Assembly (NCBI GenBank): GCA_004297935.1
Contig: SCRE01000015.1
Coordinates: 39,598-103,597 of the forward strand
Length of the DNA: 64,000 nucleotides
Source of the DNA: Microbacteriaceae bacterium
Lineage (GTDB): Bacteria; Actinomycetota; Actinomycetes; Actinomycetales; Microbacteriaceae
Reading direction: 5' to 3'
Shown: one piece after another, positions 1 to 64,000 of the stretch
Position numbering within the stretch: position 1 is the stretch's first letter
Layout: each line of letters begins with the position of its first letter
Notes under the pieces: model-generated
What the model saw: the letters and a program-made list of their open reading frames with translations, nothing else
What the model was told of the DNA's origin: nothing
Databases searched by the model: none
Position numbers and translations under genes: made by a program

Positions 1-4
1 CCTG

Positions 5-1306
5 TTGTTCTCGATGCCGATCGCGACAGTGGCCCGCAGCACCACGCCGCTCGCCGACGCACTGTTCACGGCGGTCTCAGTCATCTGCGTCACCGGCCTG
101 TCGACGGTGGACATGGCGACGCACTGGTCCGGTTTCGGGCACGTTCTGGTGTACGTCGGCGTGCAGATCGGTGCCGTCGGCGTGCTGACACTCGCGTCCA
201 TTCTCGGCATGTTCATCTCGCGCCGGCTCGGGCTTCGCGCCAAACTGATCGCGGCGAGCGACAGCAACCCGTCACGCGTGCACGGCGGACCGGTGGCCGA
301 GGGGCAAGCGGTCCGGCTCGGAGAGATCGGCAATCTGCTGGTGACCGTCGCACTCAGCGTCGTCGTGATCGAGAGCGCAGTGGCGGTTGTCCTGTTTCCG
401 CGGATCTTGGCGCACGGTTTCCCGCTCGGCGAAGGCATCCTGAACAGCTTCTACTACTCGGCGATGGCGTTCACGAACACCGGGTTCGCGCCGAATGCCG
501 AGGGGCTCGCTCCGTTCGCGACCGACTATGTCTTTCTCGGCGCGCTGATGGTGGGCGTGTTCTGCGGAGCGATCGGTTTTCCGGTGATCTACGCGATAAT
601 GCAGAATCTGCGTCGCAGACGCGGCCATCGCCGCTGGTCGGTGCACGTGAAGCTGACGGTGGTAACGTTTGCGATCCTGTTCCTGGTCGGCGCCGTGATG
701 TACTACCTGCTCGAGCAGGACAACCCGAAGACATTCGGCGGGCTCAACCCCGGCGACGTGGTCTTCCAGTCGCTCTTCCTGTCCGCGATGACCCGATCGG
801 CCGGATTCTCCACATTCGACATGAGTCAGATGCACGGGTCGAGCCTGCTCATCACGGACATGTTGATGTTCATCGGCGGCGGCTCTGCGTCAACGGCGGG
901 CGGGATCAAGGTGACCACGCTCGCCGTGCTGTTCCTCGCGGCGTTCGCCGAGGCGCGCGGCGTCGAGCCGATGGAGGCGTTCCGGCGTCGCGTCCCCGTC
1001 GACGTCCTGCGCGTTGCGGTCAGCGTCGTGCTCTGGGGGGCGTCGATCGTCGCCGTCTCGAGCATTCTGGTGGTGCACATCACGAATGCGCCGCTGGACG
1101 ACGTGTTGTTCGACGTCATCAGCGCATTCGCGACCTGCGGCCTGTCCACGGGCGTGACCGAGCACGCGCCGGATGCGGCCGTGTACGTGCTGGCTGCCAC
1201 CATGTTCCTCGGGCGCGTTGGTACAGTGACACTCGCCGCTGCGCTTGCACAGCAGCATCGCCGTCAGCTGTACCAGCATCCAGAAGAGAGGCCGATCGTT
1301 GGTTGA
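5..1306 (+). CDS. trkH: Potassium uptake protein, TrkH/KtrB family (5' end truncated by window)
   Basis: Hydrophobic ORF with TrkH-like filter motifs (SVICVTGLSTVD, AFTNTGFAPN, SAMTRSAGFSTFD, FATCGLSTGVT); followed by a TrkA-like gene. Confidence 0.88.
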   Translation: MFSMPIATVARSTTPLADALFTAVSVICVTGLSTVDMATHWSGFGHVLVYVGVQIGAVGVLTLASILGMFISRRLGLRAKLIAASDSNPSRVHGGPVAEGQAVRLGEIGNLLVTVALSVVVIESAVAVVLFPRILAHGFPLGEGILNSFYYSAMAFTNTGFAPNAEGLAPFATDYVFLGALMVGVFCGAIGFPVIYAIMQNLRRRRGHRRWSVHVKLTVVTFAILFLVGAVMYYLLEQDNPKTFGGLNPGDVVFQSLFLSAMTRSAGFSTFDMSQMHGSSLLITDMLMFIGGGSASTAGGIKVTTLAVLFLAAFAEARGVEPMEAFRRRVPVDVLRVAVSVVLWGASIVAVSSILVVHITNAPLDDVLFDVISAFATCGLSTGVTEHAPDAAVYVLAATMFLGRVGTVTLAAALAQQHRRQLYQHPEERPIVG

Positions 1307-1340
1307 TCGCAGCAGGGTTGATCGCAGCAGAGTCGATCGA

Positions 1341-2000
1341 ATGCGGCACGACGCGCCTGTTCTCGTGATCGGCCTGGGCCGGTTCGGCGCCGGCACGGCC
1401 GGCAAGCTGGCCCGGCTCGACCGCGAGGTGCTGGCCGTCGATGCAGACGCGCTGCTGGTGCAGAAGTGGGCGGATCGAGTCACCCACACGGTTCAGGCGG
1501 ATGCCCGCTCGATCGACGCACTGCGGCAGATCGGCGGGCAGGATTTCTCGGTCGCCGTCGTTGCTGTGGGCTCCTCGATCGAAGCCAGCGTGCTGATCAC
1601 CGCCAATCTGGTCGACCTGAAGATCCCGCAGATCTGGGCGAAGGCGATTTCGCAGTCTCATGGCAAGATCCTGGAGCGGATCGGCGCCAACCACGTGATC
1701 TACCCGGAGGCAGAGGCCGGCGAACGCGTCGCCCACCTCGTCTCGGGGCGGATGCTCGACTTCATCGAGTTCGATGACGACTTCGCCCTCGTGAAGATGT
1801 ATCCGCCGAAGGCGATCCGCGGTCGCGCGCTGTCGCAGACCGAGGTGCGCAGCAAATTCCGCATCACCGTCGTCGGTGTGAAATCGCCCGGCAAGCCGTT
1901 CACCTATGCCGCGGCCGACACCGTGTTGTCCGACCACGATCTCGTCATCGTCTCCGGTACAGAAGGCGATATCGAACGTTTCGCCTCGCTCGACGACTGA
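1341..2000 (+). CDS. trkA: TrkA/KtrA family potassium channel regulatory subunit
   Basis: N-terminal Rossmann motif VLVIGLGRFGAGTAGKLARL and C-terminal TrkA-C-like region; start placed at MRHDAPVLVIG, downstream of the annotated ORF start. Confidence 0.85.
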   Translation: MRHDAPVLVIGLGRFGAGTAGKLARLDREVLAVDADALLVQKWADRVTHTVQADARSIDALRQIGGQDFSVAVVAVGSSIEASVLITANLVDLKIPQIWAKAISQSHGKILERIGANHVIYPEAEAGERVAHLVSGRMLDFIEFDDDFALVKMYPPKAIRGRALSQTEVRSKFRITVVGVKSPGKPFTYAAADTVLSDHDLVIVSGTEGDIERFASLDD

Positions 2001-2046
2001 ATCCGGTGCGGCTTCGGCACCCGGGCGGCGGCGGCGCATGCCTGTC

Positions 2047-2742
2047 TCAGATGGACGGCTGGGATGTCGCAGACGGCTCCGCGACGCTGTGCGGACGGGT
2101 GATGCGATGGGCAACCAGCCGAGCATTCTTCCCGTGTGTCGCGGTGACGACCATGATGACCTTCGAGCCGGCGGCGAAGCTCGACCGGGTGGCCGGATGC
2201 GATGCCGTACCGAACACCGTCTTCGCCGTGATCACAACCGTCGCCGTGCGACCCTGCGCCGTGGTCACCTTCCAAGTGTCCGCTCCGATCGAATCGATCG
2301 CGGCATGAACGACGTGCCGCTTCGCCGCCGCAACGGTGCGGCCGCCACGAGCACCCGGCTTGGCGGTCGCGATCGAGTGCTGAGCCGCGGGGGCCGCGGC
2401 AGACGCATTCGCATTTCCTGTTACGGCCGCACTCACCCCCCACGCTGTTCCGGCGGAAACGATGAGTATCGCGACCACTGCGCCCGCGATGGTCCAACCG
2501 AGCCAGCGGGACCGCGTCGACGATGTACCCGACGGTGCCTGGGACGCCACGGCGGCCTGCTGCACGGGCGCCCGTTGCGCGGGCCGTTGCGCAGGCGTCT
2601 GCTGCACGGGCGTGAGCGGGAGAGTCGGATATTGCCCGGTCGGTTGCGCGTCGGCCGTGTGAGCGGATGTCGCGGCCGAACGATCCGGAGCCGAGGTGTC
2701 TTCTGTGTTCTCATCAGCCATGCGATTAGCACAGCATGGCAA
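2047..2742 (-). CDS. Hypothetical single-pass membrane protein (Pro/Gln/Ala-rich N-terminus, TM helix, Ala-rich extracellular region)
   Basis: ORF with TM segment WLGWTIAGAVVAILIVSAGTAWGVSAAV. Confidence 0.55.
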   Translation of the reverse strand: MPCCANRMADENTEDTSAPDRSAATSAHTADAQPTGQYPTLPLTPVQQTPAQRPAQRAPVQQAAVASQAPSGTSSTRSRWLGWTIAGAVVAILIVSAGTAWGVSAAVTGNANASAAAPAAQHSIATAKPGARGGRTVAAAKRHVVHAAIDSIGADTWKVTTAQGRTATVVITAKTVFGTASHPATRSSFAAGSKVIMVVTATHGKNARLVAHRITRPHSVAEPSATSQPSI

Positions 2743-2744
2743 GA

Positions 2745-4136
2745 TCAGGCGTTCGACAGGCGATTGTTCGAGGAATGTAAAATCGGCAGTTCAATCCGAA
2801 AGCACGCGCCGCCCTCCGCCGCGGCACTCGCGGCGACGGTACCGCCGAGGTTGGCGACAAGCCGAGCGGCGATCGACAACCCCAATCCTGTGCCCACCGG
2901 GCGCACGCCGCGGTAGCGATCGTTCAGAACGCCGCGCTCGAACGCGACCTGGCGATCCTCCTCACTGAGTCCTGGTCCACTGTCACGCACCTCGAGTCGC
3001 GCGCTCCCCGCCTGCTCAGCGACGGCGATCACCACGATGCCGCCGACCGGGGTGACGCGCAGTGCGTTCTCGACGAGCCCGTCGATGATCTGGCGCACGC
3101 GCATCGCATCCGTTCGCACCACGATGCCGGCGTCCGGCGTCTCCACCCGCAAGTCGACTCCGACCTGGCGGCATCGGGCTCGCCACGCACCGGCGGCGGC
3201 ACCGACGAGGTCGAGCAGTTGCACGTCACCGAGTTCGATCCCGAAGTCATCGGCTTCCAGCCGCGCCAATTCGAGCAGGTCGGCCACAAACCGGTCGAGT
3301 CGAGCCGCTTCAGCAACCAACGTCTGGCCGACGGCAGCGGTCTCGTCTGCTTCGATGATCCCTTCGGCGAGCGCTTGTGCGTAGCCGCGCACCGCGGTGA
3401 GCGGTGTGCGAATTTCATGTGAGACCGCCATCAGGAACTCCCGCTGCCGGGCCTCGCTTGCCGCCAGTGCGGCGTCCAAACCGCCCAGTGCGCGGCTCAC
3501 GTCGTCGATCTCGGCGATGGTGTGCTCTTCAAGCGGAACACCACGCTGCCCGAGTGCCATCCGACGCGCCGATGCGGCCGTACGGACAAGCGGGCGCGCA
3601 ATACGCCGGGCGAGAAGCACCCCCGCGAGGATGCCGGCCAGTAGCCCGGCCACAAGAGCGAGCACCGTCCAGGGCACGAAACCCGCGCCGGCCGCACGAA
3701 TGTCGGCTATCGCACGCACGCCGACCACAGCACCGCCTCCGGGCCGCGGCACCGCCTCGACCACGACCGATTCCCCACCAGAATCACGGATGAGAGATAC
3801 TTTGCGTCCGGCGAGCACGCGTGTGGCATCCGCTCCGCTCACGAATCGCGCAGCGGCACCGGTTACGGCGCCATCGGGCGCGATCAGCGCGAAACGACCG
3901 CCGCCGGGATCGATCGTCCGCGCGTCGCGGGCCAGCACACGCGCAGTCACAAGCGGTTGCGTGCTCAACGTCACCACTTCGGCACGGAGCTGCGCGCGGG
4001 CGTCATTGACGATCGTGGCTTGGATCAACTGCACAGACACAAGAGCGCTGATCACGACGGAGATCAGCGCGACGGTGATCGTGACGAGCACGATGCGCCC
4101 GGTGAGCGAGCGCAACCAGGACGGCATCCGCCTCAC
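2745..4136 (-). CDS. Two-component sensor histidine kinase
   Basis: HAMP-like region, H-box AVSHEIRTPLTAVRGYAQ, G-box RDSGPGLSEEDRQ and GTGLGLSIAARL. Confidence 0.92.
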   Translation of the reverse strand: MRRMPSWLRSLTGRIVLVTITVALISVVISALVSVQLIQATIVNDARAQLRAEVVTLSTQPLVTARVLARDARTIDPGGGRFALIAPDGAVTGAAARFVSGADATRVLAGRKVSLIRDSGGESVVVEAVPRPGGGAVVGVRAIADIRAAGAGFVPWTVLALVAGLLAGILAGVLLARRIARPLVRTAASARRMALGQRGVPLEEHTIAEIDDVSRALGGLDAALAASEARQREFLMAVSHEIRTPLTAVRGYAQALAEGIIEADETAAVGQTLVAEAARLDRFVADLLELARLEADDFGIELGDVQLLDLVGAAAGAWRARCRQVGVDLRVETPDAGIVVRTDAMRVRQIIDGLVENALRVTPVGGIVVIAVAEQAGSARLEVRDSGPGLSEEDRQVAFERGVLNDRYRGVRPVGTGLGLSIAARLVANLGGTVAASAAAEGGACFRIELPILHSSNNRLSNA

Positions 4137-4137
4137 G

Positions 4138-4836
4138 TCAGGTCCTCGTCACGGATGCGACGTAGCCGACCCCGCGCATCGTGCGAATCGGACTGGCCGC
4201 CCCGAGTTTGACACGCAACTGCGCCACGTGCACATCGACGGTCCTGCTGCCGCTGTAGTCGGCGACGCCCCACACGAGCGAGAGCAGTTGCTCCCGCGTG
4301 AATACGCGCTCCGGCTGGGAAAGCAAGCGGTCGAGAAGGTCGAATTCGGTGGCGGTCAACTCGATCGGCGCTCCGTGTGCCGTGACGGTTCGACTGACCG
4401 GGTCGAGCGTCACCTGTCCGAGGCGACGAACGGGCGCGTCCCTCCCCGGCGCGCTGCGCCGAACGAGCCCCTTCACGCGCGCGACGAGTTCGCGCGGCGA
4501 GAACGGCTTCGTGACATAGTCATCCGCGCCGAGTTCCAGGCCGACGACACGATCGATCTCATCGTCGCGCGCGGTCACGAAGATCACCGGTGTCCAGTCG
4601 CCGTCCGCACGCAGCGCGCGGCACACCTCGATTCCGTCGAGATCGGGCAATCCGACGTCGAGGATGACCACCGCTGGACGCAACCGGCGAATCGCGGCAA
4701 GCCCGGCGTGACCACTCGCCTCGGCGTGCACGGTGAAGCCCGCGCGCTGCAAATACAGTCGCTGCAACTGCACGATCGCCGGCTCGTCTTCGACGATGAC
4801 GACCAGCCCCTTGTCTTCAGCCACGACATCATCCAA
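4138..4836 (-). CDS. OmpR-family response regulator
   Basis: Receiver domain (VVIVEDEP, VVILDVGLPDLDG, DDYVTKPFSPRELVARV) and winged-helix C-terminus (TMRGVGYVAS); adjacent to the kinase. Confidence 0.93.
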   Translation of the reverse strand: MDDVVAEDKGLVVIVEDEPAIVQLQRLYLQRAGFTVHAEASGHAGLAAIRRLRPAVVILDVGLPDLDGIEVCRALRADGDWTPVIFVTARDDEIDRVVGLELGADDYVTKPFSPRELVARVKGLVRRSAPGRDAPVRRLGQVTLDPVSRTVTAHGAPIELTATEFDLLDRLLSQPERVFTREQLLSLVWGVADYSGSRTVDVHVAQLRVKLGAASPIRTMRGVGYVASVTRT

Positions 4837-4857
4837 CCCGCGGATGCCCTCCCGCGG

Positions 4858-5709
4858 CTATGAACCGGCTGCGAGTTCTCGTGCTCTGACCAGCGCAGCA
4901 TCCGTCGCCCGGTCGAACAGGCCCTTGAGATCTGCGGACTCGAGCACGGCAACCGCGCGCTCGGTCGTTCCCTTCGGGCTCGTCACCTGGATGCGCAGTT
5001 CGCGAGGCGTGCTCTCGGAGTGTGCGAGTAACTCGGACGCGCCAAGGAAGGTTCCATTGACCAATCGTGCCGCCTGCTCCGGGCTGAAACCCTTGTCGAT
5101 CGCGGTGGCCGTCAACTGTTCGATCAGGTAGAACACGTAGGCAGGGCCCGAACCGGAGATCGTGCTGAGAGCATCCAGTTGGTTCTCGGGCACCTCGATC
5201 ACTTCGCCGACCGTCTCGAACAGGGCACGTGCGAGCGCAAGATCCCCCTCACTCGAGCGGCTGCCGGCGCTGATTCCGGTCACCGCGCGCCCGACGATCG
5301 CCGGGGTGTTCGGCATCGAACGCACCACGACGACGGATGTCGGCAGCGCCGCCTCGAACGTCGCCGCCGTCACGCCGGCCGCCACGCTGATCACGAGCGC
5401 GCCGGGCGCGATGGCATCCGCGATCTCAGCGAGCAGGTCGGGAACCATCGCCGGCTTCACTGCGACGAGCACGATACCGGCCCCTTGGACCGCACGCCGA
5501 TTGGCCTGTGCGTCATCGGCGGTCGCGTACGCGGTCACCCCCGGCAGGCCGGCGAGCTCGGCCGCCTTCGCGGCGCTTCGGTTCGTCACGCGGATGCCGC
5601 CGTCGACCAGGGTCCCCGGCTTCAGCAGCCCGCTCAGAATGGCCTTGCCCATCGATCCGGCGCCGAGGATCGCAATTGTGGGCAAGCTCGCTGCGTGGTC
5701 AACACTCAT
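4858..5709 (-). CDS. proC: Pyrroline-5-carboxylate reductase
   Basis: N-terminal IAILGAGSMGKAILSGLL; C-terminal SGSGPAYVFYLIEQLTATAIDKGFSPEQAARL. Confidence 0.92.
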   Translation of the reverse strand: MSVDHAASLPTIAILGAGSMGKAILSGLLKPGTLVDGGIRVTNRSAAKAAELAGLPGVTAYATADDAQANRRAVQGAGIVLVAVKPAMVPDLLAEIADAIAPGALVISVAAGVTAATFEAALPTSVVVVRSMPNTPAIVGRAVTGISAGSRSSEGDLALARALFETVGEVIEVPENQLDALSTISGSGPAYVFYLIEQLTATAIDKGFSPEQAARLVNGTFLGASELLAHSESTPRELRIQVTSPKGTTERAVAVLESADLKGLFDRATDAALVRARELAAGS

Positions 5710-5803
5710 GCGATCAGCCTATTCACCGGACGGGTCGGCCCTGCGCGCATGCAATACATTTGTGCAGAGAGTATCTGTGCAGAGAACTACGGAGAGCTAC
5801 GGA

Positions 5804-8182
5804 GTGACAACGCCGCTTGACCAGCCTGCGCTTGACCAGCCTGTGCCTGACCAGCCTGTGCTTGACCCTCCTGGCCTGGCCGTTGATTCGCCCGATCTTC
5901 TCGTGCATCTGCGCGCCGGCGGCGTCAGCGTTCTGTTGGATCTGCGCGGTGGGCTGCTGCCCGCGATCGTGCACTGGGGTGGCGAGCTGGGAGAGCTGAC
6001 CGCCGACGATGCGCTCGCGCTGACGATCGCCAATGTGGCGCCGTTGGTCAATAACGTCGTCGACGAACCGATACGACTCGCGCTGCTGCCTGAGCAGCAC
6101 ACCGGTTGGACCGGACGCCCCGGGCTGTCCGGCAGTCGCGCGGGCGGTGCGTGGTCGCCATGGTTCCGCACGACGTCACTCACGGTCGAACCGGCGAGCG
6201 CTGAGCCGCACACGCTACATGACACCGGGCTGCACGACGCGGCCCTGCACGACGCGACCCTACACGACGCGACGGCGGCGCACCAGGCTGACGCGCTGCA
6301 CGACTGTCCGCCTCAACGCGTGCGTTTCGTCAGTGTGGACGGCGGCGCACACCTGTCGATCGAGACGGCCGACGCCGTCGCGCAGCTGAGTTTGCGACTC
6401 GAATTGGAACTCGTGCCATCGGGCTTGCTCCGCACGCGGGCCACGATCACCAACGATGGCGATGACTATCAGTTGGAGGAGCTCTCCCTCGCGCTGCCGC
6501 TGCCCCCGCGCGCGCGGGAGATCCTCGATTTCGCCGGCCGGTGGAGCAAGGAGCGCGCGCCGCAGCGCCGCGAGCTCACCGTCGGCACGCACCTGCGCGA
6601 AGGACGCCACGGCCGCACCGGCGCGGACTCCGCGACTGTTCTCACCGTCGGAACACCCGGTTTCGGTTTCGCTGCCGGTGAGGTCTGGGGCTTGCACGTC
6701 GGTTTCAGCGGCAACCACCGGCACTATGCCGAGCGGTTGAGCACCGGCGATCAGGTGCTCGGCGGCGGCGAGCTGCTGCTACCCGGTGAGGTGTGCCTGC
6801 GCACAGGCGAAAGCTATACCGGGCCCTGGCTGTACGGCTCATACGGCGTCGGGCTCGACGAGCAGGCGCAGCGCTTCCACCGCTATCTGCGCGCCCGGCC
6901 GCAGCATCCGCATTCGCCGCGTCCGGTCACGCTCAACGTGTGGGAGGCCGTCTATTTCGACCACGACCTCGCCCGGCTGACCGCACTGGCCGACCGCGCC
7001 GCGACCCTCGGAGTCGAGCGTTTCGTGCTCGACGATGGGTGGTTCCGCCACCGCCGCAACGACAGGGCGGGGCTCGGCGACTGGTACGTCGACGAAACGG
7101 TGTGGCCGACCGGGCTCAGCCCGCTGGTCGACCATGTGCGCACCCTCGGCATGCAGTTCGGGCTGTGGTTCGAACCGGAGATGGTGAACTTCGATTCGGA
7201 TCTGGCCCGCGCGCATCCGGATTGGGTGATGCAGACCGGCGACCGCATCCCGGTGCCGTCACGTCACCAACAGGTGCTCAACTTGGGCCTTCCGGATGCG
7301 TTCGCCTACATTCTCGAACGGATGACCGCGATCCTCACCGAATACGACATCCCGTACATCAAATGGGACCACAACCGCGATCTCGTGGACGCCGGGACGA
7401 CTCCCGAGGGCGAACCCGGCGTGCACGCGCAGACGCTCGCCACCTACCACCTGATGGATGAGCTGAAGCGTCGCTTCCCGGGGCTCGAGATCGAATCGTG
7501 CTCGTCCGGCGGCGCGCGTGTCGATCTCGGCGTGCTCGAACGCACCGACCGGGTGTGGGTGTCCGACTGCATCGACCCGCTGGAACGGCAGCAGATGAAC
7601 CGCTGGAGTGCACAATTGCTGCCGGTGGAGCTGCTCGGTTCCCACGTTGCATCCGGTCGATCGCACACCACCGGGCGTGTGCACGACCTGGGCTTCCGCG
7701 CGGGAACCGCACTGTTCGGCCACTTCGGCATCGAGTGGGATCTGACGAAGGCCACTGACGTCGAATTCGCCCAGTTGGCTGAGTGGATCAGGTTGTACAA
7801 GGCGCAGCGGTCGTTGTTGCACTCCGGTGACCTCGTGCGGATGGATGAGAGTGATCCCGCACTGTGGATCAGTGGCGTCGTATCGGCGGACCGCTCGCAC
7901 GCGCTGTTCTCGCTGGCGTATCTCACTCTGCCTGTCGCGTTGCCGCTCGGCCGATTCACCCTCCGCGGTCTGGACCCCGATCGGCGCTATCTGGTGAAGC
8001 CGCTGACGATCGGCGGCACGTCACACGGCTATCGTGTGCCAGCCTGGTTCGAGGCTCTGGATGCCGCCGCTGCGCCACAGGGAACGGTGCTGTCAGGCCG
8101 GGCGCTGGCTTCCGTCGGGCTGCAGGCACCCGCCTCGTATCCGGAGCGGGTCTGGCTGCTGGAGCTGACCGCGGTCGACTGA
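5804..8182 (+). CDS. Alpha-galactosidase (GH36-like)
   Basis: FVLDDGWFRHRRNDRAGLGDWYVDETVWPTGL, FGLWFEPEMVN, YIKWDHNRDL, IESCSSGGARVDLGVL; GTG start proposed at 5804, downstream of the ORF-track start. Confidence 0.9.
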   Translation: MTTPLDQPALDQPVPDQPVLDPPGLAVDSPDLLVHLRAGGVSVLLDLRGGLLPAIVHWGGELGELTADDALALTIANVAPLVNNVVDEPIRLALLPEQHTGWTGRPGLSGSRAGGAWSPWFRTTSLTVEPASAEPHTLHDTGLHDAALHDATLHDATAAHQADALHDCPPQRVRFVSVDGGAHLSIETADAVAQLSLRLELELVPSGLLRTRATITNDGDDYQLEELSLALPLPPRAREILDFAGRWSKERAPQRRELTVGTHLREGRHGRTGADSATVLTVGTPGFGFAAGEVWGLHVGFSGNHRHYAERLSTGDQVLGGGELLLPGEVCLRTGESYTGPWLYGSYGVGLDEQAQRFHRYLRARPQHPHSPRPVTLNVWEAVYFDHDLARLTALADRAATLGVERFVLDDGWFRHRRNDRAGLGDWYVDETVWPTGLSPLVDHVRTLGMQFGLWFEPEMVNFDSDLARAHPDWVMQTGDRIPVPSRHQQVLNLGLPDAFAYILERMTAILTEYDIPYIKWDHNRDLVDAGTTPEGEPGVHAQTLATYHLMDELKRRFPGLEIESCSSGGARVDLGVLERTDRVWVSDCIDPLERQQMNRWSAQLLPVELLGSHVASGRSHTTGRVHDLGFRAGTALFGHFGIEWDLTKATDVEFAQLAEWIRLYKAQRSLLHSGDLVRMDESDPALWISGVVSADRSHALFSLAYLTLPVALPLGRFTLRGLDPDRRYLVKPLTIGGTSHGYRVPAWFEALDAAAAPQGTVLSGRALASVGLQAPASYPERVWLLELTAVD
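5816..5875 (+). repeat. 4 x 15-bp tandem repeat encoding L/P-DQP repeats at the alpha-galactosidase N-terminus
   Basis: cttgaccagcctgcg / cttgaccagcctgtg / cctgaccagcctgtg / cttgaccctcctggc. Confidence 0.9.
6215..6274 (+). repeat. 4 x 15-bp in-frame tandem repeat encoding LHDxx units inside alpha-galactosidase
   Basis: ctacatgacaccggg / ctgcacgacgcggcc / ctgcacgacgcgacc / ctacacgacgcgacg. Confidence 0.92.
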
Positions 8183-8235
8183 CGCAGCCCAAAGAGGCCG
8201 CGCACACCGCGCATTCGGACCTGAATACCCGCCGA

Positions 8236-9213
8236 CTACTTCACCGCGCCGGCGGTAAGTCCACGGACGAAGTATCGCTGCAAAGACAGGAACACGATCA
8301 GCGGAACAATGACCACGATGAACGACCCAGCTGCCACGAGATTCCATCCTTGGTTGTACTGACCGAGCAAACCGAGCAAACCCTGTTGGAGCACCGGATT
8401 GGCATTGCCGATGAAGATGTAGGCGACAAGGTAGTCGTTCCAGACCCACATGAACTGGAAGATCGCGAACGACGCAAGCGCCGGAATAGACATCGGGATC
8501 ACGAGACGCCAGAAGATCTGGAAATGCGAAGCCCCGTCGACACGTGCCGCTTCGATGAGGGCGTTGGGCAATGTCGACATGAAATTGCGCAGAATGAAAA
8601 TACACAATGGAAGCGCGAACGATGCGTGAACGATCCACGCTGCCGGAAAGGTGCCGGTGATCTGGATGCCGGTAAACGATGTGATGGCTTTGTAAACCTG
8701 CAGAACAGGAATCAGCGAAATCTGTACCGGCACGACGAGCAAGCCGATGATCATGGCAAAGTAGGCCTCTTTGCCACGGAACTCGAAGAATGTGAACGCG
8801 TATGCGGCGAATGCCGCGAACATCAAGGGCAGCACGGTGGCCGGAACTGCGACGGCGATACTGTTCAGGAATTCACTGCCCAGGCTCTGCCCGGTTCCAC
8901 TTCCCGAGCCCGAGAGGGCATCCGAGTAGTTAGCGATGGTCCACGGTGTCTTCGCGAGATTCGCGAACACGGTCCACCATCCTGTCGACTGAGCGTCGGT
9001 CGTGGTGCGGAAGCTGGTGACCAGTAGGCCGAACATCGGAAGAAGCCACAGCACGGCGACGACACCGAGAATCACGGTCAGGACCGGTCGGCGATTCCGT
9101 TCCGAACCGTGAGTCGAGACCGGTCGCGATTTCCGCGTCCGCCGTGCTTTTGCGGCAGTTGAGGCCTCAGCGGTGTCCGGAGTCGTGAGGTCAGGGGAAA
9201 GAATCTTGGTCAT
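8236..9213 (-). CDS. Carbohydrate ABC transporter permease (MalG-like)
   Basis: Multi-TM ORF with EAA motif EAARVDGASHFQIFWRLVIPMSIPALASF. Confidence 0.9.
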   Translation of the reverse strand: MTKILSPDLTTPDTAEASTAAKARRTRKSRPVSTHGSERNRRPVLTVILGVVAVLWLLPMFGLLVTSFRTTTDAQSTGWWTVFANLAKTPWTIANYSDALSGSGSGTGQSLGSEFLNSIAVAVPATVLPLMFAAFAAYAFTFFEFRGKEAYFAMIIGLLVVPVQISLIPVLQVYKAITSFTGIQITGTFPAAWIVHASFALPLCIFILRNFMSTLPNALIEAARVDGASHFQIFWRLVIPMSIPALASFAIFQFMWVWNDYLVAYIFIGNANPVLQQGLLGLLGQYNQGWNLVAAGSFIVVIVPLIVFLSLQRYFVRGLTAGAVK

Positions 9214-10217
9214 CGGAGCGCCTCCTGCTCACGGTACGTGCGGATCTGGTAGACGATCACCGGGACGACCGCGATGATCAAGATGACGACCACCGCCGAG
9301 GCCTTGCCCGGGTTGTTGAACGCGAAGAACTGGTTGTAGAACTCCATGCCGAGCACGTTCGTGTTGAACTGACCGCTGGTCATTGCAAACACGATGTCGA
9401 AGATCTTCATGGTGGTGATGAGCACGGTTATGAACACCGCGACGATCGTGGTCCGGATCTGAGGCACCACCACGCGCATGAACGTCTGTCGTTCGCTCGC
9501 TCCATCGATACGTGCCGCCTCGATCGTCTCTTCGGGGACCGATTTGATGGCAGCGGACAGCAGCACCATGGCGAAGCCGGCATTGAGCCAGATGACAACT
9601 GCCATGATCAGGAAGCTATTGGAGTGCGCAAACTCAGTCTGAAGCCATGCGATCGGATCGGCTTTGGTGAGGCTGGTCCAGATGGCATTGAGAAGGCCGA
9701 TCTGCGGTTGGCCCGGAGCGTTGTATGCATAGACGAACGACCAGATGCTGGCGGCGGCAATGAAACTTATCGACATCGGCAGGAAAATGATTGACTTGAA
9801 AGTCTTCTCACGCTTGGGACCGAGGCGATCTGCCAGCGTCGCGACCAGCAGGCCGATCAACACTGTGACGCCGGGAACCACGATGATCCACAGCAGGTTG
9901 TTCAGAAGCGTCTGAAGGAAGCTCGCGCTGGTGAAGAGCTGCACGTAATTCGTCAAACCGCCGAAAGACTGCAGGCCGTACTGGTCGGTCTTCAGGAAGC
10001 TTTCGTAGATCGTGAGAAATGTCGGAATCAGCAAGAACACGACGAGAAGAAGAAGCACCGGTCCGAGGAATACGTACGGGAGCAGTCGCTTATTCCACCT
10101 GGTGTTGGTCTTGGCGACGATGAGGTTGAGGCCGAGATAGACCAGAAACGAAACTGCAAGCCCGCCGACAACCGACGCAATGACACTGATGATCTGCACG
10201 AAATAACCACCTGACAA
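9210..10217 (-). CDS. Carbohydrate ABC transporter permease (MalF-like)
   Basis: EAA motif EAARIDGASERQTFMRVVVPQIRTTIVAVF; overlaps the downstream permease gene by 4 bp. Confidence 0.9.
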   Translation of the reverse strand: MSGGYFVQIISVIASVVGGLAVSFLVYLGLNLIVAKTNTRWNKRLLPYVFLGPVLLLLVVFLLIPTFLTIYESFLKTDQYGLQSFGGLTNYVQLFTSASFLQTLLNNLLWIIVVPGVTVLIGLLVATLADRLGPKREKTFKSIIFLPMSISFIAAASIWSFVYAYNAPGQPQIGLLNAIWTSLTKADPIAWLQTEFAHSNSFLIMAVVIWLNAGFAMVLLSAAIKSVPEETIEAARIDGASERQTFMRVVVPQIRTTIVAVFITVLITTMKIFDIVFAMTSGQFNTNVLGMEFYNQFFAFNNPGKASAVVVILIIAVVPVIVYQIRTYREQEALR

Positions 10218-10319
10218 CGTTGTGAGGAATGATGCGAGAGACGAAGGCGAGCGTTTCCGGCCATGATGACCGGCAAGCAGCGGCCGGCAGGATGGACGGG
10301 CGGCCGCTGCTCAGGCGGT

Positions 10320-11651
10320 TCAGTTAGTCGGCCATGACGCGTCGATCGCTTTCAATGCTTGATCAAGCGTGATCGAGCCGGCCGTCCACTCAGTCAGATT
10401 GGTCCATTCGGTACCGGCTCCGACAGCACCCGGCATCTGGTCGGAAGCATCGAAGCCGAAGACCTTCGCACTGGACACAGCCTTTGAAGCGATCGACTGA
10501 AATGGGCTGGAGTAGTTGCTCGTGTCGTAGTTGTTGTGGGGCGACAGCGCCGCCGTCCACTTCTTGTCGTACCCGTTCGTACCGAAATTGCCTACCAGGT
10601 AGGACATAACTTCCTTCACCGCCGCATTGTTCTTGAAAGCACCGGCAATGTCACCCCCACCAAGCGTTCCCGAGGTCGTGGCCCCCTGCGGCGTCGGCAA
10701 GACAAACGCATTCACATCCGCCGTCGAGCCCGAGTTCACCGAATCCTGAATGGCCTGCGGGAAGAAGCTCGTGATGAACGTACCCTGACGCATCATGAAG
10801 CACTGCCCGGCCGCCTTGCCGCCGCTGATGAACAGGTTGTTGCCCGCTGCGCCAAAGTCCGTCGACGCCATAGCCTTGCCCCCGCCATTGACCGCGCCCG
10901 GTGCGAAGATCATGGATTCGACTTTGGCAGCCGCCTTTTTGACCAGCGGCGAGTCGAACAGGACCTTGTGGTTGATCCAATCGTTGTACTGGGTCAAGCC
11001 GCCGTACCGCAGAACGTACTCTTCAAGCCAGTCTGTCATCGGCCAACCATTCGAGCCTTGCGAGGCAATCCCGACACACCAGGGATAGCCGGATCCATCA
11101 GCGATGATCTCGGCCTGGAGCGCGCTCAGTTCGGCATCCGTCGTCGGAACTGTATAACCTGCTGCCGCGAACGCCTTCGGGTTGTACCAAACCAGCGACT
11201 TGACGTTGATGTTGTACGGAAGGCCGTAGGTCTTGCCGTTCACCTTGGCGATGTCCGGGATTCCCTGAGGCTCGTCGGAAGTGATCTTCTTCACATTCAC
11301 GAGGTCGTCAAGCGGCACCAGTCCCTGACTGATCAGTGACTTGAGGATGCCTGGCTGCGGGAAGATCGCGATATCCGGCGCCTGACCACCCTTGACCTGG
11401 GTGATGATCGACGTTTGGAAGTTATTGCTGCCGTTGTACTTGACGGTGATGCCCTTGCCCTTCGCCCAGACATTCAGGTCATCTTGGAACGCCGTCCCCT
11501 GCGCGCCCGTGAAGGCGCCGGAGATGGTCACGGTTCCGGAAGCTTTCGCTCCGCTGTCGGAACCGCTTCCTCCCGAGGAACACCCGGTAATCGCCAGCGC
11601 CGACCCAAGCAAAATCACGGCAGCAATGCTTGCCTTTTTGCGAAGCAACAT
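10320..11651 (-). CDS. Carbohydrate ABC transporter substrate-binding lipoprotein
   Basis: Lipobox LLGSALAITGCSSGGSG; family-1-type binding-protein sequence; start at MLLRKKASIAAVILLG. Confidence 0.9.
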   Translation of the reverse strand: MLLRKKASIAAVILLGSALAITGCSSGGSGSDSGAKASGTVTISGAFTGAQGTAFQDDLNVWAKGKGITVKYNGSNNFQTSIITQVKGGQAPDIAIFPQPGILKSLISQGLVPLDDLVNVKKITSDEPQGIPDIAKVNGKTYGLPYNINVKSLVWYNPKAFAAAGYTVPTTDAELSALQAEIIADGSGYPWCVGIASQGSNGWPMTDWLEEYVLRYGGLTQYNDWINHKVLFDSPLVKKAAAKVESMIFAPGAVNGGGKAMASTDFGAAGNNLFISGGKAAGQCFMMRQGTFITSFFPQAIQDSVNSGSTADVNAFVLPTPQGATTSGTLGGGDIAGAFKNNAAVKEVMSYLVGNFGTNGYDKKWTAALSPHNNYDTSNYSSPFQSIASKAVSSAKVFGFDASDQMPGAVGAGTEWTNLTEWTAGSITLDQALKAIDASWPTN

Positions 11652-11681
11652 CACTTCGACCTTTCTAAAGGAAAACGGTTT

Positions 11682-11697
11682 ACAAAATCGATTTTGT
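11682..11697. promoter_or_regulatory. LacI-family operator (perfect 16-bp palindrome)
   Basis: acaaaatcgattttgt equals its reverse complement; ~30 bp upstream of the binding-protein gene start; core shared with 13836-13845. Confidence 0.75.
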
Positions 11698-11785
11698 TCT
11701 TCTGAAGATAGACCTTGATTCGCGCGCATCACAGGGGTAGTCGATAACGGATCGGTAACGATGGGAGACGTATCTCCCCGAACAT

Positions 11786-12721
11786 CTATCCCGCTGAAGC
11801 GGGAACGGTACGGACGCGAAGCTCCGCAAACGGAACCGGATCGGACAACCGTCCTACGAATTCGCCCTTGCGGTAGTTTTCGAAAGCAAGGAATTGCCAC
11901 GCGCCACAGCGGTCCTGGATGACCCGGCCTGAATACAACGATTCATCGGTCAGCCTCCGGGCGTTCTCAAGGTGAAACGGGCCGAGCGGGCCGTCCGCTT
12001 CCGCCATCCACACGCCCCCGCCCGCATCCGTGTCGCGCCGCCATGGGGCCAACTCGGCACGGAGACAGCTGAACAGAACCAACCAGCGCCCGTCGATCTC
12101 GACGACCTGGGGAACCTCGAGCTGACCGAAGCCATGACCGGCGCCAGTGACAGGCGGCTGAACCTCCCACTGCAGCAAGTCCGGAGAAGTGACGTGCCCG
12201 ATGATCCCCGTCTCGGTGGGCTCGCCCGAAGGGGCGCGAGCAGTGATCAGCATGTGCCATTGCCCGCCCGAGCTGAATACCCAGGGATCACGGAACGGCT
12301 CGTCTGGACCGTCGGCGCCCGTGGCGTACCAGCGCGGGTCAGCAGCGGCGATGACCGCCGGCGATTTTCTCCAGTGCATCAAATCGGTGGATGTCGCGAC
12401 CATTACCCGTTGCGCAGTTGGCACAGGATCGTCGCTGCACCCGGTGAAGAACAGATGCCACTCGCCGTCATCTGCCTGGACGATGCTCCCGGTCCAGGTC
12501 GCGACGTCGTCCGCGCTCGGCGTGTCCGAACGCACGAGCGCGTCTGAGACCCGCGTCCACGTGACGAGATCCGTCGAGACAGCATGGCCGATCGATGCTC
12601 GACGATGGCGGCGCGACTCTTCTCCCAGGGCACGGGAGGCGAATAAGAAGAACAGGTGATATTCGGTGCCGGTGTCGGCCAGCCAAAAATCCCACGTCCA
12701 AGAATCCGGTAGTTCGAGCAT
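11786..12721 (-). CDS. Five-bladed beta-propeller glycosidase (GH32/GH43/GH68-like)
   Basis: DFWLADTGTEYHLFFLFASRA, TWTGSIVQADDGEWHLFFTG, FRDPWVFSSGGQWHMLITAR. Confidence 0.72.
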   Translation of the reverse strand: MLELPDSWTWDFWLADTGTEYHLFFLFASRALGEESRRHRRASIGHAVSTDLVTWTRVSDALVRSDTPSADDVATWTGSIVQADDGEWHLFFTGCSDDPVPTAQRVMVATSTDLMHWRKSPAVIAAADPRWYATGADGPDEPFRDPWVFSSGGQWHMLITARAPSGEPTETGIIGHVTSPDLLQWEVQPPVTGAGHGFGQLEVPQVVEIDGRWLVLFSCLRAELAPWRRDTDAGGGVWMAEADGPLGPFHLENARRLTDESLYSGRVIQDRCGAWQFLAFENYRKGEFVGRLSDPVPFAELRVRTVPASAG

Positions 12722-12727
12722 CGTCGG

Positions 12728-13747
12728 CTAACCCAGACGCGGCGCGACAGAACCGCGCTCAATCAGCGAACAGGTCAACTTCACTTCCGGCGGCGGGGCG
12801 AGAGACACCGGTTCGGTAATCATTGCTGAAAGCTGCTCGATTGCCCATCGGCCCATCTCGTAGTGAGGCAGGCCCACAGTGGTCAGCCCAGGCTGCAACT
12901 GAGCGGCAATCACCTCCAGATTGTCGACACCAACCACCGACACGTCCGCAGGTACCCTGAGGTTTCGCTCTGCCGCCACTTGATACACCCCCATTGCCAT
13001 CGCGTCGTTGAAGGCGAACACCGCGGTGAGTTGCGGGACCCGCGTCAGCGCCTCGGCAAAGCTCTCCCGTCCTGCGCGAGCGCTTGCCGGGGCATCCGCG
13101 TACGTTTCGATTGGATCGAGTCCGTGCTCTGCCATCGCCTTGCGGTAGCCGGCCCGTCGACCGTCTGTGCCAGGCCCAGGCGCCTTGATCGTGAGATGAA
13201 CAATGCGCCGATGGCCGGCATCGATAAGCCGCTCGGTCGCCTTCTTCCCGATCTGTTGTTCGTCCGGGACTACCGACGGGAAAACACCGTCAGGATCCAC
13301 CGCATCCACGATCACGGTGGGGAGTTCACGGAGCCGCGGGGGCAGTTTTACGAGCACATGCGACATACGGGCGTAGATGATCGCATCAACCTGCTGAGCG
13401 AGCAGAGATGCGATCTGCTGATTCTCGACCGCCTCGTCGCGATTCGAGTTCACGAGCATCAGCAACATGCCACGCTGGGCGGCCGCATCCTGAGCTCCGA
13501 GCACAATTCGGCCGGCAAACGGCGTCGTCGCAATCTCATCGCTGACCAGTCCGATCACGCCGGTACGCTGCAAACGCAGTGCACTGGCGATGCGGTTGGG
13601 CGCGTAACCCAGATCCGTGGCCACTCGCTGGACACGCTCGCGAGTCTTAGCACTGAGATTGCCCTGGCCACTGAGCGCATGCGACACGGTCGTGACGGAT
13701 ACACCAGCGGCCTTCGCCACATCGGAGATCCCGACTCGCTTAGCCAT
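12728..13747 (-). CDS. LacI-family transcriptional regulator
   Basis: HTH MAKRVGISDVAKAAGVSVTTVSHALSGQGNLSAKTRERV; periplasmic-binding-like effector domain; start refined to 13747. Confidence 0.93.
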   Translation of the reverse strand: MAKRVGISDVAKAAGVSVTTVSHALSGQGNLSAKTRERVQRVATDLGYAPNRIASALRLQRTGVIGLVSDEIATTPFAGRIVLGAQDAAAQRGMLLMLVNSNRDEAVENQQIASLLAQQVDAIIYARMSHVLVKLPPRLRELPTVIVDAVDPDGVFPSVVPDEQQIGKKATERLIDAGHRRIVHLTIKAPGPGTDGRRAGYRKAMAEHGLDPIETYADAPASARAGRESFAEALTRVPQLTAVFAFNDAMAMGVYQVAAERNLRVPADVSVVGVDNLEVIAAQLQPGLTTVGLPHYEMGRWAIEQLSAMITEPVSLAPPPEVKLTCSLIERGSVAPRLG

Positions 13748-13835
13748 GGTCCTCGAACTCCAAGTGTCGGAATTTTCTTCATCGGGCGTGAGGCATACCG
13801 CAACTATCCGGCCACCCTCGCAAAACCATATCACT

Positions 13836-13845
13836 AAATCGATTT
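13836..13845. promoter_or_regulatory. LacI-family operator half of the regulon pair, upstream of the lacI-family gene
   Basis: aaatcgattt palindrome (within ctaaatcgattttct), same core as 11682-11697. Confidence 0.6.
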
Positions 13846-14001
13846 TCTAATGCGAGTCGGGCGCTGTTCGCGTATCAGCGATCCGCCGACCGGCTCAGTG
13901 CTGTCGCGCTGCCACAGTCAACAGGCCGCCACGGTCCACAGGATGGATGGCCGCGCGCCGCGGACGGGCCCACCGGTCTGGGCTGTCAATAGGATTGGAC
14001 C

Positions 14002-14964
14002 ATGAGCTCATCGGGTGGGAGCAGAGCGATCATCGCGGCGTTCGCCGCGAACCTCGGCATCGCGGCGACGAAACTGATCGCCTGGGCGTTCTCCGGCTCG
14101 TCGTCGATGCTCGCGGAAGGCGTGCACTCTCTGGCAGACTCCGGCAACCAATTGCTGCTCCTGCTCGGCGGCCGCAAGGCGAAGAGGGCGGCCGACAGCG
14201 AGCATCCGTTCGGCTATGGCCGCGAACGCTATGTGTATGCCTTCGTCGTCTCGATCATCCTGTTCTCCGTCGGCGGCGTCTTTTCGCTGTACGAGGGGGT
14301 CGGAAAGCTCGGCAACCCGCATCCGATCGAGGTGTGGTGGCTGCCGCTGCCGGTTCTCGTGATTGCGATCGGCATGGAGAGTTTCTCGCTGCGCACCGCC
14401 GCGCACGAGTCGAAACCGCACAAGGGCGATGAGTCGTGGTTCCGCTTCGTCCGTCGCGCGAAGGCGCCCGAGTTGCCTGTCGTGCTGCTCGAGGACGTCG
14501 CCGCACTGATCGGCCTGGTCTTCGCGCTGATCGGCGTCGGCTTGAGCATCATCACGCAGGACGGAATCTGGGACGCGATCGGCACCATCCTGATCGGCCT
14601 GCTGTTGGTGGCCGTCGCGATCATCCTCGGAATCGAAACCAAGAGCCTACTCGTCGGCGAGGGCGCCAACGATGCGGATGTCGCCGCGATCCAGGCCGCG
14701 ATCACATCCGGCGAGAACGCTCCACGCATCATCCACATGAAAACCCTCTATCTCGGGCCGGACGAGCTCATGGTCGCCGCCAAACTGGGGATGCCGAGCG
14801 ATCATCGGCTGCGTGCCATCGCGGTGGAGACGAATGCGATCGAGGCGCGGATCCGCGAGGCGGTGCCCGCCGCGCGCGTCATCTACATCGAACCGGATGT
14901 CTACGTCGACCCGAACGACACGAACCCGACGACCGACGCGATCGTCATCAAGGGCATCGACTGA
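14002..14964 (+). CDS. Cation diffusion facilitator (CDF) family transporter
   Basis: Multi-TM ORF with AFSGSSSMLAEGVHSLADSGNQLLLLLGGRKAKRAADSEHPFGYGRERY. Confidence 0.9.
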   Translation: MSSSGGSRAIIAAFAANLGIAATKLIAWAFSGSSSMLAEGVHSLADSGNQLLLLLGGRKAKRAADSEHPFGYGRERYVYAFVVSIILFSVGGVFSLYEGVGKLGNPHPIEVWWLPLPVLVIAIGMESFSLRTAAHESKPHKGDESWFRFVRRAKAPELPVVLLEDVAALIGLVFALIGVGLSIITQDGIWDAIGTILIGLLLVAVAIILGIETKSLLVGEGANDADVAAIQAAITSGENAPRIIHMKTLYLGPDELMVAAKLGMPSDHRLRAIAVETNAIEARIREAVPAARVIYIEPDVYVDPNDTNPTTDAIVIKGID

Positions 14965-15053
14965 CCGCCGCGCGGTGGAGCTCAGGCAAGCGCGTCAGCG
15001 ATTGCGCGACCCTTGTCGCCAGCGAGCCTGCGAGCGATGGGTGGCGGTGGAGC

Positions 15054-15596
15054 TCAGGAGAGGGAAGGCCGACGAGCGGCGAAGAACTCCTCGAGAAGCG
15101 CTGCACAGGCATCCGCCTCGACTCCGGCGATGACCTCGACTCGATGATTCAGGCGCCGATCACGCAAGACGTCGTAAACGCTGCCGACCGCACCGGCTTT
15201 CTCATCCCACGCGCCGAAGACGACACGCGGAACCCGTGCGGCCACGATCGCACCAGCGCACATCACGCACGGTTCCAGCGTCACCACCAGCGTCGTGCCC
15301 GTCAGTTGCCAGCCTCCTGTCGCGTGCGCGGCGGCGCGCAACGCGACGATCTCAGCGTGCCCTGTCGGGTCGTGCCGTTTCTCGCGCTCGTTGCGTCCCG
15401 TTCCGATCACGTGACCCGCCGCATCCAGAACCAGGGCCGCAACCGGGACGTCCCCGGTCGCGACGGCGAGCCGCGCGTCGGCGAGCGCCCGCAGCATCCA
15501 CTCATGCTGTTCCCGCGGATCAGAAAGCGACAGACCAGACAGCGACACAGCACCCCTCCGCGTCCCAGAATCGTGCATCGTTGGCGGATGGCGCAT
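15054..15596 (-). CDS. tadA: tRNA-specific adenosine deaminase
   Basis: HAEIVALRAAAHATGGWQLTGTTLVVTLEPCVMCAGAIVAARVPRVVFGAWDEKAGAVGS. Confidence 0.92.
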   Translation of the reverse strand: MRHPPTMHDSGTRRGAVSLSGLSLSDPREQHEWMLRALADARLAVATGDVPVAALVLDAAGHVIGTGRNEREKRHDPTGHAEIVALRAAAHATGGWQLTGTTLVVTLEPCVMCAGAIVAARVPRVVFGAWDEKAGAVGSVYDVLRDRRLNHRVEVIAGVEADACAALLEEFFAARRPSLS

Positions 15597-15612
15597 CCGC
15601 TAGATTGAGCCT

Positions 15613-16245
15613 ATGCGAGTGCACGTTGCCGACCACCCACTGATCACCCACAAACTGACGGTACTGCGCAACCGCGACACCGCATCGGCGACGTTTCGGG
15701 CACTCACCGAAGAACTGGTCACGCTGCTCGCATACGAGGCGACGCGCAGCGTGCGGATCACCCCGGTCGAGATCGACACTCCGGTGGCCCACACGACGGG
15801 AGTCACCCTGAGCGATCCGAAGCCGCTTGTCGTGCCGATTCTGCGCGCCGGCCTCGGGATGCTCGAGGGCATGGTCAAACTCGTGCCGAGCGCCGAAGTC
15901 GGTTTTCTCGGCATGGTGCGCGACGAAGAGACCCTTCAGCCGACCACGTATGCGGAGCGACTGCCCGACGACCTCTCCGACCGGCAGTGCTTCGTGCTCG
16001 ACCCGATGCTGGCCACGGGTGGTTCCCTCGGAGCGGCGATCGAATTCCTGTTCAAGCGAGGCGCCGTCGACGTGACCGCCGTCTGCATTCTGGGCGCGCC
16101 AGAGGGCATCGCCGCGGTCGAAAAGCTCACGGAGGGCCGGGATGTCACGCTCGTTCTCGGTGCCGTCGATGAACGCCTGAATGAGCACGGCTACATCGTG
16201 CCCGGCCTCGGGGACGCCGGCGACCGACTCTACGGAACCGTTTGA
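15613..16245 (+). CDS. upp: Uracil phosphoribosyltransferase
   Basis: [51 protein letters not shown]. Confidence 0.95.
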
Positions 16246-16305
16246 GCCATCGCGTATGCGGCTGCGGCGCGCGCTCGCGGCGGCGTCACCGCCGGTCACA
16301 ATTTG

Positions 16306-16514
16306 CAGGGCTTTTTCACAGTCGGCAATGTTCAAACTTGTGGTCGAGTAGCGAGGTAAAGACGGTGGTCGAGTAGCGAGGTACGAGCGTATCGAGACCC
16401 GTATCGAGACCCGTATCAACACCTCATTGCGGGATCTCGATACGCCTGCTCACTGCGCTCGCGGGCCACTCGACCAACGGGATGATGCAACTCGATGATT
16501 GTGAAAAGGCCCCG
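16306..16514. mobile_element. MITE-like element copy 1 (terminal inverted repeats, 9-bp direct flanking repeat)
   Basis: Ends agggctttttcacagtc ... gattgtgaaaaggcccc; flanked by cacaatttg at 16297-16305 and 16515-16523; homologous to 48334-48545. Confidence 0.8.
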
Positions 16515-16894
16515 CACAATTTGACATCGGACGACGCAACGCGGTTTACTGTGAAACATGACTGACAATTCGCGCTCCTTGACCTCCTTTGAGGCCCCTG
16601 GGGATGCCGGCATGATGATGGCCGGCTGCGAGCGTGTCATGTGTTGTCGAATGTGTCGCTGATCTGACGACCTTTCGCCGAACCCTCGCCCCGCAGCGTA
16701 TCTGATTTCGCATCGGACGAGCGGTTCCCCGGATGCCCGATCTCGGCATCCGCACCGGTTTTCTCCGGTCACAACACCCTCTCGAATTCGCGCCACTGCG
16801 ATTGCCGCCAACCCGCCGCAATCTGAACCGGATTCAGCCACAGCGCGGCCCGCATCCTCGCCACAGGCCCGCACCTCCGCAAAGGATCCTCCAG

Positions 16895-17773
16895 ATGTCT
16901 CTCGCAACCCTCGACCCGTTCAGCACCTCCCCGATCAACTCCCCTGACTCCTCGACCGGCGACTCCCTCGTCGGTAGGGGCGTCGCCAATCACGCAGCGC
17001 TCCGTCACGCAGCACACCCTCGTCCGGTGCATCCGGCGCGTCAGCCGAACCCGGTGACGCCGCTGCCCGTGCAGAAGCGCGCAACATCGGTTCGTCCCGT
17101 GGATCGCCCCGAGTCGATCACCCCGAGCACACCCACCGCCCCGGCCCGCCTCCGTGCCGTCCCCGGCGGCACCCAGGCCCGCGGATTCGTGCTCTACGTC
17201 GGAATGGACGAGGCGAAGGCGGCAGCGGCAGGCACTGATCTCGGTCGAATCGTCGAGGCCCTCAAGCGGCTGACCGCCGAACTCGCTCCCGGCTCGGAAA
17301 CCTACGCCGCCGTCGCCCTGGCCCCGGAGGGCGCGGGTGGTCGCGACGTCGACGTCGTGCGTCTGGCGCTCCAAGACCCGGCAGCCGTTGCGCGGCACCG
17401 CCACCTCGAAGAGGACGACGATGAGGATCGCGCCCTCAGCGGCGTCGTCGTAGACATCTCCCGTAAGCGCCTCGTGCTCGACAACCAGACCGTCGGCCTC
17501 ACCTACAAGGAATTCGAACTGCTGCAGTACCTCGTGCTGCGCGAGGGGCGCACGATCGACCGTGCAGAACTCATCTCTTCGTTGTGGTCGTCCAGGGACG
17601 AGGAGGAGATCCCGAACGAGCGCACCATCGACGTGCACGTGCGCAGACTGCGCGCGAAGCTCGGCCGCTACGAAGACATCGTGCGCACCGTGCGCGGCGT
17701 CGGCTACCGTTTCGATCGGCACGCGGATGTCGTGATCCGGCACGCGAGCGCGCCCAGCCCCGACGTCTTCTGA
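16895..17773 (+). CDS. Winged-helix DNA-binding protein without a recognisable receiver domain
   Basis: OmpR-type C-terminus VGLTYKEFELLQYLVLREGRTIDRAELISSLWSS...RTIDVHVRRLRAKLGRYEDIVRTVRGVGYRF; N-terminal region is not an obvious receiver; start at MSLATLDPFSTSP. Confidence 0.82.
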   Translation: MSLATLDPFSTSPINSPDSSTGDSLVGRGVANHAALRHAAHPRPVHPARQPNPVTPLPVQKRATSVRPVDRPESITPSTPTAPARLRAVPGGTQARGFVLYVGMDEAKAAAAGTDLGRIVEALKRLTAELAPGSETYAAVALAPEGAGGRDVDVVRLALQDPAAVARHRHLEEDDDEDRALSGVVVDISRKRLVLDNQTVGLTYKEFELLQYLVLREGRTIDRAELISSLWSSRDEEEIPNERTIDVHVRRLRAKLGRYEDIVRTVRGVGYRFDRHADVVIRHASAPSPDVF

Positions 17774-17910
17774 TCTCAACCGATTCATTCCACCTCCGAG
17801 TCGCACCTGCCTCCGCGGTTTTTTCCTGGTCAGGATAAAGATGCTTTTCTGAGCCAAGTGGGCTATGGTCGTCGGAAGCACGCCAACTGACAAAGGGAAG
17901 CGGAGTGGAA

Positions 17911-18036
17911 ATGGCTGGAAAATCGCCTCGAGGAGACCGGACGAAAAAGGCCGCGCAGCTGTCGTTGAAGGACAAGCGGGCGCAGAAGCGCGAGAAGGCG
18001 GAGACCACCTTCATCAAACAGCGCAAGGGACACTGA
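17911..18036 (+). CDS. Small highly basic protein (41 aa: MAGKSPRGDRTKKAAQLSLKDKRAQKREKAETTFIKQRKGH)
   Basis: Absent from the ORF track (too short); Shine-Dalgarno-like gggaagcgga upstream of ATG; followed immediately by a strong hairpin. Confidence 0.7.
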   Translation: MAGKSPRGDRTKKAAQLSLKDKRAQKREKAETTFIKQRKGH

Positions 18037-18048
18037 TAACCCGGCCGA

Positions 18049-18078
18049 ACGGGCCTCTTGCCCAGGTGAGAGGCCCGT
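18049..18078 (+). terminator. Stem-loop terminator after the small basic ORF
   Basis: Perfect 10-bp stem acgggcctct / agaggcccgt, 10-nt loop. Confidence 0.75.
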
Positions 18079-18171
18079 TGCCGTGCTCGGCAATAGACTT
18101 GCACCGAAGGCGGGGCGAACAGACCAGATGGCGAGATGGCGTAGGCGGAACCGGCCACGACACGCTCGCAG

Positions 18172-19404
18172 ATGAGCCAGGCTTTCGCAAGCGGAATCCC
18201 GGTCAATCGCCGCGGTGTCGCGCTGATGGCCTCGGCGCACGTCGCCGACGATCTGTACCAAGGAGTGGTGCCCGCTCTCCTTCCGTTCCTGGTGGCGGAG
18301 CGTGGGTACAGCTATGCGGCGGTCGCCGGGTTGACGCTGGCCGCAACCGTGTTGTCCTCCGTCGTCCAGCCCGCTTTCGGCTGGTTGGGTGACCGCAAGC
18401 CACGCCGCTGGATGATCCCCGCAGGCATGCTCACCGCCGCAGTAGGCGTGGGACTGGCGGGATTGTCACCGTCTTACGTCGTCACGTGGCTGCTGGTCGC
18501 GCTATCCGGGCTCGGTATCGCCGCGTTCCATCCAGAGGCAGCGCGCGCGGCCAGACAGGCATCCGGAGACAGCAATCGAGCGATGAGCGTCTTCGCGCTC
18601 GGTGGCAACGTCGGTTTTGCGCTCGGCTCTCTGATCGCCACACCGCTGTTGCTGGTCACCGGGCTCGACGGCACGGCGCTCCTTGTGCTTCCCGCGTTGA
18701 TGATGGCCTCGATCCTGATCACCAAGTTGCGCATCGTGCTGGATGGCCACACGGCCGAAAAGCGGCGCCCGACGGCCGTGGTCGGCGACGACAACTGGCC
18801 GGCCTTCCTGCGCTTGACCGCGATCGTCGTCGTGCGCTCGATCGTGTTCTTCGGGCTGACCTCGTTCTTGGCGTTGTATTTCATCCACAGCCTCGACGCG
18901 ACGGCGTTCGAGGGCGGGGCTGCTCTCACATTGTTCTTGATCGCGGGCGCGGGTGGAACGCTGGTCGGCGGTTGGTTAGCCGATCGGTTCGGGCGACTGC
19001 TCAGCATCCGAATCGGCTTTGCCTTGACGGTTCCGGCGATGGCGGGCATCGTGCTGGCGTCGAGTTGGCCCGTGGCGATGGTGTTCGTCGGCATCACCGG
19101 AGTGGCCATCTTCATTCCATTCGCGGTGTTCGTGATTCTCGGACAGGACTATCTACCGCATCGCATCGGCACCGCCAGCGGTGTGACCGTTGGGCTCGCC
19201 GTCTCGATCGGCGGGCTTTTCACGCCGGTGCTCGGTTGGCTCGCCGACTCGGTCGGGCTGCAGCTCGCCCTGGGCGTCTTGATCGCTCTGCCGATCGTCG
19301 CGCTCATTCTGACGGCGCTGCTGCGGGATCCGCGCCGCGAGCATCGCCATCCGCGCCCGGCCGGTGACACGACGGCGGAAGCGGCTGAGGAGGGCGCCCT
19401 GTGA
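18172..19404 (+). CDS. MFS transporter (fosmidomycin-resistance-like)
   Basis: 12-TM-type ORF, ASAHVADDLYQGVVPALLPFLVAERGYSYAAVAGL; GGWLADRFGRLLSIRIGF. Confidence 0.88.
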   Translation: MSQAFASGIPVNRRGVALMASAHVADDLYQGVVPALLPFLVAERGYSYAAVAGLTLAATVLSSVVQPAFGWLGDRKPRRWMIPAGMLTAAVGVGLAGLSPSYVVTWLLVALSGLGIAAFHPEAARAARQASGDSNRAMSVFALGGNVGFALGSLIATPLLLVTGLDGTALLVLPALMMASILITKLRIVLDGHTAEKRRPTAVVGDDNWPAFLRLTAIVVVRSIVFFGLTSFLALYFIHSLDATAFEGGAALTLFLIAGAGGTLVGGWLADRFGRLLSIRIGFALTVPAMAGIVLASSWPVAMVFVGITGVAIFIPFAVFVILGQDYLPHRIGTASGVTVGLAVSIGGLFTPVLGWLADSVGLQLALGVLIALPIVALILTALLRDPRREHRHPRPAGDTTAEAAEEGAL

Positions 19405-19439
19405 CACTGATTCCGCCGGTGATACTTTCCTCGGCGTGC

Positions 19440-20315
19440 CATGATGCAAGTGCGATCAAGCGGCATCGTCGAGGTCAGGCAGTCTGTAGCATGCTTTGCC
19501 GCCGAGTCGTGGCTGCTGGTCGGAGTCCACGTGGCGTGGCGGGGTGAACCATACTTGGCTTCGGTCGCCGACGCGGATGGTCCAGCCATCGTTGTGCATC
19601 CGGGCATGACACGGTGGACAAAGCAGTACACCGTTAAGAAGATCGGCGTGACGATCGCTTCGATCGCGGCCTTCACGGGTGCGGCGGACTCCGGGTCCAA
19701 ATGTGCGGTCAGATGCGTCATCCCGTGTCGATCCTGGCGCAGATACACGGCCCGATCGGCGCGGAGTTCCTCTTTTTCGGGGCGATGCCGTCTTGATCCA
19801 AGCGGGCCTCGGCCTCTCGGATCAGCCGGAACAACAAATCCAAGGGAATATCCGCGGCCCGTTCGGCCAAGAGGCGCTCCAACGCGTCGGCCTGAGCCGG
19901 GTCCGAGCGCCGGGCCACCCGATCCAACATCGTCGTGATCGCCGACGCCGCCGCCACACCGATCGTGCCCGCGGACAGCGCGCTGGCGACGTGCGGATGG
20001 ACCGGTGGCAGCACCTCCCCGGTCAACGACTGCCGGGGAACGTCGAGCGACCTCTCCTGCGACCCGAGCCAGGACCGCTTCGGTGTCGCGCATCAGCCGG
20101 GCCAACGCATCCGTGGTATTCATCAACCCGGCGTTGCTCATGCGCTGTACATCGAACTGCACAGCTCCAGCCAACCCGGCAGCAGCCCCAAACAGCGCTG
20201 ACGACACCGAGCGTCGGCAGGGCACCATCCCACGCCGCGCGCAACGCTTCGAGGTCGTCCTCGAGAAGTTGCGACGGCTGGTCCATACCTCCAATCTGTC
20301 ACGCACCACCGGCAT
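19440..20315 (-). pseudogene. Degraded DUF222/HNH-endonuclease-type gene
   Basis: Fragments in different frames on the minus strand: HVASALSAGTIGVAAASAITTMLDRVARRSDP, then GMTHLTAHLDPESAAPVKAAIEAIVTP, then out-of-frame HNH-like HRVMPGCTTM... / DRTCIMARRGK. Confidence 0.7.
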
Positions 20316-20580
20316 TCGAACCCCAGAACATCCGCGAAAACACGCGGATGCTGAACAGCTCCTGAACCGTTACTCAACCGTTATAATCGCGAGGCATGGA
20401 GGCCGGTCTACTGGGCTCAGGGAACGATCAAACCGTCCCGTCGGCTGCGCTTCAGCTGCCCGGTTCCCGAGGCGGCCGCCCGCGGCCGTCTCGAAGGGAA
20501 GGGAACAATCGAGCCGTGCCTTCGCCGTCGGCTGCGCTCAGCGAACGCGACGCGAGCGAATCTCAGCCCGTCCGACTTAG

Positions 20581-21597
<1,017 letters not shown>

Positions 21598-21606
21598 GCC
21601 GCGTCC

Positions 21607-21667
21607 CGTGAGGTGCGGACTTCTGCCGCTTCGCCTGGCGATAACTGACAGATGTCCGCACCTCACG
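21607..21667. terminator. Long hairpin between convergent mdh and the acyl-CoA oxidase gene
   Basis: Perfect 14-bp inverted repeat cgtgaggtgcggac (21607-21620) / gtccgcacctcacg (21654-21667). Confidence 0.65.
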
Positions 21668-21725
21668 AAAGGGCACGAAAGGGCAGAGGAGGGCGGGGAG
21701 AGGGCGCGGGGGAGGTGGACGCGGA

Positions 21726-23828
21726 TCAGTGCTTCTTCGGCTTGAGGGACTTCTCGTCGATCGGCGCGGCGCCAGACAGGCGCAGGGCCCGATAGTAGTC
21801 GCGCGCCTCGTCCTGGCGCTCACGCTCGATCCCGCCGGCGATCGTCGAACGCAGGTGCTCGGGACCGTAGCCGAACGCATCCACCAGGTCGACGACGTGC
21901 GGGCGAAGCCGGGCGACCAAACGGTCGATATAAGCGCCGACCGCCTGCCCGCGCTGCGGTGAGAGACGACCGTGGATGAGGTACCAGGACAGGTGCTTCT
22001 CTATCACCGTCAACCCGAACAGGTCGTGCAACCAGGTGAGCACCTGTTTCGTGCCGTGATCGGTCACGCTCTCGAGTGCCTCGGTGAACGCTTCCCACTG
22101 CAGCAGTTCGCCGTGCGCACGCGCTGCCTCGATCAGCTCGTTCTGCTGTGAGTTGAACAGCGCGGCGCCTTGCGGCTTCGGCAGCTTGTTCGCATGCCGC
22201 AGCCGCATCGCGACCTCTGAGATCATCGTCTCGACGCGATCGGTCAGCAGCTCCCGCTGCGTGTTCGTGTCACGCAACTGGCCGACGGAGCGCGCCGTCG
22301 AGCCGAAGTCGGCGACGGTCTGGGCAAGACTGCGCAGCCCGGACCCGTTGTAGGCGCGATCCGCGGCGTGCGTGACGACGTAGCGGGCGAGGGCACCGGC
22401 ATCCGCTTTGGCGAACTTGCGAGAGTAGTCGGTGAGCAGTCGCTTGGCGACCAGCTGGAGCAGCACGTTGTTGTCGCCCTCGAACGTCGCATAGACATCG
22501 AGGTCGGCACGCAGCCCGACCAGACGGTTTTCGGCCATGAAGCCCGCACCGCCACACGCCTCGCGCGCCTCCTGCAGTGTGTCGAGGGCGTGCCAGGTGG
22601 AAAGCGGCTTGAGCGCTGCCGCCAGGGTCTCGAGGTCTTGGCGATCATCGTCGGTGTTCGCCTTGCCGCTGAACACCTCCTCGAATTTGACCAGCAGCTT
22701 GTCGTGCGCGAAGACCTGCGCATACGTTGTTGCGAGGCGGGGGATCAGGCGGCGCTGGTGCCGCTGATAGTCGAGGATGACCTCCTCCTCCGTATCGCTG
22801 GCCGCATTGAACTGGCGGCGCTGACTGCCGTATCTGATCGCGATCGCCAAGCCCATCTCCGCGGCGATCGTCGCAGCGCCGTCGAGGGAGACGCGACCCT
22901 GCACCAGCGTTCCGAGCATCGTGAAGAACCGCCGACCGGAGCTGGCGATCGGGCTCGTGTATGTGCCGTCCTCGGCGACGTCGCCGTAGCGGTTCAGCAG
23001 GTCGGTGCGCGGGATGCGCACGTGATCGAAGCAGAGCCGGCCGTTGTCGATGCCGTTCAAGCCACCCTTGAGGCCGTCGTCCTTGCCGCTGACGCCCGGC
23101 AGGAATTCACCGTTGTCGCGCCGGATCGGCACGTAGAACGCGTGCACCCCGTGATTCACACCCCGGGTGATCAGCTGAGCGAAAACAACGCAGGCGCGAC
23201 CGTCGACGGCCGCGTTGCCGAGGAACTCCTTCCACGCCGCCGCGAACGGAGTATGGATGTCGAATTCCTGGGTTTCGGGATCGTAGGTCGCCGTCGTGGC
23301 GATCGAAGCGACATCCGACCCGTGGCCGATCTCGGTCATCGCGAACGCCCCCGGCACCTTCAGACTCATGATGTCGGGTAGGTACTTCTGGTGGTGTCTC
23401 TCGGTGCCGAGGTGCAGCACGGCCGCCCCGAACAGCCCCCACTGCACGCCGGCCTTGATCTGCAGCGACGGGTCGGCGGTGACGAGCTCCTCGAAGCCGG
23501 CGATGTTTCCGCCATGATCGTCCTGGCCACCCAACGCGGCCGGGAAGGCACGATGCACCTGGCCGTTTGCGACAAGCAGGCTCAACTGACCGGAGACGCG
23601 CGCGCGGTGTTCCTGGTAGGTCTGCCCTTCGATCCGCTGCAGATCGGGCCGGGCGGACAGCTCACGTGCTGCGATACGGGCATCCGGCCAGCTGCCGAGC
23701 AGCTGACGACTCAGCGCGGCGACATCGATGCCGACGGGCGGCGCATCCATATCGATCGGACCCGTGGCCAGTGTGATCTCGTCCGCGCGGGCGTTTCGTG
23801 ATGTCGTGCGTGGGGCAGTGTCAACCAT
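21726..23828 (-). CDS. Acyl-CoA oxidase / acyl-CoA dehydrogenase-like protein
   Basis: GAFAMTEIGHGSDVASIATTATYDPETQEFDIHTP; EACGGAGFMAENRLVGLRADLDVYATFEGDNNVLLQLVAKRLL. Confidence 0.9.
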   Translation of the reverse strand: MVDTAPRTTSRNARADEITLATGPIDMDAPPVGIDVAALSRQLLGSWPDARIAARELSARPDLQRIEGQTYQEHRARVSGQLSLLVANGQVHRAFPAALGGQDDHGGNIAGFEELVTADPSLQIKAGVQWGLFGAAVLHLGTERHHQKYLPDIMSLKVPGAFAMTEIGHGSDVASIATTATYDPETQEFDIHTPFAAAWKEFLGNAAVDGRACVVFAQLITRGVNHGVHAFYVPIRRDNGEFLPGVSGKDDGLKGGLNGIDNGRLCFDHVRIPRTDLLNRYGDVAEDGTYTSPIASSGRRFFTMLGTLVQGRVSLDGAATIAAEMGLAIAIRYGSQRRQFNAASDTEEEVILDYQRHQRRLIPRLATTYAQVFAHDKLLVKFEEVFSGKANTDDDRQDLETLAAALKPLSTWHALDTLQEAREACGGAGFMAENRLVGLRADLDVYATFEGDNNVLLQLVAKRLLTDYSRKFAKADAGALARYVVTHAADRAYNGSGLRSLAQTVADFGSTARSVGQLRDTNTQRELLTDRVETMISEVAMRLRHANKLPKPQGAALFNSQQNELIEAARAHGELLQWEAFTEALESVTDHGTKQVLTWLHDLFGLTVIEKHLSWYLIHGRLSPQRGQAVGAYIDRLVARLRPHVVDLVDAFGYGPEHLRSTIAGGIERERQDEARDYYRALRLSGAAPIDEKSLKPKKH

Positions 23829-24085
23829 TGTCGGTCCTTCTTCGTGTCTGCGCTATGGAAAACCGTGTTTCGAATGCCTTGCTTCGAATGCGGTCGCGTC
23901 ACTTCCACGCTATGCCGGATGTCTGTGGTTGCGAAGTCGTGCGTGTGCAAGCCACAAATCTGCTGCGGCCCTGCGGTCGGGGCCTGTGGAATGCCACAGC
24001 GTTTGTTCCACAGCGCCGCGCACTGCGCCGCTGGTAGCGAGCGTCGGCAGTGTGCGGCATGCTGTACCCGGAGGTGCTGGTCTCA

Positions 24086-24604
24086 ATGATGCGATATATC
24101 GCCCTGTTGCGCGGTGTCAATGTCGGTGGCATCAACATCAAGATGTCCGACCTGGCCGCGGTGTTCCGCGAACTCGGCTTCAGCGAAGTGAGGACCGTCT
24201 TGGCCAGCGGCAATGTCGTATTCCAAACGGATGCACCCGCACCAGAACTCAAACTCGCAATCGAAACCGCGTTGCGCGAACGTTTCGGCTACGAAGCGTG
24301 GGTGCACGTGCTGACGGTTGAGGAACTCGGACACGTCGTCGAGGCTTTCCCGTTCGACGCGGAACGTGAGGGATGGCATCCGTACGTCATCTTCCTGATG
24401 GGCGACGAGCCGCGCACAACCCTGCTCGAACTCGAGCTCGATCCGAGGCTCGAGCAGATTGCGGACGGCGACGGCGTGCTCTATTGGACCGTCGAGCGCG
24501 GACACACTCTCGACAGTGTGGTCGGAAAGGCCTCGGGACGCGCACGTTTCAAGGCATTGACCACGACGCGCAACCTGCGCACGCTGATCAAGTTGCTGGG
24601 CTGA
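24086..24604 (+). CDS. DUF1697 family protein
   Basis: MMRYIALLRGVNVGGINIKMSDLAAVFRELGFSEVRTVLASGNVVF. Confidence 0.88.
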   Translation: MMRYIALLRGVNVGGINIKMSDLAAVFRELGFSEVRTVLASGNVVFQTDAPAPELKLAIETALRERFGYEAWVHVLTVEELGHVVEAFPFDAEREGWHPYVIFLMGDEPRTTLLELELDPRLEQIADGDGVLYWTVERGHTLDSVVGKASGRARFKALTTTRNLRTLIKLLG

Positions 24605-24694
24605 GAGACGAACGAGCCGAGACCGACGCGGCGGAGCCGACGCGGCAACGAATTGCAACTACCGATTGTCCGCGGCCGGCACTAGCGTGATCAC

Positions 24695-25135
24695 ATGGAA
24701 GCCCGGATCACCGCAATCACCCTCGGGGTGCGCGATCGTGCCGCGTCTCGTCGCTTCTACGTCGACGGCCTGGGCTGGGCCCCGACCGCAGAGGTCGAGG
24801 GCGACGTCGTCTTCATCCAGGCCGGGCACGGGCTGCTGCTCTGCCTGTGGAGCGTTGACGACCTTGCCGCCGATGCCGGCGAAGAGATCGGCTTCGGACA
24901 CAACGCACCCCCGATCTCACTCGGACAGAACGTCGCAAGCGTCGACGAGGTGTACAGAATCCTGGATGCGGCCGTCGCCGCCGGTGCCGACATGGTCGCT
25001 CCCGCCCGCAAGCAACCCTGGGGTGGGGTTTCCGGATATTTCGCCGACCCCGATGGCTTCCGCTGGGAGATCGTCTACAACCCGGGGCTGACCTTCGATG
25101 AGGCCGGAAATGCCTCGTTCTCGGAGGGTGTGTGA
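24695..25135 (+). CDS. VOC/glyoxalase superfamily protein
   Basis: ITLGVRDRAASRRFYVDGLGW; GGVSGYFADPDGFRWEIVYNP. Confidence 0.88.
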   Translation: MEARITAITLGVRDRAASRRFYVDGLGWAPTAEVEGDVVFIQAGHGLLLCLWSVDDLAADAGEEIGFGHNAPPISLGQNVASVDEVYRILDAAVAAGADMVAPARKQPWGGVSGYFADPDGFRWEIVYNPGLTFDEAGNASFSEGV

Positions 25136-25719
25136 CCCCGACGGTCGAACGCGAGATCGTGTTCTGCGAGAACGCCGACGCGTGGGATCGCTGGCTCGAG
25201 GAGTGGTACGCGAGCTCTGACGGCGTGCGGTTGGCGATCGCGAAGAAGGGCGGAGCACAACCCAGCGTCAGCTATGCGGACGCCGTCGAGATCGCCCTGT
25301 GCTACGGCTGGATCGACGGCCAGGTCGGGCGCCTGGATGACGACCATTACCTGCAGCTCTTCACGCCGCGGCGAGCCCGCAGCATCTGGTCGAAGATCAA
25401 TCGTGACAAGGCGTCGCGGTTGATCGCGGAGGGCAGGATGCGTCCCGCCGGGCTGCGCGAGGTCGAGCGGGCCCAGGCAGACGGCCGCTGGGACGCCGCG
25501 TATGCGTCGCATAGCACGTCGGAGGTGCCTGACGACCTGGCGGCGGCGCTGGCGGCGAACGCCGCGGCATCCGCATTCTTTGCGACCCTGACGAGTCAGA
25601 ATCGGTTCGCGATCCTGTTCCGGATCGGCAACGTGAAACGCGCAGACACCCGGGCGCGCAAGATCGCCGAGTACGTCGCCATGCTGGAGCGGCGGGAGAC
25701 GCTGTACCCGCAGCGGTAG
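25132..25719 (+). CDS. YdeI/OmpD-associated family protein
   Basis: WLEEWYASSDGVRLAIAKKGG...SYADAVEIALCYGWIDGQVGRLDDDHYLQLFTPRRARSIWSKINRDKASRLI; 4-bp overlap with the upstream gene. Confidence 0.85.
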   Translation: MTPTVEREIVFCENADAWDRWLEEWYASSDGVRLAIAKKGGAQPSVSYADAVEIALCYGWIDGQVGRLDDDHYLQLFTPRRARSIWSKINRDKASRLIAEGRMRPAGLREVERAQADGRWDAAYASHSTSEVPDDLAAALAANAAASAFFATLTSQNRFAILFRIGNVKRADTRARKIAEYVAMLERRETLYPQR

Positions 25720-25733
25720 ACCGTCCCACCGCG

Positions 25734-27863
25734 CTACTCGGCCAACGAAGGGGTCTCCGCCACCACGTCGAGCAGCTGCTGGCCGTAGGTTTCGAGCTTC
25801 TTGGCACCGATGCCGCTGATGCCGTCGAGATCGGCAAGCGTTGCCGGGCGGGTGAGCGCGACACCACGCAAGGTCGCATCGCCGAAGACGATGTAGGCCG
25901 GCACGCCCTGTTCGCGTGCTTGTTCGCCACGCCACGCGCGCAACGCCTCGAACAGGTGCAACGCCGACTCGGGCAACTCGGTGATGGCCGTCTTCGATCC
26001 GGATGCGCCGCGCGATCGTGCGGGCCGCTCCACTTCTCGTCGCAGCTGCACCGTGTGCGATCCGGAGAGCACCTCGGCGCTGGCCGGCGTGATCGCCAAC
26101 GTGCCGTAGCCGTCGTCGTTGACCCTCAGCAGTCCTTGCGCGAGCAGCTGCCGCACAACGCCGCGCCACACCTGATCGCTGAGGTCCTGTCCGATCCCCC
26201 AGGTGGCGAGTTGATCGTGACGGTGCTGCTCGACGCGCGGCGTTCGCTTGGCGCGCAGAATGTCGATCAGCTGCCCCGCTCCGAACTGCTGACCGCGCTC
26301 GCGCTTCAGCCGCACCACGGTCGACAGCAACTTCTGCGCGGGCACGGTGCCGTCCCAGCTCTCCGGCGGTGCCAGGCATGTGTCGCAGTTGCCGCAGGGT
26401 TCTGACGCCTGCCCGAAATAGGAGAGCAGGTTCACGCGGCGGCACTGCACCGTCTCACACAGCGCGAGCATCGCGTCCAGATGTGCGGACATCCGCCTGC
26501 GGTGCGCGAGGTCGCCGGGCGACTCATCGATCATCCGACGCTGCTGCACGACGTCTTGCAGCCCGTAGGCGAGCCAGGCCGTGGACGGTTCGCCATCACG
26601 GCCGGCACGGCCGGTCTCCTGGTAGTAACCCTCAACGGATTTCGGCAGGTCGATGTGCGCGACGAAGCGCACGTCGGGCTTGTCGATACCCATGCCGAAC
26701 GCGATCGTCGCGACGATGACGACGCCGTCTTCGCGCAGAAAGCGCGCCTGCGTGCGGGCACGCGTGGCGGCATCCAGACCGGCGTGGTACGGCATCGCGT
26801 CGATGCCGTGCTCGCGCAGCAGTTCGGCGGTCTTCTCGACGGTGTTGCGACTGAGGCCGTAGACGATGCCGGCGTCACCCTGATGCTCGCCACGGATGAA
26901 GTTCACGAGTTGCCTGCGCACCTCGTTCTTCGCGACGATGCGGTATTGAATGTTCGGCCGGTCGAAACTCGCGACGAAGTGCTCGGCGCGCTCGAGCTTC
27001 AGCCGCTGCGTGATCTCGGTGTGCGTCGCCCTGGTCGCCGTCGCCGTCAGCGCGATCCGTGGAACGTCTGGCCAGCGTTCGGCTAATTCCGACAGCGCCA
27101 GGTAGTCGGGGCGGAAGTCGTGCCCCCACTGGGACACGCAGTGCGCCTCGTCGATGGCGAACAGAGCGATCCGCCCGCGGGCGAGCAACTGTTTTGTGTG
27201 CTCGGACGACAGCCGCTCCGGTGCGACGTACAGCAGGTCAAGCCGGCCGGAGAGATACGCGCGCTCGACGCGCGAACGTTCCGCAGCATCCTGGGTCGAG
27301 TTGAGGAAGGCGGCCCGCACGCCGACGGCGGTCAGGGCGTCGACCTGGTCCTGCATGAGCGCGATCAGCGGGGAGACGACCACACCGGTGCCTTCGCGGA
27401 TCAGGGAAGGGAGTTGATAACAGAGGCTCTTGCCGCCGCCGGTGGGCATCAGCACGACGGCGTCGCCGCCGCCGATGAGCCGGTCGATCACCGCCGCCTG
27501 ATCGCCACGGAACGCGTCGTAGCCGAAAACGGAGTGCAGCACGGCGAGCGGATCGGTGCCGAGATACGGAGCTCTGGGCGGGGTGCTGAGAGGGGTCTCG
27601 ATACGGGTCTCGATACGGGTCTCGATACGCTCGCTAGCGCTCGCAACTCGACCACCATCGCTAGCGCTCGCAACTCGACCACCATCGCTAGCGCTCGCAA
27701 CTCGATCATCGACGCTGGTGCTCGCTACGGCTCCTGAGGAGGCCGCCCGCGGCCGTCCCGAAGGGCGGCCACCGGGATGCTCGGCACCATACTCGTCATC
27801 AGGCGGGATCAACTCGTCCGGATCCCATGGGATGTCTGGGGGGATCTCGGCGTTCCAACTCAC
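25734..27863 (-). CDS. recQ: ATP-dependent DNA helicase RecQ
   Basis: VLMPTGGGKSLCYQLPSL, DEAHCVSQWGHDFRPDYLAL, QETGRAGRDG, zinc-binding and HRDC-type C-terminus; start estimated at VSWNAEIPPD. Confidence 0.93.
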   Translation of the reverse strand: MSWNAEIPPDIPWDPDELIPPDDEYGAEHPGGRPSGRPRAASSGAVASTSVDDRVASASDGGRVASASDGGRVASASERIETRIETRIETPLSTPPRAPYLGTDPLAVLHSVFGYDAFRGDQAAVIDRLIGGGDAVVLMPTGGGKSLCYQLPSLIREGTGVVVSPLIALMQDQVDALTAVGVRAAFLNSTQDAAERSRVERAYLSGRLDLLYVAPERLSSEHTKQLLARGRIALFAIDEAHCVSQWGHDFRPDYLALSELAERWPDVPRIALTATATRATHTEITQRLKLERAEHFVASFDRPNIQYRIVAKNEVRRQLVNFIRGEHQGDAGIVYGLSRNTVEKTAELLREHGIDAMPYHAGLDAATRARTQARFLREDGVVIVATIAFGMGIDKPDVRFVAHIDLPKSVEGYYQETGRAGRDGEPSTAWLAYGLQDVVQQRRMIDESPGDLAHRRRMSAHLDAMLALCETVQCRRVNLLSYFGQASEPCGNCDTCLAPPESWDGTVPAQKLLSTVVRLKRERGQQFGAGQLIDILRAKRTPRVEQHRHDQLATWGIGQDLSDQVWRGVVRQLLAQGLLRVNDDGYGTLAITPASAEVLSGSHTVQLRREVERPARSRGASGSKTAITELPESALHLFEALRAWRGEQAREQGVPAYIVFGDATLRGVALTRPATLADLDGISGIGAKKLETYGQQLLDVVAETPSLAE
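27594..27770. repeat. Composite dispersed/tandem repeat inside the recQ 5' coding region
   Basis: 3 x 12-bp ggtctcgatacg, then 3 x ~27-bp tcgctagcgctcgcaactcgaccacca, then gctcctgaggaggccgcccgcggccgtcccgaaggg. Confidence 0.9.
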
Positions 27864-28015
27864 CCGGCCATGGTATCCGGCGCCGCCGACAGCTCGGTGC
27901 AGCATGAGGCCGGCTGTGCACAGTTCCCTGCCTGTGGGCAATCCTCGGGTCCATGCTGCGCGAGCAGCGCACTGCTCTAGGCTGGACAGTGCCTGCCTAA
28001 CCAGAGCCGACCACG

Positions 28016-28684
28016 GTGTCGACCGAGACAGTGCAGATCGAATTCGACGGGAGCATCATGGGGACACGCTGGGCACGCGTTGCCCGCGGAACGCTGGCGG
28101 CACTCGCCGCAGTGTTCGTCTCGGCGCTGTTCCATGGACTGGCCGGCGGCGGAACTCCCGGCACACTGGCCGTCGCCCTCTCGCTCGCGTTCTGCGTGCC
28201 CGCCTGCATCGCGCTTGCCGGCAAGAAACTCTCGATGTCACGGCTGAGCGTCTCAGTGGTGCTCAGCCAGTTCGTGTTCCACGCGCTGTTCAGCCTCAGC
28301 TCTCCCGGCCCGGCGCGGTTCGCGACCGGCGCGTCGGCCGCGCATCTGCACGCGGGGGGCCACCTGGTCACAACCGGTGCGGCGGCATCCGCTCACGTGT
28401 CGATGATGCCGGATACCGCAGGCATGTGGGTCGGACACGCCACCGCCGCCCTGGTCACGATCCTGGCGTTCCGCTACGGGGAGACCGCATTCTGGGGACT
28501 GCTGACGATCGCCGCGATTCGCATTGTCGGCATCGCGAGCGCACTCGCGGAAGCACCGACCGGACCGGATGCGCCACCGTCCACCGTCATCGACGCACGA
28601 CCGGTCGTCGTTGCACGCACGCTCCTGATGATCAGGCGGATGCGCCACCGCGGCCCACCCGCGCTCTCGCCGGCCTGCGCCTGA
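28016..28684 (+). CDS. Putative membrane protein with a His/Met-rich segment, first gene of the copper-type locus
   Basis: Several TM segments; HLHAGGHLVTTGAAASAHVSMMPDTAGMWVGH; upstream of YcnI/CopC/CopD genes. Confidence 0.65.
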   Translation: MSTETVQIEFDGSIMGTRWARVARGTLAALAAVFVSALFHGLAGGGTPGTLAVALSLAFCVPACIALAGKKLSMSRLSVSVVLSQFVFHALFSLSSPGPARFATGASAAHLHAGGHLVTTGAAASAHVSMMPDTAGMWVGHATAALVTILAFRYGETAFWGLLTIAAIRIVGIASALAEAPTGPDAPPSTVIDARPVVVARTLLMIRRMRHRGPPALSPACA

Positions 28685-28870
28685 CGAACTGCACTGCTCT
28701 CGATCCGCACCGCCCGTCATCGGCACCGCCCGTGATCAGCACGGCCCTCGATCGGCGCTGCATCCGATCCGCGCGACCGGCGTGCCGCATTGCTCATTCC
28801 CGCGACGACCGCGGGCTACTCAGACACTCCTAACGGGCGCGCCCCGCGCCCGAGAAAAGACAGCTTCTCC

Positions 28871-29680
28871 ATGAAGAAAAATACGATCATCCGAACGGTG
28901 ACCACGCTCGGCATCGCTTCGGCGCTGGCACTGGCCGCTCCGCTGGCAGCCAGCGCGCACGTGCATGTCACTCCGGATCAGGCGGCTGCCGGTTCGTACG
29001 CGGTGCTCACGTTCCGTGTGCCGACCGAGTCCGCGACGGCGAGCACTGTGAAGCTCGAGGTCGATTTCCCGACCACGACGCCGTTCTCCACGGTTTCGTA
29101 CCAGCCGATCACGGGATGGCAGGCCGTCGTCACGACGGTGAAGCTGGCAACGCCGGTCAAGACGGCGACGGCCACGATCACCGAGGCGGTGAGCAAGGTG
29201 GTCTGGACCGCCGACGCAGCGTCGGCGATCGCACCCGGCCAGTTCCAGCAGTTCTCCGTGTCCGCAGGGCCGGTGCCCGACACCGGCAGTGTCATGCTGC
29301 CGGCGCACCAGACGTATTCCGATGGCACGGTCGTCGACTGGAACCAGCCGACGCCCGCTTCGGGTAGCGAACCGCAGCATCCGGCACCCACGCTGTATAT
29401 CAACGATGCACCACCGGCCGCATCGGACGCGGACGCGGTGGCGACGGTCAGCACGACACCGACCGCGGCTCCGACGAATGTCGCATCCGGCGTGTCCGGG
29501 TCGAACGACGTGCAATCCGCGGGCGTCTGGGTCGGACTCGGAGGGCTGTTGCTCGGCGCAATCGCGCTCGTGGTCGCGATGCTCGCGCTCACGCGGCAGG
29601 GCCGCCTCGCAAAGCAGGCCGTCGGTAGCAGCGAACCCGGCGGTGCGAGCGAGCGCGGCGACAGGACCAAGGGCGACTAG
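28871..29680 (+). CDS. YcnI family (DUF1775) protein
   Basis: Signal peptide ending ASAHVHVTPDQAAAGSYAVLTFRVPTESATAST; C-terminal TM anchor. Confidence 0.9.
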   Translation: MKKNTIIRTVTTLGIASALALAAPLAASAHVHVTPDQAAAGSYAVLTFRVPTESATASTVKLEVDFPTTTPFSTVSYQPITGWQAVVTTVKLATPVKTATATITEAVSKVVWTADAASAIAPGQFQQFSVSAGPVPDTGSVMLPAHQTYSDGTVVDWNQPTPASGSEPQHPAPTLYINDAPPAASDADAVATVSTTPTAAPTNVASGVSGSNDVQSAGVWVGLGGLLLGAIALVVAMLALTRQGRLAKQAVGSSEPGGASERGDRTKGD

Positions 29681-29682
29681 CC

Positions 29683-30396
29683 ATGCGGATGCCGACGCGC
29701 ACGCGCGCAACGCGCAGCACACGGCGGGGGCGAATTGTCGCGACCGTCGCCGCTGCGTTCGTCGCGTGCGCGTTGGCACTGGCTCCTGCGGCCGGTGCCA
29801 GCGCGCACGACTACCTGGTCGACAGCGCCCCCAAAGCGAACTCGGTGCAGACCGCACCGCTGAAGACCGTGTCCCTCACCTTTGACGACATCGTGCTCGA
29901 CCTGTCGGGCAACGGCTCCTCTGCGCTGCTGCAGGTCACCGGACCGGATGGCGCGAACACGCACTACGAGACCAGCTGCCCGACCATTGCGGGCCGGGTC
30001 GTATCGGCGCCTGTCGCGCTCGGCCCGGCCGGCAAGTACGTCATCACGTGGCAGATCGTTTCGGCGGACGGCCATACCGTGTCCGGTTCGTTCGCCTTCG
30101 CCTACCAGCCCCCCGCCGGCACCGCAGCTGCAGCGGGCTCGGCGAATCGGCCAACCTGTGGCGGTGCTGGGTCTGAACCCACCAGGTCCGACTCAACTGC
30201 GGCCGCAACCGCGCCGAACGCTCAGACGACTCCGACGGCCAACTCGTCGTCGCTGGGAATCGTCATCGCGATTGCCGTCGTGATCATCGCCCTCGCGGTG
30301 ATCGGAGTGATCGTGGTCTTGGCTACGGCGCGACAGCGGCCGGCCGCTCCAGGCGCCACCCGCAAGGGGCCGGGACCCGAGCCGGACGACGACTGA
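29683..30396 (+). CDS. CopC domain-containing copper resistance protein
   Basis: Signal peptide ending ASAHDYLVDSAPKANSVQTAPLKTVSLTFDD; WQIVSADGHTVSGSFAFAY. Confidence 0.92.
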   Translation: MRMPTRTRATRSTRRGRIVATVAAAFVACALALAPAAGASAHDYLVDSAPKANSVQTAPLKTVSLTFDDIVLDLSGNGSSALLQVTGPDGANTHYETSCPTIAGRVVSAPVALGPAGKYVITWQIVSADGHTVSGSFAFAYQPPAGTAAAAGSANRPTCGGAGSEPTRSDSTAAATAPNAQTTPTANSSSLGIVIAIAVVIIALAVIGVIVVLATARQRPAAPGATRKGPGPEPDDD

Positions 30397-30397
30397 C

Positions 30398-32455
30398 ATG
30401 ACGACGACACAGTCCAAGACGCGGGGCCTTCCGGAGCCGGAGCCCGAGATCCGGTTGCCGCGGGTCACCGTTCCCAGCCTCATTCTGGTGCTCTGTGTTC
30501 CGCTCGCGGTCGCGGCATCGTTGGCTGCGATGACCTTCGGCGGCGGCTTCTCGACCGGTACGGCGTTGCTCGACCCTGGGCCGATCGTCGACAAAGGCCT
30601 GCCGATCGTGCGGGCCATTCACGATACCGCCGCAGCGGGAACCGTCGGCCTCCTCGTGCTGGCCGCGTTGGTCCTGCCCGGTCAGACCAAGGCGCCGGGC
30701 GAGATCGGCCGTTCCCAGTGGCGTGCCGTGCGCTGGGCCGCCTGGGCCGGAGCCGTCTGGTTCGTCGCCGCATGCGTCGTGATCGTGCTCACCGGCATCC
30801 AGGTCTCCGGCGTCGCGATCAACGACCCGCTGTTCGCGTCCGCGTTCACGACCTTCCTGTTCCAGATCGAACTCGGCCAGTCACTGCTGGTCTCTGCTGC
30901 GTGCGTGCTGATCGCAACCGTGATCGCCCTATTCGCGAGCAGGCTCACCACTGTGGGAGTCGCCGCAGGGTTCGCGCTGTTCGCACTGCTTCCGCTCGCC
31001 CTCTCCGGCCACGCCGCCGGATCGTTTGAGCACGCGAACGCCGTCGACAGCCTGGCCGTGCACCTGGTCGGCGTCACGGTGTGGGTCGGCGGTCTCGCCG
31101 GACTTCTGCTGCTGCGCAGAACCGTGAAACGCGGATTCGGCGTTGCCGTCGCACGCTATTCGACCTTGGCCGGCTGGGCGTTCGTCGCCGTCGGCTTCTC
31201 CGGCGTCGTCAATGCAGCGCTGCGGTTGAGTTCGGTTGCGGATCTTCTTCAACCGTATGGGCTGCTGATCGTGGCGAAGGCGAGCATCCTGGTGATACTG
31301 GGGGTCGCCGGGGCACTGCAGCGCAAGCGGGTGATCCCGGCACTGAAAGCCGATCCGATGAATAGGCGCCTGTTCGTTCGACTCGCGGTGAGCGAGGTGG
31401 TGTTCATGGCGCTGGCGATCGGCATCGCCGTCGGGCTGGCGAAGAGCCCGCCACCGGTTTCGCAGGCTCCGCTGACCGGCGACGCGGCACGCGAGGGCCT
31501 TCTCGGGTTTCCATATCCGCCGCCCGTGACCATGCTGCGCATGTTCACCGTGTGGCATTGGGAGTGGATGTGGCTCGGCCTCGCGATCGTTCTTGCGGTC
31601 GGCTATCTGTGGGCGGCGCGCGTGCTGCGCCGACGCGGCGACCATTGGCCGATCTACCGTTCGATCTGCTGGGTGGCCGGCTGTGCCGTGTTGGTGTGGG
31701 CGACCAGCGGCGGCCCCGCCGTCTACGGACTGATCCACTTCAGCAGCCACATGGTCGAGCACATGGCACTGATGATGTTCATCCCGCCGCTGCTCGTGCT
31801 GGGCGGACCGGTGCTGCTCGCCCTGCGAGCGCTGCCGAGCAGGCACGACGGAAGTCGCGGCATCCGCGAATGGCTGCTGCTGTTCACGCACTCGCGCTTT
31901 CTGGGGATTCTGGCCAAACCCGTTGTGGCGGGAGTGATCTTCGCGGGCAGCCTGATCCTGTTCTACTATTCGCCGGCATTCTACGCGTCACTGTCCTCGC
32001 ACGAATGGCACGTTCTGATGTATGTGCACTTCCTGCTGTCCGGCTACCTGTTCTTCTGGGTGTTCATCGGCGTCGACCCCGGACCGAAACGGCCACCGTA
32101 CCCGATCCTGTTCATGGTTCTGCTGGCCACGCTGGCGTTCCACGCGTTCTTCGGGGTTGCCCTGATGATGAGCGATGGCGTGCTCGCGGCCGACTGGTGG
32201 CACGCACTCGGACAGACGAACACCGCCGCGCTGCTGACGGATCAGCACACCGGCGGCGGGATCGCCTGGGGTGCGAGCGAGGTACCGATGGTGCTGGTCG
32301 CCCTCGGCGTCGCAAGCATGTGGGCGCGCTCCGACGAGCGCACCGCCAAGCGGCTCGACCGACAAGCCGATCGCGACGGTGATGCCGAACTGGTCGCGTA
32401 CAACGCGCGGTTAGAGGATTTGCAGGCTCGCGACGATGATCGACGGGATGCGTAG
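30398..32455 (+). CDS. CopD / cytochrome c oxidase assembly (CtaG) fusion membrane protein
   Basis: N-terminal CopD-like TM region (HLVGVTVWVGGLAGLLLLRR); C-terminal CtaG-like (HMVEHMALMMFIPPLLVLGGPVLLALRALP, YYSPAFYASLSSHEWHVLMYVHFLLSGYLFFW). Confidence 0.92.
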   Translation: MTTTQSKTRGLPEPEPEIRLPRVTVPSLILVLCVPLAVAASLAAMTFGGGFSTGTALLDPGPIVDKGLPIVRAIHDTAAAGTVGLLVLAALVLPGQTKAPGEIGRSQWRAVRWAAWAGAVWFVAACVVIVLTGIQVSGVAINDPLFASAFTTFLFQIELGQSLLVSAACVLIATVIALFASRLTTVGVAAGFALFALLPLALSGHAAGSFEHANAVDSLAVHLVGVTVWVGGLAGLLLLRRTVKRGFGVAVARYSTLAGWAFVAVGFSGVVNAALRLSSVADLLQPYGLLIVAKASILVILGVAGALQRKRVIPALKADPMNRRLFVRLAVSEVVFMALAIGIAVGLAKSPPPVSQAPLTGDAAREGLLGFPYPPPVTMLRMFTVWHWEWMWLGLAIVLAVGYLWAARVLRRRGDHWPIYRSICWVAGCAVLVWATSGGPAVYGLIHFSSHMVEHMALMMFIPPLLVLGGPVLLALRALPSRHDGSRGIREWLLLFTHSRFLGILAKPVVAGVIFAGSLILFYYSPAFYASLSSHEWHVLMYVHFLLSGYLFFWVFIGVDPGPKRPPYPILFMVLLATLAFHAFFGVALMMSDGVLAADWWHALGQTNTAALLTDQHTGGGIAWGASEVPMVLVALGVASMWARSDERTAKRLDRQADRDGDAELVAYNARLEDLQARDDDRRDA

Positions 32456-32469
32456 GCCGGGGCACGTCG

Positions 32470-32539
32470 GCCGAATTGCCTGAGCCGAGTTGGCTGAGCC
32501 GAATTGCCTGGGTCGAATTGCCTGAGTCGAATTGCCTGA
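32470..32539. repeat. 5 x 14-bp tandem repeat, intergenic
   Basis: gccgaattgcctga / gccgagttggctga / gccgaattgcctgg / gtcgaattgcctga / gtcgaattgcctga. Confidence 0.92.
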
Positions 32540-32597
32540 GCCGGGAAGAAACGCGCAGGCGGCCTGGTTGGCTCGGGTAGCCAACGAGAGGAATTCC

Positions 32598-33455
32598 ATG
32601 ACCATCGTCGTCACCGGCGCAACAGGCCACCTCGGCCGGCTCGTCATCGAATCGCTGCTGAGCCGCGGAGTCGAGCCCGACCAGCTCGTTGCCGCTGGGC
32701 GTTCCGTTGAGAAGATCGCGGACTTCGCCGGGCGCGGCGTCACCGTCGCACGGCTCGACTACGACGACCCGGCAACTCTCGAGCACGTCTTCACGGGCGC
32801 AGACATGGTGCTGTTGATCTCGGCGAGCGAGGTCGGCCACCGGTTGCAGCAGCACGTCAATGTCATCGACGCGGCCGTAGTGGCGGGAGTCGGCCGCATC
32901 GTCTACACCAGTGCACCGCATGCCGACGACACCGCACTGGTGCTCGCGCCGGAGCACAAGGCGACGGAGGAGGCCATCAGGGAATCCGGCTTGCCGTTCA
33001 CGATTCTGCGCAACGGCTGGTATACGGAGAACTACGTGAGCGTGCTGGAGCAGGCGCGGACGACCGGCACGGTCGTCGCGAGCGTCGGCGCCGGCAGGGT
33101 CGCCAGCGCGAGTCGTGCGGACTATGCGGATGCCGCCGCCGTCGTGCTGACCGAGAACGGCCACGCCGGGCAGGTCTACGAGCTCGCGGGGGACGTAGCC
33201 TGGAGTTTCGCCGACCTGGCCGAAGCGATCTCAGGCATCGCCGGCCGTTCCGTCGAGTACACCCCGGTCAGCCCGGACGAGCATGTGCGCATTCTGACCG
33301 ACGCTGGGATGGATGCCGGCACCGCCGGCTTCGTCATCGCCCTCGACGGCAACATCCGTGACGGCTTGCTCGGCGAGACCGGCGGCGAACTGCGAACGTT
33401 GATCGGTCGCCCGACGACACCGCTGGCCGAAGGTCTGCGCGCCGCGATCGGCTAG
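32598..33455 (+). CDS. NmrA-like / NAD(P)H:quinone-type SDR family oxidoreductase
   Basis: MTIVVTGATGHLGRLVIESLLSRGV; RNGWYTENYV; start refined to 32598. Confidence 0.9.
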   Translation: MTIVVTGATGHLGRLVIESLLSRGVEPDQLVAAGRSVEKIADFAGRGVTVARLDYDDPATLEHVFTGADMVLLISASEVGHRLQQHVNVIDAAVVAGVGRIVYTSAPHADDTALVLAPEHKATEEAIRESGLPFTILRNGWYTENYVSVLEQARTTGTVVASVGAGRVASASRADYADAAAVVLTENGHAGQVYELAGDVAWSFADLAEAISGIAGRSVEYTPVSPDEHVRILTDAGMDAGTAGFVIALDGNIRDGLLGETGGELRTLIGRPTTPLAEGLRAAIG

Positions 33456-33600
33456 GAGCCCGAGGACCCGGAATCCGATAACACCCAGGCGTCGTCCCTT
33501 GTTGAGGTGCTGGAGAAGGCGACGTGCTCGGCGCTCTGACTTGCAGGGAGGTAAGCGATCGCAAGAACCGTCGCGGTCTCACGCAATGCCGAGGCGGTTG

Positions 33601-33650
33601 GCATACGGGTCTCGATACGCTCGTACCGCGCTACTCGACAACGGGTGCGG
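33601..33650. repeat. Dispersed GGTCTCGATACG...CTACTCGAC repeat, intergenic copy
   Basis: catacgggtctcgatacgctcgtaccgcgctactcgacaacggg. Confidence 0.8.
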
Positions 33651-33683
33651 GCGGGCGGGCGGAGTCGCATAAGCTGAGTTCCT

Positions 33684-34643
33684 GTGTTCACCGTCGTCAT
33701 CGGCCTCGTCGCCGCGCTGATCTTCGGTTCCGCAGACTTTCTCGGCGGCCTCGCCGCCAAGCGGATCAGCCCGCTGCGCGTGACCGCTGTCACCGCCGCG
33801 GCCGGGCTTGTTCTGCTGCTCGCCGTCGCGCCGTCCGTCGGCGGATCCTGGTCAGCGGGCGCGATCCTCTGGGGCGGGCTCTCCGGCATCAGCGGAGCGC
33901 TTGCGATCTCGTTGCTGTACGCATGCCTGGCGATCGGGCCGATGAGCATCCTGTCGCCGCTGACCGCGGTCGTGTCTGCGGTGGTCCCGATGACCTGGGG
34001 GCTGATCGGCGGCGATCGGTTCGCCCCGATCGGCTATGTCGCGCTCGGACTCGCTCTCGTCGCGGTCGTACTGGTGGGCTTTGTGCCAGAGCGCGGTGCC
34101 GTCCGGCCTCGTCCACGCGGCATCGCGATGGCGATCGGCTCCGGGCTCATGATCGGCGTCTTCATGATCCTGATCGACGCGACCCCGCACGACTCCGGCC
34201 TGGTGCCGCTGATCATGAACCGCGCCGTGAACGCCGCCATCATGTTCGCCACGGTCGGATTGTTGGCGCTGTGGCAACAGGCCAGACGACGGGCACGCAG
34301 CAGCACTGCGGTCGCCAGCGCTGCTGTCAGCAGCACACGCGGCAGCGGCATGGGCGCCGGCAACAGCACAGGAGACGGCGATGCGACGGTGACGCGCACG
34401 GGCGGCTGGCGGCCCGGATTGGTGCTCGCGGTCACCGGCGGACTGGTCGACGCGACCGCGAACATCCTGATGCTGGTCGGCCTGCGCATCGGCGACCTCA
34501 GCGTGATCGCCGTGCTGACGGCGATGTATCCGGCCGGCACGATCATCCTTGCCGCAGTCGTGCTACGTGAGCGGATCGCGCCCGTGCAGTGGGTCGGCCT
34601 CGTGCTCGCGATCGGTGCGGCCGGGCTGCTCGCGCTCGCCTGA
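33684..34643 (+). CDS. EamA/DMT-family transporter
   Basis: Multi-TM ORF, GSADFLGGLAAKRISPLRVTAVTAAAG; LTAMYPAGTIILAAVVLRERIAPVQWVGLVLAIGAAGLLA. Confidence 0.85.
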   Translation: MFTVVIGLVAALIFGSADFLGGLAAKRISPLRVTAVTAAAGLVLLLAVAPSVGGSWSAGAILWGGLSGISGALAISLLYACLAIGPMSILSPLTAVVSAVVPMTWGLIGGDRFAPIGYVALGLALVAVVLVGFVPERGAVRPRPRGIAMAIGSGLMIGVFMILIDATPHDSGLVPLIMNRAVNAAIMFATVGLLALWQQARRRARSSTAVASAAVSSTRGSGMGAGNSTGDGDATVTRTGGWRPGLVLAVTGGLVDATANILMLVGLRIGDLSVIAVLTAMYPAGTIILAAVVLRERIAPVQWVGLVLAIGAAGLLALA

Positions 34644-34674
34644 CGCGTACCGCGCGGTCGCGAGCGCGGCGAGG

Positions 34675-35874
34675 TCAGGACAACGCTGCGGCGAGCGGAG
34701 CCCAGAAGTACGAAAACGTGTCAAGCGGACCGGACATGAGCCGCTGTGTGAACACGACGCCGATCAGGTCCCGGGATGGATCAACGTATGCGCTCACGCC
34801 CGAACCGCCGGTCCAGCCGTAACGCCCTGGCGCTCGCCATGGCTCGGCGGATGGCGCACGACCGGCGGCGACATCGGCGTTCCTCAACTCGACGGAGACC
34901 TGCCAGCCCCACGATGTGGCCGCACCCAAGATGTCGTCGGCTCCTTCGCGTTGTTGCGAGGTCAACTGATCCGAGGTCATTTGTGCTCGCAGAGACGTCG
35001 GCAGCAGCCCGTCGTCCTCCAGCGCCGCGAGAAAGGCAAGATAGTCCGGCGCGGTGGAGACCAGCCCTGCCGCCAGTGTCTCGAACGGCGGCAGCTTGGA
35101 GAAGAAGCCTCCGGGTTCGTCGAACACCGCGAGGCCGTCAGGCTCGTCCGGATCGGTGCGACCGCTGGCCGCCGGCTGGTACGCGGTAGGCAGCAGTTCC
35201 GCGCTCGCGGTGAACCCGGTCGAACCCATCCCGAGCGGCCTCGTGATCCGGTCCGCGAGCAACTCGCGAAGCGGTCGTCCGGAGGCCCGCGCCATCAGCA
35301 CCGACAGAATGTCGCTACCCGTGTTGTACCGCCACCGCGTGCCGGGCTGATCCGTCAAGGGAAGCGAGCCGAGTCGGGCCAGATACTCGTCGGCGGTGAG
35401 CTGCGGTGGAATGGGACCGGCCCCGATCTGCAAGTCTTCGATCGCCTCGGTCAGCGGCGTGCGACCGAACCCAACGCCCTGCCCATGCGTCAGTGTCAGC
35501 AGGTGGCGCACCGTGATCGGGCGATCGGCGGCTACAGTCTGATCCAGCGGAGCATCCGGTCTCAGCAGAACCCGCGGATGCGCGAGTTCCGGGAGCCAGC
35601 GGTCGATCGGGTCGTCCAGACCGAACACTCCGTCCGCGATCAGCAATGATGCGAGCGCGCCACCGATCGGTTTGCTCAGCGACGCGATGCGGAACGGCGT
35701 GTCGGCGCGCATCGCATCCGACTCTTCCGATCCGCCGAGAGTGCGCACGCCGGTGGCGAAGAATTCCGTTGTGCCGTCGTGGCGCACTCCCGCCACGATC
35801 CCCGGCGCCCACCCCGATGCCACCGTCGCCTCGAGTGAGCGCCACACGTTGTCGAATCTGGACATTGCCACCAT
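34675..35874 (-). CDS. Serine hydrolase (beta-lactamase / class C PBP-like)
   Basis: FRIASLSKPIGGALASLLIADG (SxxK), YNTGSDILSVLMARASG (YxN). Confidence 0.9.
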   Translation of the reverse strand: MVAMSRFDNVWRSLEATVASGWAPGIVAGVRHDGTTEFFATGVRTLGGSEESDAMRADTPFRIASLSKPIGGALASLLIADGVFGLDDPIDRWLPELAHPRVLLRPDAPLDQTVAADRPITVRHLLTLTHGQGVGFGRTPLTEAIEDLQIGAGPIPPQLTADEYLARLGSLPLTDQPGTRWRYNTGSDILSVLMARASGRPLRELLADRITRPLGMGSTGFTASAELLPTAYQPAASGRTDPDEPDGLAVFDEPGGFFSKLPPFETLAAGLVSTAPDYLAFLAALEDDGLLPTSLRAQMTSDQLTSQQREGADDILGAATSWGWQVSVELRNADVAAGRAPSAEPWRAPGRYGWTGGSGVSAYVDPSRDLIGVVFTQRLMSGPLDTFSYFWAPLAAALS

Positions 35875-35891
35875 TCTTCACAGTCCGCCTT

Positions 35892-36833
35892 TCACCATCG
35901 CGCGCGGAGCCAGTCGAACGCGACCGGGCAGGCATCCAGCACAGAAATGTGCCCATCCCGGGGACGCACCCAGAGCTCGGCGTCCGGCAATCGGCGCAAC
36001 AGCCACTCGGAGTGCGTGGGCGGCACCACGCGATCGCTGCCCCCATGAACGAGCAGTACGGGCGCCGTGACGTCCGTAACATCGAAACCCCACGGTGCCA
36101 CATAGGCGAGATCGTCGTCGATCAGGCCGTCTGGGCCCGCTACCCCGGCGCGCCCGACATCCGCCCCCAACGACGACCAGTCACCGTCAAGCGCCGCGTA
36201 GTCGCGTTCGACGAAACTCGACGGGTCGAACTCTGCCGTGTGCTCGTATTCCGCGCGTACCGTTCGTCCGCGCACGGCCGCCCGCAGCGACGCACCATCG
36301 CACGCCATCCCGTCGAACCAGTCGAGCCCGTCTGCACCGTACGGCGCGAGGGTCGCCAAGCATGCCACGGCGACGACTCGCTCGCTCAGCAAAGCGGCGC
36401 ATGCGAGCGCGTGCGGCCCCCCGCCCGAGGCGCCCATCACGGCGAGACGCTCGACGCCGAGCGCATCGGCCAATTGCTGCACGTCGACTGCCGCTGACCC
36501 CACACTACGACCGGGCTGTGGGGAAGAACCGCCGCAACTCGGCCGCCCATACGACACGAGGCGGATGCCGCACTCGCCCGCCGCACGCAGCAACGGCTTG
36601 AGCGGTGCGCCAGTCTGCGGCGAGCCATGGAACCACAGAACCGTGAGCGCGCCGGTAACATCCGCACCATCGCCATCGTCGGACGCATCCGCCGAGCCAC
36701 GGTCCGTACCGCCTTCACCAACAGCGCCGTCCGCACTGTCGTGTACACGCAGCGTCCGACCATCGTGAAGCGGCAGATCGCGAACACGCACCATCTGCAC
36801 ATCGTAAACACGATCCGGGCCGGAGTCGACCAC
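35892..36833 (-). CDS. Alpha/beta hydrolase
   Basis: LWFHGSPQTG, AVMGASGGGPHALACAALL, PVLLVHGGSDRVVPPTHSEWLLRRLPDAELWVRPRDGH. Confidence 0.88.
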   Translation of the reverse strand: MVDSGPDRVYDVQMVRVRDLPLHDGRTLRVHDSADGAVGEGGTDRGSADASDDGDGADVTGALTVLWFHGSPQTGAPLKPLLRAAGECGIRLVSYGRPSCGGSSPQPGRSVGSAAVDVQQLADALGVERLAVMGASGGGPHALACAALLSERVVAVACLATLAPYGADGLDWFDGMACDGASLRAAVRGRTVRAEYEHTAEFDPSSFVERDYAALDGDWSSLGADVGRAGVAGPDGLIDDDLAYVAPWGFDVTDVTAPVLLVHGGSDRVVPPTHSEWLLRRLPDAELWVRPRDGHISVLDACPVAFDWLRARW

Positions 36834-36966
36834 GATGCCTCCGCTGGCGATCGCTCGCGTTCACGTCGCGCAAAATACCGGATTGACGTCATTCCGGCAC
36901 CTGCGCACCATGAGCGGCCTCAGGTGCTACGGGCGCGGGCTCGGATCGTCCATCGGCCCGGCGCCG

Positions 36967-38037
36967 CTATGCCGCCAACAGGTCGCGCACCATCGGAATC
37001 ACGGTGCCGCCATACAGTTCGATGCTGTGCATCAATTGCTCGTGCGGCATCGGGCCGGTCGCGTACTTCAGGTCGAAGCGCTCGACACCCAGCGTGCGGA
37101 TGCTCGCCGCAATCTTGCGCGCGACCGTCTCCGGCGAGCCGACATACAGCGATCCCGACTCGACCTCGCTCTCGAAATCGGCGTGGGAGGTCGGCCCCCA
37201 GCCGCGCTCGGCACCGATCCGATTGTGCGACTCGCGATAGTGCGGCCACAACTGCTCACGGGCAAGCTCGTCGGTTTCGGCGATGTGCCCCGGTGAGTGC
37301 ATGCCGAGCGGCAGCGGCGCGGTCTCGAGTTGATCGGCCGCCATCTTGTAGAGGTCGATGAACGGCAGGAAGCGCGCGGGAGCACCGCCGATGATCGCGA
37401 GCATCATCGGCAGCTGGTAACGCACCGCGCGCACGACAGACTCCGGCGATCCGCCCACGCCGATCCAGGTCTTGATCCGGCCCGACTCGGTCTTCGGATA
37501 CACCTGCTGATTCGTCAGCGGCGCGCGTAGGCTGCCCTGCCAGGTAACGGCATCCTCGGTCAGAAGGCGTGAGAACAGGTCAAGTTTCTCGTTGAACAGT
37601 TCCTCGTATTGTGCGAGGTCGTAGCCGAACAGCGGGAACGACTCCGTGAACGAACCTCGCCCGAGAATGATCTCGGCGCGACCGCCGGATGCCGCATCCA
37701 CCGTCGCAAAGCGTTCGAATACCCGCACCGGCTCATCGGAACTCAGCACCGTGACCGCAGATCCCAAGCGGATGCGCTCGGTCCGGCCGGCGATCGCGGC
37801 CAGGACCGTCTCCGGCGCCGAGATCGCGAAGTCGGCACGGTGATGCTCGCCGAGGCCGATGAAGTCGACGCCGACCTCGTCGGCCAGCACGGCTTGATCG
37901 ATCACGTTGCGGATCACCTGCGCGTACGACAGACGCTGGCCGTTCGCATCGTTCGTGACGTCGCCGAAGGTATCCAGCCCGAGCTCCACTGTGCCTGCTG
38001 TGTCCACTGTGCCTGCTGTGTCAACTGTGCCTGCCAT
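36967..38037 (-). CDS. LLM-class flavin-dependent oxidoreductase
   Basis: VDFIGLGEHHRADFAISAPETVLAAIAGRTERIRLGSAVTVLSSDEPVRVFERFATVDAASGGRAEIILGRG. Confidence 0.92.
   Translation of the reverse strand: MAGTVDTAGTVDTAGTVELGLDTFGDVTNDANGQRLSYAQVIRNVIDQAVLADEVGVDFIGLGEHHRADFAISAPETVLAAIAGRTERIRLGSAVTVLSSDEPVRVFERFATVDAASGGRAEIILGRGSFTESFPLFGYDLAQYEELFNEKLDLFSRLLTEDAVTWQGSLRAPLTNQQVYPKTESGRIKTWIGVGGSPESVVRAVRYQLPMMLAIIGGAPARFLPFIDLYKMAADQLETAPLPLGMHSPGHIAETDELAREQLWPHYRESHNRIGAERGWGPTSHADFESEVESGSLYVGSPETVARKIAASIRTLGVERFDLKYATGPMPHEQLMHSIELYGGTVIPMVRDLLAA
37988..38037 (-). repeat. ~2.7 x 18-bp tandem repeat at the LLM oxidoreductase start (encodes MAGTVDTAGTVDTAGTV)
   Basis: cactgtgcctgctgtgtc repeated across the start codon region. 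Confidence 0.9.
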
Positions 38038-38340
38038 GCCTCATCCTCTCGCATCCGATGCGCTGCAGTCCGCGCTTCTGCACGGTCTATGCATTTGCAT
38101 CTACCTGACCAACCGTGCAAGGGCTGAATGCATTCCCGAGCCTGTCGCTCGCCATCCTGCGCCCACGGCCGGACGAATCGTTGCGCAACACCGGACTCTG
38201 CACGCTAGCCCGGTCTCTGCCACGAATCCGTGCGCTCTGTCGCCAAAAGTCCGGTCTACCGTGACGCTACGGCCGAGCATGGAACCGTGCCCTGCAGAAT
38301 CTTGCGCGCACCGAGCCGAAGCTCACGCGTGCACAGCGCT

Positions 38341-38390
38341 CGACAAGCTCGACAGGCTCGACAGGCTCGACAGGCTCGACAGGCTCGAAC
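38341..38390. repeat. 9-bp tandem repeat (about 5 copies)
   Basis: gctcgacag repeated: cgacaagctcgacaggctcgacaggctcgacaggctcgacaggctcgaa. Confidence 0.92.
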
Positions 38391-38589
38391 GATGGATGCC
38401 GAACAGCAGGCGGCCGTCGAAACATTCCGTGAGCTCATGCACGAGGTCGTGCTGAACGTTCGAGAGAACAGGGCCTGGCGCACGCCGCTCGGCGACCTTG
38501 CGGCGGAACATCTGCGCTCCGAAGTCTGGTCGTTCCACTGCTGACCGCGGACGTACCGCAACACCGTCTGGTCGACGCTGATGTCATGC

Positions 38590-39045
38590 TCGACATCCCA
38601 ATACGCGTCCGGTCCCGTGGATTACTGCGCGGCGGCCACGGGGCCGGACACCCGACGCCGGGTGATCGGATTCGGCCTCAGGTCCTTCCAGCTCGACGGG
38701 CAACCCCGTTGTCGTGCCGCAACGGGCGGCATGCCACGAAACCGGGCACGACAACGCAGCACTCGAGCTGACGCGAAGCGGGGCATCCGCCTTGACGATC
38801 GTCGCGGAGACCGACAGCCAGGGGCGCCGACCCGGCTTCACCCTGACGCGACACACGGCGCAGCAGGTGACGGCGGCGGCACACCCGTACGAGTTGCCGA
38901 CGAGCGACACCAGCTACCTGTATCTCGATGCGGCGCAACACGGTCTCGGCTCGCGAGCATGCGGGCCGGATGTCTGGCCCGACTTCACGCTACGACCCGG
39001 GGCCCGCACACTCACCCTGCGCTTCGGCCGACCGCAACGGGTACG
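38590..39045 (+). pseudogene. Remnant of a GH2 beta-galactosidase C-terminal (small-chain) domain
   Basis: LTRHTAQQVTAAAHPYELPTSDTSYLYLDAAQHGLGSRACGPDVWPDFTLRPGARTLTLRF; upstream frames broken and no N-terminal catalytic domain in the window. Confidence 0.72.
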
Positions 39046-39054
39046 GGAATGCCG

Positions 39055-40671
39055 CTACTCGATGGGCTTCGCGATCTCGTCGACCGGTTCGAGCTCGGTG
39101 AACGTCGGCGCACGTCGATCGGGGCGCGCGATCACGAAGTAGATGCCGCCGATGATCAGCAAGACGAGCATGACGACCAGCGTTATCCAGTCGAAGTTGA
39201 ACAGGGCGCCGCGAGGACTGTCGAGACCGGTCGGGATCACGATGTTGACCAGCATGGCCGCGAGGTAGGCCGCGCCGACAATCGCAACCGGCCAGAACCA
39301 CCTGCCGAGCTTGAACGCTCCCATCGGCTTCCATCCGCGCGCGTGCGCGATCATCGAGCCGACGACGGTGAGCAGGAACGACAGGTAGATGCCCGAGACC
39401 CCGAACGACACGAGCGCCGTCAACGGGTTGATCCCGGCCGGGTACTGGAACCAGAGGATCTGGATGTTCTTGGCGCTCGGCTGGACGGTGACCAGAAGCG
39501 AGAACAGGATCGGAATGATTCCGGCGATGAGCAGCGCGTTGACCGGCGTGTTGAAGCGCGGTGAGACTCTGCTGATCCACTTGCTGCCCGGCAGCGCCCT
39601 GTCGCGGGCGTACGAGTACGCGAGCCGAGATCCAGCACCCTGCACCGCCGTGCCGCAGGAGAAGAACGCGATGCAGATGACCAGCAGGAACAGGTCTTGC
39701 GCCCAGGCAGGCAACTCGGCAAGGATCACCGGGATGCCGCCCGCGAACGAGATGGCAGAGCCGTAGCCGTGCGCCGACGAAGGCGTCGCGAGCAGCAGCG
39801 CGGCCACGAGCACGAAGGAGGCGATTCCGCCATACAGAAGCGCTCCGCGCATCGCACGGGGTACCACCTTGGATGCCTGCTTGGTCTCTTCCGAGATGTC
39901 ACCGGCCGATTCGAAGCCGTAGAAGATGTACGCGTGCGCCAGGATTGCCACCAGCGCCGCGCCGAAGAACCAGTTGCCGCCGAAGTTGACGCCCAGCGTG
40001 TTCGTGTGGAGGTTTTCCGCGCCGTGCGAGCTGAACAGGAAGTCGAAGCCGTGATGGAACCCGACGATGGCCAATGCGATGGCAACGCCGAACGTGCCGA
40101 TGGTCTCGACATACACGCCCAACCGGGCGACGATTCCCATGACCTTGGCACCGATGCTGTTGAGCGTGGTCTGAGCCACAATGAACAGGATCGTGATGAT
40201 GAGAATGACGACGTGTGAGGTCGGGTCGATCTTCGTGCCGAACAGGTTGTTGATCAGTGTGCTGAGGTAAGGGATGACGCCGGTGTCGACACTGGCGACT
40301 GTCACGAGCAGTGCCAGCCCGTAGATCCAGCCGACCCACCAGCCGTAGCTCGGTCCGACGTTGCGCTTGCCGTATTGGTACAGCGCGCCGGCGATCGGAT
40401 AGTGGCTGGCCAGCTCCCCGAACACGAGCGCGACGAGCAGCATGAATCCGACGACCAGGACCATCAGCCAGATGTAACTCGGTCCGGCAGCTCCAACTCC
40501 GAGCACGAACAGCGAATACACGCCGACCATCGGGGACAGGTAGGAGAACGCCACGCTGAAGTTGTCGAAGAATCCGAGCACTCGTCTGAGTTCCTGCGGG
40601 TACCCGAGGCGCTTGAGGTGGGCTGCATCCTCCTTGTTGTATTGCTCGATTTGGACTTCGGACTGCTTCAT
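39055..40671 (-). CDS. APC-family amino acid permease
   Basis: 12-TM-type ORF, FDNFSVAFSYLSPMVGVYSLF; YGFESAGDISEETKQASKVVPRAM. Confidence 0.92.
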   Translation of the reverse strand: MKQSEVQIEQYNKEDAAHLKRLGYPQELRRVLGFFDNFSVAFSYLSPMVGVYSLFVLGVGAAGPSYIWLMVLVVGFMLLVALVFGELASHYPIAGALYQYGKRNVGPSYGWWVGWIYGLALLVTVASVDTGVIPYLSTLINNLFGTKIDPTSHVVILIITILFIVAQTTLNSIGAKVMGIVARLGVYVETIGTFGVAIALAIVGFHHGFDFLFSSHGAENLHTNTLGVNFGGNWFFGAALVAILAHAYIFYGFESAGDISEETKQASKVVPRAMRGALLYGGIASFVLVAALLLATPSSAHGYGSAISFAGGIPVILAELPAWAQDLFLLVICIAFFSCGTAVQGAGSRLAYSYARDRALPGSKWISRVSPRFNTPVNALLIAGIIPILFSLLVTVQPSAKNIQILWFQYPAGINPLTALVSFGVSGIYLSFLLTVVGSMIAHARGWKPMGAFKLGRWFWPVAIVGAAYLAAMLVNIVIPTGLDSPRGALFNFDWITLVVMLVLLIIGGIYFVIARPDRRAPTFTELEPVDEIAKPIE

Positions 40672-40843
40672 CGCGTACTCCGGTCTCTGCTTGGGCCGCG
40701 GATCCTGAGCACGTGTGCATTGGCGGCCAGCTCACATCAATATGACGACTAAACACTAAACCCATATGTTTGCTTACCGCTATAGTTTCTATCAGTGAAG
40801 TTCGAAGGGTTTTGAGCTCGACGGAACGGCGGTGAGCGCGGGC

Positions 40844-41647
40844 ATGACGTCGAAACGCCAAGCGGAGGTCGGCCTGACCACGGCCACCATGGGCGCCATT
40901 CTGAGCGCGGTCACGAATGCGACCGGTCGCGCCGAGCAGATCACCCAACGGCTTGCACAGGCAATTCAACTCGGTCTGATCCTGGACGGGGAGCGCTTTC
41001 CGCCCGAGGCTGATCTCGCGCGTCGGCTCGGCGTGGCGCCGGTGACCCTCCGCGAAGCGTTGGCAACGCTGCGTGAACGCGGACTGGTGGTCACTCGGCG
41101 GGGCTGGGACGGCGGCACTTTCGCGCATGTGCAGGTGGAGAACGACATCTCGCTCGCGCCACCACGGCTGGAAGAATTCAGCACTCAGGAAATCCGTGAG
41201 CTCGGAGACTACCGTCGCGCGATTTCCGGCATGGCCGCGCGCCTGGCCGCCGAGCGCGCCATGCCGGACGAGATCGATGCGCTGAATCTCCAGCTCGAGC
41301 GCCTTCGTGCCGCCGCGAATCCGGTGGAGCGCCGACGCGCCGACGCGCAACTGTGGGTGGTCATCGCCGCGGCGTCCCAATCGCCGCGTTTGACGCGTGA
41401 AGAACAGCAGTTGCGCGTCGAGATCGGTGACCTCCTCTGGCAGCCGCTTTCAGAAGACGAACTCGCCGAATCCATTCGTTCGAAGGAATTGCTGATTTCG
41501 GCGATCGCCGAGCACGCGCCTGAACGCGCCAGGGCACGTGCCGAGGCAGGCATTCTCAGTGAAACGAACCGGTTGATCCTGCTTCGCATCGGCCTGTACG
41601 AGAGCGACGACAGCGGCATCGCCATCGCGAGGCCCGGTGCACGATGA
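40844..41647 (+). CDS. GntR/FadR-family transcriptional regulator
   Basis: ITQRLAQAIQLGLILDGERFPPEADLARRLGVAPVTLREALATLRERGLVVTRRGWDGGTFV-type HTH, FCD-like C-terminus; MTSKRQAEVG taken as start. Confidence 0.9.
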   Translation: MTSKRQAEVGLTTATMGAILSAVTNATGRAEQITQRLAQAIQLGLILDGERFPPEADLARRLGVAPVTLREALATLRERGLVVTRRGWDGGTFAHVQVENDISLAPPRLEEFSTQEIRELGDYRRAISGMAARLAAERAMPDEIDALNLQLERLRAAANPVERRRADAQLWVVIAAASQSPRLTREEQQLRVEIGDLLWQPLSEDELAESIRSKELLISAIAEHAPERARARAEAGILSETNRLILLRIGLYESDDSGIAIARPGAR

Positions 41648-42333
41648 TCTCGGTGAGACCCGTCGACGCACTGACTCGGATCACGGTGCAACTCGAGAGC
41701 CTGTTCGCGCTACTCGGGCCCGTTGCCAGTGGCTTCGCTCGAGTGGCGGGGCTCGAGCAACCGCTCCGCGCGGATCTGATCGACCTTCGAGGCGCGATCG
41801 CGGATGTCGTTCAGAGCCCGGGGCCTGTCCTCGGCGCCGGCGTCATCGTGACGCCGGGGATCCTCGCGGATGCACGCCACTGGATGGAGTGGTGGTGGGC
41901 CGTGCCGCATCGTGACCCGGAAGCGCTTCGAGTCAACCTTGAGCCAACGGCACCGGACTTCTTCGACTATACGAGCGCCGAATGGTACGCAATACCCGAA
42001 CGGACCGGTAACAGGCACGTCGCCGGGCCGTACGTCGACTACGTCTGCAGGACCGAGTACGCGTTCACCCTGGCGCAGCCCGTGCGAGTGTCAGGCTCAT
42101 TCGTCGGGGTTGCCGCACTCGACATCAGCGCGTCGCGCTTCGAGCGCCACGTGCTCCCTGCGCTCAGCTCACTGCCGAGTGCGGCGACCCTGGTCAACGC
42201 CGCGGGGAGGGTGATCGCGTCGACGTCACCTCACGTGTGGCCCGGTCAGCGCGTGCCCGCCTCGGCCGGCGAACGACACTGCGAGGGATCCGTGTTCGGC
42301 TGGCAGATCTTCGGTGCAGCCGACCCTGGGTAG
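41644..42333 (+). CDS. Stand-alone Cache/PDC-like sensor domain protein
   Basis: RHWMEWWWAVP...TAPDFFDYTSAEWYAIPERTGNRHVAGPYVDYVCRTEYAFTLAQPVRVSGSFVGVAALDISASRFE; 4-bp overlap with the GntR gene. Confidence 0.7.
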   Translation: MISVRPVDALTRITVQLESLFALLGPVASGFARVAGLEQPLRADLIDLRGAIADVVQSPGPVLGAGVIVTPGILADARHWMEWWWAVPHRDPEALRVNLEPTAPDFFDYTSAEWYAIPERTGNRHVAGPYVDYVCRTEYAFTLAQPVRVSGSFVGVAALDISASRFERHVLPALSSLPSAATLVNAAGRVIASTSPHVWPGQRVPASAGERHCEGSVFGWQIFGAADPG

Positions 42334-43488
42334 TCGCGCGGCCATCAGGTCGGCGACGGCGTTCAGGGCGATGGCGGCCGGGTCATCCGGATGCCTCAGC
42401 ACGACCGGCACACCCGCGTCGCCGCCCTCGCGCAGGGCGAGGCTGAGCGGCACGGACGCCAGCAGCGGCACGGGCTGCGCCTGACCGATCGACAGACGCG
42501 CGGCGACCTCGGCGCCACCACCGCTGCCGAACAGGTCGATCACCGAGCCGTCCGGTGCGGCCAGCCCGGCCATGTTCTCGATCACGCCGAAAACGCTCTG
42601 CCCGGTCTGTCGGGCGAGAGCGCCGCTGCGCTCCGCGACATCCGCCGCAGCGGGCTGCGGGGTCGTGACGACGAGGATCTCCGCGTGCGGCAGCAGCTGC
42701 CCGACCGAGATCGCGATATCGCCCGTGCCGGGCGGCAGGTCGAGCAGCAGCACATCCAGGTCGTCGAAATGCACATCCGTGAGGAACTGTTTGATGGTGC
42801 GATGCAGCATCGGCCCGCGCCAGGCGACCGCAACGGAGTCGTCCTCGATGAACATGCCGATCGAGATCGCCTTCACGCCGTAGGCGATCGGCGGCAGCAT
42901 CATGCTGCCCACGCGGGTCGGTTGCTGCGCAGAGCGCACGCCGTCTTCGTTCGCCGTGACCAGGCCGAGCAGTCCGGGGATGGAGAAGCCGAAGACATCC
43001 GCATCGATCAGGCCGACGCGCAAGCCCCTCGCCGCGAGCGCGACCGCGAGGTTCGCGGTGATGGTCGACTTGCCGACCCCACCCTTGCCGCTGGTGACCG
43101 CATAGACGCGCGTCGGAGAATCCGGACCGAACTGGATGCCGCGGGTTGCCGCCTCGCCGCGCAGCCGCACGATCAGCTTCTCGCGTTCCGCGGGCGACAT
43201 GGCAGTGACGAGCACGGTGACGGCGGTGACGCCGGCAACCTTCGCGACGGTGTCGCGGACGTCCTGCTGGATGCTCTTCGAGTTCGGGCAGGTGGCGATC
43301 GTCAGGCGGATGCTGACCGTCGCGGCTCCGGTGTCGTCGACGCTGATCTCCGAGACCATGCCGAGTTGCGTGATCGGCCGGCGGATCTCCGGGTCGATCA
43401 CCTGGGTCAGCGCCCCATGAATGCGTGGCTCCAAGTAGGCGAACGGATGCTCCTCCATCCGAACCTCAGACTGCATGGATTCAGACAT
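42226..43488 (-). CDS. Mrp/NBP35 family P-loop ATPase (iron-sulfur carrier) with N-terminal MIP18/DUF59-like domain
   Basis: VYAVTSGKGGVGKSTITANLAVALAARGLRVGLIDADVFGFSIPGLLG; VLLLDLPPGTGDIAIS. Confidence 0.94.
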   Translation of the reverse strand: MSESMQSEVRMEEHPFAYLEPRIHGALTQVIDPEIRRPITQLGMVSEISVDDTGAATVSIRLTIATCPNSKSIQQDVRDTVAKVAGVTAVTVLVTAMSPAEREKLIVRLRGEAATRGIQFGPDSPTRVYAVTSGKGGVGKSTITANLAVALAARGLRVGLIDADVFGFSIPGLLGLVTANEDGVRSAQQPTRVGSMMLPPIAYGVKAISIGMFIEDDSVAVAWRGPMLHRTIKQFLTDVHFDDLDVLLLDLPPGTGDIAISVGQLLPHAEILVVTTPQPAAADVAERSGALARQTGQSVFGVIENMAGLAAPDGSVIDLFGSGGGAEVAARLSIGQAQPVPLLASVPLSLALREGGDAGVPVVLRHPDDPAAIALNAVADLMAARLPRVGCTEDLPAEHGSLAVSFAGRGGHALTGPHVR

Positions 43489-43810
43489 AGAACCCCATGG
43501 CCTTCATCATGTCGCGGCCGTCCTCGCTGATGCGCTCGGTGCCCCAGGCCGGCACCCAGACCCAGTTGATGGTGTGCGATTCGACGATCCCCTCGAGCGC
43601 CTGCGCGGTCTGCGCCGAGATGTCGTCCTGTAGCGGGCATTCCGCGGTCGTCAGCGTCATGTAGATGACCAACGTTGATGTCTCGTCATCCCAGCCCATT
43701 TCATAGATCAGGCCGAGGTCGACGATGTTGATACCCAGTTCGGGGTCGATGACGTCTTTGAGCGCCTCTTCGATGTCTTCCTGGGTGGGGGGTTCGAGTG
43801 ACGTGATCAT
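43481..43810 (-). CDS. MIP18/DUF59-family metal-sulfur cluster assembly factor
   Basis: EEALKDVIDPELGINIVDLGLIYEMGWDDETSTLVIYMTLTTAECPLQD; start refined to MITSLEPPTQ. Confidence 0.92.
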   Translation of the reverse strand: MITSLEPPTQEDIEEALKDVIDPELGINIVDLGLIYEMGWDDETSTLVIYMTLTTAECPLQDDISAQTAQALEGIVESHTINWVWVPAWGTERISEDGRDMMKAMGFYV

Positions 43811-43905
43811 GGGAGTTCCCTCTCGGATTCGGTCGTGCGGATGCGGCGGTGCAGTTTCGATCGTTCGGATGCTGCGCTGCGGTTTTGGTCGTGCGGATGC
43901 GCTGC

Positions 43906-44223
43906 TCAGGCGGCCACGTAGATGTCTCCGTCGACGATGCTCAGTTCGTAGACCGGAACGGGCTCGGTCGCCGGCAGTGTCAGCGCGCGACCGGTGTTGA
44001 GGTCGAACCGCGCGCCGTGCGCCCAGCATTCCAGGTTGCTGCCCTCGACGAAGCCCTCGGAGAGTGAGATTTCCGCGTGCGAACAGGTGTCCCCGATCGC
44101 ATGACAGGTGCCGTTGTCATCTTTCACGAGTGCGACGGCCTTGCCGTTGACGAGAACCTTCACGCTCTGACCGGGCTGCAGATCGGATTCTGCGCAGACC
44201 TTGACTGCCATTTCTTCCTCCAT
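43906..44223 (-). CDS. Rieske-type non-heme iron ferredoxin
   Basis: CHAIGDTCSHAEISLSEGFVEGSNLECWAHGARFDLNTGRALTLPATEPVPVYEL. Confidence 0.9.
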   Translation of the reverse strand: MEEEMAVKVCAESDLQPGQSVKVLVNGKAVALVKDDNGTCHAIGDTCSHAEISLSEGFVEGSNLECWAHGARFDLNTGRALTLPATEPVPVYELSIVDGDIYVAA

Positions 44224-44335
44224 CGCCGCCCGAGGCGGGCCACACTTCGACTATAACTATTAAAGCGGAGAAATATCCTCTAAAATAGCTGCAAAGCAAC
44301 GCCGTCAAGCGCGGCGCGAACAGAAGGAGGCCACC

Positions 44336-44719
44336 ATGCCCTATGTCATCGGAGCGGCGTGCATCGACGTGACGGATCGCGCGTGCGTCGACGAGTGCCC
44401 CGTCGACTGCATCTACGAGGGCGGTCGGTCACTGTACATCCACCCGGATGAGTGCGTCGACTGCGGTGCGTGCGAACCGGTCTGCCCGGTCGACGCGATC
44501 GCATACGAGGATGACGTGCCGGATCGGTGGGAGGCGTTCATCGCCGATAACACGCGCTTCTTTTCGGAGCCGTTGCCGGGTCTGACCAAGCCGCTCGGAT
44601 CCCCGGGCGGCGCGGCAAAGCTCGGCCCGATCGGCGTCGACACCCCGCTCGTGACGGGCTACCCGCCACTGGAAGAGCGCAACGACCTCGTCGACAACCG
44701 GGACGGCTTCGTGCACTGA
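44336..44719 (+). CDS. fdxA: 7Fe-type ferredoxin
   Basis: PYVIGAACIDVTDRACVDECPVDCIYEGGRSLYIHPDECVDCGACEPVCPVDAIAYEDDVP. Confidence 0.95.
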   Translation: MPYVIGAACIDVTDRACVDECPVDCIYEGGRSLYIHPDECVDCGACEPVCPVDAIAYEDDVPDRWEAFIADNTRFFSEPLPGLTKPLGSPGGAAKLGPIGVDTPLVTGYPPLEERNDLVDNRDGFVH

Positions 44720-44739
44720 GGCCGCACGCGAACCCGTCG

Positions 44740-45110
44740 GGCGTGGGTCCAAGGCGTAAAGAGCGACGCGTCAGCCGGCCGGCTTTGCTCAACATAAGGA
44801 AGACCTGCGGCGAGCGCCGCGAGTCCGAGCGCGAGCCCCGTTCGTCCGCGGGACTTTCCCATTCCAAGTTGACGAAAGTCAGACCCGCATCGTAGAGTCC
44901 TCGGCGTTCGCTCTGAACCTTCGGCTGTCGCCCGTCCTTCGATATGATCGCGTCCATCCCCGCGCTCCGAATCCTCGGATAGAGGTCAACGTCATCGACC
45001 CCGAGAAGATTGAGCTCGCCCGCGTGTGCGAACGAGTGACGATCGCGGAAGATCACGCGCAGAGGCTCCAACGAAACCACAGAAAGATTTTCGTCGAGGA
45101 AGAAATTCAC
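44740..45110 (-). pseudogene. VapC45-like PIN-type toxin gene, probably frameshifted near its 3' end
   Basis: NFFLDENLSVVSLEPLRVIFRDRHSFAHAGELNLLGVDDVDLYPRIRSAGMDAIISKDGRQ...TFVNLEW, after which GRTGLALGLAALAAGLPYV continues in another frame (ORF 44659..44862); GTG start overlaps the antitoxin stop. Confidence 0.65.
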
Positions 45111-45919
45111 GCTGCATTCTCTGCTTCGGACCAACTCGGCAGCGACCGGGCAAAGTCAAGCGCATCAAGTGCCGCCGCGGGCGAAACGGCCGGATAGAAG
45201 TTGGAGACCTCCTCGGCAGAAACGGAACCGTCCGCCGTGAGATTGGCGATCACATCAAACGGAACTCTGGTTCCTTCAATCGTGGGCCACCCGCCCAGCC
45301 GCTGTTCTCGCACCTCGAGGCTTGGTCTCGGATGTCGCAGATCGACTACTGGACCTCGGTCGCTCTCGAAAGCGCCCATGATATCGGCTAGTGTGGCGAG
45401 GATCGACTGACCTGGGTGCGCGAGCACATCGACGGCCGCGCCATCGCTTCTCACAACCAGGATTGACGGACCGGTATCTATCAACGAGTATGCAGACGGA
45501 TGCTCTGTCAGGTCTTGGTCCGGCATGTTCGCGAATGCGCGCCGTATCTTCTGCAATGATTTGGTCTCACGCAATTTGACGACTGATCGGAGCGCCAAAA
45601 TGTCTCGAAATGAATAGAGGAGAGGTCGGCTGTACGCATCTACCTCCGGGATCAACAGCCCTGTGCGTCTCCAATTATGAAGTTGCGAGACCGACGCGCC
45701 AGACAGCACTGAGGTTTCGGCAACAGGAACGCCATCACCCACCTCCACCTCTCCGTCTCGTGCTTGCGACGATACGAGCGCCCGACGACATTCAAATGCG
45801 CGGCAGGCGAACGCCGCCTCTGAACATTCATCGCTCGGCGTCGACACCCGGCTCGTGGAGGGATACCCGTCACTGGCAGAGCGCAATGACCCATCGACAA
45901 CAGGGACGGCTTCAACCAC
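45107..45919 (-). CDS. VapB45-like antitoxin (MerR-like HTH plus DUF433-like C-terminus); true start probably internal
   Basis: VSQLHNWRRTGLLIPEVDAYSRPLLYSFRDILALRSVVKLRETKSLQKIRRAF; C-terminal GWPTIEGTRVPFDVIANLTADGSVSAEEVSNFYPAVSPAAALDALDFA. Confidence 0.75.
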   Translation of the reverse strand: MVEAVPVVDGSLRSASDGYPSTSRVSTPSDECSEAAFACRAFECRRALVSSQARDGEVEVGDGVPVAETSVLSGASVSQLHNWRRTGLLIPEVDAYSRPLLYSFRDILALRSVVKLRETKSLQKIRRAFANMPDQDLTEHPSAYSLIDTGPSILVVRSDGAAVDVLAHPGQSILATLADIMGAFESDRGPVVDLRHPRPSLEVREQRLGGWPTIEGTRVPFDVIANLTADGSVSAEEVSNFYPAVSPAAALDALDFARSLPSWSEAENAA

Positions 45920-45952
45920 TGAGTAGCAGCGCGCTGCGCAGCACCCTGCTAC

Positions 45953-48085
45953 TTAGTTCTGCTGCGCCGACCCCGCCAATGCCAGATCCCTCAGCAGCTG
46001 GTCGCCGGGAGCGGCGAACGCGTAGTCCGCGGTGATCTCGGCGCGTTCGAGCAGTTCGTCCATCCGGCGTTGACGCTGACGCGGGATCAGCGTGACAACA
46101 GTGCCCTGCCTGCCGGCGCGGCCGGTGCGGCCAGAACGGTGCAGGTAGGTCTTGTAGTCGTCCGGAGCATCCGCCTGGATGACCAAGTCGATGTCGTCAA
46201 CGTGGATGCCGCGCGCGGCGACATCCGTCGCGACCAGCACGTTGACGCGGCCGCTGGTCAGCATCTGCAGGTTGCGCGTGCGGCGTGATTGGTTCAGGTC
46301 TCCGTGCAGTGAGACGGCGGGAATTCCTGCGTCGTCAAGCTGATCGGCGAGCTGCTCGGCGAAAGCGCGCGTGCGGGCGAAGACCAGCGTCTTGCCGTCA
46401 CGGTCGGTCAGCTGCTCGATGATCGCGCCCTTGTCGCGGTGCTCGATCACGAGCACGCGGTGGTCGATAGTGCTCGACGCCTGGTCTTCGCCGGCGACCT
46501 CGTGAACGGCAGGGTTCGGCAGGAACTCGTTGACCAGCGCGGCGACGCCCTTGTCGAGGGTTGCGGAGAACATCAGCTTCTGGCCGCCGTCCGCCGTCTG
46601 CCGCAGGATGCGCTGAACCGGCTCGAGAAAGCCCAGGTCGCACATGTGGTCGGCTTCGTCGAGCACGGTGATGGTCACCTGGCTGAGGTCGAGACGACGC
46701 TGCTCGATCAGGTCCTCGATACGACCTGGCGTGCCTATCACGATGTCGACGCCGCGCTGTAGTGCGCCGACCTGACGGCCCTGCGGAACGCCTCCATAGA
46801 TCTGGGTGGTGAACAGTCCGACAGAGCGAGCGATCGGCTGAATGGTGCGGTCGATCTGCAGCGCGAGCTCGCGGGTCGGCGCGAGGATCAAGGCGCGCGG
46901 CGCACGACCGAACTGGCGCTTCCCGCCCGCCTTGCCCTGCTCGGCCCACTGCTGCATCAAGCGCTCGACTAGCGGTGCGCCGAACGCGATCGTCTTGCCG
47001 CTGCCTGTGCGGCCGCGACCGAGCACGTCCTTGCCTGCGAGCACATCCGGAATCGTCGCAGCCTGGATCGGGAACGGCGTGGCAGCGCCGAGCGCTTCCA
47101 ATTCACGCACGATGTTGCCGCCGAGCCCGAGGCCGGCGAACGTCACGCCGACGACTTCGGATGCCGTGATCGCTTCGGCCTCAAGACGGCCGAGCACGAC
47201 GTCATCCTGCGCTGTGAAGTGGTGCGTCCCGGTCCCTGAGCTTGCCGCCTGTCCTGAGGAGGTCGCTCTGCGACCGTCTCGAACGGAAGGGCGCGACGGA
47301 TAGAAGTCGGAACGTCGCTCGGTGCGGCCTGAACGGTCGTCGCGTGTCAGGCGTTCTGTGCGGGACGGGCGGTCATCGAATGAGCGCTTCGGGCGCTCGT
47401 AGTCGACGTCAGAGCGCGTCGTCGGGCGCTCGCGGTACACCGGACGTTCAGCGTGATCGGCGGAGAACCTGCGGTCGTTGCGTTCGCCGTACGGCTTGCG
47501 GTCACGGCGGTTGGCAGATGCCGCGCGCTCACCGCGGTCGCCATACGGCTTGCGGCCAGCGTAGGTCGGTTGGTCGCCGCGGTCACCATAAGCCTTGCGG
47601 TCGGTGCGCGCACTATTGCGCTCGCGCCCGGTCCCTGAGCTTGTCGAAGGGCGCTCATTGCGGTCGCCGTCAGTCGGGCGGTCGTTGCGGTTGCGTCCGG
47701 TCCCCGAGCCTGCCGCCTGCCCTGAGGAGGTCGCTCTGCGACCGTCTCGAAGGGAACGTCGGTCATCGTAGGAGTGCTGCGAGCTGGATGTCCGACGGTC
47801 GCCACTGCGGGTGTTGCCTGACCCTGCCGCGGGGCGCGGCTCCCAGTTCGGGCGCTCGCTGCGCGCGGCATCGCGATTGCCTTGGCGCGCGGCACGCTCG
47901 TCAGCGTTCCAACGCTGCTTCTTGGGCGCGCCTTCGGTTGGCTCCGGGCGGTACCCGCGGTGGTTCGGGCTCTTGCTTCCGGCCTTCGGGCCGGACTTCT
48001 TCGCGCCGACACGCAACGCGGGCTTCTTGCTTCCGTATGCGCCGGCCCTCTGCTTGTCATATGGGCCGTGCTTCTGATAGGGCAT
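45953..48085 (-). CDS. DEAD-box ATP-dependent RNA helicase with long, low-complexity R/D/N-rich N-terminus
   Basis: GRGRTGSGKTIAFGAPLVERL, VLDEADHMCDLGF, FSATLD, HRSGRTGRAGRQG; start refined to MPYQKHGPYDKQ. Confidence 0.93.
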   Translation of the reverse strand: MPYQKHGPYDKQRAGAYGSKKPALRVGAKKSGPKAGSKSPNHRGYRPEPTEGAPKKQRWNADERAARQGNRDAARSERPNWEPRPAAGSGNTRSGDRRTSSSQHSYDDRRSLRDGRRATSSGQAAGSGTGRNRNDRPTDGDRNERPSTSSGTGRERNSARTDRKAYGDRGDQPTYAGRKPYGDRGERAASANRRDRKPYGERNDRRFSADHAERPVYRERPTTRSDVDYERPKRSFDDRPSRTERLTRDDRSGRTERRSDFYPSRPSVRDGRRATSSGQAASSGTGTHHFTAQDDVVLGRLEAEAITASEVVGVTFAGLGLGGNIVRELEALGAATPFPIQAATIPDVLAGKDVLGRGRTGSGKTIAFGAPLVERLMQQWAEQGKAGGKRQFGRAPRALILAPTRELALQIDRTIQPIARSVGLFTTQIYGGVPQGRQVGALQRGVDIVIGTPGRIEDLIEQRRLDLSQVTITVLDEADHMCDLGFLEPVQRILRQTADGGQKLMFSATLDKGVAALVNEFLPNPAVHEVAGEDQASSTIDHRVLVIEHRDKGAIIEQLTDRDGKTLVFARTRAFAEQLADQLDDAGIPAVSLHGDLNQSRRTRNLQMLTSGRVNVLVATDVAARGIHVDDIDLVIQADAPDDYKTYLHRSGRTGRAGRQGTVVTLIPRQRQRRMDELLERAEITADYAFAAPGDQLLRDLALAGSAQQN
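47230..47289. repeat. Dispersed repeat copy inside the DEAD-box helicase coding region (copy 1)
   Basis: cggtccctgagcttgccgcctgtcctgaggaggtcgctctgcgaccgtctcgaacgg. Confidence 0.9.
47629..47653. repeat. CCTGAGCTTGTCGAAGGGCG dispersed repeat inside the DEAD-box helicase coding region
   Basis: cggtccctgagcttgtcgaagggcg. Confidence 0.88.
47699..47757. repeat. Dispersed repeat copy inside the DEAD-box helicase coding region (copy 2)
   Basis: ggtccccgagcctgccgcctgccctgaggaggtcgctctgcgaccgtctcgaaggga. Confidence 0.9.
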
Positions 48086-48333
48086 GACTGGTTTCCTGGG
48101 TTGTTGTTGATTGCATGGCAGAACCCGCGACAGAATCGTCACGTCCTTGCAAGAACCCAGACAATCGTTGAATGGGGCCGTTTCACATACAGTGATTCTC
48201 CGTAGTGTCGCGGCGCTGTGTGCGCCTCCTACGATTCCGGCCCACCTGACTTACAAACCCATCCACGCACAGCGCGGTGTCAAGAGCCGACCTACCTACA
48301 TTACACGATCCCGCATCCCCATAGCGCCCGGGT

Positions 48334-48545
48334 CAGGGCTTTTTCACAGTCGGCGATGTTCGGTGACTTGGTGGTCAAGTAGCGAGGTAAAGACGGTGGT
48401 CGAGTAGCGAGGTACGAGCGTATCGAGACCCGTATCGAGACCCGTATCGAGATCTCATTGCGGGGTCTCGATACGCCTGCTCGCTGCGCTCGCGGGCTAC
48501 TCGACCAACGGGATGATGCAATTCGATGACTGTGAAAAGACCCTG
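48334..48545. mobile_element. MITE-like element copy 2
   Basis: Ends agggctttttcacagtc ... gactgtgaaaagaccct; flanks gcgcccgggt / gcgcccgagt; homologous to 16306-16514. Confidence 0.8.
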
Positions 48546-48666
48546 CGCCCGAGTGCGCCCGAATGGCTGTTCCCGCCGCGTCAGACGCCGTGACAACGAC
48601 CACATAGACGCGCTCGGCGGAATCCGAGGGAGGAGGAGGTAGGAGGAGCGGGCGCCCGCAAGCAAC

Positions 48667-49437
48667 TCAGCGACCGGTGAAGGTGGGCGGCCGCTTCTGC
48701 TGGAAGGCAGCGAAGCCTTCGCGATAGTCGGCCGTGGCCTGCAGCGCAACTTGCGCTTCGTTCTCGGCCGTGACGTTCTGCCAGAGGCCGATCCGTTCGG
48801 TGCGCAGGCGTTGCACGATGCGCTTGCTCGCCAGGAACGCCTGTGTCGGACCGGATGCCGCCGCGCGCGCGGCCGCCCGTGCCGTCTCGAGCACTTCCGC
48901 GGCGGGGATCACCCGGCTGAACAGTCCGGCGACGACGGCTTCCTCCCCGGACAGCAAACGCCCGGTGTAGATCAGGTCGAGCGTGCGATGAGATCCGAGT
49001 CGTTGGTAGAACAGCGCGTGCGCGCCCGAGTCGGGAACCGCGCCGAGCGCTGCGAACGGTGAGCCGATCTTGGCCGTGTCTGCGACATAAACGACATCCG
49101 TGGCAATCAGAAGACCGAGTCCGACCCCGAGGCACGCGCCCTGAGCGGCCGCGAATGTGGGCGCGGGGAACGCGCTCATCTTCTTCATCAGCGGGGTGAG
49201 CAGACGGTACAGATAACCGCTGATGTCATCCGTTTCGGGCGCCACCGCGGAAATGTCACGACCGGCGCAGAACGCACGGCCCTCGCCACGCAACACCAAC
49301 GCCCGCACGCCGGCATTCTGCGCCTCCGTGTATGCGGCATCGAGCGCGGCGAGTGCGCCCTCGTCGAGTGCGTTGAGCTTCTCCGGCGTATTCAGGACGA
49401 TCTCGGCGACGTCTCCGTCAATGGTCAGGTCAATCAT
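48667..49437 (-). CDS. Enoyl-CoA hydratase/isomerase (phenylacetate-pathway associated)
   Basis: LVLRGEGRAFCAGRDISAVAPE; FAAAQGACLGVGLGLLIATDVVYVADTAKIGSPFAALGAVPDSGAHALFYQRLG; next to the paa genes. Confidence 0.9.
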   Translation of the reverse strand: MIDLTIDGDVAEIVLNTPEKLNALDEGALAALDAAYTEAQNAGVRALVLRGEGRAFCAGRDISAVAPETDDISGYLYRLLTPLMKKMSAFPAPTFAAAQGACLGVGLGLLIATDVVYVADTAKIGSPFAALGAVPDSGAHALFYQRLGSHRTLDLIYTGRLLSGEEAVVAGLFSRVIPAAEVLETARAAARAAASGPTQAFLASKRIVQRLRTERIGLWQNVTAENEAQVALQATADYREGFAAFQQKRPPTFTGR

Positions 49438-49522
49438 CAGCTTCCGCCTTCCTAGTCGATGCCTTCCTAGTCGATGTCTTGCGAGTGCTTCTGCGCGAGC
49501 CAGCGCAGCACGCTCAGCTCCT

Positions 49523-50626
49523 TCAGCCGTCGTAGTCGACGACGACCTTCTCCGTTGTCGGATGCGACTGGCAGGTCAGCACGTAGCCGCGCGCCAGCTC
49601 ATCCGGTTCGAGCGCGTAGTTGTAGGTCATCGTCACGTCGCCGGTGACCAGCTTGGCCCGGCAGGTACCGCAGACCCCGCCGGTGCAGGCGAACGGCACA
49701 TCGGGCCGCACGCGCAACGCGGCGTTCAGCAGAGACTCGTGCGCGTTGACCGGTGAGGTCACCCGCGATTCCTGGCCGTCGAGCATGAACTCGAGCGTGT
49801 AGACGGTGTCGCCGGGATCGACGATCACCGGCCGACCGACGTCGCCGGTCACCCGTCCCGGTTCATCCGTCGTGAACAATTCGAAGCGGATGTTGTCGGC
49901 CGGCACCCCGACATCCGCCAGCGTGTCCCTGCACAACTGCACCAACTCGAACGGGCCGCAGAGGAACCATTCGTCGACGGCGGCCGGGTGGATGATCGTG
50001 GCGAGCATCCGTCGCAACCTTTCCTCGTCGATGCGCCCGGTCAGCAGCGGTGCCGAACGCTGCTCGCGGGAGAGCACGTGGTCGAGGGCGAGTCGCGCCG
50101 GGTAGCGGTCCTTGAGGTCGGCGAGCTCCTCGAGGAACATCACGTCAACCGCGGTGCGGTTGGTGTATACGAGAGTGAAGCGCGAGTCATCCGCCCGCGA
50201 CAGGATGCTGGAGGCCAGCGCCACCAGCGGCGTGATGCCCGAGCCGGCTGCGATCGCGACGAAGTGCTTGCCCGCCACATCGTCGAGGTCGGTGGTGAAC
50301 GTGCCCTGCGGGCTCATCACGTCGAGCCGATCGCCTGCTTTCAACTCGCTGTTGGCCCAGGTGGAGAACAGTCCGCCGAGGTCGCGTTTGATCGCGATCG
50401 ACAATTCACCGGGCGACGGCGGGCGGCAGATCGAGTAGCTGCGGCGCAGTTCGCGCCCGTCGAGGTGTGCCCGGAGCGCGACGTGCTGGCCGGATGCGTA
50501 GTCGTAGTCATCCGCCAGGTCGGGTGGCACGGCGAACGTGACCTCGACACTGTCGGCGGTCAGCGACCGCACGCTCGCCACCTCGAGTGTGTGAAACCGC
50601 CCCCGGTGCCGGGTGATGGGCGTCAT
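49523..50626 (-). CDS. paaE: Phenylacetyl-CoA epoxidase reductase subunit
   Basis: RSYSICRPPSPGELSIAIKRDLGGLFSTW; C-terminal 2Fe-2S FACTGGVCGTCRAKLVTGDVTM; start refined to MTPITRHRGRFHTLEV. Confidence 0.93.
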   Translation of the reverse strand: MTPITRHRGRFHTLEVASVRSLTADSVEVTFAVPPDLADDYDYASGQHVALRAHLDGRELRRSYSICRPPSPGELSIAIKRDLGGLFSTWANSELKAGDRLDVMSPQGTFTTDLDDVAGKHFVAIAAGSGITPLVALASSILSRADDSRFTLVYTNRTAVDVMFLEELADLKDRYPARLALDHVLSREQRSAPLLTGRIDEERLRRMLATIIHPAAVDEWFLCGPFELVQLCRDTLADVGVPADNIRFELFTTDEPGRVTGDVGRPVIVDPGDTVYTLEFMLDGQESRVTSPVNAHESLLNAALRVRPDVPFACTGGVCGTCRAKLVTGDVTMTYNYALEPDELARGYVLTCQSHPTTEKVVVDYDG

Positions 50627-50852
50627 CGCGCGGCCCACCGCGTATTTGTGGTGCGCAAAGTGCTCACCGGTGCCGGCTTCATGACAGTTTGCGCACCACA
50701 ATCGCGGCGGCGGTAGCGTGTTCGCTCGGTGCCGCGAGCGCTGGCAGGCCGCGCCATGCTCATGATGCGCAAAGTGTCGGGTAGGCAGCGCTTTCGAGCG
50801 TTTTGCGCACAATGAACGTGGGTCAGCGGGGGACTCGCGGGTGCCTGCGTCA

Positions 50853-51383
50853 TCAGAGCACCTTGAAGTAGTCGAACGGCTCGAGGCACTCGCGGCACTC
50901 GTACAGCGCCTTGCAGCTGGTCGAGCCGAAGTGGGCGAGTTCGCGCGTGTTGAGCGAGTCACAGTGCGGACACTTCACCGCCAGCTGGATGCTCACCCTC
51001 CCTGACCCGACGGCGCGCGCCTTCCCCGTCGGCGCCGCAATCCCGAACTCCTCCAACTTCTGTTTGCCCGCCTCGGTCATCCAATCGGTGGTCCAGGCCG
51101 GGCTGAGCGTGAGGTGCACGCGCACGTGCGCGTAGCCGGCATCCGTCAGCGCGCGCTCGACGTCGTCGCGGATCGCGTCCATCGCCGGGCAGCCCGAGTA
51201 GGTCGGGGTGATGGTGACGTCGACGGCGTCGCCGATCAGTTGCACATCGCGCAGCACACCGAGGTCCTCGATCGTGAGCACAGGCAACTCTGGGTCTACG
51301 ACCGTCGCCGCGACGGCCCAGGCCCGCCGAGTGGTTGCCGTGTCCTTCACCACGTCGCCCCCGGATGCTGCCTGGTCAGCCAT
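50853..51383 (-). CDS. paaD: Phenylacetyl-CoA epoxidase assembly protein PaaD
   Basis: VVDPELPVLTIEDLGVLRDVQLIGDAVDVTITPTYSGCPAMDAI; CPHCDSLNTRELAHFGSTSCKALYECRECLEPFDYFKVL; start refined to MADQAASGG. Confidence 0.94.
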   Translation of the reverse strand: MADQAASGGDVVKDTATTRRAWAVAATVVDPELPVLTIEDLGVLRDVQLIGDAVDVTITPTYSGCPAMDAIRDDVERALTDAGYAHVRVHLTLSPAWTTDWMTEAGKQKLEEFGIAAPTGKARAVGSGRVSIQLAVKCPHCDSLNTRELAHFGSTSCKALYECRECLEPFDYFKVL

Positions 51384-52213
51384 TGCATCTCGCTCAGGAT
51401 GAACTGCAGATACTCGGAGTGCACGCCGTCGCGCCCTCCCCCGCGGGCGATCGGCCCGCGCGGCAGTTCGAGTTCGCACTCGGTGAACAGGTCGGCGAGC
51501 GCAGCGTCGAACGGTTCTCGCAGGCTCGACGGCGGCACGGCGGCGCCGTCGCCGTCGACTGAGCCCAGCCGTTCGATCAGGGACGCGTCCCGGAACAGCT
51601 CGTCGACGTACGGCCAGAGGTCCGCGAGCGCAGTCTGCAAGCGGGCACGCGATTCGTCCGTGCCGAGCGCGAGTCGCAGCATCCACTGCCGGGCGTGATC
51701 GCGGTGGTAGTCGACCTCCTTGACAGCCTTGGCAGCGATCGCTGCGAGCGTCGCATCAGCAGAATTCTGCAGCCGCAGATACAGCTCGAACAGATAGTAG
51801 GAGATGATCAGCTGCCGCACGATCGTGTGCGCGAAGTCCCCGTTCGGCTGCTCGACCAGGTGCACACAACGAAACTCGGATGCCTCGCGCCAGTACGCGA
51901 GCTCGTCCTCACTGCGCGCGGCCGGGTCGGCCTCACCCACGCCCGGCACCGGCGCGGTGCCCGCGTAGTGCAGCAGTGAGCGCGCGTGCCCGAGCAGATC
52001 GAGTGCGATGTTGGCGAGGGCCACGTCTTCCTCGAGTTCAGGTGCTCGGGAGATCCACCAGCCGAGGCGCTGTGCCAGGATCAGGGAGTCGTCCCCGAGC
52101 CAGAGGGCGTACTCTGCGATGTCGGCGGACGGCGCGATGCCGCGCGAGACGAGTTCTTCTTCGAGTGCGACGACGTCGACAGCCACGTGTGCGGTGGAGT
52201 GTGACGGAGTCAT
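51347..52213 (-). CDS. paaC: Phenylacetyl-CoA epoxidase subunit PaaC
   Basis: GHARSLLHYAGTAPVPG; VHLVEQPNGDFAHTIVRQLIISYYLFELYLRLQNS. Confidence 0.93.
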   Translation of the reverse strand: MTPSHSTAHVAVDVVALEEELVSRGIAPSADIAEYALWLGDDSLILAQRLGWWISRAPELEEDVALANIALDLLGHARSLLHYAGTAPVPGVGEADPAARSEDELAYWREASEFRCVHLVEQPNGDFAHTIVRQLIISYYLFELYLRLQNSADATLAAIAAKAVKEVDYHRDHARQWMLRLALGTDESRARLQTALADLWPYVDELFRDASLIERLGSVDGDGAAVPPSSLREPFDAALADLFTECELELPRGPIARGGGRDGVHSEYLQFILSEMQWLTRQHPGATW

Positions 52214-52539
52214 AGGTGCTTCACCCCCTCGGCCTTCGTGTAGTAGACGGCGTGCCGGTAGTTCTTGCCAGCGGGCGAGGTGAAGAACGCACCGCGGGCA
52301 TCCGGATCGCTTGCAGTGATCGCTTCGGAGGGCACGACCCAGATCGAGACGCCCTCATTGCGACGCGTGTAGAGGTCGCGGGCATTGCGAACGGCCATGT
52401 CGGCATCCGGAGCGTGCAGCGACCCGGCGTGCACGTGGCTCAGGCCACGGCCGGAACGCACGAAGACCTCCCAGAGCGGCCACACTTCCTTGGCCGAGCC
52501 GGATGCGTCGTCGTGACCGATCTGCGCCGCGCCACTCAT
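52210..52539 (-). CDS. paaB: Phenylacetyl-CoA epoxidase subunit PaaB
   Basis: [55 protein letters not shown]. Confidence 0.95.
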
Positions 52540-53528
52540 GCGGCCATCGCCCGCTCTTTCGCCGCCTGCTTGCGGGCATATTCCGCAGCCGCCTCACGCA
52601 CCCAACGCCCGTCCTCATGCGCATCGCGGCGGCGTTCCAGCCGCTGCACGTTGCACGGGCCACGGCCGGCGAGCACGTCCTGGAATTCGGCCCAGTCGAT
52701 CTCGCCCAGGTCCCAGGCGCCGCGTTCTTCATTCCACGTCAAGTCGGGGTCGGGCAGCGTGATGCCGAGCACCTCGGCCTGCGGCACGAGCATACCGACG
52801 AACCGGTCGCGCAACTCGTCGTTGGAGAACCGCTTGATGTTCCACGCCATTGACTGTGCGGAGTTCGGTGAGTCGCCGTCCGGTGGGCCGAACATCATCA
52901 GCGACGGCCAGTACCAGCGGTTGACGGCATCCTGCGCCATCTCACGTTGGGCAGCCGTTCCGTGCATCAGCTCGAGCAGGATCTCGAAGCCCTGCCGCTG
53001 GTGGAAGGACTCCTCCTTGCAGATGCGCACCATTGCGCGCGCATAGGGGCCGTATGATGCGCGGCACAGCGGCACCTGGTTGCAGATTGCAGCCCCGTCG
53101 ACGAGCCAGCCGATCGCGCCCATGTCCGCCCAGGACAGCGTCGGATAGTTGAAGATCGACGAGTAGCGCGCCTTGCCTGCGATGAGCTGATCCGTCATTT
53201 CGTCGCGGGTGATGCCGAGAGTCTGCGTGCCGGAATAGAGGTAGAGTCCATGCCCTGCCTCATCCTGAACTTTCGCCATCAGGATGGCCTTGCGTTTCAG
53301 GCTCGGCGCGCGCGAGATCCAGTTCGCCTCCGGCTGCATACCGATGATCTCGGAGTGCGCATGCTGTCCCATCTGGCGGATGAGCGCTCGGCGGTAATTG
53401 TCCGGCATCCAATCCCGCGGTTCGATGCGGCCGTCGGCCGCCAGAAGATCGTTGAACTGCTGTTCCTCCGGCGAAAGTGGAGGCTCGTCGCTCGGCATAG
53501 GGTTCAGCTCCGCAGGGGCTGTCATCAT
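52536..53528 (-). CDS. paaA: Phenylacetyl-CoA epoxidase subunit PaaA
   Basis: [60 protein letters not shown]. Confidence 0.96.
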
Positions 53529-53542
53529 TGACTCCAGTCGTT

Positions 53543-53564
53543 ACTAACCGATCGTTCAGTCAGT
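53543..53564. promoter_or_regulatory. Putative TetR/PaaR-type operator between paaA and paaI
   Basis: actaaccgatcgttcagtcagt: imperfect palindrome of the ACTNACCG..CG..CGGTNAGT type, between divergent paa genes. Confidence 0.6.
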
Positions 53565-53566
53565 AT

Positions 53567-54076
53567 ATGATAACCCACGTGGCAGCGAAGTCAGAGGGTG
53601 CAACCGTGGGCGCGACGGTCGGAGCAACTGTCGGAGCAACCCCGGGAGCAACTGTGGGGACAACACCGAGTGCAACCGTGGGTGCAGGTGCGATGCTCGA
53701 GCGCGATCGCGCAACCGAGGCACTCGGCATGACCGTTCACACGGCCGAACCCGGCTATGCCGTCGTGTCGATGACAATTCGCGAGGACATGCTCAACGGC
53801 TTCGACATCGCGCACGGCGGAATGATCTTCTCGCTGGCGGATACCGCATTCGCGATCGCGTGCAACGAAGACGAACGAGTGACGGTCGCTGCCGGAGCAG
53901 ACATCACGTTCCTCGCGAGCGCCACGCTCGGCCAAGTGCTCACCGCGTCCGCGCACCGTCGCGCACTGACCGGTCGTAGCGGTATCTACGATGTCACCAT
54001 CACGGACGAAGGCGGCACCCCGATCGCGGAGTTCCGCGGTCGCAGCCGCATCACCAATCGCACCGCGAGCGAATAG
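53567..54076 (+). CDS. paaI: Hydroxyphenylacetyl-CoA thioesterase PaaI with repetitive N-terminal extension
   Basis: MLNGFDIAHGGMIFSLADTAFAIACN; hotdog-fold sequence; functional start may instead be the ATG at 53693 (MLERDRATEALGM). Confidence 0.88.
   Translation: MITHVAAKSEGATVGATVGATVGATPGATVGTTPSATVGAGAMLERDRATEALGMTVHTAEPGYAVVSMTIREDMLNGFDIAHGGMIFSLADTAFAIACNEDERVTVAAGADITFLASATLGQVLTASAHRRALTGRSGIYDVTITDEGGTPIAEFRGRSRITNRTASE
53596..53692 (+). repeat. Degenerate 12-bp tandem repeat encoding GATV/GATP units at the PaaI N-terminus
   Basis: EGATVGATVGATVGATPGATVGTTPSATVGAG. Confidence 0.88.
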
Positions 54077-54080
54077 GAGA

Positions 54081-54144
54081 GTACTCCCGCAAAACCGTAC
54101 TCCCGCAAAGCAGTGCTCCCGTAAAACAGTGCTCATGCAAGCAT
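54081..54144 (+). repeat. 4 x 16-bp direct repeat between paaI and paaK
   Basis: gtactcccgcaaaacc / gtactcccgcaaagca / gtgctcccgtaaaaca / gtgctcatgcaagcat. Confidence 0.9.
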
Positions 54145-54180
54145 CTGGATAATTCAGCACACCGAATATTGAAGGATCCC

Positions 54181-55500
54181 ATGTCACCGTCGACGAAAAC
54201 CCGCTTGACCGCCCCCGCAGCAGCCGAACTCGACCCCGAGGAGCGCATGTCGCGCGACGAGCTCCAGGCGCTGCAGCTGAGTCGGCTCCAGCACACGGTC
54301 CGGCATGCGTACGAGAACGTGCCGCTGTATCAGCGCAAGTTCGCGGATGCCGGGGTGCACCCCGACGACATCCGCTCGCTCGACGACGTGGCGAAGCTTC
54401 CGTTCACTACGAAAGCCGACCTGCGTGAGACCTACCCGTTCGGCATGTTCGCCGTGCCGATGAACCAGGTGGCACGCATTCACGCATCGTCGGGAACGAC
54501 CGGTCGACCGACCGTCGTCGGCTACACCCAGACAGACCTCAACAACTGGGCGCGTCTGATCGCACGTTCGCTGCGCGCATCCGGTGTTCGCCCCGGGATG
54601 CTCGTGCACAACGCCTACGGCTACGGCCTGTTCACCGGCGGACTCGGCCTGCACGACGGCGCCCAGCTGCTCGGCACCACCGTCGTGCCGGTCTCGGGCG
54701 GGCAGACCAGCAGGCAGGTGCAGCTGATCAACGACTTCAAGCCCGATGTCATCCTGTGCACGCCGAGCTACCTGCTGACCATTGCGGATGCCCTCGCCGA
54801 GGCGGGCATCGACCCTCGCGAGACGAGTCTGAAGGTCGGTGTGCTCGGCGCGGAGCCGTGGACGAACCAGATGCGCGACGAGCTCGAACAGCGGCTGGAC
54901 ATCGACGCGCTCGACATCTACGGCCTGAGCGAGGTGATGGGACCCGGCGTCGGCAACGAGTGCATCGAAACGAAGGACGGACCGCACCTGTGGGAAGACC
55001 ATTTTCTGCCCGAGGTGATCGACGACAACACGCTTGCACCGCTGCCGGATGGCGAGATCGGCGAGCTCGTCTTCACGTCGCTGACGAAGGAGGCGTTCCC
55101 GATCATCCGCTATCGCACGCGCGATCTGACGCGCCTGCTGCCCGGCACCGCCCGCGCGGGCATGCGCAGGATGGAGAAGATCACCGGACGCGACGACGAC
55201 ATGATCATCCTGCGCGGGGTGAACCTGTTCCCGACGCAGATCGAGGAGATCGTGCTGGCGATCCCCGAGCTCTCGCCGCACTTCATCCTGGAGCTTCGCA
55301 AACCGGCACGTCTGGATGAGCTCACCGTGCGCATCGAGGCCCGCCCCGAATTCGACGCGGATGCCTGTGCGCGTGCCTGCGCCCTCCTGATCGATCGCAT
55401 CAAGCAGCACGTCGGCTCGACCGTGCTCGTGAGGCTCGAGGAACCGGGCACACTTGAGCGCAGCACCGGCAAGCTGAAGCGCGTCTACGACCTGCGGTAG
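54181..55500 (+). CDS. paaK: Phenylacetate-CoA ligase
   Basis: IHASSGTTGRPTVVGYTQTDLNNWARLIARSLRASGV; LFPTQIEEIVLAIPELSPHF. Confidence 0.95.
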   Translation: MSPSTKTRLTAPAAAELDPEERMSRDELQALQLSRLQHTVRHAYENVPLYQRKFADAGVHPDDIRSLDDVAKLPFTTKADLRETYPFGMFAVPMNQVARIHASSGTTGRPTVVGYTQTDLNNWARLIARSLRASGVRPGMLVHNAYGYGLFTGGLGLHDGAQLLGTTVVPVSGGQTSRQVQLINDFKPDVILCTPSYLLTIADALAEAGIDPRETSLKVGVLGAEPWTNQMRDELEQRLDIDALDIYGLSEVMGPGVGNECIETKDGPHLWEDHFLPEVIDDNTLAPLPDGEIGELVFTSLTKEAFPIIRYRTRDLTRLLPGTARAGMRRMEKITGRDDDMIILRGVNLFPTQIEEIVLAIPELSPHFILELRKPARLDELTVRIEARPEFDADACARACALLIDRIKQHVGSTVLVRLEEPGTLERSTGKLKRVYDLR

Positions 55501-55539
55501 GTGCGGGGCAGCGCCGCGCACACATCCGGTCATCCGGTC

Positions 55540-55605
55540 GCTGAGCTTGCATCCGGTCGCCGCGCGCGCATCCGGTCGCTGAGCTTGTCGAAGCGCCCCC
55601 TCAAC
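55540..55605. repeat. Dispersed CTGAGCTTGTCGAAG repeat, intergenic copies
   Basis: ggtcgctgagcttgcatccggtcgccgcgcgcgcatccggtcgctgagcttgtcgaagcgcc. Confidence 0.8.
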
Positions 55606-55957
55606 CGTTGTAGTGGAGCCAGTAGTCAGCTATGGATCCCGCCATGGTGCGGTGCATCAATCTGGCAGATCTGTGGACAACGACGTGAGCGGACACGTGT
55701 GATGACCAAGACGCAGCGCCACCCTGAAGACGCCGTCCCGCACTCCGGGTAGTGCCTCGTGAACGGAGTCCTTGCTCGACGGGGATGCCCCCGTCGAGGC
55801 GTTCACCGAACACGGCGCTCGATGTCGAGCTGACGCTGTAACTTGCGACGCCGACACAGGCAGACGTGCTGCGTATGAACCGTCGGCAAGGAAGTCTGCG
55901 AAGGAACTGGGCCATATGCATCAGCCTGGAGATCCTGCAATCATTGGCTGAGAAGTC

Positions 55958-56049
55958 CGGCCGATTCCGAGCAATACTAGCGGCTAAATCCGAGGAACAT
56001 GCTCGGCTGATTCCGAGGAGACTAGACGGCTGATTGTGAATCCGGTGTA
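55958..56049 (+). repeat. 4 x 23-bp iterons immediately upstream of the AAA ATPase gene
   Basis: cggccgattccgagcaatactag / cggctaaatccgaggaacatgct / cggctgattccgaggagactaga / cggctgattgtgaatccggtgta; exact 23-bp period. Confidence 0.88.
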
Positions 56050-56059
56050 CGGTTGAGGC

Positions 56060-57310
56060 GTGACCGAGTTGATCTCACGCCGTCTGCGCCCGATGTTCCG
56101 GCAACGTCTCGACGAGACGCCGGTACTGCTGCTGGAGGGGCCGCGGAGTGTCGGGAAGTCCACGCTCCTCGCGGAACTCGTCCCATCAGAAGAGCACCCG
56201 ATCTATGACCTCGACCAGGCGCAATTCCGGCTGCTTGCGCAGCAGAACGAGACCGCGCTGGTTGGCGGCGCTTCGCCCGTACTCATCGACGAGTACCAGC
56301 GTGTGCCCGCGCTCCTCGATGCGATCAAGGCGCACCTCAATCGCGAGACTCGCCCGGGCATGTTTGTCCTCGCTGGTTCTGCGAGCTACGACTCCCTGCC
56401 GAAAGGCACGCAGGCACTCACGGGCCGCATCCAGCGGCTCCCGGTGATGCCATTCACACAGACCGAGATCGATGACACCGATAACCACTTCATCGAGCGC
56501 GCATTCGAGTCAGACATCCCTCACACGGCGACACCCGCGAAGACGACGCGAGCAGACTACATCGACCGGGTGATGCGCGGGGGCATGCCGCTCGCGATCT
56601 CCTCAAGCTCCGCTGACGCCCGGAACCGCTGGATGCAAGGGCATGTGCGACAGTCGCTGGAACGGGACGCAGGGGAGATCCGACGCATCCATCGCAAGGC
56701 CGACCTGCGGCACATCCTCACGCGGATGGCCGGGCAGACGGCTGGGCTGCTCAACGTAAGCAAGGTCGCTCAGGGGCTGGAATCGTCGCGGGACACGGCG
56801 ACCGCTTACATCGAGCTACTGGAATCTCTGTTCCTGATCAGCACTCTGCCGGCATGGGGCACCACCATATCGTCGCGGAGCGTGTCAGCGCCGAAAGTGC
56901 ACGTCGTCGACTCCGGCATCGGCGCGCATCTGCTACGGTTGAGCGGTGCGAAGCTGCAGCGTCTCGACCCGTCGTCGATGACGGAGTTTGGGCATCTGCT
57001 GGAATCGTTCGTGGTGCAAGAGGCGATCCGGCAGACGACCTGGATGAGTTCGCTGGTCTCTGCCGGTCACTGGCGCACCCGCGACAATGATGAGGTCGAC
57101 CTCGTCCTTGAGCGCCACGACGGGGCTGTCATCGGCATCGAAGTCAAGGCCGGCGAGCGGGTGGAGGGCAATCAGTTCGCGGGGCTGAGGAAACTGCGGG
57201 ATAGGCTCGGGACGGCCTTCGCGGCGGGCGTGGCCTTCCACCTCGGCCAGGTCGGCTACGAGGAAGAGGATCGCATCCACTCGCTCCCCGTCGAGCGACT
57301 CTGGACCTGA
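56060..57310 (+). CDS. ATP-binding protein, AAA-14 / DUF4143 family
   Basis: VLLLEGPRSVGKSTLLAELV (Walker A), VLIDEYQRVPALLDAIKAHLN (Walker B), FVLAGSASY; C-terminal VDLVLERHDGAVIGIEVKAGERV. Confidence 0.9.
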   Translation: MTELISRRLRPMFRQRLDETPVLLLEGPRSVGKSTLLAELVPSEEHPIYDLDQAQFRLLAQQNETALVGGASPVLIDEYQRVPALLDAIKAHLNRETRPGMFVLAGSASYDSLPKGTQALTGRIQRLPVMPFTQTEIDDTDNHFIERAFESDIPHTATPAKTTRADYIDRVMRGGMPLAISSSSADARNRWMQGHVRQSLERDAGEIRRIHRKADLRHILTRMAGQTAGLLNVSKVAQGLESSRDTATAYIELLESLFLISTLPAWGTTISSRSVSAPKVHVVDSGIGAHLLRLSGAKLQRLDPSSMTEFGHLLESFVVQEAIRQTTWMSSLVSAGHWRTRDNDEVDLVLERHDGAVIGIEVKAGERVEGNQFAGLRKLRDRLGTAFAAGVAFHLGQVGYEEEDRIHSLPVERLWT

Positions 57311-57447
57311 CACACAGCCCCCGCGCTGAGTCTGCCTGTCCTCGAGCACGAACGCTTGCCCACAGAGCTGCGTGTCCTTCTTGACTTCAACGCAGGTCTC
57401 AGGCCCGCGAAATTCACAATCTCTACATCCTCCGCAGTAGACCGAAG

Positions 57448-57463
57448 CCGCGTAATCACGCGG
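57448..57463. promoter_or_regulatory. Palindrome ccgcgtaatcacgcgg (one central mismatch)
   Basis: Near-identical to the perfect palindrome at 57754-57769, each followed by similar ~25 bp. Confidence 0.55.
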
Positions 57464-57542
57464 AAGCAGACGGAGCTACTTTTGCTTCCCTACGCCGTGC
57501 GTTTTTCTATGTAGTGCCACGCGGCTGACCGTGAGATCGTTC

Positions 57543-57700
57543 ACGTCGAGGGGCAGTTCGCTTCGAGATGCCCCTCGGCACAGGCGATGTCTGCTGCGGC
57601 GTGCCGGGATGATGCGTCGAGTTTTGTCGTTGCCGTGGAGAGGTAGCTGCGAACAGTGCCTTCGGTCAGATGGAGGGTGTGTGGCCAGATCCTCATCCCC
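57543..57700 (-). pseudogene. C-terminal fragment of a LuxR/NarL-type response regulator
   Basis: Frame encodes TLHLTEGTVRSYLSTATTKLDASSRHAAADIACAEGHL with no intact upstream receiver/HTH. Confidence 0.6.
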
Positions 57701-57753
57701 GCAACAGTCGCCGTCCTCGGCCACCGCCGTAGTGACACCCGGATACGGCAGAG

Positions 57754-57769
57754 CCGCGTGATCACGCGG
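57754..57769. promoter_or_regulatory. Perfect 16-bp palindrome ccgcgtgatcacgcgg
   Basis: Identical to its reverse complement; paired with 57448-57463. Confidence 0.55.
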
Positions 57770-57870
57770 AAGTAGACGCAGGTATCTTTGCACCCATACG
57801 GGGTATCACCCGCGATATTGTGCGTGCGTTGCGGTCGTCGGCGTTGTCGCCGTGGGAAACTGGGCATGAC

Positions 57871-58518
57871 ATGACAGACACGACGGAGCTCAAGCGGGGG
57901 CGCCCCGGCTACGATCAGCGCGCCGTGCTCGAGGTCGCTGTGACCGCGTTCAACGAATTCGGCTACGACGCCACCTCGATGGGCGTGCTCGCAAAGCGGC
58001 TCGGCCTCTCGAAGTCGGCGATCTACCATCACTTTCCGGCGAAGGAGAACATCCTCGAGCTCGCCCTCGACGAGGCGTTGACCGCTCTCGAGGCTGTGCT
58101 GGTCGAGAACCTGCTGACCGAAGTGGATGCCGCGGCTGGCAACACTGCGGGCACCGCAAGCGCCCCAGGAAGTGCAGTCGATCGTCTGGCCGCTGTGCTG
58201 CGCGGCGCCGTCGCAGTGCTCGTCGACAAGCTGCCCTCGGTGACACTGCTGTTGCGGGTGCGCGGCAACACGGATGTCGAACGCCGAGCGCTCACCCGAC
58301 GGCGGGCGTTCGACCGTTCGGTCGCCGCACTCGTCGTTGAAGCACGCGACGAGGGTTCGCTGCGCAGGGATGTCGAGCCGGCAATCGTGTCACGCCTGCT
58401 GTTCGGCATGATCAACTCGATCGTCGAGTGGTACCGTCCGGGCGGGCCGGTGGATGCCGCGACACTCGCCGACGACGTGCTGACGGTCGCCCTCGACGGC
58501 CTGCGCGTGCCGCGATGA
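57871..58518 (+). CDS. TetR-family regulator, probable paa regulator
   Basis: RGRPGYDQRAVLEVAVTAFNEFGYDATSMGVLAKRLGLSKSAIYHHFPAKENILELAL; proximity to the paa genes. Confidence 0.9.
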   Translation: MTDTTELKRGRPGYDQRAVLEVAVTAFNEFGYDATSMGVLAKRLGLSKSAIYHHFPAKENILELALDEALTALEAVLVENLLTEVDAAAGNTAGTASAPGSAVDRLAAVLRGAVAVLVDKLPSVTLLLRVRGNTDVERRALTRRRAFDRSVAALVVEARDEGSLRRDVEPAIVSRLLFGMINSIVEWYRPGGPVDAATLADDVLTVALDGLRVPR

Positions 58519-59858
58519 GCGATTCGGCCGCGGGTGACGACGCCGTCCAGACGCGAGCCATCCTCGACCTCACGATGCGACTGGCAGAGGTGATCTTCTC
58601 GGCCGGTGCCGGTGCGGAAGACGCGACCGCCGCGATGCAGGCGATCACGCGCGCCTACGGCCTGAAGACCACGGACGCCGACATCACGCACACCCTGCTC
58701 ACCCTCACCCATGAGAACGTCCAGACCCATGAGTCCGTGTCGCGCAGCCGTAACGTGAAATACCGCAACCTCGACTACGCGAAGCTGGCGGCGACATCCG
58801 CTCTGATCGGCGAGATCATCGAGCGGAAGCTTGATGTCGCAAGCGCTCGCAAGCGCATCGCCACGATCGTCAGCGCGAAGCCGCAGGTGCCTTGGGTGTG
58901 GCGCCGAATCGGCTGGAGCCTCGTCGGTGCGGGTGCCGCATTCATCGCGACGTTCGTCGTCGATTTCGTGACATCGAGGCTGGCGTCGAGGCGTGTGCCC
59001 GTGTTCTACCAGTCCGTCGCCGGCGGAGCGATCGGCCCGATCGCCGCCGCGCTCGTGCAGCTGTTCGACCCGGGCGAGTCCGCGTCGATCGTCGTGGTCG
59101 CCACGATCATCATGCTGTTGGCCGGCGTCACCACGTTCGGCGCCGTGCACGACACGCTGTCGGGCTTCTATGTGACCGGGACCGCCCGGCTGATGGAAGC
59201 ACTGCTCATCACGGCCGGACTCGTCGCCGGCGTCGCCGGCGCGTCGCTGCTGCTTGGCCGGCTCGGTCTCGATCTGACGATCGAAGCGGATGCGACGGCC
59301 TCGTTCGCGACGCTGCCGACGCAGCTGGCGGCATCCGTTGTCATCGTGATCGGGTTCGGGCTGGCGGTGCAGGTGCCGTGGCGGTCGTTCTGGGCGATCT
59401 GCGTGCTCGGTGCACTGGCCGAACTGGTCTATGTGCTCGGCTTCGGCGCCGGGTTCGGCCGGGTGTGGTCGTCGGCCGCCGCGGCCATCGTGGTCGGCCT
59501 GGTCGCCGCGATCGCGTCTCGGGTCGTGCGCATGCCGCCGCTGGCGATCGTCGTCTCAGCACTTGTGCCTCTCGTTCCGGGGCTGATCCTGTTCCAGGGG
59601 CTGCTACAGCTGGCCGACGGCCAGCTCACCGGCATTCTCAGCATGCTGAGCGCCGCCGGGGTCGCCGGGGCGCTGGCGGCCGGGGCCATCCTGGGTCAAT
59701 ATCTGGTGCAGGCCGTGTGGGGGCCCGCCCGCCGCCTGCAACGCCGATTCATCGGGCCGCTGATGGCGATGCCCGTGCAATTCGGCCGCCGCGCCGACCG
59801 AGGCACGGCCGGCGGCGCGACAGCAGGCACAGGCAAGCGCGCGGGCAAGCGGATCTGA
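58515..59858 (+). CDS. Threonine/serine exporter family protein (ThrE-like)
   Basis: LRLAEVIFSAGAGAEDATAAMQAITRAYGL-type N-terminus; multi-TM C-terminus; 4-bp overlap with the TetR gene. Confidence 0.88.
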   Translation: MSDSAAGDDAVQTRAILDLTMRLAEVIFSAGAGAEDATAAMQAITRAYGLKTTDADITHTLLTLTHENVQTHESVSRSRNVKYRNLDYAKLAATSALIGEIIERKLDVASARKRIATIVSAKPQVPWVWRRIGWSLVGAGAAFIATFVVDFVTSRLASRRVPVFYQSVAGGAIGPIAAALVQLFDPGESASIVVVATIIMLLAGVTTFGAVHDTLSGFYVTGTARLMEALLITAGLVAGVAGASLLLGRLGLDLTIEADATASFATLPTQLAASVVIVIGFGLAVQVPWRSFWAICVLGALAELVYVLGFGAGFGRVWSSAAAAIVVGLVAAIASRVVRMPPLAIVVSALVPLVPGLILFQGLLQLADGQLTGILSMLSAAGVAGALAAGAILGQYLVQAVWGPARRLQRRFIGPLMAMPVQFGRRADRGTAGGATAGTGKRAGKRI

Positions 59859-60148
59859 ACCCCGATTCACGTCAAACCGGACCTTTTGCGACAAACCGGA
59901 TGCCACCTCGAAAACGGTCCGGTCCAGCGTGTGATATCCGGTCCAGCCTCGGGGCCGAGAGAGGCAGACCACTGGGACTCCATCCGCCATTCGACGCGGT
60001 CGCAAACCGGGGCTCTTGCCAACTACACGAACGTTTGCCAAACTGACCTTGTCAGCTTGGAGCCGTGGCGCCGTGCATCAATGGAGTTGCACCGTCACCG
60101 TGCACCTCGCCGACGAAAGTCAAGCCTTGTGCGTTCTTTGAGGAGTCA

Positions 60149-61642
60149 ATGATGACAAATATCCCAGACGGTTTCAGCAGTCGGTTGTACAACAAGGACA
60201 TCGCGCCGCGTTCCGGCATCGGCAAATGGGGCACCTGGGAGCTGTTCGCCTGGTGGATGTCGGCCTGGCACAGCCTGGGCGGCTACGCCTTCGCCGTCGG
60301 ACTGATCGTTCTCGGCATCAACGGGTGGCAGATGGCCGTGGGGCTGAGCCTCGGCATCGTGATCATCTATTTCATGAGCAACCTGATGGGTATCGCCGGC
60401 CAGAAAGTCGGGGTGCCGTTCCCCGTCTTCGCCCGGGCGAGCTTCGGTGTGTTCGGCGCGAACATTCCAGCACTGTTGCGCGCCATCGTGGCGATCTTCT
60501 GGTATGGAATCCAGACCTGGTTGGCATCCGCCGTCATCATGATCCTCGTGGTCAAGCTGTGGCCGGCGACGGAACCGATGACCAAGGGCGACTTCCTCGG
60601 CCTGTCCGGTCTGGGCTGGATCTGCTTCCTCTTCCTCTGGGCCGTGCAACTGCTCGTGCTGCACCGCGGCATCGAAACGGTGCGCAAGCTGACGGTCTTC
60701 GCCGGGCCGGCGATCTGGGTGGCCATGGCAGCCCTCGCCATCTGGACGCTGAATCGGGCCGGCTGGTCGCTCGACTGGAACTATCACGAGGCGGGCGCGA
60801 GCCAGAGCTTCGGGGCGCTCTTCATCGCAACCTGCGCAGCGATGTTCATCACTGTCGCGTACATGGCCGGACCGATGCTGAACTTCGCGGACTTCACGCG
60901 TCTCTCACCGAGTCGGAGGGCCGTCATCCGAGGCAACGCTCTCGGCCTGCTGCTGAACGGCATCGCGTTCGGTGTCGTGTCGATCATCATCGCGCTGGCG
61001 TCGGTCAAGGTCTACGGCAAGGCCATCCAGGACCCGATCCTGCTGCTGAAGGAAATCGACAACCCGACCCTGCTGTTGCTCACGATCATCGTCGTGGTCA
61101 TCGCAACCGCTGGAATCAACGTCATTCTGAACTTCGTCTCTCCGTCGTACGACATTTCGAACGCGGCCCCGAAGCAGATCAGCTTCCGGCGCGGCGGCTT
61201 GATCACCGCAGTGCTCGCCGTCATCGTCACACCGTGGAACCTCTACTCGAACCCCGTCGTCGTGAACCAATTCATCGGCGGAGTCGGCGCACTGATGGGG
61301 CCACTGTTGGGGATCGTGCTGATCGACTACTACCTGATCCGCAAGGCTCAGATCAACGCGGCCAGTCTCTACAGCGACGCACCGGACGGGCGCTACTTCT
61401 ATCACCGTGGCGCCAACCTCAACTCGGTGTATGCGCTGATCGTGTCGGGGGTCATCACGCTGACGATCACCTTCGTGCCTGCGTTCAGCTCGCTGGCGCC
61501 GTTCGCGTGGCCGATCGGTGTCATCCTGGGCGGCCTGTTCTGCCTTGTTTTCAACCGGATGCGCCCGAATGTGCACGCACGTGCAGCGGATCTCGCCGAC
61601 GAGGCCAACGCGCCCGACGCGGTCGACGAGGTCGGCGTCTAG
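60149..61642 (+). CDS. NCS1-family permease (cytosine/purine/hydantoin-type)
   Basis: YNKDIAPRSGIGKWGTWELFAWWMSAWHSLGGYAFAVGL; PFPVFARASFGVFGANIPALLRAIVAIFWYGIQTWL. Confidence 0.93.
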   Translation: MMTNIPDGFSSRLYNKDIAPRSGIGKWGTWELFAWWMSAWHSLGGYAFAVGLIVLGINGWQMAVGLSLGIVIIYFMSNLMGIAGQKVGVPFPVFARASFGVFGANIPALLRAIVAIFWYGIQTWLASAVIMILVVKLWPATEPMTKGDFLGLSGLGWICFLFLWAVQLLVLHRGIETVRKLTVFAGPAIWVAMAALAIWTLNRAGWSLDWNYHEAGASQSFGALFIATCAAMFITVAYMAGPMLNFADFTRLSPSRRAVIRGNALGLLLNGIAFGVVSIIIALASVKVYGKAIQDPILLLKEIDNPTLLLLTIIVVVIATAGINVILNFVSPSYDISNAAPKQISFRRGGLITAVLAVIVTPWNLYSNPVVVNQFIGGVGALMGPLLGIVLIDYYLIRKAQINAASLYSDAPDGRYFYHRGANLNSVYALIVSGVITLTITFVPAFSSLAPFAWPIGVILGGLFCLVFNRMRPNVHARAADLADEANAPDAVDEVGV

Positions 61643-61786
61643 GCCGACGACGCAGTGCCGACGACGAGCGGCGGCATCGACGAGCGGCGGCATCGACGTC
61701 GGCACTGCACGCCCGACTTCCAGCAGTGCACTCCACGTGATCACATGACCGCGCGGCCCCGTGAGCAAGTGAGTAGGTGAGTCCCG

Positions 61787-63040
61787 ATGACTGCTGCGCG
61801 CGAGCTCGCGCCGTCCATGGGCCGGGTGGCGGCCGAGTTGCGCGCGCTCTCCGGCATCTGTGACGATTCGTTCAGCGGATGGACGCGAGAAGTGTTCACC
61901 GAGCCATACCGTGATTCGCGGCAGTGGATTCAGAATGCGATGCGCGATGCCGGACTCGAGGTGTATGTCGACGGTGCCGGAAACATCGTCGGCAGACTGC
62001 AAGGATCGTCGACGGGAGCACCGGTGATCGTGACCGGATCGCATACCGACACGGTCACCTCCGGCGGCCGGTTCGACGGGATCGTCGGGGTGCTCGGTGG
62101 AATCGAAACGGCTCGGCGTCTGCGGGAGGAAGGCATCCGTCTCACGCACGACCTGATCGTGATCGATTTCCTCGGCGAGGAACCGAACGAATTCGGTTTG
62201 AGCTGCTTGGGCAGCAGAACCCTTGCCGGTGAGTTGACGACGTCAGACCTTGATCGCGTCAATCCTCGTGGCATCAGCCTGGGAGACCGCTACGCGGGTT
62301 TCGGGCTCGACCCGAGTGCGGTCATCTCCAACGATTGGGCACGAACGGGCGCCCTGCACGGCTATCTCGAACTGCATATCGAGCAGGGTCCGACGCTCGA
62401 GGAACGCGGCATTCCGATCGGAATCGTGACCGCGATCGCGGGGATCGAACGGCTGGTCGCAACATTTCGCGGTCGAGCAGATCATGCCGGGACCAGGAGC
62501 ATGGATTCTCGGCAGGACGCGATGGTCGCCGCCGCCGAGGCCGTGCTCGCCGTCCGTCGTGAAGGCTGCTCCGCACCGGTGCATGGCGTGGCGACGACGA
62601 CGCAGGTGCGCTCGCTGACGGAATCGCCGAACGTCGTGCCGAGTCTGGTCACGATGCGCAGCGAGGTCCGGAGCATCGATGCCAGCTGGCTGAGCGGCAC
62701 GCGCCGTCGTCTCGCCGAGGAGATTCAAGCGTCGGCGAATGCGACCGGCGTCGACGTCGAGTTCGACTGGACGCACGACAACGACGTGGTCGAGACCACA
62801 TCAGGGGTGCAGGACATCGCCGCCGCAGCAGCGAGTGCTATCGGAGCGCCCTGGATGCCGATCCCGAGCGGGGCCACGCACGACGCGGTGCACATGGCGC
62901 GTCTGACCCGGATGGGAATGATCTTCGTCCCATCGCGCGACGGCAAGAGCCACTGCCCGGAGGAGTGGACCGAGCTCGACGACATCGCGACCGGGATCCG
63001 TGTCCTCGCCGATACGGTCCTCAGGCTGGACACCGAATAG
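61787..63040 (+). CDS. M20-family Zn-dependent hydrolase (N-carbamoyl-L-amino acid hydrolase / allantoate amidohydrolase-like)
   Basis: VTGSHTDTVTSGGRFDGIVGVLGGIETARRL; IDFLGEEPNEFGLSCLGSRTLAGEL; LELHIEQGPTLEERGIPIGIVTAIAGI. Confidence 0.92.
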   Translation: MTAARELAPSMGRVAAELRALSGICDDSFSGWTREVFTEPYRDSRQWIQNAMRDAGLEVYVDGAGNIVGRLQGSSTGAPVIVTGSHTDTVTSGGRFDGIVGVLGGIETARRLREEGIRLTHDLIVIDFLGEEPNEFGLSCLGSRTLAGELTTSDLDRVNPRGISLGDRYAGFGLDPSAVISNDWARTGALHGYLELHIEQGPTLEERGIPIGIVTAIAGIERLVATFRGRADHAGTRSMDSRQDAMVAAAEAVLAVRREGCSAPVHGVATTTQVRSLTESPNVVPSLVTMRSEVRSIDASWLSGTRRRLAEEIQASANATGVDVEFDWTHDNDVVETTSGVQDIAAAAASAIGAPWMPIPSGATHDAVHMARLTRMGMIFVPSRDGKSHCPEEWTELDDIATGIRVLADTVLRLDTE

Positions 63041-63066
63041 CGCGATACCCGCGGCTCCGGCGAGAG

Positions 63067-63160
63067 AGGTCTCGATACGGGTCTCGATACGGGTCTCGAT
63101 ACGCTCGTACCGCGCTACTCGACCACCGTCTTTTCCTTGCTACTCGATCACCGTCTGTTA
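63067..63160. repeat. Dispersed GGTCTCGATACG(3x)...CTACTCGACCACCG repeat, intergenic copy
   Basis: aggtctcgatacgggtctcgatacgggtctcgatacgctcgtaccgcgctactcgaccaccgtc. Confidence 0.88.
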
Positions 63161-64000
63161 CGGCTTCGGAATCGACGTGTACGAGTCCGGCCGGCGGTCC
63201 CGGTAGAACTGCCAATCGTTACGCACCCGGCGCACCATGTCCAGATCCAGATCACGAATCACGACCTCCTCATGCTCACCACTGCCATACCCACCGACAA
63301 TGTTGCCCTGCGGATCCGCGAACTGACTATTCCCATAGAACGTCACAGCCTCATCGCCGTACTCGTTATCCTCACGCCCCACCCGATTCGGCGCCGCCAC
63401 GAAATAACCATTCGCCGCCGCCGCCGCAGGCTGCTCCAACTCCCACAACCGATTCGACAGCCCCGGCTTGGTCGCATTCGGATTGAACACGATCTGCGCC
63501 CCATTCAAACCCAGCTCACGCCACCCCTCCGGGAAATGCCGGTCATAACAGATATACACACCCACCGGCCCGACCGCCGTCCGGAACACCGGATACCCCA
63601 GATTCCCCGGACGGAAATAGAACTTCTCCCAAAACTTCTCCAAATGCGGAATGTGATGCTTGCGATACTTACCCAAAACACTGCCATCCGCATCCACCAC
63701 CACCGCCGTGTTGTAATACACCCCCGGCTGATCCTCCTCATAAATCGGCAGAACCATCACCATGCCCAGTTCCCTCGCCAACGCGGCGAAACGCTGCACA
63801 ATCGGACCATCCGCAGCCTCCGCATAGGAGTAATACTTCTTATCCTGCGTGATCCCGAAATACGGGCCGTAAAACAATTCCTGAAAACAAATCACCTGCG
63901 CCCCATCAGCAGCCGCCTCCCGCGCGAACCGCTCATGCCGATCCAGCATCGACCCCTTATCACCCGTCCACGCCGTCTGCGTAATCGCCACACGAACAAC
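63158..64000 (-). CDS. Nitrilase-superfamily amidase (N-carbamoyl beta-alanine/putrescine amidase-like), N-terminus runs off the window
   Basis: ICFQELFYGPYFGITQDKKYYSYAE; KYRKHHIPHLEKFWEKFYFRPGNLGYPVF; GVYICYDRHFPEGWRELGLNGA. Confidence 0.93.
   Translation of the reverse strand, partial: VVRVAITQTAWTGDKGSMLDRHERFAREAAADGAQVICFQELFYGPYFGITQDKKYYSYAEAADGPIVQRFAALARELGMVMVLPIYEEDQPGVYYNTAVVVDADGSVLGKYRKHHIPHLEKFWEKFYFRPGNLGYPVFRTAVGPVGVYICYDRHFPEGWRELGLNGAQIVFNPNATKPGLSNRLWELEQPAAAAANGYFVAAPNRVGREDNEYGDEAVTFYGNSQFADPQGNIVGGYGSGEHEEVVIRDLDLDMVRRVRNDWQFYRDRRPDSYTSIPKP

What the first reader, a model, noticed from the sequence alone, without database searches (positions are those of the whole stretch)
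55958..56049. Four exact 23-bp iterons directly in front of an AAA/DUF4143 ATPase gene
Units cggccgattccgagcaatactag, cggctaaatccgaggaacatgct, cggctgattccgaggagactaga and cggctgattgtgaatccggtgta abut without spacers and end 10 bp before the GTG start. Two helical turns per unit suggests a cooperative protein-binding array. DUF4143 ATPases are common in actinobacterial accessory DNA but their function is unknown, so an autoregulatory or DNA-binding role deserves testing.
Basis: partly seen in the sequence, partly recalled or inferred. Interest (0 to 1): 0.7.

Follow-up and report, generated by a model that had tools for sequence, protein, structure and literature searches.

The report
Private operator array of a defence-candidate ATPase
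A very common but uncharacterised bacterial ATPase-nuclease, listed as a candidate anti-phage protein, very often carries its own "address label" of a few spaced DNA repeats over its promoter; the evidence suggests the protein reads these repeats itself to control its own production.

Summary
The array is real: four 23-bp units (55958-56049) with a shared ~15-bp core (CGGCTGATTCCGAGG) and unrelated spacers, the best 4x23 repeat in the window. The copies are not exact. The array belongs to the gene behind it (56060-57310), an AAA_14/DUF4143 protein matching PADLOC candidate defence family PDC-S01 (E 4e-139). In 134 upstream regions of family members the enriched repeat periods are 22-23 bp, and 32-33 bp in a second clade. 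In 87 held-out members the mean z at lag 23 is 4.9; 66/87 exceed z 4, against 0/87 inside the genes. Cores differ between paralogues, and two divergent ATPase genes sharing one intergenic region each have their own array. A TANNNT -10 often sits exactly 12 bp before the start codon without a -35 consensus, so the last core covers the -35 region of a leaderless promoter. Core bases covary with the protein's predicted recognition helix (Arg244 with G in 28/38; acidic with G in 0/20), though the window's own protein is an exception. Best reading: the ATPase binds its own private array cooperatively and autoregulates. Direction of regulation and any link to nuclease activity or defence are inferred. 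I found no published description in the open papers searched.

The parts
55958..55980 (+). iteron unit 1 (core cggccgattccgagca, spacer atactag)
55981..56003 (+). iteron unit 2 (core cggctaaatccgagga)
56004..56026 (+). iteron unit 3 (core cggctgattccgagga)
56027..56049 (+). iteron unit 4, degenerate (cggctgatt kept); its 16-bp core spans -33..-18 from the start codon, i.e. the -35 region
   Evidence: register shared by orthologues
56048..56053 (+). putative -10 element TACGGT at -12..-7 of the GTG (leaderless promoter)
   Evidence: TANNNT at exactly -12 in 29/54 and 29/85 members against 0.6-0.8 at other positions; 68/160 against mean 4.6
56060..57310 (+). AAA_14-wHTH-DUF4143 ATPase/nuclease, 416 aa, PADLOC PDC-S01
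   Evidence: Pfam DUF4143 5e-40, AAA_14 5e-19; PDC-S01 3.7e-139
56120..56470 (+). AAA_14 ATPase domain (residues 21-137; Walker A G27..G32-K33, Walker B D77-E78)
56699..56854 (+). predicted winged-helix DNA-binding domain (residues ~214-265; recognition helix ~244-261)
   Evidence: weak IclR/MarR/HTH_20/ArsR/HTH_11 hits at the same place in different members; TtgV match at 225-263; covariation with core bases
56990..57148 (+). PD-(D/E)XK nuclease-like active site (E315, D347, E361-x-K363)
   Evidence: E315, D347, E361 at 90% or more, K363 invariant in 32 family members
55772..57328 (+). block shared with Nesterenkonia ebinurensis L005 (84.5% DNA identity): array plus gene are conserved as one unit

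Best explanation
The array is the private cis-acting operator of the ATPase gene that follows it. The ATPase (PDC-S01 / AAA_14-wHTH-PD-(D/E)XK) binds each ~15-bp core with its own winged helix. Protomers line up at about two helical turns (22-23 bp; three turns, 32-33 bp, in a second clade), probably through ATP-dependent contacts between AAA domains. The 3'-most copy lies over the -35 region of a -10-only, leaderless promoter, so occupancy sets transcription of the gene. Autorepression that keeps a nuclease low until the protein is titrated or remodelled is somewhat more likely than positive autoregulation. Shown here: the array is family-wide, gene-specific and promoter-registered, and its core covaries with the recognition helix. 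Inferred: physical binding, cooperativity, direction of regulation, nuclease activity, link to defence.
For: Family-wide period: 134 members, mean z 1.17 at lag 22, 2.37 at lag 23, smaller bumps at 32, 33 and 44, near 0 elsewhere; 56/134 have z>4 at lag 21-24 against 0/134 internal and 3/80 downstream controls. Held-out 87: mean z 4.89 at lag 23; 66/87 above z 4 at lag 22-23 against 0/87. Other phyla: 22 bp in alpha-proteobacterial relatives; 32-33 bp as best lag in 7 of 9 second-clade members from Bacillota, Chlamydiota, Gammaproteobacteria and Bacteroidota. Architecture follows the protein tree. Gene-specific: paralogues in one genome have different cores (G333: L007/L022, L038, L040, L041); two divergent ATPase genes (30% identical) share a 226-bp intergenic region with two different arrays, each beside its own start. 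Promoter register. Core similarity falls with protein identity (Mantel 13/2000). Covariation: residues 243-251 rank first of 408 windows in 5 of 6 settings; R244 with G at core position 10 in 28/38, acidic 0/20; 16 phylogenetically independent pairs go 10.0 for and 0.7 against, median p 0.006.
Against: No binding or expression data. The covariation pair was chosen after scanning all pairs: R341 and L409 score similarly, permuted sets reach comparable maxima (mean 6.3, max 9.7 against 7.3), and the rank of the 243-251 window varies widely on subsampling (1 to 150). The window's own protein and L005 (R244, core C) are exceptions to the Arg-G rule. 40 of 134 discovery members have no detectable array by these thresholds, and 11 show an inverted repeat instead. 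The structure model was unusable (pLDDT 34), so the wHTH rests on sequence. Archaeal members could not be examined.
Confidence: 0.75

Rival explanations
1. Positive autoregulation: the array-bound ATPase recruits RNA polymerase as a class II-type activator (MalT- or SARP-like), so that the gene switches itself on once activated.
For: The promoters lack a -35 consensus (at most 1 of 68 with 5/6 TTGACA at any -35-like position) and the last core occupies the -35 slot. Known ATPase activators bind direct repeats cooperatively and recruit polymerase: MalT (PMC4381067), PimR SARP-LAL with 22-nt boxes (PMC5930380).
Against: A -10-only leaderless promoter can fire without an activator and be blocked by the same occupancy. 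Self-activation of a nuclease would be risky. Sequence cannot set the sign.
Confidence: 0.33
2. The array is chiefly a functional target of the ATPase-nuclease rather than an operator: a self-marker or maintenance site on which the protein assembles, holds its nuclease inactive, or tells its own element from a rival one. Regulation would be a by-product.
For: PD-(D/E)XK residues are conserved. The family is multi-copy, often on plasmids (370 plasmid records) and listed as a defence candidate. The array travels with the gene. Private cores would suit self-recognition.
Against: The fixed register with the -10 and start codon points to transcription. No second array was seen elsewhere in the genome.
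Confidence: 0.12
3. A host regulator, not the ATPase, binds the array.
For: No direct proof that the ATPase binds.
Against: Cores differ between paralogues in one genome and between two arrays in one intergenic region, while the same period follows the ATPase tree across phyla. Recognition-helix covariation.
Confidence: 0.07
4. Chance or neutral tandem duplication with no function.
For: Units are only 43-65% identical to each other.
Against: The array is the extreme of the whole window, and lag-23 enrichment is present in well over a hundred members and absent in internal controls.
Confidence: 0.01

Closest known systems
PADLOC PDC-S01 (phage defence candidate, single-gene ATPase fused to a PD-(D/E)XK domain)
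   Same: The window protein and all 31 other family members scanned match PDC-S01 profiles. Reported as the fourth most common defence system across prokaryotes, with 29,494 bacterial and 9,986 archaeal occurrences; experimental validation is described as pending for most PDCs (PMC12988326).
   Different: That paper has no hits for iteron, direct repeat, promoter, operator or winged helix. The operator array is an added property.
MalT (STAND AAA+ transcription activator)
   Same: AAA+ core with a winged helix; multimerisation drives cooperative binding to repeated boxes (PMC4381067).
   Different: MalT acts on other genes, has a sensor domain and no nuclease; here the array lies in front of the ATPase's own gene and its core is private to each paralogue.
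SARP / SARP-LAL regulators such as PimR
   Same: Direct repeats bound cooperatively on one DNA face; classical SARP operators overlap the -35 box (PMC5930380).
   Different: SARP repeats are heptamers every 11 bp with a shared consensus; here ~15-bp cores every 22-23 or 32-33 bp with diverged sequences; no SARP domain.
Replication or partition iterons of plasmids (own knowledge)
   Same: About 20-23-bp direct repeats next to the gene of the protein that binds them, often autoregulatory.
   Different: No Rep homology, chromosomal single gene between paaK and a TetR gene; the protein is AAA_14-DUF4143.

Membership tests
PDC-S01 / AAA_14-DUF4143 ATPase | AAA_14 plus DUF4143 over the whole protein; PDC-S01 profile match | tested here: met
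PDC-S01 / AAA_14-DUF4143 ATPase | intact Walker A/B and PD-(D/E)XK residues | tested here: met
   G27, G32, K33, D77, E78, K363 invariant; E315, D347, E361 at 90% or more
PDC-S01 / AAA_14-DUF4143 ATPase | anti-phage activity | not testable with these tools
   only a candidate in PADLOC; validation pending for most PDCs
autoregulatory operator array | repeats overlap the promoter of the gene in a fixed register | tested here: met
   (promoter predicted from sequence)
autoregulatory operator array | the gene product binds the repeats | tested here: inconclusive
   covariation of the recognition helix with core bases is indirect; no binding data
autoregulatory operator array | binding changes transcription of the gene | not testable with these tools
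   needs a reporter experiment
replication iterons | adjacent Rep initiator gene | tested here: not met
   the adjacent gene is AAA_14-DUF4143 with no Rep family among its hits
SARP operator | heptamers at 11-bp spacing and a SARP regulator | tested here: not met
   lag 11 not enriched (mean z 0.12 and 0.03); no SARP domain
structured RNA leader | Rfam match or transcribed leader | tested here: not met
   no Rfam match; the -10 position predicts no leader

The most novel reading that the evidence does not exclude
PDC-S01 proteins are self-addressed defence ATPases. Each copy carries its own DNA address, on which it forms an ordered AAA filament that both shuts its promoter and keeps the nuclease idle. 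Invading DNA that titrates or remodels the filament releases the nuclease and new synthesis together. Private cores keep the many paralogues of one genome from cross-controlling one another.
Probability: 0.15. Interest if true: 0.92.

Novelty: new variant of a known kind. Interest (0 to 1): 0.76.

Why it matters
PDC-S01 is described as the fourth most common defence system across prokaryotes, with validation pending for most PDCs (PMC12988326). A widespread, gene-specific operator gives a direct handle: it names the likely DNA ligand of a very large number of proteins, predicts the recognition helix, yields ready EMSA and footprint probes, and offers a natural data set for decoding winged-helix specificity. 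It also suggests how several paralogues could coexist in one genome without cross-talk.

Tried and rejected
Searches for viral relatives found none for the window clade and one for the 32-bp clade (L156). An alignment of 32 members was too diverse for a pattern search. Sliding-window correlation of protein and motif similarity was weak and unspecific; per-column mutual information on 130 members was more informative. Rejected: replication iterons, SARP sites, RNA leader, chance. Literature searches for DUF4143, COG1373, PDC-S01, AAA_14 and DUF234 found no paper on these repeats.

Full report
Observation. Four head-to-tail 23-bp units occupy 55958-56049 and end 10 bp before the GTG of an ORF at 56060-57310. 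They share a core close to CGGCTGATTCCGAGG. Pairwise identity is 9-14 of 16 in the core and 0-2 of 7 in the spacer, so they are not exact copies, and unit 4 is degenerate. The array is the strongest 4x23 pattern in the window (score 77; mean 37.2, sd 5.7), and only its two tiles exceed z 4 at lag 23. TRF reports it too. No other cluster of the core was seen in the genome list (100 of 112 matches shown).

The gene. The protein has AAA_14 (residues 21-137) and DUF4143 (201-365) and matches PADLOC PDC-S01 at 3.7e-139, as do all 32 members scanned. An alignment of 32 members keeps Walker A, DE of Walker B, and E315, D347, E361 and K363 of a PD-(D/E)XK site. Between ATPase and nuclease, different members give weak, sub-threshold hits to IclR, MarR, ArsR, HTH_20 and HTH_11 winged helices at the same place, and the family profile touches TtgV at 225-263. 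The gene sits between paaK (54169-55500) and a TetR-type gene (57820-58518); in one relative of the same order (L251) paaK and the TetR gene are adjacent with no ATPase between. With Nesterenkonia L005 the similarity covers 55772-57328 only, apart from two short repeat matches: array and gene are conserved as one block.

Family test. I collected upstream regions of DUF4143 ATPases from Actinomycetota genomes and from plasmids of other phyla. For 134 non-redundant regions I scored self-match at every lag from 8 to 45 against local shuffles. Lags 22 and 23 stand out (mean z 1.17 and 2.37), with small rises at 32-33 and 44; 56/134 exceed z 4 at 21-24, against 0/134 inside the genes and 3/80 downstream. 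A held-out set of 87 further members gave mean z 4.89 at lag 23, with no other lag above 0.6, and 66/87 against 0/87. Members of a second clade have a 32-33-bp period. Nine further members of that clade from Bacillota, Chlamydiota, Gammaproteobacteria and Bacteroidota plasmids have best lag 32-33 in seven, and alpha-proteobacterial relatives of the first clade use 22. By the thresholds used, 73 of 134 are 22-24-bp arrays, 10 are 32-33-bp arrays, 11 have an inverted repeat and 40 have no call; the classes broadly follow the tree. Some no-calls have contig breaks or too few units.

Specificity. Core sequences differ between members and between paralogues of one genome. In L007 two divergent ATPase genes, 30% identical, share a 226-bp intergenic region holding two different arrays, one beside each start. 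A faint common skeleton, roughly gcggcaAATCgg, has 6.2-6.5 bits against about 2.9 in column-shuffled controls of the first set. Core similarity rises with protein identity (Mantel 13/2000).

Promoter register. TANNNT lies exactly at -12..-7 of the start codon in 29/54 and 29/85 members, against 0.6-0.8 at other positions. Allowing any in-frame start it is 68/160, against a mean of 4.6 and a maximum of 12 at control offsets; there is no -35 consensus. The 3'-most core usually begins near -34/-33 or -24. In the window the -10 would be TACGGT at 56048-56053.

Who reads the array. Mutual information between protein columns and core positions in 130 members puts residues 243-251, the start of the predicted recognition helix, first of 408 windows in five of six settings. 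Residue 244 pairs with core position 10: Arg with G in 28 of 38, acidic residues with G in 0 of 20, Trp with C in 8 of 8; Arg-G is classical major-groove chemistry (own knowledge). Phylogenetically independent pairs go 10.0 for and 0.7 against of 16 (median p 0.006, range 0.0005-0.07). Limits: the pair was found by scanning, R341 and L409 score similarly, permuted sets can reach the same single-pair maximum, subsampling ranks vary from 1 to 150, and the window's own protein (R244 with C) is an exception. One L007 row was assigned the neighbour's array in that analysis; its proper core also has C there (my reading).

Mechanism. Together these support a private operator read by the ATPase itself, with protomers stacked every two (or three) helical turns over the promoter. 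Sign is open: a bound oligomer over the -35 slot may block polymerase (my preference, slight) or recruit it as MalT and SARP regulators do. Binding, cooperativity, nuclease activity and defence are not shown here.

Known or new. PDC-S01 is abundant and, as far as I could find, mechanistically uncharacterised (PMC12988326). None of the open papers searched describes these arrays; closed literature and preprints were not searchable, including the preprint that defined the PDCs.

Noticed in passing
L007:3766-3991: Two divergent DUF4143 ATPase genes share one intergenic region with two different repeat arrays, each next to its own gene: a natural specificity control.
   Followed up: yes
window 57446-57494 and 57752-57800: A 49-bp direct repeat (82%) containing the palindrome CCGCGTNATCACGCGG lies between the ATPase and the TetR gene; short matches to it also occur in Nesterenkonia L005 at 1634-1676, on the other side of its ATPase.
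   Followed up: partly
G000:C41:321416-322332 (L002, L003): A second, diverged DUF4143 ATPase in the same genome appears split between two reading frames, so it may be a broken copy.
   Followed up: no
DUF4143 genes such as L046, L054, L079, L101, L104, L137: Some family clades have inverted repeats near the -10 or leader instead of, or besides, direct arrays, suggesting a different binding geometry.
   Followed up: partly
L085, L116, L117, L129, L139, L144-L148, L151, L152: A 32-33-bp period (about three helical turns), mostly in a second clade, recurs across several phyla.
   Followed up: partly
window 53596-53676: A 12/24-bp tandem repeat lies in the region encoding the N-terminus of the predicted hydroxyphenylacetyl-CoA thioesterase (repeated GATVGATVG...); the start may lie further downstream.
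   Followed up: no
window 57541-58032, minus strand: The ORF contains LTEGTVRSYLSTATTKL, which looks like a remnant of a LuxR-type helix-turn-helix.
   Followed up: no
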